From assembly GCA_009701575.1 (NCBI GenBank), contig WLJX01000011.1:1-43565 (forward strand): 43,565 nucleotides of DNA, given 5' to 3'. Positions 1 through 43,565 of this stretch are shown here, piece by piece. The notes below the pieces were generated by a model that was not told the DNA's origin, searched no databases, and saw only the letters and a list, made by a program, of their open reading frames with translations. Source of the DNA: Actinomycetota bacterium (GTDB lineage Bacteria; Actinomycetota; Actinomycetes; Nanopelagicales; Nanopelagicaceae). Position numbers and translations under genes: made by a program. Every line of letters starts with the position of its first letter. Within the stretch, counting starts at the first letter, position 1.

Positions 1-1079
1 TTAAACCTAAATTCCACTACATCGCCATCGGACATTACATATTCCTTGCCTTCCATTCGAACCTTGCCACGGGCCTTGGCTTCCGCCATAGAACCAGCGC
101 CAATTAAATCGTTAAATGCAACGATTTCGGCCTTAATGAAACCTTTTTGGAAATCGGTGTGTATTACACCGGCCGCTACTGGTGCGGTATCTCCTTTGTG
201 AATAGTCCAAGCACGTGTTTCTTTTGGACCCGCAGTTAAATAAGTTTGCAAACCTAAAGTATTAAATCCAATTCGAGCCAAGGTTGCAAGACCTGGCTCT
301 TCTAAACCAATTGCAGATAATAACTCCATTGCATCGGCATCATCTAATTCAGCAAGTTCGGCCTCAGTTTTAGCATCCAAGAAGATTGCTTCTGATGGCG
401 CAACCATTGCGGATAACTTCTTGCGAAGTTCAACATCGGCTAGTTCTGCAGCATCAACATTGAAAACATATAAGAATGGTTTTGCTGTCATCAAATGAAG
501 ATCAGCGATTAAAGTTAAATCAACCTTTGAGCCGTAAAGTAATTTGCCGGAATTTAAGATTTCCTGTGCTTGCTTTACCGCTTCAAGAACTGGCGCAACT
601 TCCTTCTTAATGCGCACTTCTTTCTCTAATCGGGGAACTGCTTTCTCAATTGTCTGTAAATCTGCAAGTCCGAGTTCGGTATTAATTACTTCGATGTCAG
701 AAGCTGGATCAACAAATGCGGCGGCTCGTTCACCTTCGCGCATTACATTCTCGTCGTTGAAAACTCGGATGACCTGACAGATTGCATCGGTCTCGCGAAT
801 GTTTGCAAGAAATTTATTCCCAAGTCCAGCGCCTTCGGATGCACCCTTAACAATTCCGGCGATATCAACAAAGGAGACAACGGCTGGCAGGATTTTTTCT
901 GAGCCGAAGATTTCGGCAAGTTTAGGAAGGCGGGCATCTGGAACGCCGACCATTCCAACATTTGGCTCGATAGTTGCGAAGGGGTAGTTCGCCGCTAGAA
1001 CGTTGTTCTTGGTCAGAGCGTTAAAAAGGGTCGATTTGCCCACATTTGGCAGTCCGACAATTCCAATAGAGAGGCTCAC
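1..1079 (-). CDS. ychF: Redox-regulated ATPase YchF (OLA1 family), 3' end cut by window edge
   Basis: This is a universally conserved Obg-related P-loop ATPase that binds ribosomes and is linked to stress responses. Reading leftward from GTG at 1079, the protein opens with a G1 loop GLPNVGKST at about residues 9-17, followed by the conserved NYPFATIEPN stretch and a DxxG motif in a VDIAG context. At the G4 position, where YchF proteins have NxxE rather than NKxD, this one reads NVDA. The C-terminal TGS domain ends in DGDVVEFRF at the window edge; the family normally ends a few residues later, so only the last codons are missing. No Shine-Dalgarno sequence is visible before the GTG. It is divergent from rmuC with 51 bp between. 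The identification is firm. Confidence 0.95.
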   Translation of the reverse strand, partial: MSLSIGIVGLPNVGKSTLFNALTKNNVLAANYPFATIEPNVGMVGVPDARLPKLAEIFGSEKILPAVVSFVDIAGIVKGASEGAGLGNKFLANIRETDAICQVIRVFNDENVMREGERAAAFVDPASDIEVINTELGLADLQTIEKAVPRLEKEVRIKKEVAPVLEAVKQAQEILNSGKLLYGSKVDLTLIADLHLMTAKPFLYVFNVDAAELADVELRKKLSAMVAPSEAIFLDAKTEAELAELDDADAMELLSAIGLEEPGLATLARIGFNTLGLQTYLTAGPKETRAWTIHKGDTAPVAAGVIHTDFQKGFIKAEIVAFNDLIGAGSMAEAKARGKVRMEGKEYVMSDGDVVEFRF

Positions 1080-1130
1080 AAGGAGTAGAGCCTACGGGGG
1101 TTTGTCAGTGCTTCCTGCCACGATACGGGC

Positions 1131-2285
1131 ATGGATGTAATTTTGGGCGTAATAATCGGGCTGGCTGTCGGCGCTCTCATTGGATTTCTCGTCAAAAGTG
1201 GGAGATCTAATACGGATTCGGCTGATAATCCACTAATTAAAGATCTTAAATCAGAGTTAGAACGCGAGCGAAATTCGACTGCCGCCGCAACAAAACTAAC
1301 TGATGAGTTAGAGACGATGAAGAAGACCGTTGAAAAGTTAACTGAGGCCGCTGGTGCCGCAGATCTGCGCCGAGTTCGCGCCGAAACTGAGATTACCGAG
1401 CAAGTTAAATCAATGGCTTCACATAATGAAAATTTAGTTAAGCAAACCCGCGCGATTGCCGGCGCTCTTGCAAGCTCTCAAACCCGAGGAAAATTTGGCG
1501 AAGCCCATCTTGAAAAATTATTGGAGAGCGCTGGTCTAATTGAGAATGAACATTTCACTAGACAATCTGCATCTGAAAAAATTGGTGACTCTGGCGCTAT
1601 TCCGGATGTAACAATAAATATGCCTGGTGGCAGCGTTATTTATATTGACTCCAAATTTCCCTTCCAGAGATTTTACGAGGCCTTTGAAACTGAAGATGAT
1701 GTTCTGCGCAAAGAATTATTGGTTGAACATTCAAAAGATTTGTTGGCCCATATCCAAGCGCTCTCAAAGCGCAATTATGCCGAGCGCGGACCATCACCAG
1801 ATTTCGTAATACTTTACGCACCAATCGATGCAATCTTCATTGAAGCGGTCAAAGCGATTCCTGACTTCCTTGAAACCTCATTCCGTCTAGGTGTAACAAT
1901 TGCTACGCCAACATCAATGATGGCGCTACTTCGCACCGTCGGTTATTTGTTTAGTCGAAATCGCGTTGCCGCAAATGCTGAAGAGATTCAGAGTCTGGCA
2001 GTTAAGTTCTTGCGCGATGTCTCATCGCTGCACGACAAGATTGTGACTGTTGGCGATCGGTTAAAGAGCACGCTTAAGGCTTACAACGACATGATTCCTA
2101 CCGCCGAAACTACGGTACTTAGCGCAGCGAAGAAGATGAAGTCTCTCGATGTTTCTGGGAAACCGCTAAAGGCTTTCCCTGAGGTATCCGAAAACTTGCG
2201 AGTTCTTGAGAGTAAATTAGCCTTGGATGCGCCAGAAGATTTTATTGAGGTCGAAGAGATTTCAGATGAGGATGACGAGAAATGA
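1131..2285 (+). CDS. rmuC: DNA recombination protein RmuC
   Basis: The 384-residue protein has an N-terminal membrane anchor (about residues 3-20), a long charged coiled coil (about 30-130), and the RmuC domain with GKFGEAHLEKLL and IDSKFPFQRF. RmuC carries a predicted PD-(D/E)xK-type nuclease fold and limits inversions at short inverted repeats; the enzymatic activity is inferred from fold. The C-terminus is acidic. Its stop overlaps the next start by 4 bp (ATGA at 2282-2285), so it is probably translationally coupled to the DUF6542 membrane protein. The ATG at 1131 is the first start consistent with the membrane anchor. Confidence 0.9.
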   Translation: MDVILGVIIGLAVGALIGFLVKSGRSNTDSADNPLIKDLKSELERERNSTAAATKLTDELETMKKTVEKLTEAAGAADLRRVRAETEITEQVKSMASHNENLVKQTRAIAGALASSQTRGKFGEAHLEKLLESAGLIENEHFTRQSASEKIGDSGAIPDVTINMPGGSVIYIDSKFPFQRFYEAFETEDDVLRKELLVEHSKDLLAHIQALSKRNYAERGPSPDFVILYAPIDAIFIEAVKAIPDFLETSFRLGVTIATPTSMMALLRTVGYLFSRNRVAANAEEIQSLAVKFLRDVSSLHDKIVTVGDRLKSTLKAYNDMIPTAETTVLSAAKKMKSLDVSGKPLKAFPEVSENLRVLESKLALDAPEDFIEVEEISDEDDEK

Positions 2286-2692
2286 GTAACTCCTTGGATG
2301 CAGTTAGATCAAAGGCGGTTAAAGGTCGAGGCCTTACCGTGCCCGGTGTGGTTATCCTGCAATCTCTACTTATCTTTATCTTTGAAGTACTTGAATACAC
2401 AGTTACAAAAGTCGGTTTCTTTACTGGCCTTGCTATTTTAGTTTCATTTCTAGGTGGTCTATACCTTGGACGTCCTGGAACTTCTTTTGCAAACGCTGTA
2501 AATCCACCAATCGCCCTCTTATTTTCAACGCTATTTATTATGGCAACAATCGGCGGTACTGGCTTTGCACCTTCGAAGGTTGGGCTCGAACTAATTTCCA
2601 CTCTATCGGCTGTAGCACCTTGGTTAATCACCGGAGCAGTTATTGCCTGGGCTGCGCACTTTGCACTTTTGCGCAAATATTCACGCCAATAA
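2282..2692 (+). CDS. DUF6542-family membrane protein
   Basis: This 136-residue protein has a short basic N-terminus with the GRGLTVPGVV motif typical of DUF6542, then about four hydrophobic helices and a basic C-terminal tail. The family is actinobacterial and of unknown function, commonly sited near ychF, ispH and xseA as here. The start overlaps the rmuC stop by 4 bp. The stop codon (2690-2692) abuts the stop of the convergent ispH gene (2693) with no spacer. The family assignment is from remembered motif and context; the function is unknown. Confidence 0.7.
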   Translation: MSNSLDAVRSKAVKGRGLTVPGVVILQSLLIFIFEVLEYTVTKVGFFTGLAILVSFLGGLYLGRPGTSFANAVNPPIALLFSTLFIMATIGGTGFAPSKVGLELISTLSAVAPWLITGAVIAWAAHFALLRKYSRQ

Positions 2693-3649
2693 TTACAGTT
2701 TTTGCGCTGCTTTTAAATCCTTGCGAAGCTCTGGTGGAATCGAAAACAAGAGATGCTCTTCCATTGCAGTAACAGTCTCAACATCACCATATCCACGCTT
2801 TGCTAACTCCTTCAACAAATCTTGAACTAAAATCTCTGGAACTGAAGCGCCACTAGATACGCCAATTACTTCAACTCCATCAAACCATTCATCTTTAACT
2901 TCCGCGGCATAATCAATTAGGTAAGCAGCTTTTGTGCCGTATTCAAGGGCAACTTCAACTAGGCGAACTGAGTTTGAAGAGTTCCTAGAACCAACGATTA
3001 AAACCAAATCTGCTTTAGGCGAAATCTCTTTTATTGCTACTTGGCGATTCTGAGTTGCATAGCAAATGTCATCACTCGGTGGATCAATCAAATTTGGAAA
3101 GCGCTTCTTAAGGGCTGCAACCGTAGTTAACGTTTCATCAACGCTTAGCGTGGTCTGAGAAAGCCAAGCCACTTTATTTTCATCTGGCACTTTTATTTCA
3201 TCGATACCATCAACGCCATCAACCAAGATAATTCGATCTGGAGCTTCGCCAGCAGTTCCCTCAACTTCTTCGTGACCTTCATGGCCAATTAATAAAATAG
3301 TTAAATCGTCAGCTGCAAATCGTTTAACTTCATGATGAACCTTTGTTACAAGCGGACAAGTTGCATCAATAGTTTTTAAATTTCGTTGGGCGGCACTTTC
3401 ATGAACCGCAGGTGAGACGCCGTGAGCCGAGAAAATAACGGTCTGGCCCTCTGGAACTTCATCATTTTCAGATACAAAAATTGCGCCGCGGGCTTCAAGA
3501 GTTGAGACCACATGCTTGTTATGGACGATCTCTTTACGGACATAGACCGGGGCGGCATATAGATCCAGCGCTTTCTCAACGGTGACAACCGCGCGATCAA
3601 CACCTGCGCAATATCCACGAGGAGCCGCCAGTAAGACCCGTTTTCCCAT
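2693..3649 (-). CDS. ispH: 4-hydroxy-3-methylbut-2-enyl diphosphate reductase
   Basis: IspH is the last enzyme of the MEP isoprenoid pathway, reducing HMBPP to IPP and DMAPP with a [4Fe-4S] cluster. The 318-residue protein shows the three cluster cysteines in PRGYCAGV (Cys14), DATCPLV and [10 protein letters not shown], plus the active-site region [10 protein letters not shown]. The length is normal for the family. The ATG at 3649 lies 6 nt after a TAGGAT box at 3656-3661, so the transcript may be leaderless. The gene is divergent from xseA across only 38 bp. Isoprenoid units made here feed the cis-prenyltransferase encoded at 9056-9862. Confidence 0.97.
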
Positions 3650-3655
3650 TTCCCA

Positions 3656-3681
3656 ATCCTAATTGGTAAGCCGATTACTAT
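3656..3681. promoter_or_regulatory. Back-to-back -10 boxes for ispH and xseA
   Basis: The 38-bp gap between ispH and xseA contains TAGGAT (minus strand, 3656-3661) 6 nt before the ispH ATG and TACTAT (plus strand, 3676-3681) 6 nt before the xseA GTG. Neither start has a clear Shine-Dalgarno sequence at normal spacing. Both genes therefore look leaderless, with overlapping divergent promoters. This is inferred from sequence only. Confidence 0.5.
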
Positions 3682-3687
3682 CGACTC

Positions 3688-4902
3688 GTGCCAGATCCTT
3701 CGCAATCTTCTTTTACTTCCGTGACGCCATTTAGCGTCCGTGCCATATCTGAACGCATCGGTGCCATCGTTGATTCCCTCGACGAGGTCTGGATCGAAGG
3801 CGAGCTCTCTGAAATAAATGTAAGGCCCGGTTCGCCAACAATTTTTATGCGCCTTCGAGACACCAGCGCAGATATGAGTATTTCAGTTCGTTGCTTCAAA
3901 AACGTATTTGATTCAATTGCACCGCTAGAGCAGAACGCCCGAGTTGTTATTCGCTCAAAGCCAACTTGGTGGACTAAAAATGGTTCGCTCTCATTTAATA
4001 TTTCCGAGATTCGCCAAGTGGGCGTTGGTGAATTAATGGCACGCCTCGAGGCCCTTAAGAATTTATTAGCAGCGGAAGGTCTCTTTGATTTGGGGCGTAA
4101 GAAGCCACTGCCATTTTTACCAAATGTGGTCGGACTGATTTGTGGTCGCAATAGCGATGCCGGAAAAGATGTAGTTGAGAATGCAAAACGTCGTTGGCCA
4201 GGTGTGCAATTTGAAATACGTGAAGTCGCAGTTGCAAATGCAGCGGCGGTTTCTGAAGTGAGCGCAGCACTGCTTGATCTTGAAGCTAATCCAAACGTTG
4301 ATGTAATTATCATTACCAGAGGCGGTGGCTCCTTTGAAGATCTACTTCCATTCTCGGATGAATCTCTTCTCCGCTTAGTCGCTAGTTGCAAAACTCCAAT
4401 TATTAGTGCAATTGGTCATGAGAAAGATTCACCTCTTCTTGATTTAGTTGCAGATTGGCGCGCTTCTACGCCAACAGATGCCGGAAAACGAGTGGTCCCA
4501 GATATGGATGAAGAGTTAGCTCGAATTTCTAATCTACAAGATCGCACTAATCGATTTATCCAAAACCGAATTGATTTTGAAATTTCAAAGATTTCGGGCT
4601 TTATGGAGCGCCAAATAATGCGCGAACCCCAAACCATAATTACTACCCGCCTTGAAATCATTAAAGGCTTTGTTGCCCGTTCGCATCGCGCCATGAGCGG
4701 CGCACTTGCAATCGCCAAAGAAGAAATTAGCGGCCTTCGAACTCAAGTTCGCACCCTCTCGCCACAAGCAACCTTGGACCGTGGCTATTCGGTAGTCCAG
4801 AAGAGCGATGGCTCGGTTGTTCGCACTGCAAGTGAATTAAAGTCCGGCGACAAACTTCGATTGCGATTGGCGCATGGCGAAGTTAACGCAATTACGGAGT
4901 AG
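3688..4902 (+). CDS. xseA: Exodeoxyribonuclease VII large subunit
   Basis: XseA is the catalytic subunit of exonuclease VII, which degrades single-stranded DNA with the small subunit XseB. The 404-residue protein has an N-terminal OB-fold (about residues 10-105), the catalytic domain with GLICGRNSDAGKDV and IITRGGGSFEDLLPF, the conserved ISAIGHEKD motif, a helical middle region, and a C-terminal SPQATLDRGYSVV segment typical of the family. It uses a GTG start at 3688. xseB follows 9 bp downstream. The identification is firm. Confidence 0.96.
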   Translation: MPDPSQSSFTSVTPFSVRAISERIGAIVDSLDEVWIEGELSEINVRPGSPTIFMRLRDTSADMSISVRCFKNVFDSIAPLEQNARVVIRSKPTWWTKNGSLSFNISEIRQVGVGELMARLEALKNLLAAEGLFDLGRKKPLPFLPNVVGLICGRNSDAGKDVVENAKRRWPGVQFEIREVAVANAAAVSEVSAALLDLEANPNVDVIIITRGGGSFEDLLPFSDESLLRLVASCKTPIISAIGHEKDSPLLDLVADWRASTPTDAGKRVVPDMDEELARISNLQDRTNRFIQNRIDFEISKISGFMERQIMREPQTIITTRLEIIKGFVARSHRAMSGALAIAKEEISGLRTQVRTLSPQATLDRGYSVVQKSDGSVVRTASELKSGDKLRLRLAHGEVNAITE

Positions 4903-4911
4903 ATTACGAAT

Positions 4912-5124
4912 ATGGCTGCAGCTAAAGACCCGAAAAAATTAAGCTATGAAGAAGCCCGCGATGAATTAGCCGAGGTGGTTTCTACCCTCGAGTCTGGCCA
5001 ATCAACTCTTGAAGAATCGCTAGCGCTCTGGGAGCGCGGTGAAGAGCTTGCAAAGATTTGTCAGCGCTGGCTTGATGGCGCCAAAGCAAAACTTGCAGCA
5101 GCAAAGTCAGAATCTGAAAAGTAA
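4912..5124 (+). CDS. xseB: Exodeoxyribonuclease VII small subunit
   Basis: This 70-residue helical protein contains the XseB signature LSYEEARDELAEVV, then LESGQSTLEESLALWERGEELA, which forms the helical hairpin that binds the XseA stalk. It lies 9 bp after xseA, the usual arrangement. Its TAA stop at 5122-5124 is followed immediately by the ATG of the fumarase gene at 5125, so xseA, xseB and the fumarase gene very probably form one operon. The size is normal for the family. Confidence 0.95.
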   Translation: MAAAKDPKKLSYEEARDELAEVVSTLESGQSTLEESLALWERGEELAKICQRWLDGAKAKLAAAKSESEK

Positions 5125-6777
5125 ATGCCAGAATTTAATTACAGCGATCTTTTGCCAATTGGGCCAGATAAAACTAAGTATCGCTTGGTTTCAACTGAAG
5201 GGGTATCAACTTTTTCTGCTGATGGTGCAGAATTCTTAAAAGTCACACCAGAAGCAATAGAGAAGTTAACTGCCGAAGCAATTCACGATATCAATCATTA
5301 TCTGCGCGAAGAACACTTGGCCCAGCTTGCTTCGATTTTGAAGGATCCAGAGGCATCACCAAATGATCGCTTCGTAGCCCTAGATCTTTTAAAGAATGCG
5401 AATATTTCAGCAGGTGGAGTTCTGCCTATGTGTCAGGACACTGGAACTGCGCTAATTATGGGAAAGAAGGGTCAGCGCGTTCTAACTTCCGCCGACGATG
5501 CCGAATCAATTTCAAAAGGTGTGTATGACGCATATACAACGCTTAATCTTCGCTATTCACAGTTAGCTCCAATAAATACTTGGGAAGAGAAGAACACCGG
5601 AAACAATCTGCCAGCACAGGTAGAAATTTATTCAGATTTCCAGCACTCAGATGAATACAACTTCCTATTCATCGCCAAGGGTGGCGGTAGTGCAAATAAA
5701 TCATTCCTATATCAAGAGACGAAAGCAGTTTTAAATCCAACTTCATTTATAAATTGGTTAGATGAAAAACTTCGCTCCATCGGCACCGCAGCTTGCCCGC
5801 CGTACCACTTAGCAATTGTTATTGGTGGAACCAGCGCAGAGCACACTGTTAAAACCGCAAAGCTTGCCAGCACGCATTACTTAGATGAACTACCTCGAAG
5901 TGGAGATGCTAAAACTGGCCATGGTTTTCGCGATGTTGAATTAGAAGCGAAGGTTCTCGAACTAACTCGCACCCTAGGAATTGGCGCTCAATTCGGTGGA
6001 AAATATTTCTGTCACGATGTTCGTGTAGTGCGGCTTCCGCGCCATGGCGCATCACTTCCAATTTCGATTGCGGTTTCATGTTCAGCAGATCGCCAGGCCA
6101 AGGCCAAGATCACTAAAGAGGGCATCTTCCTTGAGGTTTTAGAGCGCGATCCTGCGCACTTCCTGCCGGATACAACCGATGAACATCTCGACGATAACGT
6201 TGTAAATATAGATTTGAATCAGCCAATGGCAGAAGTTCTAAAAGAACTATCTAAGTACCCAATCAAGACTCGCCTCTCCTTAAATGGAACGCTGATTGTG
6301 GCTCGCGATTTGGCACATGCCAAGATAAAAGAGCTATTGGATTCCGGTAAAGAACTTCCACAATATTTAAAGGATCACGCCATCTATTACGCAGGTCCGG
6401 CCAAAACTCCTGCTGGCTATGCATCTGGTTCATTTGGACCAACAACCGCAGGACGTATGGATTCATATGTCGATCAATTCCAGAAGGCTGGCGCCTCAAT
6501 GATTATGTTGGCAAAGGGAAATCGCTCTAAAGCGGTTACTGATGCCTGTAAAAATAATGGTGGCTTCTACCTTGGATCTATCGGTGGACCGGCCGCAAGA
6601 CTTGCTCAAGATTGCATTACTAAGGTCGAGGTTTTGGATTATGAAGAGCTAGGAATGGAAGCGGTTTGGAAGATCGAAGTACGAGATTTTCCAGCATTTA
6701 TTGTTGTCGACGATAAGGGAAATGATTTCTTTGCCGAGACCTCTAAACCAATAAGTATTGGTAGAGCACCTAATTAA
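5125..6777 (+). CDS. Class I (iron-sulfur) fumarate hydratase
   Basis: This 550-residue enzyme interconverts fumarate and malate in the TCA cycle. Three cysteines sit where class I fumarases bind the [4Fe-4S] cluster: Cys103 in [10 protein letters not shown], Cys224 in TAACPPYH and Cys319 in VSCSADRQ, closely matching the spacing in E. coli FumA. The C-terminal beta region contains [16 protein letters not shown] and [12 protein letters not shown]. The N- and C-terminal domains are fused in one chain. Many actinobacteria use class II fumarase instead, so the oxygen-sensitive class I enzyme is worth noting. The start directly follows the xseB stop. Confidence 0.93.
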
Positions 6778-6791
6778 TTCTTAAGCCTTTT

Positions 6792-7382
6792 TTAGTAGTA
6801 ATTGGAGCGCTGTTTTTTCCAGAGCGCATTACAAGGGGTCTGGTATCTGGCCTTGATATATGACAGCCCCCATTTAATCTGGGTGACCGGGTTGGTCCGC
6901 CAATCAGTTGAAATTATCTCCATCTTTATCGCCGGCAACGCTTGTGGAATTCCATGGGCGCCGCTTCGATAATTGTGGGCCCGGAAATTCCAGTGGCTCT
7001 CGCCATTCCATAGTTTGGTTAGGCAGGTAAATTGTCTGGTGTTATCCCACTTCTTATATTTAGAGGTCGAACTGGAAATCAATTCTTTGGCAACGCTCTT
7101 TGCGCCTTTAGGAGTCTTGGCCATTTCAACTTGGCGAGCGGCGAGCGAAACTAGCGCGATTGCACTGGCATCTACCGAGGCCACGCCATTTAGATCAAGA
7201 GTGATTCCATTTTCGGAAGGGGCTGGGTTTTCCGGAGCGACAGTCAGGGCCGGCAAGTTATCTGGAACTGAGACAAATTGGTCGAAATTACCTTGAGCGT
7301 ACGTTGTATCTACAGACCCAATAAAGACAATAAAGAAGGCGGTGCTAAGAACCAGCCTGGTCGATCTAAAAATCTTGTTCAT
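6792..7382 (-). CDS. Secreted lytic-transglycosylase-like protein
   Basis: This is a 196-residue exported protein: basic N-terminus, hydrophobic core to about residue 28, and likely signal cleavage near TYAQ-G. A linker of about 80 residues is followed by a C-terminal domain with a transglycosylase-like motif, LWNGESHWN (candidate catalytic Glu128), then GAHGIPQALP and WRTNPVTQIKWGLSYIKARY. These match small actinobacterial SLT or Rpf-like cell-wall enzymes. Two cysteines (in FTCL and TPCN) could form a disulfide. A strong Shine-Dalgarno (GAAAGGAGG) precedes the ATG, unlike many genes here. The enzyme class is likely; activity is inferred. A structured leader lies upstream. Confidence 0.75.
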   Translation of the reverse strand: MNKIFRSTRLVLSTAFFIVFIGSVDTTYAQGNFDQFVSVPDNLPALTVAPENPAPSENGITLDLNGVASVDASAIALVSLAARQVEMAKTPKGAKSVAKELISSSTSKYKKWDNTRQFTCLTKLWNGESHWNFRAHNYRSGAHGIPQALPAIKMEIISTDWRTNPVTQIKWGLSYIKARYQTPCNALWKKQRSNYY

Positions 7383-7410
7383 GTCACCCCTCCTTTCTCA
7401 CCTATCAATT

Positions 7411-7510
7411 AAATTCCCGCCTTTTCGGGCAAGAAGCACCCGCCCGACATGGGCTAGTGACTTGGGGGAAGGACAAAACCATCGCATCCGAGAAGAGCTC
7501 GGGCAAATTT
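7411..7510 (-). promoter_or_regulatory. Candidate structured 5' leader RNA of the transglycosylase-like gene
   Basis: The 248-bp gap upstream of the gene contains a compact GC-richer block bounded by a pairing between 7500-7510 and 7411-7419: in RNA orientation, AAATT and CCCG pair with CGGG and AATTT, with a 2-nt bulge. Inside are GCCC/GGGC (7451-7454 with 7442-7445) and a CCGAG/CTCGG hairpin (7488-7502). The closing CGGG can instead pair with CCCG at 7426-7429, so two exclusive folds exist about 20 nt before the ribosome binding site. I do not recognise a known riboswitch. In addition, ATGTCCG (plus strand) occurs twice 18 bp apart, at 7585-7591 and 7603-7609. Confidence 0.4.
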
Positions 7511-7630
7511 AAAGGCGTGTGAGTCGCAAAAAAGATAATAATCACAGTAAAGGGGCTATCTAAAAGTGCAGGTCAGATAGAGTGATGTCCGATATATCAG
7601 TTATGTCCGTTACCTAATTTTGCTGGCTTT

Positions 7631-8953
7631 TTACTGGCTGAAGTTGACTGGCTCCTCCAGCATTTCAGTCACCAAGGCGGCAATTGGCGAGCGCTCTGAC
7701 CTGGTCAGAGTGATGTGGGCGAAGAGTGGATGACCTTTTAGGGACTCGACAACGGCGACGACACCGTCATGACGCCCAACTCGCAAGTTATCTCGCTGTG
7801 CGACATCGTGCGTCAGGATCACTCTGGAGTTTTGGCCGATTCGAGAGAGAACTGTTAACAGAACTCCTCGCTCTAGCGACTGGGCTTCATCAACAATGAC
7901 GTAAGAGTCGTGAAGCGAGCGACCACGGATGTGGGTAAGGGGCAGAACTTCGATTAGTCCGCGATCAATAATTTCATCTATGACCTGTTGGCTGACCAGG
8001 GCGCCCAAAGTATCGAAGACTGCTTGGGCCCAAGGCGACATCTTCTCGTTCTCACTTCCTGGAAGGTAGCCAAGCTCTTGGCCGCCGACGGCATAAAGCG
8101 GGCGGAAGATTACAACTTTCTTATGTTGGCGCTTTTCTAGTACCGCTTCCAAGCCAGCGCTAAGTGCAAGCGCGCTCTTTCCGGTTCCAGCCCGACCGCC
8201 CAATGAAACTATTCCTACGTCATAATCTAAAAGTAGGTCTAGTGCGACTCGCTGTTCGGCGCTTCGGCCATGGAGACCAAAAGCGGAGCGATCCCCCCGA
8301 ACTAGTTGCAGCGATTTATCTGGAGTTACTCTGGCAAGTGCACTTCCCTTATCGGAGTGAAGAACAATTCCGGTATGGCATGGAAACTCTTTCCCCAAAT
8401 CATGAGCGACCTTGCCAACTTCATACAACGAATCAATAACGTTGCCGGCAACGCTTCCCTCAACCATTCCAGTCCAGCCACTTGTTAGCGCTAGTTCGGC
8501 CCGGTACTCCTCAGATTTAACGCCAACCGATGAGGCCTTAACTCGAAGCGGTAGATCCTTTGTAACTAGAACGACATCTCTTGATTCAGCCATCATATTT
8601 CTGGCGATCGAAAGGATTCGAGAGTCATTTGAGCCATCTCGCAAGAAGCCAGATGGCAGCGAAGAGGAATCAGAGTGATTTAATTCGACTCTAAGGGTGC
8701 CACCTAAATCATTTAACTTAATATCTTCATCTAGCCGCCCGTGATCAATCCGCAGATCATCAAGGGTGCGAAGAGCGGCGCGGGCAAAGTAACCAAGTTC
8801 AGGATGGTCGCGCTTTGTTTCTAACTCACCAATTACTGTGATTGGGATAATTACTTCATGTTCGGCAAATCTCGTAAGTGCCACGGGGTCTGCGAGCAAG
8901 ACGCTGGTATCTAATACATAGGTCATGCGCGGATTACGTGCGGAATCGGCCAA
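7631..8953 (-). CDS. PIN-PhoH family ATPase (PhoH2-like)
   Basis: This is a 440-residue fusion. The N-terminal PIN-type RNase domain begins [12 protein letters not shown] with acidic metal-binding residues (including [11 protein letters not shown]) and spans about residues 10-150. The C-terminal PhoH P-loop domain has Walker [13 protein letters not shown] and Walker B-like [11 protein letters not shown]. Mycobacterial PhoH2 proteins of this architecture act as RNA helicase/RNases; that role is inferred here. The listed start is TTG at 8953. An ATG at 8926 beginning MTYVLDTS is equally plausible, and neither has a Shine-Dalgarno sequence. The gene is separated from uppS upstream by about 100 bp. 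Confidence 0.9.
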
Positions 8954-9055
8954 TTGGCGCTCGCATTCTGTTTAGTTTTTATTAGGGGTACTTATGGCTA
9001 AAAGGTAAAACCTTGCGCCTATAGAACCCTTGCGACACGCTTAATTAAAAATGAA

Positions 9056-9862
9056 TTACTTACCAAATCTTCGGTTGCGTTGTGAAAAGGCGCGAAGGGC
9101 GCGAAGGAAATCAATTCGGCGAAAATCTGGCCAATAGGCCTCACAAAAATAGAACTCTGAGTGGGCGCTCTGCCAAAGCAAGAAGCCACCAAGGCGTTGT
9201 TCCCCAGAAGTACGGATTACTAGATCTGGATCAGGTAACCCTGCCGTATACAAATGGCGGCTTATTTCATCAACGTTGATTGAGTTAGCAATCTCAGATG
9301 CGCTCTTCCCGGAATTTGCAGGTGAGTTAATTAGAGATTTAACGGCATCTGCAATCTCACTTCGCCCGCCATATCCGATGGCCACATTTATGACGACGCC
9401 TTTAATTCCCTTGGTCTTGGCCGCAATATCGGTTAATTGCGCCGCTAGCTCTTTTGGCAGGAGCTCCATGGAACCTACTGGTCGGATTTCCCACCGTCTG
9501 CGATTAGCTAAATCATTAACGGTGTCACCGATTATTTTGAGAAGTGGTTCCAGTTCCTCGGCTGGCCTAGTTAGATTCTGATTCGATAAAAGCCAGATAG
9601 TTAAGACTTCAACCTTGCTCTCTTCACACCAATCAAGTAGATCAATAATTTTCTCGGCCCCAGCTTTATGGCCCCGGGAGCTTGAGATATCTCCATCGGT
9701 TGCCGGGTTCGCCTTTGACCATCTGCGATTGCCATCGAGAATAACTCCGATATGACGCGGGGTTTGTGCAAAGTCTAACTTAGAGAAAATCCGACGTTCA
9801 TAGAGCGGATATAGGACCGATTTAATTACGGGCTTTATTAGCCCCTTAATTGAATTAGCCAT
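9056..9862 (-). CDS. uppS: cis-Isoprenyl diphosphate synthase (UppS family)
   Basis: This 268-residue enzyme condenses IPP onto allylic diphosphates to make polyprenyl carriers for cell-wall synthesis. The pyrophosphate-binding motif HIGVILDGNRRW holds the catalytic Asp43. SNQNLTRP, GYGGRSEI and the C-terminal RTSGEQRLGGFLLWQSAHSE with YWPDF complete the family signature. Actinobacteria often have one long-chain and one short-chain (Z-farnesyl) synthase; which this is cannot be read with confidence. It is the last gene of an apparent operon with the small membrane protein, SURF1 and DUF3817 genes. Confidence 0.95.
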   Translation of the reverse strand: MANSIKGLIKPVIKSVLYPLYERRIFSKLDFAQTPRHIGVILDGNRRWSKANPATDGDISSSRGHKAGAEKIIDLLDWCEESKVEVLTIWLLSNQNLTRPAEELEPLLKIIGDTVNDLANRRRWEIRPVGSMELLPKELAAQLTDIAAKTKGIKGVVINVAIGYGGRSEIADAVKSLINSPANSGKSASEIANSINVDEISRHLYTAGLPDPDLVIRTSGEQRLGGFLLWQSAHSEFYFCEAYWPDFRRIDFLRALRAFSQRNRRFGK

Positions 9863-9880
9863 GAAGTTAAATTATGGAAC

Positions 9881-10216
9881 TTAATTAAGCGCTTTAAATT
9901 CTTTGACTGCGCGGCGTTCTGCAACAAAAGATGCGATGGGAAGCGTTCCGGCAAGTATCAAGAGGATGGTGCTAGCCAGCGATTTGCGAGCCTTTATGCA
10001 GTAATGGAAGGCCGCTAAAACATAAATCGGATAGGTAAATCCATGAAGGAGTGAGATCCAACTTAGGTATTGATATGCATCTTTGAAAATTAGGTAATGC
10101 GTAGGAACATTCACGAACCAGAGTAGTAGTGACATAACACCGGCATAAATAGCCATGATTCGAAAGCGGGTCATCGCTCCATTGAGTGCGGCCTGGCGTG
10201 GGTTTAATTGGTTCAT
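9881..10216 (-). CDS. DUF3817-family membrane protein
   Basis: This 111-residue protein has about three hydrophobic helices. It carries the DUF3817 pattern: TRFRIMAIYAGVMSLLLW, a central SLLHGFTYPIYVLAAF, and a C-terminal LAGTLPIASFVAERR. The function is unknown; the family is common in actinobacteria next to SURF1-like and respiratory genes. Its start overlaps the SURF1 stop by 4 bp (10213-10216, ATGA), and the uppS start lies 18 bp downstream, so all are likely co-transcribed. Confidence 0.82.
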   Translation of the reverse strand: MNQLNPRQAALNGAMTRFRIMAIYAGVMSLLLWFVNVPTHYLIFKDAYQYLSWISLLHGFTYPIYVLAAFHYCIKARKSLASTILLILAGTLPIASFVAERRAVKEFKALN

Positions 10217-10932
10217 GTCCGAACTTTACCGCCACTTTCTCGCTCTTTCATCGAATTATAGAAAGGCGCGAGCAGAACTAAGAGCGCCATTAACCACCAG
10301 ACAAAGACATACGAGATGTGCTGCCAATAGTTTCCAGGAACTTTTGATTTAAGTTGTGGCGCTGGAACTCTGGTCGTCAATATCTCTTGCCCGAATTTCG
10401 TCGCTTCTGAGGTAGCGATTATGAAGCCATCGAAAAGCTCTAAATTACTTCTGCTAACAATTAATGCAGGATCAATCCTGGAGAGTTCGCCATTAATTGC
10501 TCGGGTTGCATCTGAAGTCTGTCTTGGATAAAGCCGACCGTTAACTTTTACTTCACCAATAATTTCTTGTTCTTCCAAACTTTCGATACCGCGCACAATC
10601 AATATTCCGCGATTGCTAGGAAGTTCCAGCAATCTAACTTCTAGATTTACAATTGACTTTTTATCCCCTGAAGTTATTGGCTGTTTCGGTGCGAGAAAAG
10701 TTTCTCGATATTTTCCAGAAACGCTAACTAAGCGATTGATTGCATCAGGGGTTAAATTTGAACCAGTCGCTGCTATTTTTTCTAGCGAAATTCGAGCGCT
10801 ATCTGGAACAATTTGCTTTGCAATCTTTACATCATGGGCCCGGTTTAATTGCCAATTACCTAGCCCCATGAAAGTTATGGAAATTAAGAGGGCCGCAACA
10901 AGTTGGGCGATAAAACCTTTACTGATCTTCAT
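10213..10932 (-). CDS. SURF1 family protein (cytochrome oxidase assembly factor)
   Basis: This is a 239-residue membrane protein with a transmembrane helix at about residues 9-27 followed by GNWQLNRA, an extracytoplasmic domain, and a second helix near residues 212-230 (HISYVFVWWLMALLVLLAP). This two-helix layout and the GxWQLxR motif after the first helix are diagnostic of SURF1, which helps deliver haem to aa3-type cytochrome c oxidase. The start overlaps the end of the small upstream membrane gene by 14 bp, indicating coupling. Confidence 0.85.
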   Translation of the reverse strand: MKISKGFIAQLVAALLISITFMGLGNWQLNRAHDVKIAKQIVPDSARISLEKIAATGSNLTPDAINRLVSVSGKYRETFLAPKQPITSGDKKSIVNLEVRLLELPSNRGILIVRGIESLEEQEIIGEVKVNGRLYPRQTSDATRAINGELSRIDPALIVSRSNLELFDGFIIATSEATKFGQEILTTRVPAPQLKSKVPGNYWQHISYVFVWWLMALLVLLAPFYNSMKERESGGKVRT

Positions 10933-11068
10933 TGCTGTCGGATGAGCGGTCGGACAATTTTTTAAATCTGCGATAGAAGTTCACGAGAAGTAAAGTAACC
11001 GCCGTTGCCAGAATTATCATTGTTATCGAGCCTGCAATTCCGACATCGATCGTTGTTCTACCGTTCAT
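10919..11068 (-). CDS. Small single-pass membrane protein
   Basis: This is a 49-residue hypothetical protein starting MNGRTTIDVG, with one hydrophobic helix (about residues 9-30) and a basic then acidic tail ending SNEDQ. I chose ATG at 11068 because a TACAAT -10 box (11075-11080) ends 6 nt upstream, giving a leaderless start; a longer reading frame to 11122 would run through this promoter. It overlaps the SURF1 start and probably opens the operon. I recognise no family; the position suggests a minor role linked to respiratory-complex assembly, which is only an inference. Confidence 0.6.
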   Translation of the reverse strand: MNGRTTIDVGIAGSITMIILATAVTLLLVNFYRRFKKLSDRSSDSNEDQ

Positions 11069-11074
11069 GTGCAG

Positions 11075-11097
11075 ATTGTATTGAGAATACGTAGACT
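11075..11097. promoter_or_regulatory. Overlapping divergent promoters, small membrane gene and DUF4307 gene
   Basis: The 36-bp gap has TACAAT on the minus strand (11075-11080), 6 nt before the ATG at 11068, and TAGACT on the plus strand (11092-11097), 7 nt before the ATG at 11105. Both would give transcripts starting at or within a base of the start codon. Confidence 0.5.
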
Positions 11098-11104
11098 TGT
11101 ACCT

Positions 11105-11506
11105 ATGACCGAGCCGTTTCAAAGTGACCCATATTTAAGAAATCGTTATGGGATTGCCGAGCACCGTTCTCCTAAGTGGCTTCTCACCGCTATCGCCTTT
11201 GCAGTTATTGGTGGTGCTTGGTTGATTTGGACCGCAAACCATTTCTCTAATCCAGAGATTAAATCAACTCTTATCTCCTTTAGAGAAGTAGATGCAAAGA
11301 GCATTGAGATTCGCTACTCAGTCGAGATTAAGAACCCAAAGAGTGAAGTTATCTGCAGATTGAGCGCCCGAGATTATGGCTTAAATATTGTTGGCCAGAT
11401 TGATGATCCAATCCCGAAAGGCGTCACGAATACGACGCGAATTGTTCAAATCCCTACGCGTCTTGCTGCAGTAAATGCCAAGGTCGAATCCTGCACGACT
11501 ATCTAA
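11105..11506 (+). CDS. DUF4307-family membrane protein
   Basis: This is a 133-residue protein: a short cytoplasmic N-terminus with RNRYGI, one transmembrane helix at about residues 25-43, then an extracytoplasmic beta-rich domain with two cysteines (EVICRLSARD and ESCTTI). This is the DUF4307 layout, which in actinobacteria lies beside greA and often the mycothiol conjugate amidase gene mca; mca is not present here. I chose ATG at 11105 because a TAGACT box lies 7 nt upstream. Function is unknown. greA follows after 30 bp in the same direction. Confidence 0.75.
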   Translation: MTEPFQSDPYLRNRYGIAEHRSPKWLLTAIAFAVIGGAWLIWTANHFSNPEIKSTLISFREVDAKSIEIRYSVEIKNPKSEVICRLSARDYGLNIVGQIDDPIPKGVTNTTRIVQIPTRLAAVNAKVESCTTI

Positions 11507-11536
11507 ATATGATTTAAGTTGTAAACTCCTCGCCTT

Positions 11537-12022
11537 ATGGCTATTGAACCTACACAGACCTGGCTTACCCAAGAGGCTGCTGACCGCCTTGCTGCGGAAT
11601 TAGCAGAACTTGAAGGGCCGCGTCGTGCTGACATTATTAAGAAGATTGAAGCTGCGCGCGCCGAGGGCGACCTGAAGGAAAATGGCGGATACCACGCAGC
11701 AAAAGATGAACAAGGAAAGACTGAAGCCAGAATTCGTCAACTAAAGCACATGTTAGAAAATGCACATATCGGAAATCCACCAGTTGGTGAATCAGGCGTT
11801 GTTGGACTTGGCATGTTGGTAACAGTTGATATTGCTGGCGATGAGATGAAATTCCTTCTTGGTTCACGAGAAATTGCTAGTGGCGATGTCGATGTTTATA
11901 GCGAAAAGTCACCACTTGGAGCCGCAGTCCTTGGCGCAAAGATTGGCGAAACGGTTACCTACACAGCGCCGAATGGCCGTGAGATAAGCGTTGCAGTTCT
12001 AGAAGCGCAGAACTTCTTTTAA
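11537..12022 (+). CDS. greA: Transcription elongation factor GreA
   Basis: GreA rescues backtracked RNA polymerase by stimulating transcript cleavage. The 161-residue protein has the N-terminal coiled coil with the acidic tip segment EAARAEGDLKENGGYHAAKDEQ, which carries the catalytic acidic pair (Asp and Glu of GDLKEN), and a C-terminal FKBP-like domain with SPLGAAVLGAKIGETV. Length and motifs are standard. Its stop lies 4 bp from the stop of the convergent ABC permease gene. Confidence 0.96.
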   Translation: MAIEPTQTWLTQEAADRLAAELAELEGPRRADIIKKIEAARAEGDLKENGGYHAAKDEQGKTEARIRQLKHMLENAHIGNPPVGESGVVGLGMLVTVDIAGDEMKFLLGSREIASGDVDVYSEKSPLGAAVLGAKIGETVTYTAPNGREISVAVLEAQNFF

Positions 12023-12026
12023 TCCG

Positions 12027-12821
12027 CTACTTACTTACTCTTACATATTTACGCACGCTAATCGGTGCAAAAATCGCAACAAGTAAGAACATGTAAATAA
12101 GCGACATCAAAATTGGATTCTGACTTGGCCAAGAATTAGCCGTCGCGCCAAAAACATTTTCAGTGCCAAAGAGTTCGCGACAAGCGGCTACCATCGTTGA
12201 GACCGGATTCCATTCGGCAAAATATTGCAAAATCTTTGGCATCCCTGTTGTTGGTGCGAAAGCATTTGATAAGAAGGTCAGTGGAAATACCGTCATAAAA
12301 ACTAAATTTTGGGCAACGCGCTCTTCGCGAACCGAGAGTCCAATTATTACTCCGATCCAAGACATCGAATATCCAAAGGCGAGTAGGAATAAGAAGCCGA
12401 GGAAAATTTTTATAGGGCCACTGCTTGGACGCCAACCAACTAGAAAGCCAACTAAGCCCATAACAATTAGCGTTACAACATTCTGCAAGGTGTCGCCAAC
12501 GGTGCGACCAATTACAACGGCAGAACGAGAGATAGGAAGAGATCTAAAGCGATCTATCAAACCTTTCTGCATATCTGCAGCGAGCCCAACTGCAGTAGCG
12601 GCAAGGGTAAATGCAACAGTTTGAACGAAGATTCCAGGCATTAAAAGTTGAACATAACCACCTTCAACACCAGAATCGATAGCACCACCAAATACATAGC
12701 GAAATAGAAGTACAAACATCGCTGGCTGGATGGTTGCAAAGATTAGAACTTCAGGGATTCGAATCATCTGAAGCAGTTGGCGCTTAGTTATAACAAGGAA
12801 ATCACTTACGCTTTGCAGCAT
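12027..12821 (-). CDS. ABC-2 type transporter permease (DrrB-like)
   Basis: This 264-residue integral membrane protein has about six transmembrane segments and the ABC2_membrane pattern seen in daunorubicin-resistance permeases: an N-terminal amphipathic QLLQMIRIPEVLIFATIQPAMF stretch, a QTVAFTLAATAVGLAADMQKGLIDRFRSLPISR loop, and FLSNAFAPTTGMP near the C-terminus. It overlaps the ATPase gene by 20 bp and forms a half-transporter pair with it. The substrate is unknown; antibiotic or lipid export is typical of the family. Confidence 0.88.
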   Translation of the reverse strand: MLQSVSDFLVITKRQLLQMIRIPEVLIFATIQPAMFVLLFRYVFGGAIDSGVEGGYVQLLMPGIFVQTVAFTLAATAVGLAADMQKGLIDRFRSLPISRSAVVIGRTVGDTLQNVVTLIVMGLVGFLVGWRPSSGPIKIFLGFLFLLAFGYSMSWIGVIIGLSVREERVAQNLVFMTVFPLTFLSNAFAPTTGMPKILQYFAEWNPVSTMVAACRELFGTENVFGATANSWPSQNPILMSLIYMFLLVAIFAPISVRKYVRVSK

Positions 12822-13791
12822 TTTTTCCTCCTACTTCAAGTCCAACAACTACTTCGGCAACATGCCCAGTCAGTGAAATAAATACATCATCTAGCGATGG
12901 TCGCTTAAGTCCAATATCGAGTGGATGAATCTTCGCTTCATCAAGCAGACGAAGAACTTGAATCAAAGATGCGCTGCCATTGCTCACTGGGGCTGAAATT
13001 TTTCGAATTCCATGATCAACGCTCGGCTTCACTCCCGTAACTTGTTCAACTAATCTTGTGGCATCAGCAATTTGATTTGCTTCAACAGTAATTTCTAGGC
13101 GCTCACCACCAACTTGGTTCTTCAATTCATCTGCAGATCCACGAGCAATAACTTTCCCAGAATCGATTACTGCAATTGAATCTGCGAGTTGGTCGGCTTC
13201 CTCTAAATATTGGGTCGTTAAAAGCAAAGTAACGCCGCCTTTAACAAGTTCATCAATGACGCCCCACATCTCCATGCGACCACGGGGATCGAGTCCTGTA
13301 GTCGGTTCGTCAAGAAAAAGTACTTTTGGTTTTACTATCAACGATGCGGCTAAATCCAAACGTCTGCGCATGCCACCAGAGTAAGTTCTAATTGGGCGAC
13401 GAGCCGCATCGGTTAGTGAAAACTGTTCAAGTAACTCTTCTGCACGTTTTTTCGCGCCACTTGAATTCAAGTGATACAACCGGCCAAACATAGTTAAGTT
13501 ATCCCAACCAGTTAACGTTTCATCTAGCGCCGCATATTGGCCTGATAGCCCAATAACTTTTCGAACTTCATCAGGGTGTTTTAAAACATCAATTCCTGCG
13601 ACTGTTGCACTTCCAGAATCTGGTGTTAACAGCGTTGCAAGTACGCGAACAGTCGTCGTTTTTCCAGATCCATTTGGTCCAAGGAGGCCAAGAACTGTGC
13701 CCTCTTCGACATCAAGGCTTAGGCCATCGAGGGCCTTAACCCCGCCTTTTCCATATGATTTAACTAACTCTTGGGCAACAATGCTCTTCAT
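12802..13791 (-). CDS. ABC transporter ATP-binding protein (DrrA-like)
   Basis: This 329-residue ATPase has Walker A GPNGSGKT (residues 38-45), the signature YSGGMRRRLDLA, Walker B VLFLDEPTTGLD and the H-loop region replaced by LLTTQYLEEADQLAD, as in DrrA where Gln substitutes for the usual His. The C-terminal DUF4162-like extension after residue 230 is also DrrA-like. It works with the overlapping permease encoded downstream. It is divergent from the MFS gene at 13842, suggesting a two-exporter locus. Confidence 0.93.
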   Translation of the reverse strand: MKSIVAQELVKSYGKGGVKALDGLSLDVEEGTVLGLLGPNGSGKTTTVRVLATLLTPDSGSATVAGIDVLKHPDEVRKVIGLSGQYAALDETLTGWDNLTMFGRLYHLNSSGAKKRAEELLEQFSLTDAARRPIRTYSGGMRRRLDLAASLIVKPKVLFLDEPTTGLDPRGRMEMWGVIDELVKGGVTLLLTTQYLEEADQLADSIAVIDSGKVIARGSADELKNQVGGERLEITVEANQIADATRLVEQVTGVKPSVDHGIRKISAPVSNGSASLIQVLRLLDEAKIHPLDIGLKRPSLDDVFISLTGHVAEVVVGLEVGGKNAAKRK

Positions 13792-13841
13792 ATGCCTACC
13801 TTAATACTCTACTTATATTGATGCGTAGTAACCTTGCGCTC

Positions 13842-15458
13842 ATGTCTAATGAATCTAAAAAAAATCACACTGCCCCGAAACCTCTAACGCATAAAGAAAT
13901 TATGTTCGTCCTCAGCGGACTCATGGTCGGAATGTTGCTCGCCGCCCTTGACCAGACAATTGTGTCAACCGCACTAAAGCGCATCGTCGAAGATTTCGAT
14001 GGCCTCGCCCATTACACCTGGGTTGTTACCGCCTATCTCTTAACTTCAACTGCATCGACTCCGCTATATGGAAAAATCTCAGATCTTTATGGTCGCCGCC
14101 CAGTATTCCAATTCGCAATCATTACCTTCCTTATTGGATCCTTTGCTGCAGGTGCTGCATCAAGCATGACTCAACTAATTGCCTTCCGTGCAATTCAAGG
14201 ACTTGGCGCAGGTGGCTTAATGTCACTTACCTTCGTAATCATCGGGGATTTAGTTTCACCTCGCGAACGCGGAAAGTATCAAGGTTATTTCGGAGCAGTT
14301 TGGGGACTCTCATCTGTTGCTGGTCCACTTCTTGGTGGATATTTCTCAGATCATGCACAAATTCTCGGCGTTACAGGCTGGCGTTGGATTTTCTACATCA
14401 ACTTACCTTTCGGAATTGCCGCACTAATTATTACCTCGATTTCACTTCATATTCCTAAGGTTAAACGTGAACATAAAATTGATTATCTTGGTGCGCTACT
14501 TCTAGTAACGGGCGTCTCTGCTCTTCTTCTAGGAATCTCGGTCTATGGGCCGCAAGATGGTTGGACAACATCGAAAACAATTACCTCACTATCAATTGCT
14601 CTGGTATTAGTTCTTCTTTTCCTATTCCAAGAGAGCCGTACTCAGGAGCCAATTTTGCCACTTACACTCTTCAAGAATCACACTTTCACCATTACCTCAA
14701 TTCTTGGCTTCATTATCGGTGCCGGCATGTTCGGTGCAATCGTTATGTTGCCGCTCTATTTACAAGTTGTTAAGGGCGATTCCGCAACATCTGCTGGTTT
14801 GAAATTGATTCCATTTATGATTGGTATCGTTTCAATGTCTATTACAAGCGGAAAGTTGATTTCAAAACACGGGCACTACAAGCGCTATCCAATAATCGGA
14901 CTTGCACTTATGACTGTTGGAATCACACTTCTCTCAACACTTACTGAAAACACACCTTTCTGGAAGCTATCAATCTATGCAGTCCTAATTGGTGCTGGAC
15001 TCGGTTTCTCAATGCAGACCATTGTTATTGCGCTTCAAAACTCAGTTGAATTCAAGGATATGGGCGTTGCTACAAGTGCCAATACTTTCTTCCGTTCTAT
15101 CGGTGCAACTATCGGAGTCGCGCTATTTGGAACGGTATATGCCAGCCAGTTAACTCATAACTTGCCAATTGAGATCGCAAAGCTAAAGGCCAGTAATCCT
15201 GCAGCCCTAGTTGGTGCTACACCTGAAAAATTTGCCGCACTCAAAGAGAACACGGCTGTTCTTCAAACCTTCACACCAGAACTACAAGCTGGAATTGTTC
15301 ATGCATTTGTGAACTCTTTCCACACCGTCTTTTTAACGGCTGCACCTATCACCGCAGTTGGATTCTTAGTCGCCTTCTTACTCCGTGAAACTCCCCTTCG
15401 TACAGGTGCAGCGCACCATGCAGCGAAAGAAGAGGCCGCGGGCGAGGCAATTGCTTAA
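13842..15458 (+). CDS. MFS drug-efflux transporter, DHA2 (EmrB/QacA) type
   Basis: This 538-residue transporter has about 14 transmembrane helices. Motifs are LDQTIVSTALKRI in helix 1, motif A GKISDLYGRRPVF between helices 2 and 3, and antiporter motif C-like GPLLGGYFSD. Starts at 13818 or 13821 are possible, but TAACCT at 13829-13834 lies 7 nt before the ATG at 13842, matching the leaderless pattern of other genes here. Substrates are not predictable. A strong terminator-like hairpin begins 20 bp after the stop, inside the next reading frame. Confidence 0.9.
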   Translation: MSNESKKNHTAPKPLTHKEIMFVLSGLMVGMLLAALDQTIVSTALKRIVEDFDGLAHYTWVVTAYLLTSTASTPLYGKISDLYGRRPVFQFAIITFLIGSFAAGAASSMTQLIAFRAIQGLGAGGLMSLTFVIIGDLVSPRERGKYQGYFGAVWGLSSVAGPLLGGYFSDHAQILGVTGWRWIFYINLPFGIAALIITSISLHIPKVKREHKIDYLGALLLVTGVSALLLGISVYGPQDGWTTSKTITSLSIALVLVLLFLFQESRTQEPILPLTLFKNHTFTITSILGFIIGAGMFGAIVMLPLYLQVVKGDSATSAGLKLIPFMIGIVSMSITSGKLISKHGHYKRYPIIGLALMTVGITLLSTLTENTPFWKLSIYAVLIGAGLGFSMQTIVIALQNSVEFKDMGVATSANTFFRSIGATIGVALFGTVYASQLTHNLPIEIAKLKASNPAALVGATPEKFAALKENTAVLQTFTPELQAGIVHAFVNSFHTVFLTAAPITAVGFLVAFLLRETPLRTGAAHHAAKEEAAGEAIA

Positions 15459-16647
15459 TAAAAAAAGTTCTAAAGCGCTACTACCGAGAGAAGTTTATGT
15501 TCTCTCGGTAGTAGCTTTTTTTGTTGCACTTGGCTACGGAATGATCATTCCCGCGATTCCACTTTTTGCTAAAACCTTTGAGGTAAATAATGCCCAAATT
15601 GGTGCAATTATTTCTGCTTTTGCTCTGGCACGATTTGCGATGGGGCTGCCCGCTGGAAAGTTAATTGATTTATTTGGTGAGCGACGCGTTCAAACTACTG
15701 GACTACTAATTGTTGCTATTTCTACTTTCGCATCTGGCCTTGCTAATTCTTACTGGCAATTACTAACTTATCGCGCACTTGGTGGAATCGGCTCTGTAAT
15801 GTTCTCGGTTTCAGCGAGCTCGCTTTTAATGAGATCCGTAGACGATTCAATTCGTGGACGTGCACAGTCCACATTTAACGGTGGATTTCTTATCGGAGGT
15901 ATTGCCGGCCCCGCAGTTGGCGGAATCCTTTCAATTATTTCGCTACGTGTTCCATTCTTTGCCTACGCATTCACACTTATCTGCGCAGCTTTTGTTACAT
16001 CATTCTTTTTGGCCGAGAACCAACTTGGTAAATCAATAACAAATAACCAAGATCCTTCTGACCGAATTCTTTTGAGAGATGCACTTAAGAGTTATCCGTA
16101 TATCGCTGCGATGGCGATTTCTTTCTTATCTAATTGGGTTCTCTTCGGGCTTCGAAACTCCATTCTTCCGCTCTTTGCTAAAGAAAATCTTGGTGCATCA
16201 AACACAACCCTTGGCCTCGGTTTTACTATCGCTGCTGTCGTACAAGGTATTGCTCTTGTTTATGTTGGGAAGCTCTCAGATTTTCGAGGTCGCAAATTTG
16301 CTCTAATGCTTGGTTCATTCACACTTCTATCTGGTGTGGCAACAATAATTATTTCTTCGCACTGGTGGTATTACTTCCTTGCAATGGTCTTCTTCGGAAT
16401 TGGTGGCGCCTTCGAGGGAACTGCTGCATCTGCAGTGGTTGGTGACTTATTCGGTGGCAAGGGTGGCCGCGTAATTGCGTTATTCCAGATGGCCGGAGAT
16501 TTTGGAAATATCGTCAGCCCAGTTCTTCTTGGCTGGTTAGTAGATGCTCATTCTTATCGCCCAGCATTCATAGCAACAGCAGCAGTGTTTTCATTAACAC
16601 TGCTGCTGTCAGCAAAGATGCCAGAGACTAGAAAGCTAAATAGCTAA
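15418..16647 (+). CDS. MFS transporter, 12-helix type
   Basis: This protein of about 409 residues has roughly 12 hydrophobic helices, motif A-like GKLIDLFGERRVQ after helix 2, a second copy GKLSDFRGRKFALM in the C-terminal half, and GYGMIIPAIPLFA in helix 1. The ATG at 15418 overlaps the end of the first MFS gene by 41 bp; a TTG at 15451 (8-bp overlap) is the alternative. Two perfect inverted repeats lie inside the reading frame: a terminator-like hairpin at the start of helix 1 and a 14-bp hairpin near the 3' end. The stop codon abuts the stop of the convergent Bax-inhibitor-1 gene. Substrate is unknown. Confidence 0.82.
   Translation: MQRKKRPRARQLLNKKSSKALLPREVYVLSVVAFFVALGYGMIIPAIPLFAKTFEVNNAQIGAIISAFALARFAMGLPAGKLIDLFGERRVQTTGLLIVAISTFASGLANSYWQLLTYRALGGIGSVMFSVSASSLLMRSVDDSIRGRAQSTFNGGFLIGGIAGPAVGGILSIISLRVPFFAYAFTLICAAFVTSFFLAENQLGKSITNNQDPSDRILLRDALKSYPYIAAMAISFLSNWVLFGLRNSILPLFAKENLGASNTTLGLGFTIAAVVQGIALVYVGKLSDFRGRKFALMLGSFTLLSGVATIIISSHWWYYFLAMVFFGIGGAFEGTAASAVVGDLFGGKGGRVIALFQMAGDFGNIVSPVLLGWLVDAHSYRPAFIATAAVFSLTLLLSAKMPETRKLNS
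15478..15522 (+). terminator. Intrinsic-terminator-like hairpin inside the second MFS reading frame
   Basis: A perfect 15-bp stem (15478-15492 with 15500-15514) with a 7-nt loop is followed by C and seven T residues (15516-15522). By sequence this is the strongest intrinsic terminator seen in the window. It follows the first MFS stop (15458) by 20 bp but also encodes LLPREVYVLSVVAFF of the second MFS protein. Confidence 0.8.
16576..16609. repeat. 14-bp perfect inverted repeat at the 3' end of the second MFS gene
   Basis: ACAGCAGCAGTGTT (16576-16589) is repeated in perfect inverse at 16596-16609 around a 6-nt loop. It lies in codons for the last transmembrane helix, 38 bp before the abutting stops of two convergent genes. 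No T-run follows on the plus strand. It may act as a bidirectional transcription barrier, which is an inference. Confidence 0.6.
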
Positions 16648-17436
16648 TTAGTCACGACGAAGAATTGAGATTAAACGCAATACTTCTAGGTAAAGCCAGA
16701 CCACTGTAACCATTAGTGCAAAACCAGCGCGCCATGATTGTTCTTGTGGTGCGCCACTAGCGATCATCTTTTCGATCTGATCGAAATCTAGAACGAGGAA
16801 GAATGTTGCAAGTGCTACGCCGCCAACTGCAAGCAGTGGACCAAAGCCAGAAAGTCCGTAGAGGCCCATTCCATTACCAAGTCCGAAGAATGATCCAATG
16901 AAAGAACCAACAGCAAGAATCAAATAACCAAAAAGCGCGCCCATAAGTACACGAGTGAACTTAGGGGTTACACGAATTCTCTTGCTCTTGTATGCCCACA
17001 ACACTCCAGCGATTGCAGCCATCGTTGCAACAAGCGCTTGTCCAACAATTCCGTCATAGGCCGCTTCATACATTTGGCTAAGTGTTCCGAGTGCTAAACC
17101 TTGAAGCGCAGCATAAGTGATTGTTAGAGCTGGCTTAACTTTCTGTGAAAACGAAAGATATAGACCAAGTCCCATTGCGCCGAGGAAACCAATTAGAAGT
17201 GCGCCGCCACCAAGTTTTAGCGTCCATGCAACACTTCCTACGCCAACTAGAACAGCAAATAGAAGTGCGGTACGAGCTACAACATCATCAATAGTCATAC
17301 GTCCTGTGCGAATTGAAGAGGCAGCAGGTGCGTTATAAAGATCATTTAATTCTTCTGTTGATGGGGCAACAATTGTTCCGCCACGATTTTCGATAGCGGC
17401 ATATCCGCGTTTGAAAACTGGGTTCGAACTCTGCAT
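16648..17436 (-). CDS. Bax inhibitor-1/YccA family membrane protein
   Basis: This 262-residue protein has an approximately 50-residue soluble N-terminus followed by seven hydrophobic helices. The last region has FFLVLDFDQIEKMIASGAP and WRAGFALMVTVVWLYLEVLRL, the BI-1 hallmark with conserved acidic residues thought to gate a calcium-leak channel. The Shine-Dalgarno AGGAGAAAT precedes the ATG at 17436. The 154-bp upstream region contains an 8-bp inverted repeat AAATCCGT/ACGGATTT (17471-17478 with 17492-17499). The family is clear; the bacterial role is poorly known. Confidence 0.88.
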   Translation of the reverse strand: MQSSNPVFKRGYAAIENRGGTIVAPSTEELNDLYNAPAASSIRTGRMTIDDVVARTALLFAVLVGVGSVAWTLKLGGGALLIGFLGAMGLGLYLSFSQKVKPALTITYAALQGLALGTLSQMYEAAYDGIVGQALVATMAAIAGVLWAYKSKRIRVTPKFTRVLMGALFGYLILAVGSFIGSFFGLGNGMGLYGLSGFGPLLAVGGVALATFFLVLDFDQIEKMIASGAPQEQSWRAGFALMVTVVWLYLEVLRLISILRRD

Positions 17437-17590
17437 TATTTCTCCTGTTAGCTAGTCGGTCGGATTGGATAAATCCGTGCATTAAGAATAAACGGATTTT
17501 TAGAGTTGGCTATTCCAGCCGCCCGGAGCGGGGCGTAATTCCACGCTCACAAACTTAAAGTTCCCTTAAAGTTACTAAAGAGAGCGACTC

Positions 17591-18721
17591 TTAGTCAGCA
17601 ATTGGTACGCCAGTTATCCGAACTCTTGGGTAATAGCCTGGGTCCCCGGTGATTCCTCCGTCAAAGAAATCGTAGGAATCACCAGTACCTTGATATGGAG
17701 TCCAGTTTCCCGTTGCATTGTCTACGCCACCAAATCTGTACCAGACGGTTGTTGGCGAACTCAAATTACCGAATTTGAACCAATATGTAGAAGCACTTGG
17801 GATTGAAACCGAGCCAGTGAAAGTTGCAACGTTATCAGATCCAGAACTCACAATGCTCGAGTATGTCAATGTGCCCAGTTTGCGCGAATCACTATTTGGT
17901 TCCAAAGATCCATCGCTGTAGAAATCAACTGTAGAACCAGAAAGATCCCCGCCCAACAGTGATCCCAATTGTAATTCAACCTTAGTAACAGTTGCCGGAC
18001 TGCTAGATTGAACCTTGAAAGCAATCCATTGAGTTGCGCCACTTGTTAATTGCCAGTTATCAAACCAACCATTGTAATTTTCAACTGCGTTGTCCATTAA
18101 CACGGTTGTAGAACTTGACGTTGGGAATACTCCAGAGTTTGGATTTACTGAACTCTCAATTGTTATGCGATCAACGCTTCCGGCAAATGCGGCATCGCTA
18201 GGCACGCAATCTGTCCAATCAATTGTTACTGAGTTGTTATTTGAAATACCTGTGACTTGATTATCTAAACGCATGCAACTATCAACAGATGTCCAATCAC
18301 CATTGACAATAAATCCAAATTCGAAAGAGTCTTCGTTAGGGGCCGCTGGCCAATACAGCGGTTCATCGTTTCCATTCATATATGCGCGCACCTTGAAGGT
18401 AACGCCAGAACAGTTATCACTAACTCCAGAAACACTTAGGGATGAGAAATAGAAAGTTGACTCGGCGCCATAATATTCATAGCTTCCATTAAAGAAAGTC
18501 GAGGCAGGAGTCAACGTGATTCCATCACTGTCGCAAGCGGTTGTCTGAGCAACGCCTTGACCGAATTCAACAGGTGCACCACCGTTTAGATTTATGCTCG
18601 CAGCTAAGGTTGAACCGAGTGCGATTACACCGACAAGTGCTCCGATGCCAACGAGGATTGCGAGAGACTTCTTTTCTCCGCTGCGTTTAGGCTCAGATTT
18701 ATTGAAATTCAAAAGTGACAT
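17591..18721 (-). CDS. Secreted or surface protein, paralog 1 of 3
   Basis: This is a 376-residue hypothetical protein. After a basic head MSLLNFNKSEPKRSGEKK it has a hydrophobic segment (about residues 20-42) ending ALGSTLAAS, then NGGAPVEFGQGV and QTTACD, all shared with the genes at 18803 and 20237. A beta-rich region to about residue 175 is also homologous, with paired cysteines. The C-terminal half is unique, beta-rich, with many Ser, Thr, Gly and aromatic residues, and looks like an extracellular beta-sandwich; I recognise no family. I chose ATG at 18721 because a -35/-10 pair lies immediately upstream. It is the copy farthest from the tRNA. Confidence 0.75.
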   Translation of the reverse strand: MSLLNFNKSEPKRSGEKKSLAILVGIGALVGVIALGSTLAASINLNGGAPVEFGQGVAQTTACDSDGITLTPASTFFNGSYEYYGAESTFYFSSLSVSGVSDNCSGVTFKVRAYMNGNDEPLYWPAAPNEDSFEFGFIVNGDWTSVDSCMRLDNQVTGISNNNSVTIDWTDCVPSDAAFAGSVDRITIESSVNPNSGVFPTSSSTTVLMDNAVENYNGWFDNWQLTSGATQWIAFKVQSSSPATVTKVELQLGSLLGGDLSGSTVDFYSDGSLEPNSDSRKLGTLTYSSIVSSGSDNVATFTGSVSIPSASTYWFKFGNLSSPTTVWYRFGGVDNATGNWTPYQGTGDSYDFFDGGITGDPGYYPRVRITGVPIAD

Positions 18722-18728
18722 AGTGGAA

Positions 18729-18757
18729 ATTTTATAATCCGTAGTGACAAGTTTCAA
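18729..18757 (-). promoter_or_regulatory. Leaderless promoter of surface-protein paralog 1
   Basis: On the minus strand TTGAAA (18752-18757) and TAAAAT (18729-18734) are separated by exactly 17 bp, and the ATG follows 7 nt after the -10. Paralogs 2 and 3 both have TAACCT 7 nt before their ATG. No Shine-Dalgarno sequence is present at any of the three. Confidence 0.6.
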
Positions 18758-18802
18758 CTCAAACTTTCTCTATCGACCCCGATTTTGAGTAAAAACCGAA
18801 CA

Positions 18803-20044
18803 TCAATATCCGAATACGCCCTTTGTATTATCGAATAGGGCGCTGGCAGTGCTTTGGGAAATGGCTTTGTTATAGACCAAGAATCTGCTCCACCAGAAAT
18901 CACTTAATTGTTCAATGTTGCCAATCGGGCTGGCAGATCCCCCGAGTCCATAATACAAATCATTCCCATATGACACGGAATCATTTTGATTAACTGCGGC
19001 AGTGCCAACAACGTTTCCATCTTGATACCCAGTTAGCGTAGTTCCGTCATAGGTAAATCCAACTAGATGCCAGTTGCCATCCAAAATATTGGTGCTTCCA
19101 ATGACATCTGGAAAATGATCTTGTGAAAAATTCCAAAGCCTGAAGTTTATATATCCGTTAACAATTTCAATTTGTGAGTCATTCCACCCATGACTTGTGT
19201 CTCCGTACTCCACAACGACATTTCCATCAGAAATAGGTTTGATCCAAATAAAAAGTGATTTATCTAATCTGTATGGATTCAAGAAGAAACTACTTAGGTC
19301 CTCAGTTTCAGCAATATTGCCCGGGCCACCAGAATTCAAATGGAGTTGGCCGCCGTTCGCACTTGAAAATTCTGGCGTACCATTTTGGAGATTTAAGCGT
19401 GGGCCGCCTTGTGAATTGCTAATGAAAGTTGTGTACTGGTCAACAGAAACTGTAGCAAGATTGTAATCAGCGATTAATCCATCAGCAATTTGCCCAGTTG
19501 CAACACCGCTACTCTCAATTGTTATTTGATATACCGACTCGGCATCGATAGATGGTGAGTCAAAAGTTAACTTCACTGAACCATCGGATTCACCTTCTGT
19601 TCCATTTCCATCGGTATTTCCATCTGGACTTGAGAAGTTGCCACCCATATCTAGCACGATCGAATAGCTTGGAGTAAGTAGGTTTCCACCTGAGTCATAG
19701 GACTTTATGGTGAAGCTCTTTCCAGCACATCCTTTATCTGTTACATCTGTTTGAGTAGTTCCATCTAGATCAGAGAGCGTAATTGCAGTGAATTTAAAGC
19801 CACTCTCTTCATCATTAGAGAAAGAAGAAATGGGAGTCAGTTTGACTTGGTCGTCACAGGCCGTTGTTTGAGTTACACCTTGACCGAATTCAACTGGGCC
19901 ACCACCATTTAAACTTATACTTGCGGCAAGAGTTGATCCGAGTGCGATTGTTGCAACGAGTGCGCCGATTCCTAAAACTAATTTAAAGGGCTTCTTTGAA
20001 CCAGTGCGCGAAGAACCTGAGGGCTCAAAACCTAGAAGCGACAT
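18803..20044 (-). CDS. Secreted or surface protein with LamG-like lectin domain, paralog 2 of 3
   Basis: This 413-residue protein shares the N-terminus of its neighbours: MSLLGFEPSG, a hydrophobic segment ending ALGSTLAAS, then GGPVEFGQGV and QTTACDD, and a beta-rich region up to an ITIESSGV motif near residue 185. The C-terminal 200 residues look like a concanavalin A/LamG fold, with DKSLFIWIKPIS, WHLVGFTYDGTTLTGYQDG and a final WWSRFLVYNKAIS segment. LamG domains often bind carbohydrate, so a glycan-binding surface role is inferred. A 3'-half tRNA copy lies 82 bp upstream, so this was probably the gene next to the tRNA before the cassette carrying paralog 3 arrived. Confidence 0.78.
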   Translation of the reverse strand: MSLLGFEPSGSSRTGSKKPFKLVLGIGALVATIALGSTLAASISLNGGGPVEFGQGVTQTTACDDQVKLTPISSFSNDEESGFKFTAITLSDLDGTTQTDVTDKGCAGKSFTIKSYDSGGNLLTPSYSIVLDMGGNFSSPDGNTDGNGTEGESDGSVKLTFDSPSIDAESVYQITIESSGVATGQIADGLIADYNLATVSVDQYTTFISNSQGGPRLNLQNGTPEFSSANGGQLHLNSGGPGNIAETEDLSSFFLNPYRLDKSLFIWIKPISDGNVVVEYGDTSHGWNDSQIEIVNGYINFRLWNFSQDHFPDVIGSTNILDGNWHLVGFTYDGTTLTGYQDGNVVGTAAVNQNDSVSYGNDLYYGLGGSASPIGNIEQLSDFWWSRFLVYNKAISQSTASALFDNTKGVFGY

Positions 20045-20126
20045 AGGTATAAGGTTAATGTGTATTTAAAGGTTATATAACTCTCTGAATCGATACTTTA
20101 TGCACGAAGTTAAGTAGCAATTACTC

Positions 20127-20179
20127 AATTTGGTGCCCCCGGTCGGACTCGAACCGACACTGGAAGGATTTTAAGTCCT
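20127..20179 (-). repeat. 3'-half copy of tRNA-Leu(UAA); left attachment-site remnant
   Basis: These 53 bp are identical to 21580-21632. They run from the anticodon stem through the T arm, acceptor 3' strand, CCA and a few bases beyond. The 5' half of the tRNA is absent; the sequence diverges at 20180, so this copy cannot make a tRNA. The 34-bp segment 20146-20179 is the core also found at 21599-21632 and 29017-29050. Confidence 0.9.
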
Positions 20180-21632
20180 GGCTCGAATTTTTGAAATTTA
20201 AAAATATAATAGATGAATTGGTTAATAGACGAAGGGCTAAAAAGCCCGAACTGGCCGGACGTAGTAGGATTCGGTCTTACCGTAGTTGCCCGTGTAATGG
20301 CCACCATTAGGGAAGGACTGGAGCCACGCGAAGGTCGCACCGCTCTCAGACGAGGAGTAGTAGGTCCAAGCTATGAATCCTCCAAGATCATTTGCAGTTC
20401 CAGTTTTTAAGTTACCACTGCTATCACAAGCCACTTTTGGATCACCTGTTGTTTGGCCACTTGCATATTTACATAATTCGTTTAGTTCATTCATTGAAGG
20501 AATAAACCATTGGCCGGGGGCAGAGCCTCCTGCGTAGGCAAGCACTTTGGCTTGGGCGGCAGATGTAGCACCAGCAACTTTCATCACACTGGTGTTGTAA
20601 AAACCTTTGCCGATCTGCCAGTTGGCTTTTTGATCTGAAGAAAAACCTTCGTTATTTCCATTTTGTAAATCTTGCCCAGTGGCGACAGAATCATTGCTCG
20701 ACCATTGATAATAAGTGTCAATTTCAACGATTGCTCCCGCACTTTGCCAGGTGGCAGGTGCAACCTCAAGATATTTGCATTGCGTATCGCAGGTAGAGCC
20801 AGTCGAGGTGAAGAAGTTGGCTGAGACATAGTAAACAATTCCCCCACCAGGTCCACGCTCACCGACTGAATAAGTTACTGGGGTTGATTCTGTTGAATCT
20901 TTGCTCTCAATTGTTATTCGATCAACATCTTGCGCTGATGCCAGTGCCGCACTTGCTGGTGGACCTGCGGTAACCATAGTTACTTTGAAACCAGTCGACA
21001 CATCTTCAATATCGTCTGAAAGCAAGCCTGCCTCAACCAAGCTAAAGCTTCCTTCAGTATCTAGTACTTGGACTTCGCTAAATGGCTCAGATACTCCATC
21101 AGTTGCGTAGAGATCGAGTGGTGAATTATCGCTATTGCTATAGGCCTTAATTGTGAAGGTCTTGCCATAACAGGAAGCTGAAATACCAGTAACTGAGAAT
21201 GAGGTAAATAGGAAATCAGCACTTTCCTCATCATTAACAAATGTTGAGAAAGGAGTAATAGTTACTTCATCATCACAGGAAGTTGTCTGGGTTACACCTT
21301 GACCAAATTCAACAGGCGCGCCAGAATTTAAATTAATGCTTGCGGCAAGAGTTGATCCGAGTGCGATTGATCCGACGAGGGCACCGATTCCTAAAACTAA
21401 TTTCAGGCTCTTCTTTCCACCCTTTGGCTCACGGCCTGAGGGCTCAAAATTGAGAAGTGACATAGCGACAAGGTTAGAGTGTATTTAGGGATTACATAAC
21501 TCCCGTGAGGTCTACTTACTGAACAAACAGTCGGATTTGAGTAAAAACCGATGATGACAATTCAGAATCAGGTGGTTTTAATTTGGTGCCCCCGGTCGGA
21601 CTCGAACCGACACTGGAAGGATTTTAAGTCCT
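20146..21632. mobile_element. Small tRNA-targeted cassette (element 1) carrying surface-protein paralog 3
   Basis: Two copies of the 53-bp tRNA 3'-half repeat lie 1453 bp apart and enclose only one gene, surface paralog 3. This is the signature of integration into the 3' half of a tRNA, where the incoming DNA restores the 3' end. The segment has no integrase, so it would need one supplied in trans. A repeat-mediated tandem duplication of a gene plus tRNA 3'-half unit is the alternative. Confidence 0.55.
20237..21463 (-). CDS. Secreted or surface protein with DUF1566/FISUMP-like C-terminal domain, paralog 3 of 3
   Basis: This 408-residue protein has the shared N-terminus (MSLLNFEPSG, hydrophobic segment ending ALGSTLAAS, PVEFGQGV, QTTSCDD). 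The shared beta region ends near residue 195 at DRITIESKD. The C-terminal 200 residues differ from both neighbours: GPGGGIVYYVS, WFIPSMNELNELCKYA, YYSSSES and a terminal YYVRPVRAF match the DUF1566 / Fibrobacter major-domain pattern, a C-type-lectin-like fold on secreted proteins. The stop overlaps a GGGCT/AGCCC hairpin. TAACCT lies 7 nt before the ATG. It is the sole gene of the cassette between the tRNA copies. Confidence 0.78.
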   Translation of the reverse strand: MSLLNFEPSGREPKGGKKSLKLVLGIGALVGSIALGSTLAASINLNSGAPVEFGQGVTQTTSCDDEVTITPFSTFVNDEESADFLFTSFSVTGISASCYGKTFTIKAYSNSDNSPLDLYATDGVSEPFSEVQVLDTEGSFSLVEAGLLSDDIEDVSTGFKVTMVTAGPPASAALASAQDVDRITIESKDSTESTPVTYSVGERGPGGGIVYYVSANFFTSTGSTCDTQCKYLEVAPATWQSAGAIVEIDTYYQWSSNDSVATGQDLQNGNNEGFSSDQKANWQIGKGFYNTSVMKVAGATSAAQAKVLAYAGGSAPGQWFIPSMNELNELCKYASGQTTGDPKVACDSSGNLKTGTANDLGGFIAWTYYSSSESGATFAWLQSFPNGGHYTGNYGKTESYYVRPVRAF

Positions 21633-21659
21633 CTGTCTCTGCCATTGGACTACGGGGGC
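21584..21659 (-). tRNA. tRNA-Leu(UAA), intact, short variable loop
   Basis: The minus strand folds as a complete cloverleaf: acceptor GCCCCCG with CGGGGGC, a 3-bp D stem, anticodon stem GAGGA/TCCTT (one G-U pair) around loop CTTAAAA giving anticodon UAA, T arm GTCGG-TTCGAGT-CCGAC, A73 and encoded CCA. The variable region is only about 5 nt, whereas leucine tRNAs normally have a long variable arm, so leucine identity rests on the anticodon and A73. A TAGACT box (21675-21680) is 15 nt upstream. This is the only complete copy of three. Confidence 0.88.
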
Positions 21660-21744
21660 GAAGGTAGTGCGAGCAGTCTACTAGGCGTAAAAAGTAGATT
21701 TGCACACCCCTTCAAGCCTTGAATCCAACCATAGATTCAAAATG

Positions 21745-21763
21745 TGTATCCATTTTGTATCCA
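21745..21763 (+). repeat. Candidate arm-type integrase sites, left end of element 2
   Basis: TGTATCCA occurs at 21745-21752 and 21756-21763, an 11-bp period. The surrounding 29 bp (21745-21773, ending TAAAAGT) match 28928-28956 at the other end with three differences, in the same orientation. A perfect inverted repeat TTGAATC/GATTCAA (21719-21725 with 21734-21740) lies between these sites and the tRNA and could bind an accessory factor. Confidence 0.65.
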
Positions 21764-21831
21764 CGCTAAAAGTCAACTTCATATCACTCTCCACAATGGC
21801 ATTCGCCATTGGTATTTGAAATGGAATTGAT

Positions 21832-22953
21832 ATGGCAAAGAAAGCAAATGGTCAGGGTTATACATTTAAAGTAGGCAGTTCTTTCAGAACTGTTATTAAA
21901 CATAATGGTTATGTTGTTACTGCAATGGCAAGAACTGCTCAAGAGTCTAGGCAATTGGCTAAAGCCAAACTCTCCCAACTACCGAGCATAAAGCGAACTC
22001 AAGATTCTGAAAGTCTTGAGAAATTAAAGTTGGCTGATTACTTATTAAATTGGTTAGATAACGAACACAAACACAACATTGCCCATTCAACCTACAAGCG
22101 CTACCGCTCCCTAACTATGAATCACATAAATCCGTCAATAGGCAATTATCAAATTGGAAAGTTGACTCCAAAAATAATCACTTGGTTTCTGTCCCAGATG
22201 AGAAATTCTGGGCAAAGTGTTCGCTCTCTACAACAGGCAAGAGCCCTGCTTTCAATTGCTTTAGGCGAAGCAGAGAACTTAGGTTCTATTCAGTCCAACC
22301 CAGTTAGAAAAGTTAAGAACCCTCAGGGCGCAGAGCGCCAAATTAGCCCACTAACTCTGGAAGAAGTAAAGAGATTACTTAAAACTTATGAAGGAACTTA
22401 TCTATCTGCCCGATTACATCTGGCACTTATATGTGGTTTGAGGCAGGGAGAAGCGCTGGGTTTGCGTTGGCAAGATGTTGATTTAGAGACTGGGCTAATT
22501 CAAATTAGAACTCAGATTCAAATTATTGATGGGAAACAAGCATTTTCAAGTCTTAAGACAGAACGCTCTAGAAGAAGCCTGGTTCTTACCGAGTCAACTA
22601 GAAACGCATTGCTTGCCCATAAGAATCTTGTTGGAGAAATGTTTGTTAAGGCTGATGGTGGTTGGGAAGATTGGGATTTAGTTTTCCCTAGAAATAATGG
22701 AACACCACGTTCTGCCCAAACTGATTATGACGAGTGGCAGAAAGCGCTAAAACTCTGCGGGGTTGCCCCTAAAAGGCTTCACGATGCCCGCCATACCGCT
22801 GCAACTCTTATGTATTCCCAAGGAATAGGAATTGAAACTATCAGTAGGTCGCTTGGACATTCTTCAAGTGCCATTACTTCTCGTCTTTATGTCCATTCGG
22901 CAGAAGAACCGTTAAGAATAGCGGCGTCTGCCCTTGACGCAGTGCTTGATTAA
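21832..22953 (+). CDS. Site-specific tyrosine recombinase (integrase)
   Basis: This 373-residue phage-type integrase has an N-terminal arm-binding region (about residues 1-60), a SAM-like core-binding domain (about 65-165) and the catalytic domain. The catalytic set is complete: Arg204 (LICGLRQGEAL), Lys242 (SLKTERSRRSL), His317 and Arg320 (LHDARHTAATL), His343 (LGHSS) and nucleophile Tyr353 (SRLYVHS). It starts 172 bp from the intact tRNA, the usual place for a tRNA-targeting integrase, and reads away from it. It should act on the 34-bp core repeated at 20146, 21599 and 29017. A weak hairpin with a short T-run lies at 23249-23272. Confidence 0.95.
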   Translation: MAKKANGQGYTFKVGSSFRTVIKHNGYVVTAMARTAQESRQLAKAKLSQLPSIKRTQDSESLEKLKLADYLLNWLDNEHKHNIAHSTYKRYRSLTMNHINPSIGNYQIGKLTPKIITWFLSQMRNSGQSVRSLQQARALLSIALGEAENLGSIQSNPVRKVKNPQGAERQISPLTLEEVKRLLKTYEGTYLSARLHLALICGLRQGEALGLRWQDVDLETGLIQIRTQIQIIDGKQAFSSLKTERSRRSLVLTESTRNALLAHKNLVGEMFVKADGGWEDWDLVFPRNNGTPRSAQTDYDEWQKALKLCGVAPKRLHDARHTAATLMYSQGIGIETISRSLGHSSSAITSRLYVHSAEEPLRIAASALDAVLD

Positions 22954-23332
22954 AGTGCGAATAAGTTGACACGCCCTAGATGCTAAGTTTGCAAGTATCG
23001 AAAAGTAGGAATAAATTAGAACTCTAATGGCGAATGCGACAACTTTGCCCACTGTCGGAACTGGTCGTTCACAGACCCATCAGAAATGGTGAATCCATAT
23101 TTTTGCAGTATTGAAACTGGAGAGGGTTCCTAGAAGTTCGTTCTTGAATGCGATTAAGTTCCATAAGTAATCATTCCTGGGTAGACTCAGTATCCTGGCA
23201 AAGCACCTTTTTGGTTGAGCCAGTTTTCGCACAGGTTGGTCCATTAATCACTTAAATCTTGAGTGCTCTTTTGCGACCCATATTCCAATTAATTATTGCT
23301 GAATTACTACTTCACGAAAAGGAGCATTTGTA
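22954..23332. other. 379-bp gap between integrase and ATPase genes
   Basis: No convincing gene is visible. A 22-codon frame starts at 23027 but has no ribosome binding site or recognisable motif. No obvious excisionase is encoded here. The 3' part contains a weak terminator-like hairpin at 23249-23272, and AAGGAG lies about 9 nt before the ATG at 23333. Confidence 0.5.
23249..23272 (+). terminator. Weak terminator-like hairpin after the integrase
   Basis: A 7-bp stem with one wobble pair (CACTTAA with TTGAGTG, 3-nt loop) is followed by CTCTTTT. It is short and AT-rich, so efficiency is doubtful. Confidence 0.3.
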
Positions 23333-24280
23333 ATGCAAGAAAATTTAATTAAGTCTGTCTGGATTGATGAAAAAACTGATGAACCTACTCCCTGGATTAT
23401 TGACGGACTGGTTTGTCCTTGGTTAACACTTTTGTCAGGACAACCTAAGCACGGTAAGACAACTTTGGCAGGACACATTGTGAACTCACTGTTAAACGGC
23501 ACACCTCTATTCAATAAGGAGGTTAACCAGGGGGCTCACAAAGTAGCCTGGATGGGATATGACGGTGGTTGGAAAGAAGAATTAAGAGAAAGGCTAGAGA
23601 CTTCGGCGAATCGGAACATCATTTTATATGACCCAATTCGCAGCCTTGATGATTCATTGTGGTGGCAACTTGCTTTGGATATGCAAGAGAAAGGCATAAC
23701 CCTATTTGTCCTGGACCATCTATACGGTATGGCTGGAAATCTTGGACTAAATGATGCAAACAACTTCGCTTTGTTAGCAAACTTATTAAGACCAATCTAT
23801 GAAGATTTTGGTATAGCAGTGCTTGTATTGGCGCAAGCAGGTAAGGGTGAAGGTAGTAGAGGTAGGGCAGCGCATTCAGTTGCCCTTGAAGGAGAAGCGA
23901 GGTGTCTGTTACGTCTTTACCAAAAAGGTGCCAACGGTTCACGCCGTTTAGACATATCTTCAAACTCAAGAGGCGATGAATCTCTCCGAATAGTTCTGAC
24001 ACCATTTGAAGTAGGGAGTAAAGAAATTCAAATTAAGGAGCAAGATAAAGCCACTGAGAGAAATAGTCCTGACCTGGTTAGGCAACTACTTCGTGATTGC
24101 AATCCAGAAGAAATGAAGAATTGGTCCAGTGTTGGTAGAGAACTCCATCGGTTAGGTTTTAGTGCGAATGCAAAAGCAGGACGTTCTATGGCTAAGCGAT
24201 TTGGAATTCAAGGCTTACTTAAAACTCAAGGTAAGAAAATTGTGGCGGGAGATTCCTTAGTAATTAGAGAGGTTGCTTAA
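23333..24280 (+). CDS. RepA-like AAA family ATPase (AAA_25 type)
   Basis: This 315-residue P-loop protein has Walker A GQPKHGKTT (residues 36-44) after the typical lead WLTLLSG, Walker B LFVLDH (Asp128), a sensor-like VLVLAQAGKGEGSRGRAAHS and a C-terminal region that may be a winged helix. It resembles the AAA_25 group of hexameric replicative helicases and RecA-like ATPases on plasmids and satellites, where it pairs with a replication initiator; no initiator or primase is visible here. AAGGAG precedes the ATG with good spacing. A role in replication of the excised element is inferred. Confidence 0.75.
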   Translation: MQENLIKSVWIDEKTDEPTPWIIDGLVCPWLTLLSGQPKHGKTTLAGHIVNSLLNGTPLFNKEVNQGAHKVAWMGYDGGWKEELRERLETSANRNIILYDPIRSLDDSLWWQLALDMQEKGITLFVLDHLYGMAGNLGLNDANNFALLANLLRPIYEDFGIAVLVLAQAGKGEGSRGRAAHSVALEGEARCLLRLYQKGANGSRRLDISSNSRGDESLRIVLTPFEVGSKEIQIKEQDKATERNSPDLVRQLLRDCNPEEMKNWSSVGRELHRLGFSANAKAGRSMAKRFGIQGLLKTQGKKIVAGDSLVIREVA

Positions 24281-24608
24281 GGGTGTATTTAATGTACGGG
24301 TGTATTCCTACCCTCTTACTACGTAATTCACCCACCTGGAATACATCATTCCCCGTAGGGGAAGGATTGAGGATGGATATATAAATTAAACATCCGCCTA
24401 CGCTTTTGGGCTTCGGCGAATCTAAATGAGCGGAAGTCCAAAAGCATAGTAATTTAACGATTTCACAATTAACTAACAATAGATTTAACAAGGCGCCTGG
24501 CTCCAAAGCCAGGTGAAAAGTGATTGATTTACATTGATTTTAAATGGAATCAAAGTGCCATTAACCTGAGTTAATCAGTTAACAGATAGGGGGCGGCAGA
24601 CTGACTGC
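24281..24608. repeat. Gap rich in inverted and direct repeats between convergent genes
   Basis: Between the ATPase and protease genes are: a direct repeat GGGTGTATT (24281-24289, 24298-24306); inverted TGTATTCC/GGAATACA (24301-24308 with 24338-24345); TTCCCC/GGGGAA around 3 nt (24349-24363); a 12-bp inverted repeat with one mismatch (24398-24409 with 24438-24449) enclosing CTTCGG/CGGAAG; and CCTGGCT/AGCCAGG (24496-24502 with 24507-24513). None has a clear T-run. The position after a RepA-like gene makes an origin or single-strand structure possible. Confidence 0.5.
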
Positions 24609-26897
24609 CTAGGATGAATTAAGCAATTGCCAATTACTTTGCCATCTACTGCCATCAGGTGCTTCTACCGTCCAGGCAATTGGATTAATCGGACCACCAA
24701 CCGCCCCCACTCCCCACACTTCAGGAACACCACGATTTCCATAAGTTACAGACCAGAGTGCAGGATTTAGAGTGTAAGGACTGAGTTGAAGTGCATCTGC
24801 TGTTGGGTAACCCCAAACACCATTAGCCCTATTATTGACAGCGTCATCTGGTTTAAAACAAACAGCCATCTGAATATCACTGCCCCAATTAAAAGTTTCA
24901 CCGACTCTAGATGCTGTGACACCAGCACGCAAACAATGTGTTGAGTTTGCTGGGAATGCTGAATCTGGAATTGCTTTCAAAATACGGTTGCTGCCAGAGG
25001 TTGAGATACTTAGATTGAAAGACGTTGTTTTTGGAGTCGGAGTCGGAGTCGGAGTTGGTGTTGGTGTGGCACTTGGTGTTGGTGTGGCACTTGGTGTTGG
25101 TGTGGCACTTGGTGTTGGTGTGGCACTTGGTGTTGGTGTTGGTGTCGGTGTTGGTGTTGGTGTTGGTGTTGGTGTTGGTGTCGGTGTTGGTGTTGGTGTT
25201 GCACCTGTAATTAATTTACTTGTATATCCACTTGAAGAACCTGCAATATTTGTAGCCGTTGCCTGACAAATCAAATACTTCCCATTTATAGCGTTTAGTA
25301 TTGATTGGGAAATGGTCAGAGTAGAACCGCTACCTATGAAGTTAGTTAATGAATTAGTGTATGCAGTCCCATAGCCCCACTGGTAACTTACTGTATCGTC
25401 CATATTAAAAAGTGATGCACCGCATTCTGCCACCGTTCCAGCAGTTACTAATGTTGGATACCCCCCTATTCCAGATATATAGGGAGAAGGAGTAGAAGGC
25501 TTGGTTGGAACAGGAAGTTTTACATTCGCCATAACTACTGCAATTCCACCGCTATTTCTTGCAATAATAATGCAAGATAGAGTCTTGCCTGCATAGTTTA
25601 GAATAATCTCATTAGTGATTGGCAAAGTTTTATTAGTGGAAATAACTGGGTTTTTAGCGTCGTAAGTATCTCCACCAAACCATTTGATTTCTTCGGTATC
25701 AGGTTTCTTGTTCCAGGTTATTCCACCACAAGTTGCATCGGTTCCAGGTTTTGCCACTGAATAAGTACTCAAACCGCTAATTGATAGGTAGCCACTGTAA
25801 GTGGGCTTTCCTGGCAATAATACTGAAACCGTTTTTACAACTTCACCATTGTTGCTAGATGCGGTTATCGTGCAAGTCAATTGGGTATCTCGCTCTACTG
25901 AATCTCCTAAATTTAAGGCAGGATTAGTCACATCAGTAAATGTCCAATTCTGATTCGTGCTCCATTTAGTTTCAACTTTGATGGTATTACTTGACCAAGT
26001 TCCTGGGTCACATTGAACCTTGCTGTTGACTGCAGGCGTGCCAGTAATTTTAGGCTCTGTAAGGGCACTAGGCATTGCTCTATTTTGTTTAACTTCATTT
26101 TTAAAGAGCGTGTCCATACCTTCAGAATTAATTTTTGAAATGTAATAAGAAAGGCGCACGTAAATGCTAGGGAAACCTAACTCACAGTCCTCGGCTCCCC
26201 AACTTGTTACACCAACTAGAACAGTCTTAGAACCTAATTTCGCGAATAGTGGTCCACCTGAATCTCCATTGCAGGCACCCGCATAAACTCTCTCTTTGCT
26301 GTTGTATTTGCCGACTGCTATCCAAACGTCTTTTCTCCAACCCTTTATATTCTTCACCCTATTTATCTGGTCATCTACAAATGCACGCTTTATATATGTT
26401 GCTCGCTCTGAATTTTGGTCTTTGCCCCAACCTACAACTTCTAGTTTTACACCTTTTGCTGCAAGAATTTTCTTTATTGCCGCAGAACTAGGAAGTGCAG
26501 TAGTTATTGCACCGCTCAAAGGATTAGTTAGCAGCAATAGACCTATGTCATTTACGCCTTGTCTTTCGCTATATCGCGGGTCGCGCCAAGTGGATGCGAC
26601 TTCCAGCAACGGTGCCTCTTCGTCTAATAAATCCGCACCATATTTTACGTAATAAAAATAAGATTTATCCAGAACGCAGTGAGCGGCTGTTAAAACAATT
26701 CTGTCTTCAATGAGAGTTCCAGAGCAAATGAATTGCGCTATGTCTTCTGCACTTTCCTTTATCCAAATAGAAATAACAGATGGATAAGAATCTGAAGCAT
26801 TCGTTACTTCTTTGCCAAATGTGATTGCGTTACTTGGGGCAGTTATGGGTATTAGAGAAGCGATTGCCAAAGCCACTACAACCAATATCCGCCTCAT
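24609..26897 (-). CDS. Secreted S1-family serine protease with Ig-like repeats and Thr-Pro linker
   Basis: This is a 762-residue exported protein. The signal peptide ends near SNA (about residue 24). The trypsin-fold domain (about 26-265) has the full triad: His73 in LTAAHC, Asp117 in NDIGLLLL and Ser213 in GDSGGP. The residue six before Ser213 is Gly207, not Asp, so trypsin-like Arg/Lys preference is not expected. Three Ig-like or Ig-fold repeats follow (about 275-560), each with a cysteine pair. A Thr-Pro linker comes next, then a C-terminal domain of about 120 residues that I do not recognise. It is probably surface-acting or released, and is cargo of element 2. Confidence 0.85.
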   Translation of the reverse strand: MRRILVVVALAIASLIPITAPSNAITFGKEVTNASDSYPSVISIWIKESAEDIAQFICSGTLIEDRIVLTAAHCVLDKSYFYYVKYGADLLDEEAPLLEVASTWRDPRYSERQGVNDIGLLLLTNPLSGAITTALPSSAAIKKILAAKGVKLEVVGWGKDQNSERATYIKRAFVDDQINRVKNIKGWRKDVWIAVGKYNSKERVYAGACNGDSGGPLFAKLGSKTVLVGVTSWGAEDCELGFPSIYVRLSYYISKINSEGMDTLFKNEVKQNRAMPSALTEPKITGTPAVNSKVQCDPGTWSSNTIKVETKWSTNQNWTFTDVTNPALNLGDSVERDTQLTCTITASSNNGEVVKTVSVLLPGKPTYSGYLSISGLSTYSVAKPGTDATCGGITWNKKPDTEEIKWFGGDTYDAKNPVISTNKTLPITNEIILNYAGKTLSCIIIARNSGGIAVVMANVKLPVPTKPSTPSPYISGIGGYPTLVTAGTVAECGASLFNMDDTVSYQWGYGTAYTNSLTNFIGSGSTLTISQSILNAINGKYLICQATATNIAGSSSGYTSKLITGATPTPTPTPTPTPTPTPTPTPTPTPSATPTPSATPTPSATPTPSATPTPTPTPTPTPKTTSFNLSISTSGSNRILKAIPDSAFPANSTHCLRAGVTASRVGETFNWGSDIQMAVCFKPDDAVNNRANGVWGYPTADALQLSPYTLNPALWSVTYGNRGVPEVWGVGAVGGPINPIAWTVEAPDGSRWQSNWQLLNSS
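25033..25200 (-). repeat. Thr-Pro-encoding tandem repeats with four 18-bp units
   Basis: This stretch encodes the protease linker of alternating Thr and Pro with SATPTP variants. An 18-bp unit beginning GGCACTTGG (plus strand) is repeated four times with starts at 25068, 25086, 25104 and 25122, embedded in GGTGTT hexamers. All unit lengths are multiples of three, so copy-number slippage would lengthen or shorten the linker in frame. Confidence 0.9.
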
Positions 26898-26940
26898 AGG
26901 GCTAGGTTACTCAACACAACAACTTTTACCTACGCTTAGA

Positions 26941-27126
26941 TTATTTCCATCTTGCCCTGACTCCATCTGAAGTGCACTTAAGTCCAGTGTGGTTATGACC
27001 GATAGCCGCTTTAGGGCAGAACTGACCACGCTTGGGAGTTTTGTGAATGACTCCGTTATGCGCAATGGCAGGTGTTGATACCAAAATCAAACTAGAAGCG
27101 AGAATTACTCCACATAATTTCTTCAT
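26941..27126 (-). CDS. Small secreted cysteine-containing protein
   Basis: This 61-residue protein has a clear signal peptide (MKKLCGVILASSLILVSTPAIA, cleaved near residue 22). The mature peptide of about 39 residues has two cysteines and ends in GLKCTSDGVRARWK, the kind of C-terminal Cys-Gly-Trp-Lys pattern seen in small actinobacterial surface modules. No function can be assigned. The start overlaps the upstream stop by one base (TGATG), so it is coupled to the zinc-ribbon membrane gene. Confidence 0.65.
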   Translation of the reverse strand: MKKLCGVILASSLILVSTPAIAHNGVIHKTPKRGQFCPKAAIGHNHTGLKCTSDGVRARWK

Positions 27127-27413
27127 CAGATTTCCTTTGCATTCTTGAGAAAATTGAATTTACAAGTTGGGCATACAGTTAGTCCTTTTTTAACTCTATT
27201 TCCACAACCAGGGCATTGTCGCTGTTTACTACCAGTAACTCTATAAATAACATAAAGAAATGTATTTAAAATCGCTAACCAAAAAATTAAAAACATAAAA
27301 CTTAAACCAATTACAGTATCGCTATCATTTGAGTCGTAACTCATAAAGAAATTAATGAAGAAGTACGCATTTAAGACAATTATGACCCACCCCATAGGGC
27401 GTATATTTTTCAT
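27126..27413 (-). CDS. Two-helix membrane protein with C-terminal zinc ribbon
   Basis: This 95-residue protein has hydrophobic helices at about residues 8-23 and 33-58, followed by a cytoplasmic zinc ribbon: CPGCG, then a spacer of about ten residues and CPTCKF. Four cysteines in two CxxC knuckles suggest zinc binding. The family is unknown to me. It overlaps the next gene by one base and is part of the minus-strand cargo of element 2. Confidence 0.65.
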   Translation of the reverse strand: MKNIRPMGWVIIVLNAYFFINFFMSYDSNDSDTVIGLSFMFLIFWLAILNTFLYVIYRVTGSKQRQCPGCGNRVKKGLTVCPTCKFNFLKNAKEI

Positions 27414-27454
27414 AATTTATTATAGAACTCTCAACCTGGAAGTAAATGGTCTAT

Positions 27455-27811
27455 CTATTTTTTCTTTTTTATCCGCTCACTTACAGAGCCATCCCAATCA
27501 TCTTGAGTCGCCACAACTACGTCATCTCCAGCCTGCCATTCAACTTTAAATCTATCGTCTGCCCAATTGTCCTTGTAGTTCCCTTTCAGCAAGACCCAGC
27601 CAACCTTTTCCCGAAGTGGGATATAGATTCCTTCCCATAATTGAACTCGGTCCATAAATTCAAGTCGGTTAGGAGCGATGTGAGCATACTCATTTGCGTA
27701 TTCTTGGGCAGCAACTTTATTTTCAATAAATTCATTAAAACTCAAGAGTAACTTTCCAGCACTTTGCTTCAATACTTGAACCTTAGGTTCCTTTGCACCA
27801 AAAAATCCCAT
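27455..27811 (-). CDS. Hypothetical protein, 118 residues
   Basis: This is a soluble protein beginning MGFFGAKEPKVQVLKQSAG, rich in charged and aromatic residues, ending in a basic run RIKKKK. I recognise no family. A GTG at 27826 would add five residues; I chose ATG at 27811 because it gives a normal N-terminus. Neither start has a clear ribosome binding site. The composition resembles a small cytoplasmic beta-alpha protein. It lies in the minus-strand block of element 2. Confidence 0.5.
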   Translation of the reverse strand: MGFFGAKEPKVQVLKQSAGKLLLSFNEFIENKVAAQEYANEYAHIAPNRLEFMDRVQLWEGIYIPLREKVGWVLLKGNYKDNWADDRFKVEWQAGDDVVVATQDDWDGSVSERIKKKK

Positions 27812-27899
27812 ATCAAAAAATAGCACTAATGCGAATGTAGTTAGAGGAATATTGCAGAAAATCTGAACTTGATTTCACTGAATTAACCCAGGCTAAATA

Positions 27900-28373
27900 T
27901 TAGTAACATCGGATTTCCGCAACATCAAGTCCGCCAAAACTTGTTTCTGCTGGTGTTGTAAACTGAAATGTTAATTTAGCAACTTGTAAAGGCTGCAAAC
28001 TTGGCAAAGTTTCATTTGTATAGTCAACTACTGCCTCGGATTTATCCTTCCAATTGATTGCCGCATAGAATCCACTTGGGCAACCATTTTTACTAATGAA
28101 AGAATATTGAAAGCAATAAGTAAAACTAGGGGTGCAGGTTTGTTTAGGAAAACTCCAGGCAAGTGAATCTGAATATTGAATGTACTCATTTGGAATCCAA
28201 GAAGTATCTGCTTCTGCAGCAACACTAGGCGATGACGCTGAACCTGAATTATCGGGGGTGGTAGTTTCTGATTGCATCATAAAGAAACCAATTAATACGG
28301 TCACTACCAATGCTGCAATTAAGTTCTGCTTGGTTTTCCTATCAATTTTTTCCCAATAGTCTCTAGGATTCAT
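27900..28373 (-). CDS. Membrane-anchored hypothetical protein
   Basis: This 157-residue protein has a basic head (MNPRDYWEKIDRKTKQ), one hydrophobic helix at about residues 17-33, a low-complexity Ser/Thr/Pro linker and an extracytoplasmic beta-rich domain with four cysteines (TCTPSFTYC, NGCPSG, EIRCY), likely two disulfides. No family is recognised. It is divergent from the small secreted gene at 28543 across a 169-bp gap with no other gene in it. Confidence 0.55.
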   Translation of the reverse strand: MNPRDYWEKIDRKTKQNLIAALVVTVLIGFFMMQSETTTPDNSGSASSPSVAAEADTSWIPNEYIQYSDSLAWSFPKQTCTPSFTYCFQYSFISKNGCPSGFYAAINWKDKSEAVVDYTNETLPSLQPLQVAKLTFQFTTPAETSFGGLDVAEIRCY

Positions 28374-28542
28374 TTAGACAGACTAGCCCTTGTTGGCAAT
28401 AGAAGAAAGCCTTTATCCACGAACGTGCAAAACTTTATAACAGAAAATTTTTGTCTGACTGTATACATATAAGCCACGCTCAAATTAAATAACCCTGGGT
28501 CAAAACCTTCTAAACACTGCCTAATTAGCCTAGCCTTTCGGA

Positions 28543-28785
28543 ATGAAAGATATAAAGAATTACCTAATCGCAATACTCGCGGGACTTCTAGTCCTCACGC
28601 TCTCAACACATTCAGCGCAAAGCGCTCCTAAACAATATGATGCTGTGAAACTTGCCGAATATTCCACCTGTTTAAACGGTATTTATGACTTAACCAACTT
28701 GCAAAAATCCGCCGATGGAAGACTCTCTCGTTCAGATATTGATACTGATGGTGCCATCTATCAATGCAGGTTACTAAGACCATAA
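28543..28785 (+). CDS. Small secreted protein, 80 residues
   Basis: The signal peptide (MKDIKNYLIAILAGLLVL, cleaved near HSAQSA) is followed by a mature part of about 53 residues with two cysteines (YSTCLNG and YQCRLL). The motif RSDIDTDGAIYQC resembles an EF-hand-like or excalibur-type Asp-rich loop, but too little is present to claim either. It is the last gene before the right end of element 2. The 230 bp between it and the tRNA fragment hold only the arm-type repeats. Confidence 0.5.
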   Translation: MKDIKNYLIAILAGLLVLTLSTHSAQSAPKQYDAVKLAEYSTCLNGIYDLTNLQKSADGRLSRSDIDTDGAIYQCRLLRP

Positions 28786-28927
28786 TTAACTTGCTGCTCT
28801 ACTTAGTATCAAACACAAGCAGAGACAGAGGAATCAAAGTAGGAGCACTAGCGAATACTTGGATTTAGGCTATGAGGCTTAGACTATAGGGATAACCTCA
28901 TAGCCAACTTTAAATCCACTTGGATTA

Positions 28928-28946
28928 TGTATCCATTGTGTATCCA
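28928..28946 (+). repeat. Candidate arm-type integrase sites, right end of element 2
   Basis: TGTATCCA occurs at 28928-28935 and 28939-28946, the same 11-bp period and orientation as the pair at 21745-21763. In the circular form the two pairs would flank the tRNA-derived core on both sides, as P and P' arms do in phage attP sites. Confidence 0.65.
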
Positions 28947-29016
28947 CTGTAAAAGTGGTGGTTGTAATTAGCCTGATTTAGCGGGAGAATTTACGCACGA
29001 AAGTGTTTAAGAAGTT

Positions 29017-29077
29017 GACTCGAACCGACACTGGAAGGATTTTAAGTCCTCTGTCTCTGCCATTGGACTACGGGGGC
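29017..29077 (-). repeat. 5'-part copy of tRNA-Leu(UAA); right attachment site
   Basis: These 61 bp equal 21599-21659 exactly and hold the acceptor 5' strand, D arm, anticodon arm and T arm into its 3' strand. The 3' acceptor strand and CCA are missing, so this copy is not a working tRNA. A TAGACT box lies 16 nt upstream at 29094-29099, overlapping the last codons of ppx, which marks this as the original chromosomal promoter end. Confidence 0.9.
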
Positions 29078-29091
29078 CAATTAGGAAAGCG

Positions 29092-30003
29092 TCAGTCTAG
29101 TGCCCAAGCCATTCCATCCAAAATATCGGATTCAGATGCAACAAATTCAGTTGCTCCGGTCGCAATCATTACTCTGGATAAAACAAGTGATCCTGCTGTG
29201 ATTACATCTACGCGGCCTGGATGCATATAACCAAGTGCTGCTATTTGTTCACGAGACATAAGCGAGAACATCTGTGCAATTTCAATAACTTTTGCCGCTG
29301 GGATACGCGATAGATGAATTGCATGTCTGTCGTATTCGCTAAGTCCAAGTGCGGCGGCTGCAACAGTTGTTGCGGTGCCTGCAACTGCAATTAAAGTTTT
29401 GGCTTCTTTAATTGGAACTATGTATGCTGCTTCAGCGATTGCATCATCAATATCTGCAATGGCCTTTTGAACTGCAAGTGGATCTTGTGGTGCTTTGTTC
29501 AAATGTCGTTCGGACATTCGGACGCAACCAATATTTACTGACTTTGCATATTCAACATCGGTTGTACCGAGAACAAACTCAGTTGAACCGCCGCCGATAT
29601 CAACTACGAGGTACGGAGATTCGGTGTGAACTAAACCTTTTGTGGCGCCCATAAAAGATAGTGCGGCTTCTTCAGTTCCTGGAATAACTTCTGGTTCGAT
29701 CCCAAGGATTTCACGAACACCGTCAATAAATAAATCGCGATTACTTGCATCTCGGGTGGCGGATGTCGCACAGAAGCGAATTTTTTCTACACCTTTGCTT
29801 GCAATTATTTCGGCATATTTTCTTGTGACTTCAAGTGTGCGTTCGATAGCTTCTGGATCGAATTTTCCAGTTGCATCAACGCCTTGGCCAAGTCGAACAA
29901 TTTCCATCTCTCTGGTGATCTCCTGGAAATTATCGCCAGTGATATCTGCGATTAAGAGTCGGATTGAATTAGTTCCACAATCAATTGCGGCTACACGACT
30001 CAT
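29092..30003 (-). CDS. ppx: Ppx/GppA family exopolyphosphatase
   Basis: This 303-residue protein of the ASKHA fold hydrolyses polyphosphate or pppGpp. Phosphate-binding motifs are AAIDCGTNSIRLLIAD at the N-terminus and VVDIGGGSTEFVLG in the middle, with the third loop at VAGTATTVAA. It is the short form without the C-terminal HD domain, as usual in actinobacteria. It overlaps the DUF501 gene by 4 bp. Its last codons contain the -10 box of the tRNA that originally followed it. Confidence 0.92.
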   Translation of the reverse strand: MSRVAAIDCGTNSIRLLIADITGDNFQEITREMEIVRLGQGVDATGKFDPEAIERTLEVTRKYAEIIASKGVEKIRFCATSATRDASNRDLFIDGVREILGIEPEVIPGTEEAALSFMGATKGLVHTESPYLVVDIGGGSTEFVLGTTDVEYAKSVNIGCVRMSERHLNKAPQDPLAVQKAIADIDDAIAEAAYIVPIKEAKTLIAVAGTATTVAAAALGLSEYDRHAIHLSRIPAAKVIEIAQMFSLMSREQIAALGYMHPGRVDVITAGSLVLSRVMIATGATEFVASESDILDGMAWALD

Positions 30004-30508
30004 TTACTTTCCCCATCTGTTATCTGGCATGGATCACTTAGCCACCATTTAGGTAGCGCCGCTAAAGCTTCATCACCAAGTGGATTAACACCTGGACCAG
30101 CGCTTAATGAATGTGCAACAAGTGAGTGTAAACATTTAACGCGATCTGGCATACCACCGGCTGTTATTCCTTTTACTTCTGGAACATCCATTCCTAAATC
30201 ATTACGGGCGGCTTCATATTGTTTGTGGGCGCTTTGATATGCGGCGGCCAAGTCTTTATCTGTGGCTAGTCGATCCTGCATTTCTGCCATCATGCCTGTT
30301 GTTTCAAGGGTTGAAATCGCACCAGTAAGTTTTGGACAAGTTGCGTAATAAAAAGTTGGAAAGGGTGTGCCATCAGAAAGTCTTGGTGGTGTTGCAACAA
30401 CCGCTGGTTTTCCGCAAGGGCAACGATATGAAATCGCGTGAACATCTCTTGGTGTGCGACCAAGTTGAACTTGAATTACATCGAGATCCTCTTGAGTTGG
30501 CTTCTCGT

Positions 30509-30512
<4 letters not shown>
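30000..30512 (-). CDS. DUF501-family protein
   Basis: This 170-residue soluble protein starts MNEKPTQEDLDVIQVQLGR. It shows the DUF501 pattern: GRTPRDVHAISYRCPCGKP, FPTFYYATCPKL, and GGMPDRVKCLHSLVAHSL with GVNPLGDEAL near the end. The cysteines and histidine may bind a metal. The ATG at 30512 overlaps the ftsB stop by 4 bp. The family always travels between ftsB and ppx in actinobacteria; its function is not established. Confidence 0.88.
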
Positions 30513-32186
<1,674 letters not shown>

Positions 32187-32222
32187 TTATATTTATTGTT
32201 TTCTAGAGCTAATTCTAACGGG

Positions 32223-32876
32223 CTATTTGGACTCGTATTTCTTAATTTCGCTGATGTAACCCTTAATTGCCGAGCGCAGAGCGGCTTCGGGATCGATATC
32301 GAGGGCGAGTGCTTGGTCTAGAACTCCAAGTAGTACCTGACCCAATTCTTTTTCAGTTGTTCCAGGCGCCAATTTGAGTGGATGTTCAATCGCAATTTGA
32401 TGGCCATATTTCTGGGCCCGATATATCAATTTTGTTGCAAGTGCTAAAGCGGGTTGGCCAAGTGGAACGCCTTCGGTTGCTGAAACGCGCCCCTTTTCAG
32501 CAGCTTTTTGAGCCTCCCAGTTTTCTAATACTTCAGCGCTGCCAGAAACTTTTACATCAGAGAAAACATGTGGATGTCTGCGCACTAATTTTTCGGCAAC
32601 AACTTTGGCAACATCTTCAACGTTAAATGGATCGGTTGGATGTTCTTCAGCCATTCTCGCGTGGAAGAAAACTTGAAGCAAAACATCTCCAAGTTCTTCG
32701 CGCATTGCTTGGCGATCGCCCTCTTCTACCGCTTCAATAAATTCATATGACTCTTCCAATAAATATTTTAAAAGAGTTTCATGGCTCTGTTCGGCATCCC
32801 AAGGACATCCACCTGGTGAGCGAAGTTGATCCATAACCTCACGTAACGCCTCTAACTGTGAGGTTGGATCAGCCAT
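32223..32876 (-). CDS. mazG: MazG-type nucleoside triphosphate pyrophosphohydrolase
   Basis: This 217-residue protein hydrolyses NTPs and damaged nucleotides to monophosphates. The motif set CPWDAEQSHETLLKYLLEESYEF with EEGD and EELGDVLLQVFFHARMAEE gives the two EExxE/ExxD metal sites of the first MazG domain. The second half is shorter than in the E. coli two-domain enzyme, as is common in actinobacteria. It lies 45 bp from eno and 5 bp from the lipoprotein gene, in one apparent operon. Confidence 0.93.
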   Translation of the reverse strand: MADPTSQLEALREVMDQLRSPGGCPWDAEQSHETLLKYLLEESYEFIEAVEEGDRQAMREELGDVLLQVFFHARMAEEHPTDPFNVEDVAKVVAEKLVRRHPHVFSDVKVSGSAEVLENWEAQKAAEKGRVSATEGVPLGQPALALATKLIYRAQKYGHQIAIEHPLKLAPGTTEKELGQVLLGVLDQALALDIDPEAALRSAIKGYISEIKKYESK

Positions 32877-32881
32877 CGTAA

Positions 32882-33481
32882 TTATTTCTTTACAGTTGCG
32901 TTATCTGCTGCTGGAACGATATTCGCGTTGTCGTAATCCCAAGTACCATATCTTGGATTCAACTTAACTTTCTGTTCTTTGCCCATAGCAACTAATAACT
33001 TTGCGATTCCGCTGCCATCAGTGCTTGTATCGCCCTGGGCTTGCATAGCGTTTCCTAATTTTTCAGCAATCAAAATAGTGCGGATATATCTAGGGAAATC
33101 CTTCTGTGCAATCTGAGCATTTACTAAAGCCGTTGGAAGTTCTTTCTCGGAACCTATTTGTTCAAGGATAGTCTTGCGGCGGGCTGCAATTTCAGCATCT
33201 GTAACCTTCATCTTTATTTTTTCTGCAACATCATCAAATAGAACTGAAACTACGTGGAAGCGAATCGCATTTGTATTTAACTCAACACCAGTAACGAGGT
33301 TCATGCCTTTGGTATCGACTTTTGTGCGCTCTTTCAAAATATCATTAATTGTTCCCTGAACGGTTGCGGTTGGAATTTCAGTCTTGCCAATAGTCGCTGC
33401 CGAATTGGAGTTTGAACATCCAGTCAGGACGATAAGTAGTCCGGCACCAAGCAATGCAACAATCTTCTTTGTGTTATTCAC
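32882..33481 (-). CDS. SurA N-terminal-like lipoprotein
   Basis: This 199-residue protein has a lipoprotein signal peptide with lipobox LTGC (Cys22), then a helical region resembling the SurA/PrsA chaperone N-domain (about residues 30-170), with VQGTINDILKERTKV, KVTDAEIAARRKTILEQIG and RYGTWDYDNANIVPA at the end. No PPIase domain is present. This lipoprotein occurs between mfd and mazG in many actinobacteria, as here. A role in exported-protein folding is inferred from the fold. Confidence 0.78.
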   Translation of the reverse strand: MNNTKKIVALLGAGLLIVLTGCSNSNSAATIGKTEIPTATVQGTINDILKERTKVDTKGMNLVTGVELNTNAIRFHVVSVLFDDVAEKIKMKVTDAEIAARRKTILEQIGSEKELPTALVNAQIAQKDFPRYIRTILIAEKLGNAMQAQGDTSTDGSGIAKLLVAMGKEQKVKLNPRYGTWDYDNANIVPAADNATVKK

Positions 33482-33502
33482 AAAATCCCCATTCAGGTAT
33501 CG

Positions 33503-36500
33503 TTAAATTGTTCTCTTAACCGGTCCAACGATTGAAGTTAGAACTTCTATCGTCCAAGGCAGTGCTGAAGTATCCCCTATTTCCCCGCCTTCAATCCAAT
33601 TTGGGGAGCTCTTACGCGCAACCAATACGGTCGATGAGGCCGCTTTCACGATTGAACCAGGATAAATGCGGTTCAATCTCATCACTGCAGAATCTGGCAA
33701 ATTCAGCGGCGCCAACCTTAAGAATTTTCCTTGTAAGACAACTTCAGTTAATCCAAAACTTTTTGCCATTGTTCGCAAATGTGCAACTTCCATTAAGTTC
33801 TCTGCTTCCTCCGGAAGTTGTCCAAAGCGATCAACAAGTTCGGCTCGAATAGCATCTAACTCTGTCGGATTTTGAGCATCCGCCATTCGGCGGTAAATAT
33901 CTAGACGCAAACGTTCAGAAGTTAAGTATTCGACTGGGATGTGTGCCGTAACGGGTAATTCAACTTTGCACTCCTTGAATTTACTTTCATCTTCATTTGT
34001 CGGAACAAAACCAGTTTTATATTCCTCAACTGCTTCCCCAACCATTCGCATATACAAGTCGAAGCCAACTTCTGCGATATGTCCTGATTGTTCGCCACCC
34101 AATAAATTACCAGCACCTCGAATTTCTAAATCTTTAAGTGCAACCTGCATTCCAGAACCAAGATCGGTATTAGTGGCAATTGTCGTAAGTCGATCGTGTG
34201 CAATCTCTGTTAGAGGTTTATCTGCTGAATATAAGAAGTAGGCATAGGCACGTTCGCGGGAGCGCCCAACTCGTCCTCGAAGTTGGTGCAGTTGAGAGAG
34301 ACCAAAGGAATCGGCGCGATCAACAATGAGTGTATTTGCATTTGGAATGTCAATACCACTCTCAATAATTGTTGTGCAGACTAAGATGTCGAAATCGCGT
34401 TCCCAAAATCCAAGAATTGCATCTTCGAGTTCGCGCTCTCCCATTTGTCCATGCGCTACTCGGATTCGGGCCTCTGGTACTAATTTCTTTAGTCGTTCAA
34501 CTACCCCATCAATACTTTCAACGCGATTGTGAATATAGAAAATCTGACCATCTCGTAATAGTTCGCGGTGAATCGCGGCCGTAACTTGTTTGTCGTCATA
34601 CGGTCCAACATAAGTTAGAACCGGATGTCGCTCTTCTGGTGGCGTCGTTATATTCGACATCTCGCGAATTCCAGTAATAGCCATTTCAAGAGTTCTCGGA
34701 ATCGGCGTTGCTGACATTGAAAGCACATCAACATTTGTGCGGGTTTTCTTCAACTCTTCCTTATGTTCAACGCCAAAGCGCTGCTCCTCATCAACAATTA
34801 CTAACCCGAGGTCTCGGAATTGCACATCCTTGGATAGCAATCGATGCGTACCGATTACAACATCAACCGATCCGGACTTAATTCCCTCAAGAATTTCGCG
34901 TCCCTCTTTTGGCGTATTGAATCTTGATAGCCCAGCAACTTTCACTGGGAAACCGGTATATCTATTATGGAAAGTAGTTAGGTGCTGTTGAACCAATAAA
35001 GTAGTCGGAACTAATACTGCAACTTGTTTGCCATCCTGTACTGCTTTAAATGCAGCACGAACTGCAATTTCTGTTTTGCCGTATCCCACATCGCCACAGA
35101 CAACTCGATCCATAGGATGCGATTTCTCCATATCGGCTTTAACTTCTTCAATTGTTGCTAGTTGATCTGTTGTTTCAACATAAGCAAAAGCGGCTTCAAG
35201 TTCGCGTTGCCAAGCAGTGTCTTGTGAGAATGCATATCCCGGCGCGCTCATGCGTGCGGCATAAAGTTGAATTAACTCTGCAGCAATTTGTTTAACGGCC
35301 TTACGTGCACGACGCTTTGTGTTCTGCCAATCTGATCCACCAATTCGATTCACTGATGGCGCCTCACCACCAACATATCTCGTGATTTGTTCAAGAGTGT
35401 CAGTAGGAACGAATAGTCGATCAGCAGGTTGGCCACGTTTAGAGGCGGCATATTCAATTACCAAATATTCTCGGGAAACATTGGCGACGGTGCGATTAAC
35501 TAATTCAATGTATTTTCCGACGCCATGTTGTTCGTGGACGACATAGTCGCCAGGTTTTAATTCAAGTGGGTCAATTGCTTTCTTGCGACGTGACGGCATC
35601 CGGGCCTGATCTTTACTTGAAGTACGTTGCCCTGAAATATCTTTCTCGGTTATCAGAGCAATCTTCGCCTCGTGGTTAATAAATCCATGTTCAATAGAGC
35701 TTGTTGTTAGGTGCACGCCTACTAAAGATGACTCTCGGAATAGAACTTGGTAGCGCTCTAGAATTCCGGCGCCACTCGCACTAAAGACCAACTTGTAACC
35801 ATCGCTAAGCCACTTTGAAAAATCGGCAATCGCGCTCTCGACGTTGCCGTTATAGATCGGGATTGCTTGGAAATCCGCTAGTTCAGCCAACTTATCTAAC
35901 TCATCTGCACTTTCGGTATATAAGTTGAGCGCCCACCAATTTAGATTTAACTTGCTAGCTAACTCTCGAAGTTCATCAAATGTCGAATAACCGCCACTTG
36001 AAATCACTCCAGTTAAATCGATAGGTGCGGCACCACCCAAAGCCGCATTAGACCACGATGCTTCTAGGAACTCTTCATTAGTAATTACTAAGTCGCCAGC
36101 ACGAGATTTGATACGGGGTTGGTCAATGATTACAACTTGGAAATTATTAGGTAGAAAATCTAAGAGATTTTTGAACTTAGGTTTCAAGAGTGCAGAGATG
36201 GACTCCATTCCTTCAACACAAATTCCTTCACTTATTTTGCTAGCCATTTCGGCAAGCTGTGGAAATTCAGCAATTAAATCCTTAGCACGCTCTTTTACCT
36301 CATCTGAAATAAGTAGTTCACGCCCTGGATAAATAATTATCTCGTCTTCGATCGGCGCATAGGTTCTTTGGTCGGCGACTTGGAAATATTGAATATCTTC
36401 AATCTCATCACCGAAAAAATCAATGCGTATCGGATGTTCACGATCTGAGGGGAAGAGATCTAAAATTCCACCACGAACTGCAAAGTCTCCACGCTTTTCT

Positions 36501-36964
36501 ACCAAGTCAGTTCTGGTGAAACCAAAGTAACTTAGCCGCTTTGTTAGCTCTGCCATCGATATTGTTTTCTTACTTGAAACTTTTAATAACTCTTCTTCTA
36601 AAATGTCACTAACAATTGGTTGTAAGGCGCCGCGGATCGATGTAATCACAATCTTCGGAGGGTTCTTAGAATTGATTTGGTGCATTGCTTTTATTCGAGT
36701 TGTGACGGTATCGCTCTTTGGACTTAACCGTTCATGTGGCAAGGTTTCCCAAGCCGGGAAATTACTTACAACATCACCGAGATATGAGCGAATCTCATCT
36801 GCTAATTCATCAGCAATTCGAGTAGATGGTGCGATAACAAGAAGTGGTGCTTGATTACTCAATTTCGAAATTACAAATGATCGCAATGAACTTATGCAGA
36901 TTAGTTCGCCACCATCTTTTGGTGGTTCGATTGGGATATCGAGGAAGGTAGGCAGAAGGGTCAT
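33503..36964 (-). CDS. mfd: Transcription-repair coupling factor Mfd
   Basis: This 1153-residue translocase displaces stalled RNA polymerase and recruits UvrA. Domains in order are: a UvrB-like module (about 20-330), the CarD-like RNA polymerase interaction domain (about 490-590, GDYVVHEQHGVGKYIELV), the RecG-like helicase with Walker A GDVGYGKTE and DEEQ box, motif VI LRGRVGRSRERAYAYFLY, and the C-terminal TRCF domain. Its length is normal. AGGAGG lies 9 nt before the ATG at 36964. A long leader hairpin lies farther upstream. Confidence 0.97.
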   Translation of the reverse strand: MTLLPTFLDIPIEPPKDGGELICISSLRSFVISKLSNQAPLLVIAPSTRIADELADEIRSYLGDVVSNFPAWETLPHERLSPKSDTVTTRIKAMHQINSKNPPKIVITSIRGALQPIVSDILEEELLKVSSKKTISMAELTKRLSYFGFTRTDLVEKRGDFAVRGGILDLFPSDREHPIRIDFFGDEIEDIQYFQVADQRTYAPIEDEIIIYPGRELLISDEVKERAKDLIAEFPQLAEMASKISEGICVEGMESISALLKPKFKNLLDFLPNNFQVVIIDQPRIKSRAGDLVITNEEFLEASWSNAALGGAAPIDLTGVISSGGYSTFDELRELASKLNLNWWALNLYTESADELDKLAELADFQAIPIYNGNVESAIADFSKWLSDGYKLVFSASGAGILERYQVLFRESSLVGVHLTTSSIEHGFINHEAKIALITEKDISGQRTSSKDQARMPSRRKKAIDPLELKPGDYVVHEQHGVGKYIELVNRTVANVSREYLVIEYAASKRGQPADRLFVPTDTLEQITRYVGGEAPSVNRIGGSDWQNTKRRARKAVKQIAAELIQLYAARMSAPGYAFSQDTAWQRELEAAFAYVETTDQLATIEEVKADMEKSHPMDRVVCGDVGYGKTEIAVRAAFKAVQDGKQVAVLVPTTLLVQQHLTTFHNRYTGFPVKVAGLSRFNTPKEGREILEGIKSGSVDVVIGTHRLLSKDVQFRDLGLVIVDEEQRFGVEHKEELKKTRTNVDVLSMSATPIPRTLEMAITGIREMSNITTPPEERHPVLTYVGPYDDKQVTAAIHRELLRDGQIFYIHNRVESIDGVVERLKKLVPEARIRVAHGQMGERELEDAILGFWERDFDILVCTTIIESGIDIPNANTLIVDRADSFGLSQLHQLRGRVGRSRERAYAYFLYSADKPLTEIAHDRLTTIATNTDLGSGMQVALKDLEIRGAGNLLGGEQSGHIAEVGFDLYMRMVGEAVEEYKTGFVPTNEDESKFKECKVELPVTAHIPVEYLTSERLRLDIYRRMADAQNPTELDAIRAELVDRFGQLPEEAENLMEVAHLRTMAKSFGLTEVVLQGKFLRLAPLNLPDSAVMRLNRIYPGSIVKAASSTVLVARKSSPNWIEGGEIGDTSALPWTIEVLTSIVGPVKRTI

Positions 36965-36987
36965 TTAATCTGCCTCCTAAATATTGG

Positions 36988-37038
36988 CCGAACAACGCCA
37001 AAAGCCCCACATCCAATATGGATGGGGGTGTTCTTCGG
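36988..37038 (-). promoter_or_regulatory. Long imperfect hairpin in the mfd leader
   Basis: In the 136-bp gap between mfd and ppc, 36988-37038 folds on itself: CCGAA pairs with TTCGG at the base, continued with two mismatches over 11 positions, and CCCC(A)CATCC pairs with GGATGGGG around AATAT at the top. The structure ends about 10 nt before the mfd ribosome binding site. Read from the other strand it lies upstream of ppc. Confidence 0.4.
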
Positions 37039-37100
37039 GAAATTATATTCAATACTGAAATTGGATTCGACCACACCCCAAGACCTGTAATGATTAGCCA

Positions 37101-39719
37101 GTGAGCGAGCAGACAACACAATTCCAGGCGGATGATGCCGGACTGAGAAGTGATGTCCGCAAGCTTGGGGAATTACTTGGTGAATCTCTTGTCCGCCAGG
37201 AAGGCGAAGAGCTTCTTGAATTAGTAGAGCAAGTTCGCAAGTCAGTCCGCGAAGGTGGCGGAGAAGAGATACTAGAAAATATTTCGGTAGACCAAAGCGT
37301 GCAATTAGTGCGCGCCTTTAGCAACTATTTCAACTTGGCAAATGTTGCAGAACAAGTTCACCGGGCACGAGTTCTTGCCGATGAACGAAACAGTGGTGGC
37401 TCTTGGTTAACCCGCGCAGTAGATCGCATTATTGAGGTACAGAATAAGAATAAGGAATTTACGACAGCAGATATTCAAGGTTGGATTGATAATTTCTCAG
37501 TCCGCCCAGTTTTTACTGCGCACCCAACTGAAGCTGCTCGGCGTTCAGTTCTTAGCAAGATGAATACGATCGCTGATTTGCTCGACCAACCAACATCGGC
37601 ACGACGTGATCGCAGACTTGCTGAAACTATTGACTTGCTCTGGGAAACCGATGAGTTACGTTTAGGTCAGCCAGAACCACTCGATGAAGCAACAAATGCT
37701 CTTTATTATTTAGATGACCTATTCCGATTAACTATTCCAGAAGTTCTTGATGACTTTGCAACTGAACTTAAGCGCCTTGGTGTAACTGTTTCTCCAACTT
37801 CACGGCCGCTAAGTTTTGGAACTTGGATCGGTGGCGATCGTGATGGCAATCCAAATATCACCGCCAAAGTCACAACAGCTGCTATCACATTACAAACCGG
37901 ACACTTTATTCGCGCGATGTCAGCCGCTCTAGATCAACTTCGTCAAGCGCTTTCGGTTTCAACCCGAATTTCTGGAACAACTCCAGAGTTAGATGCATCG
38001 GTTGCAAAAGATCTTGAACTTCTTCCAGAAATTGAAGCGCGCTTTCGCAGATTAAACGTTGAAGAGCCTTATCGATTGAAGGCAACTGCGATTCGTCATC
38101 GCTTAATTCTTACTCAACGCCGACATGCAGATGGCGGACCACATATTCCTGGGCGCGATTACGAGAGTACTGCGCAACTCTTGGCAGATTTGAACCTAAT
38201 GCGGGATTCACTATTTTCACATCGCGGTGAACTTATTGCCACCGGATTATTAGAACGAATTATTAGAACCGTATCTAGTTTTGGCATAACCCACGCAACG
38301 ATGGATATTCGTGAACATTCTGATGCTCATCATCATGCACTTGCTCAAATTGAAAGTGTTGGCCGAGAGAACTTAAAAGACCTTGATCCTGCTGCTCGAA
38401 ATACTGTAGATACCTTTATTGCTATTCGTGATTTGATTGAAAGATTTGGCCCTGAAGTTATTGAAACGTACATAATTTCAATGACCAAGTCTCACAAGGA
38501 TGTACTAGCCGCGGTAGAGATTGCCCGAATCACCGGACTATTCGGAAAAGTAGGATTCGCTCCGCTATTAGAAACTGTTGCTGAACTACAAGCGGCTGAC
38601 ACAATTTTAGATAATTTATTGAGTGATAAGAGCTACCGAGAGCTGGTAACAATCCGCGGCAATGTTCAAGAAGTAATGCTCGGTTATTCTGATTCAAATA
38701 AGGATGCGGGAATCGCAACTTCGCAGTGGGAAATTCATAAGGCTCAACGAAAACTTCGCGATGTCGCAATGAAGCATGGTGTAACCCTTCGCTTATTCCA
38801 CGGTCGCGGTGGTTCTGTCGGTCGCGGTGGCGGGCCAACTTACGATGCGTTAATTGCTCTTCCTTGGGGTTCAATAGATGGTCAGATAAAGATGACCGAA
38901 CAGGGCGAAGTTATTAGTGATAAATACGCACTCCCTTCACTTGCTCGGGAAAACGTTGAACTTGCGCTTGCTGCGGCGCTTGAAGCGACAGTTTTGAATC
39001 GTGCGCCAAGACAATCAAAAGAAGCACTTTCAAGTTGGGGTTCTTGCATGGACTCAATTAGCGAGAGCGCATTTAAAACTTATCGCCAATTAATTGATCA
39101 CCCAGATTTACCTGCATATTTCTATGCATCAACTCCAGTTGAACAATTAGGTGAAATGTTCTTAGGTTCTCGTCCGGCCCGTCGTCCCGATGCATCAAGT
39201 GGCTTATCTTCACTTCGTGCGATTCCGTGGGTATTTGGGTGGACCCAATCTCGTCAGATCGTTCCAGGTTGGTTTGGTGTTGGATCTGGATTGAAGGCGG
39301 CTCGTGAGAGTGGAAGCTCCAAAGTACTTGCTGAGATGTTAAGTGATTGGCACTTCTTCCGTACCTTTATAAGCAATGTTGAGATGACACTCGCAAAGAC
39401 TGATTTAACTATGGCCCGCAAATATGTGAAGACTCTGGTGGATCCTTCGTTGCATCATTTCTTAGACACAATCGAAGCCGAATTTGAATTAACTAAGGCT
39501 GAAATTCTTCTGCTTACTAAGAAGAGTGAACTACTTGGCGATCAACCAATATTGGGTCGCACTTTGCAAGTTCGCGATGCTTATCTTTCACCATTGCACC
39601 TTCTACAAATCACGCTTCTGCATAAAGTACGAACTGATAAAAACGTTGATCCGCTGATCAGACGAGCGCTCTTATTAACGATTAACGGTGTTGCTGCTGG
39701 TTTACGTAATACCGGCTGA
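37101..39719 (+). CDS. ppc: Phosphoenolpyruvate carboxylase
   Basis: This 872-residue enzyme carboxylates PEP to oxaloacetate to refill the TCA cycle. Motifs are VFTAHPTEAARRSV (catalytic His), GGDRDGNPNITAKVT, LGYSDSNKDAGI, LFHGRGGSVGRGGGP and RAIPWVFGWTQSR, and the protein ends RNTG as the family does. Length is typical. The start is GTG at 37101 with no clear Shine-Dalgarno sequence. Its stop is one base from the stop of the convergent pth gene. With enolase and fumarase it places anaplerotic and TCA steps in this window. Confidence 0.97.
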   Translation: MSEQTTQFQADDAGLRSDVRKLGELLGESLVRQEGEELLELVEQVRKSVREGGGEEILENISVDQSVQLVRAFSNYFNLANVAEQVHRARVLADERNSGGSWLTRAVDRIIEVQNKNKEFTTADIQGWIDNFSVRPVFTAHPTEAARRSVLSKMNTIADLLDQPTSARRDRRLAETIDLLWETDELRLGQPEPLDEATNALYYLDDLFRLTIPEVLDDFATELKRLGVTVSPTSRPLSFGTWIGGDRDGNPNITAKVTTAAITLQTGHFIRAMSAALDQLRQALSVSTRISGTTPELDASVAKDLELLPEIEARFRRLNVEEPYRLKATAIRHRLILTQRRHADGGPHIPGRDYESTAQLLADLNLMRDSLFSHRGELIATGLLERIIRTVSSFGITHATMDIREHSDAHHHALAQIESVGRENLKDLDPAARNTVDTFIAIRDLIERFGPEVIETYIISMTKSHKDVLAAVEIARITGLFGKVGFAPLLETVAELQAADTILDNLLSDKSYRELVTIRGNVQEVMLGYSDSNKDAGIATSQWEIHKAQRKLRDVAMKHGVTLRLFHGRGGSVGRGGGPTYDALIALPWGSIDGQIKMTEQGEVISDKYALPSLARENVELALAAALEATVLNRAPRQSKEALSSWGSCMDSISESAFKTYRQLIDHPDLPAYFYASTPVEQLGEMFLGSRPARRPDASSGLSSLRAIPWVFGWTQSRQIVPGWFGVGSGLKAARESGSSKVLAEMLSDWHFFRTFISNVEMTLAKTDLTMARKYVKTLVDPSLHHFLDTIEAEFELTKAEILLLTKKSELLGDQPILGRTLQVRDAYLSPLHLLQITLLHKVRTDKNVDPLIRRALLLTINGVAAGLRNTG

Positions 39720-39720
39720 T

Positions 39721-40287
39721 TTACTTATTGAATTCCTGTTGGGCGTAATCCAAGCCCTTTTCGATTAACCGTTCAATCGCAAGCGCGCCTCTGGCAATAA
39801 AATCAGCGAGTTCAACCTTCTCGGGTTGGCTAAATGGTTTTAAGACAAAATCTGCTGGATCTATTGGCCCTGGTGGGCGACCGATTCCCATGCGTAAGCG
39901 AAAATAATCAGCGCTAGCAAAATGTGTTGTTAGTGATTTCAGACCATTGTGGCCATTGTCGCCGCCACCTTGTTTGATTCGAATTGTGTTGAAATCAATA
40001 TCTAATTCATCATGGATCACAATTAAATTAGCTGGCGAAACCTTGTAGAAATCAGCAAGCGCTTTAGTTGGTGCGCCACTCTCATTCATGTAGCCAAGAG
40101 TTTTTGCGAGAACTACTGGGTGCCCAGCAACGCGAATGTCTGCAATCTGAGTCTTTGATTTATGGTTAGAGAATTTAACGTCAGAGGCCAGATAGTCGAT
40201 AACCATCTGGCCTATGTTGTGACGTGTAGTTGCATATTGATCGCCCGAGTTCCCGAGTCCGAGAACTAACCAGCGGTCATCTGCCAT
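39721..40287 (-). CDS. pth: Peptidyl-tRNA hydrolase
   Basis: This 188-residue enzyme frees tRNA from prematurely released peptidyl-tRNA. The catalytic His23 sits in ATTRHNIGQMV, with Asn13 in LGLGNSGDQY, Asp in VIHDELDIDF, and the substrate region GGGDNGHNGLKSL followed by RLRMGIGRPPG. It lies 14 bp downstream of the L25 gene, the standard actinobacterial pairing. Confidence 0.97.
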   Translation of the reverse strand: MADDRWLVLGLGNSGDQYATTRHNIGQMVIDYLASDVKFSNHKSKTQIADIRVAGHPVVLAKTLGYMNESGAPTKALADFYKVSPANLIVIHDELDIDFNTIRIKQGGGDNGHNGLKSLTTHFASADYFRLRMGIGRPPGPIDPADFVLKPFSQPEKVELADFIARGALAIERLIEKGLDYAQQEFNK

Positions 40288-40301
40288 TTATTGCTCTTTA
40301 A

Positions 40302-40925
40302 TTACTCTTTTGCAGCGTCAGCAGCCGGTGCAGCTGCACCTTCTGCAGCAGCGCCTTCAGCAGCAACAACAGGAACTTCTTCAACTGCTGTTGAACGCTC
40401 TGAAAGGTGAATAACTGGCATGTGTGGATCTGAAATCAAAGTTACGCCAGCAGGAAGAACAACGTTCGATGCGTAAAGTGAATTACCGGCCATCAAGCCA
40501 TCCATGTTCAATTCTAGGAATTGTGGAATAGATGTTGCTTCTGCTTCAACTTCAACTGTGTTGTTCATGTGTTCAAGAATTCCATCAACATCATGCTTTC
40601 CTGTTGTATGTACTGGAACTTCGACCTTAACGCGCTCTCCGCGACGAACAATTACTAAGTCGATGTGAGCAAGTATTCCGGTTAGTGGATTACGTGTTAC
40701 TGACTTTGGAAGTGTTAGTTCAGTCTTTCCATCAAATACAACATCAAGCAGAACGTTTGCAGTCTTAAGGGCTGCGCCTAGTTCGCGTAGTGGAAGTGCC
40801 ACGTGTTGTGGAGTTTCACCGTGACCGTAGATAACGGCTGGAACATTGCCTGCGCGGCGATCGCGACGTGATGCGCCTTTACCGAATTCAGTGCGCTTGG
40901 TTGCGTTAATTGTAATTTCAGCCAT
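40302..40925 (-). CDS. rplY: 50S ribosomal protein L25/general stress protein Ctc
   Basis: This 207-residue protein has an N-terminal L25 domain that binds 5S rRNA (ITINATKRTEFGKGASRRDRRAGNVPAVIYG) and a C-terminal TL5/Ctc beta domain, then an Ala/Glu-rich tail. I chose ATG at 40925 because MAEITINATKR is the usual family start; a TTG at 40940 is in frame. GAGAGAAG gives a weak ribosome binding site. A branched structured leader lies between prs and this gene. Confidence 0.95.
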   Translation of the reverse strand: MAEITINATKRTEFGKGASRRDRRAGNVPAVIYGHGETPQHVALPLRELGAALKTANVLLDVVFDGKTELTLPKSVTRNPLTGILAHIDLVIVRRGERVKVEVPVHTTGKHDVDGILEHMNNTVEVEAEATSIPQFLELNMDGLMAGNSLYASNVVLPAGVTLISDPHMPVIHLSERSTAVEEVPVVAAEGAAAEGAAAPAADAAKE

Positions 40926-40972
40926 TTGCTTCTCTCTCAATCTAAATCGTCAATATTGCAACGTCCGAGGAG

Positions 40973-41023
40973 AGCCAAGCCGTCGATTACGGATTTTTAA
41001 ATCCCTCGCCGGAACGAGTGGCT
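40973..41023 (-). promoter_or_regulatory. Branched RNA leader upstream of the L25 gene
   Basis: AGCCA and TGGCT (41019-41023 with 40973-40977) close a 51-nt domain that contains two adjoining hairpins with no unpaired base between them: CTCG/CGAG around 6 nt (41005-41018) and GGATTT/AAATCC around 2 nt (40991-41004). The remaining 13-nt strand can form a small CGT/ACG hairpin. The element starts about 50 nt before the L25 ATG. L25 proteins bind 5S rRNA, so autoregulation through a leader is plausible but unproven. Confidence 0.45.
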
Positions 41024-41056
41024 AGGTTATCTAATCAAAGCGGAAAAGCAAAATGC

Positions 41057-42037
41057 TTAAGAGAGGCCATCGAAGAGGCTTGTTACGGAGCCATCTTCAA
41101 AGACTTCGCGGATTGCCCGAGCCAAGAGTGGGGCAATTGGTAGAACTGTCAGATTATCGAAGCGGGAATCTTCGGGGATTGGCAAGGTATCTGTGACAAC
41201 TACTTCGCTGACATTCGAGGCCTTAAGGCGTTCTACAGCAGGACCTGAAAATACTGCGTGGGTTGCGGCGATGATTACATCTTTCGCACCATCTGCATAA
41301 AGTGCGTCAACAGCTTTAGTAATTGTGCCAGCGGTATCGATCATGTCATCGATAACTACGCAGGTCTGGCCCTTAACATCACCAACAACTTTTCCAGTAA
41401 CAGATTCATTTGGAATGCGTGGGTCGCGCATCTTGTGAATGAAAGCGATTGGGCAACCGCCAAGTAAATCTGACCAACGTTCAGCAACTCGAACTCGACC
41501 CGAGTCTGGTGAAACAATAGTTAACTTGCTGCGATCAACTTTGCTGCCAACATAATTTGTAAGTAGTGGCAGTGCGAAGAGATGATCAACTGGACCATCA
41601 AAGAATCCTTGAATTTGTGAGGTGTGTAGATCTACAACCATCAAACGATCTGCGCCAGCTGTTTTAAATAAATCAGCCATCAACCTTGCAGAGATTGGTT
41701 CCCGGCCGCGATGCTTCTTATCTTGACGGGCGTAACCATAGAACGGTGCGACAACAGTTATTCGTTTTGCTGATGCGCGCTTTAGGGCATCAACCATAAT
41801 TAATTGCTCCATGATTTGTTTATTTACCGGAGCTGAATGCGATTGAATTACGAAGGCATCGCTTCCGCGAACACTCTCTTCGAAGCGAACAAATATTTCA
41901 CCATTGGCAAAGTCATATGCTGACGTTGGTGTGATTGGAATACCAAGTTCGGCGGCGACACCTTCAGCTAACTCTGGATATCCACGACCAGTAAAAATAC
42001 GCAGTCGTTTCTCCGAAGTGAGGCGAAGTTCGCTCAT
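41057..42037 (-). CDS. prs: Ribose-phosphate pyrophosphokinase
   Basis: This 326-residue enzyme makes PRPP from ribose 5-phosphate and ATP for nucleotide, His and Trp synthesis. It has the flexible-loop region APFYGYARQDKKHRGREPISA, the divalent-ion segment VVDLHTSQIQGFFDGPVDHL and the PRPP-binding motif VVIDDMIDTAGTI. It starts 3 bp after the glmU stop, with GGGAG in the end of glmU as ribosome binding site, so translation is coupled. Confidence 0.97.
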   Translation of the reverse strand: MSELRLTSEKRLRIFTGRGYPELAEGVAAELGIPITPTSAYDFANGEIFVRFEESVRGSDAFVIQSHSAPVNKQIMEQLIMVDALKRASAKRITVVAPFYGYARQDKKHRGREPISARLMADLFKTAGADRLMVVDLHTSQIQGFFDGPVDHLFALPLLTNYVGSKVDRSKLTIVSPDSGRVRVAERWSDLLGGCPIAFIHKMRDPRIPNESVTGKVVGDVKGQTCVVIDDMIDTAGTITKAVDALYADGAKDVIIAATHAVFSGPAVERLKASNVSEVVVTDTLPIPEDSRFDNLTVLPIAPLLARAIREVFEDGSVTSLFDGLS

Positions 42038-42040
42038 CTC

Positions 42041-43492
42041 TTAGCTCCCTTGTTCCGAGGATTCATTAGCGCCCGCAGCTTTTGCTGCCTGCGCAGATTT
42101 CGTGCCGGATCTCTTTCGAAGTACCCAGCCAAGAATATTGCGTTGCTTAGATCTTGCAACACCCATCGCTCCTGCTGGCACGTCGTCAGTAATTACCGAC
42201 CCAGCCGCAGTGTAAGCGCCATCGCCGATCGAAACTGGGGCAACCAACATGGTGTCGCTTCCGATTCGGACTTCATTACCAATCTTTGTCTTATGTTTTT
42301 CAACACCGTCATAATTCACAAATACTGTGGCCGCTCCGATATTCGAACCAGAACCAATTTCAGCATCACCAACGTATGAAAGGTGTGGGACTTTCGATCC
42401 TTCACCAATTTTTGAATTCTTAATTTCAACATATGCGCCAGCCTTTGCACCTTCGCCAAGCTCGGTTCCTGCTCGAAGGTATGAATATGGGCCAACCTTT
42501 GCGCCCGCTCCAACTTCGCAATCGACACAGTTAGATTCAATGACCGAGGCTCCTGCTGCAACTTTCACATTCATAAGAGTTGTTCGAGGTCCGATTATTG
42601 AATTTGCTTCGATAGTTGTTGTTCCAGCAAGCCAACTCTCAGGAAATATTGTGGCATCTGCGGCAATTTTTACCGTTGAATCAATCCAAGTAGTTGTTGG
42701 GTCGATTATTTCTACTCCGTTTAACATATGTTCGTAATTAATTCGATCGCGCATAATCGCGGCACATTCTGCGAGTTGAGATCGATCATTGATACCAAGG
42801 GTTTCGCTGTAATCATTTGAGAGAATTGCCGAAGCCTTACCGCCCGCAGCTTTAACTTCCGCAATCACATCTGTTAAATAAAGTTCGCCTTGTGAGTTAT
42901 GCGCTTTCAACTTTGCAACGCTGGAACGAAGTGAAGCGATATCAAATAGATAGACGCCAGTATTGATCTCATCAATTAATTTGATTTCTTCCGGCGCATC
43001 GCGCTCTTCAACTATTGCAACGATTTCGCCGCTTTCATCTCGAACAATTCGGCCATAGCCGGTTGGATCTGGTAGCTCTGCTGTTAACACAGAAGCAATA
43101 TTCTTAGCCTCTTTATGTGCGATTATGAATTCGCCAAGTGTTTCACTTCTAAGAAGTGGAGTGTCTCCGGCACAAATTAAGACCGTTCCACTCACACTCA
43201 AATCTGCGAGCGCTAATTGAACTGCGTGGCCTGTCCCATTTCGTTCTGCTTGAAAGATTGGGATTGCTCTTGGCGCAATTTGCTTAACATGTGGCTCAAC
43301 GGCTTCACGTCCTGCGCCTACAACTACGCGCAGCTCGCCTGGATTCAACTTATTTACTTGGGTTAATACGTGGTCAAGAATTGTCTTTCCGGAAATAAAA
43401 TGTAGAACTTTTGGAGTTTGAGATTTCATGCGAGTTCCCTCGCCAGCTGCCAGCACGATTGCTACTTCAGGTGCACCGAGTGACTTGCTCAA
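42041..43492 (-). CDS. glmU: Bifunctional GlmU (GlcNAc-1-P uridyltransferase / GlcN-1-P acetyltransferase)
   Basis: This 483-residue enzyme makes UDP-GlcNAc for peptidoglycan. The N-terminal pyrophosphorylase domain has LAAGEGTRMKSQTPKVLH and the C-terminal half is a left-handed beta-helix with hexapeptide repeats (IGPRTTL, VGPYSYLRAGTELGEG, NYDGVEKHKTKIG). The start is TTG at 43492, with GGGAG about 8 nt upstream. The last 25 residues are a basic then Ala/Ser-rich tail. tRNA-Gln lies 31 bp upstream in the same direction. Confidence 0.97.
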   Translation of the reverse strand: MSKSLGAPEVAIVLAAGEGTRMKSQTPKVLHFISGKTILDHVLTQVNKLNPGELRVVVGAGREAVEPHVKQIAPRAIPIFQAERNGTGHAVQLALADLSVSGTVLICAGDTPLLRSETLGEFIIAHKEAKNIASVLTAELPDPTGYGRIVRDESGEIVAIVEERDAPEEIKLIDEINTGVYLFDIASLRSSVAKLKAHNSQGELYLTDVIAEVKAAGGKASAILSNDYSETLGINDRSQLAECAAIMRDRINYEHMLNGVEIIDPTTTWIDSTVKIAADATIFPESWLAGTTTIEANSIIGPRTTLMNVKVAAGASVIESNCVDCEVGAGAKVGPYSYLRAGTELGEGAKAGAYVEIKNSKIGEGSKVPHLSYVGDAEIGSGSNIGAATVFVNYDGVEKHKTKIGNEVRIGSDTMLVAPVSIGDGAYTAAGSVITDDVPAGAMGVARSKQRNILGWVLRKRSGTKSAQAAKAAGANESSEQGS

Positions 43493-43523
43493 GTTCCACT
43501 CCCGTCCTATTTATTAACTTTGG

Positions 43524-43565
43524 TGGCTCCGCCACCAGGTATCGATCCTGGACCCTGGGCTTCAA
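43524..43565 (-). tRNA. tRNA-Gln(UUG), 5' half beyond window edge
   Basis: The minus strand shows the 3' part of a tRNA: TTGAA as the end of the anticodon loop (anticodon UUG), stem GCCCA, T arm CCAGG-ATCGATA-CCTGG, acceptor strand TGGCGGA, discriminator G73 and encoded CCA (43524-43526). G73 and UUG fit glutamine. The 5' half lies outside the window. A glutamine tRNA directly before glmU is common in actinobacteria. Confidence 0.85.

Follow-up and report, generated by a model that had tools for sequence, protein, structure and literature searches.

Insertion at tRNA genes is common, and replacement of both halves of a single tRNA gene is rare. The Islander catalogue assigns a 5′ tDNA fragment to 159 of 3,919 islands and also includes tandem islands (PMC4383910). 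In archaea, pTN3-like integrative elements replace the 5′ half of a tRNA gene, which is then driven by the promoter of the element, that of the integrase (PMC8371274). Integrase-less cassettes, or cis-mobilizable elements, have been reported in Dehalococcoides, in which 15 ssrA islands lack an integration module (PMC3146451), and among the additive islands of Actinomarinales (PMC7771536). Tycheposons, as described in PMC10872708, share with the elements studied here a tyrosine recombinase, a bordering tRNA, and a streamlined aquatic bacterium as the host; they differ in that the elements studied here span ~1.5 to 13 kb and reside at tRNA-Leu(UAA) or tRNA-Tyr, and in that the part swapped by one of them, element A, is the 5′ half.

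We analyzed a 43.5-kb window (the whole stretch of DNA considered here, 43,565 nucleotides) in which a tRNA-Leu(UAA) gene is located between element A and a cassette designated B. Similar to the Islander 5′-fragment islands, A combines a tyrosine integrase with an intact tRNA gene and, upstream, a displaced 5′ fragment. Unlike these islands, the locus has a 3′-replacing cassette across the same tRNA gene, both halves of which appear to be element borne, and the integrase belongs to a clade that includes close 3′-replacing relatives. Element A resembles the pTN3-like elements in replacing the 5′ half of the tRNA gene and differs from them in that its integrase is bacterial, the integrase gene is not split by integration, and the element retains a copy of the native −10 hexamer. 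Cassette B, like those of Dehalococcoides and Actinomarinales, is bounded by repeats of an RNA gene (tRNA or tmRNA) and stands in tandem at a single-copy RNA gene, but it contains one surface protein gene and adjoins a 5′-replacing element. A first-pass annotation of this DNA had called such an assembly unusual, which is fair, although 5′-fragment islands and tandem islands both have precedents in Islander.

Features of the tRNA-Leu(UAA) locus, with positions in the window
Feature	Position	Strand	Description
surf0	17591..18757	-	Secreted/surface protein gene, 388 aa
surf1	18803..20044	-	Secreted/surface protein gene, Laminin_G_3 C-terminal domain
TTTATGCACGAAGTTAAGTAGCAATTACTCAATT	20097..20130	+	Flank of left remnant; likely marks older insertion C
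Left remnant	20131..20179	-	tRNA-Leu(UAA) positions 28-76, displaced 3′ half, 49/49 identical
Cassette B	20180..21632		1.45 kb, integrase-less; predicted source of the 3′ half of the intact tRNA
surf2	20237..21463	-	Surface protein gene of cassette B, Lcl_C domain
tRNA-Leu(UAA)	21584..21659	-	Only intact copy found; 3′ half predicted from B, 5′ half from A
Element A	21633..29050		7.4 kb core to core; 5′-half-replacing integrative element
TAGACT	21675..21680	-	-10-like hexamer at -21 relative to the tRNA, borne by A
GTATCCATTTTGTATCCA	21746..21763	+	Arm-type doublet, int-proximal end of A
Integrase	21832..22953	+	Tyrosine integrase of A, 373 aa, reading frame intact
AAA_25 ATPase	23333..24280	+	RepA/DnaB-like cargo of A
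Trypsin-like protein	24609..26897	-	Secreted, cargo of A, with proline/threonine repeat tract
Four small ORFs	27126..28785		Cargo of A: 95, 123, 157, and 80 aa
Degenerate R1 copy	28802..28923	+	20.8 bits
GTATCCATTGTGTATCCA	28929..28946	+	Arm-type doublet, int-distal end of A
TTTACGCACGAA	28990..29001	+	Terminus motif of the element family
Right remnant	29017..29077	-	Displaced 5′ half (tRNA positions 1-61, 61/61 identical), 14 bp from ppx stop
ppx	29092..30003	-	Exopolyphosphatase; conserved neighbor of the tRNA 5′ end

Three copies of a 34-bp core (20146-20179, 21599-21632, and 29017-29050) are 100% identical, with start-to-start distances of 1,453 and 7,418 bp. The number of exact 34-mers expected to be shared by chance in the 43.5-kb window is ~5e-12, and a chance origin of the repeats is excluded. 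ARAGORN and Rfam revealed a single tRNA in the window, the 76-nt tRNA-Leu(UAA) that overlaps the middle core; it has a class-I shape and a perfect acceptor stem. Among the 30 tRNAs detected in the assembly, which is 79% complete, this is the only UAA leucine tRNA, the remaining leucine tRNAs being CAA, UAG, and GAG. Thus, the first-pass annotation had correctly placed the identical cores, the partial left (3′) and right (5′) copies, and the complete middle copy, and its identification of the latter as the sole intact tRNA-Leu(UAA) gene holds for this assembly.

The integrase of element A matches PF00589 (3.5e-25) and phrog_1 (7.4e-63). Arm-type doublets, searched for as the regular expression GTAT..A, 2 to 7 bases, GTAT, occur exactly twice in the window, at 21746 and 28929, i.e., at both ends of A. 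Since the pattern was drawn up after viewing these ends, other elements provide the independent test: doublets are present at both ends of the elements of G022, G284, and G222, with an additional match elsewhere in G222 and a few other loci. The 5′ half located on the ppx side (right remnant) is the chromosomal one, indicating that A is the source of the functional 5′ half and of the region upstream of it. The A-borne TAGACT hexamer at −21 has a native counterpart 22 nt before the tRNA, within the last codons of ppx, and this hexamer recurs at −20 to −22 in the native sites examined. Element A thus supplies the 5′ half of the tRNA together with a promoter-like hexamer, and transcription would start within the element. 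In terms of the Islander definition of an island, A displays an intact tRNA gene and a cognate displaced fragment in the correct configuration and orientation, an internal tyrosine integrase, and an empty site in relatives; it also has the 5′ half and upstream promoter region expected of a 5′-half-replacing element. A therefore belongs to a rare type of tyrosine-integrase element, in which the target tRNA receives a new 5′ half and promoter. A viral origin was considered and rejected, since no relatives of the AAA protein were found in viral contigs and phage integrases match at only ~28 to 30%.

Sites empty of A, with an intact tRNA 17 bp from ppx, were found in five relatives of the same genus (G014, G010, G007, G020, and G019). 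A sixth genome, G022, carries an A-type element alone, with the same termini, different cargo, and an integrase that is 93% identical. The order in G022 is tRNA, integrase, then, 10.3 kb further, tRNA positions 1 to 57 (the right remnant), followed by ppx. Alignment of the window with G022 showed ~90% identity on both outer sides, 89% over the tRNA and integrase (21574-22910), and ~90% from 28819 onwards; the element termini are about 89 to 90% identical and most of the cargo differs, although the 80-aa cargo ORF has a homologue in the G022 element. The 22 nt upstream of the tRNA in the G022 element (CAATTAGGAAGTGGTCAGTCTA) correspond to the version on the chromosomes of G007 and G010 rather than to that of G022 itself, which suggests that this stretch was captured from the ppx-tRNA junction of a relative. 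Relatives devoid of one or both insertions, called for by the first-pass annotation, thus exist as empty sites and as the single insertion of G022, and its proposal that the 7.4-kb piece is an insertion supplying the 5′ half and promoter agrees with these sites and with the promoter-like TAGACT. In contrast, its predicted ancestral order of ppx, tRNA, and surface protein gene did not hold, since in the closest empty sites the tRNA is followed by a gene (TspO-like or other) or by unrelated sequence.

Between its cores, cassette B contains surf2 and no integrase gene, and thus lacks the integrase of its own that defines an island. The arm-doublet scan of the 43.5-kb window detected no arm sites in B, and its ends do not have the termini found in other cassettes; homologous or illegitimate recombination could therefore have placed B. 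No close match to B itself was found in relatives or other genomes. Its left boundary falls at tRNA position 28, and the displaced 3′ halves of integrase-bearing elements begin at positions 26, 27, 27, and 27. In five other genomes (G254, G216, G171, G271, and G162), cassettes without an integrase lie between 3′ remnants and the tRNA; among these genomes, only G162 contains an integrase match at the 1e-60 limit of the homologue search. In G216, two tandem cassettes are bounded by tRNA 3′ remnants, one of them with a nearly full-length surf2 homologue (34%). As in a cis-mobilizable element (CIME), flanking cores, which are putative att sites, enclose neither integrase nor transfer genes in B. 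The topology of B is evident, and the parallel cassettes suggest that it is mobile and may have been inserted by an integrase acting in trans. The first-pass annotation had considered B a mobile element; this fits the integrase-less surface-gene cassettes at the same tRNA but not an autonomous element, as B has neither integrase nor arm sites.

The left flank, TTTATGCACGAAGTTAAGTAGCAATTACTCAATT, is identical at 32 of 34 positions to the sequence that immediately adjoins the intact tRNA in G019, and it resembles the int-distal TTTACGCACGAA terminus of 3′-replacing elements. This flank is probably an element terminus and not virgin chromosome, marking an insertion, C, older than B. If so, at least three insertions are likely, and the locus is probably a triple insertion. 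The two tandem elements of the first-pass annotation are therefore retained as A and B, but the surface-gene side left of the remnant appears to be an older third insertion.

We consider it very probable that A swapped the 5′ half of the tRNA, that B swapped the 3′ half, and that the older insertion C lies to the left. According to this scheme, a single tRNA-Leu(UAA) gene downstream of ppx would be the site at which a family of tyrosine-integrase elements integrates, with crossover inside the tRNA, most likely in the anticodon stem-loop. The att site of A carries tRNA positions 1 to 61 and the upstream promoter-like region; as the sequence and the relatives show, integration of A brought a new 5′ half and promoter to the chromosome, and the former 5′ half was shifted toward ppx. 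The present 3′ half would have come from B, the surface-gene cassette devoid of an integrase, which would have displaced leftward the prior one; the latter bears the terminus of C, apparently an element older still. The core copies do not differ in their overlap, so any pairwise recombination is predicted to restore the same 76-nt tRNA. In silico excision of A, of B, or of both gave this sequence at crossover points 32, 35, 38, and 50, in agreement with the earlier proposal that loss of either element restores a working tRNA. The UUA-decoding gene should thus survive every excision, and the tRNA of the window is chimeric by descent and not by sequence. We infer that the elements are mobile at present.

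Other histories would have to account for the same boundaries. The three-copy layout could reflect a single 8.9-kb element that brought a complete replacement tRNA-Leu in one insertion, the remnants being its ends and the middle gene its cargo. This requires just two boundaries, and the element of G162 appears to bear both tRNA halves at its ends. However, the same integrase module and right end occur in G022 without a left remnant and with the intact tRNA immediately at the int-proximal end, one arm doublet of the window adjoins the middle tRNA and not the left remnant, and integrase-less cassettes occur independently in several genomes, all of which make a single element very improbable. An assembly artefact joining strain variants appears equally remote. 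The source assembly is fragmented and 79% complete, misassembly at repeats of 49 to 61 bp is conceivable, and the contigs of several relatives stop at or close to this tRNA; yet repeats of this size are short, the separate assembly of G022 confirms both ends of A, and layouts of these kinds are also found in G162 and G284, each of which is a single contig.

For cassette B, tandem duplication or homologous recombination among paralogous surface genes could have dragged the tRNA 3′ end along. The absence of integrase and arm sites from B fits this origin, as does the similarity of the N-terminal DNA of surf0, surf1, and surf2 (70 to 77% identical, with 77% between surf1 and surf2). Against it, the paralogues are ~75% identical and the tRNA remnant 100%, and the left boundary at position 28 sits beside the 26 and 27 boundaries of integrase-made remnants. 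Simple tandem duplication was ruled out by this tRNA identity and by the unrelated C-terminal domains of surf1 (Laminin_G_3) and surf2 (Lcl_C). We judge a recombinational origin of B unlikely and retain its insertion as a cassette. The three tandem surface genes (17591-21463), including surf0, for which NCBIfam gave no match, combine a conserved N-terminal region with differing C-terminal parts, which suggests C-terminal swapping.

The integrase family contains both types of replacement. In G284 and G222, which represent the standard type, a displaced 3′ half lies beside the integrase and the intact tRNA is at the far end; G290 and G224 also have the 3′ half on the integrase side. In the window, G022, and G142, the far end holds the 5′ half alone. 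In the integrase tree, built without G280 (too long a branch as an outgroup), the window and G022 group with the 3′-type integrase of G313, located at tRNA-Tyr (support 96/97), inside a group of 3′ types. A single clade of the six 5′-labeled rows was rejected (p-AU 2e-8), the labels of G131 and G139 being based on the int-proximal side only and the tRNAs of G162 being full length at both ends. One integrase family thus holds both 5′- and 3′-replacing elements, which are not sorted into single clades. Integrases of this family were also observed beside an apparent tRNA-Tyr 3′ half at L081 (G313) and L087 (G168), indicating that the family has shifted its target tRNA. CPxGYKKK gene ends beside the cores were rejected as an attachment motif, since G153 and G162 contain the motif at 7 to 9 sites genome-wide.

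In other genera, the halves of tRNA-Leu(UAA) differ in sequence in G162 (middle copy, L089), G131 (L073), and G139 (L093), and these chimeric tRNAs have a C6:C67 mismatch and a G7:U66 pair in the acceptor stem. Replacement of the 5′ half in these genomes would have yielded tRNAs with halves from different lineages. The complete genome of G162 also has three copies, arranged in a manner comparable to that of the window. A second full-length UAA copy is present in G131 and G162; among the matches found for G139, there was no other full UAA gene. The tRNA-Leu(UAA) and tRNA-Leu(CAA) genes are 74 to 76 nt long with no long variable arm, and tRNA-Leu(UAG) and tRNA-Leu(GAG) of the same genome are 84 to 85 nt. 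Short UAA and CAA leucine tRNAs are widespread in the class (the window, L004, and class relatives), and a short variable arm was discarded as a mark of element-specific tRNAs since class-I size is shared by intact UAA tRNAs throughout the family and class.

In 18 genomes (L118-L135), the strand opposite the intact tRNA bears R1, a conserved 118-nt structured element, at a distance of 79 to 114 bp from the tRNA 3′ end. R1 mimics the 5′ half of the tRNA and occurs at element ends. Its first part copies tRNA positions 8 to 31, and two hairpins take the place of the anticodon loop. Changes on both sides were found for 21 of 35 pairs, with a covariation score of 0.262 versus 0.05 to 0.085 for slid controls, in an alignment fitted to the proposed structure and for which single-sequence folds were mostly no stronger than shuffles. 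No Rfam family covers R1, and none was found outside the family in a class-wide sample. In most cases, the mimic matches the local tRNA more closely than it does other tRNA types (on average 3.3 versus 4.5 mismatches), and that of G162 fits the native tRNA type and not the element-borne 5′ half. The degenerate copy in the window contains an inverted copy of tRNA positions 18 to 31 (28819-28832). R1 copies or truncated R1 5′ halves distant from tRNA-Leu(UAA) were observed in L159 (10734-11508) and L148 (10713-11880); in the case of the truncated copies, the end of a gene for a secreted protein comes next.

As a tentative and rather speculative extension, tRNA-Leu(UAA) may be the hub of an array of surface-gene cassettes in Nanopelagicales-like bacteria, in which autonomous elements would swap either half, integrase-less cassettes would be moved in trans, R1, next to the attachment site, could act in recombination or control, and some swaps would generate lineage-chimeric, mismatched UUA-decoding tRNAs. 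UUA accounts for ~22% of the leucine codons in the core genes of the window, and the only tRNA found to decode it appears to have been rebuilt from two inserted pieces, one providing the front half and promoter and the other the back half. This gene would thus serve as a plug-in site on both sides, each half having been exchanged for a mobile copy, and in relatives such exchange would yield tRNAs of mixed lineage with a broken acceptor pair. The intermixing of 5′ and 3′ types in one integrase family makes the switch of the swapped half a tractable evolutionary question, and in freshwater actinobacteria the locus is also a hotspot of surface-protein genes.
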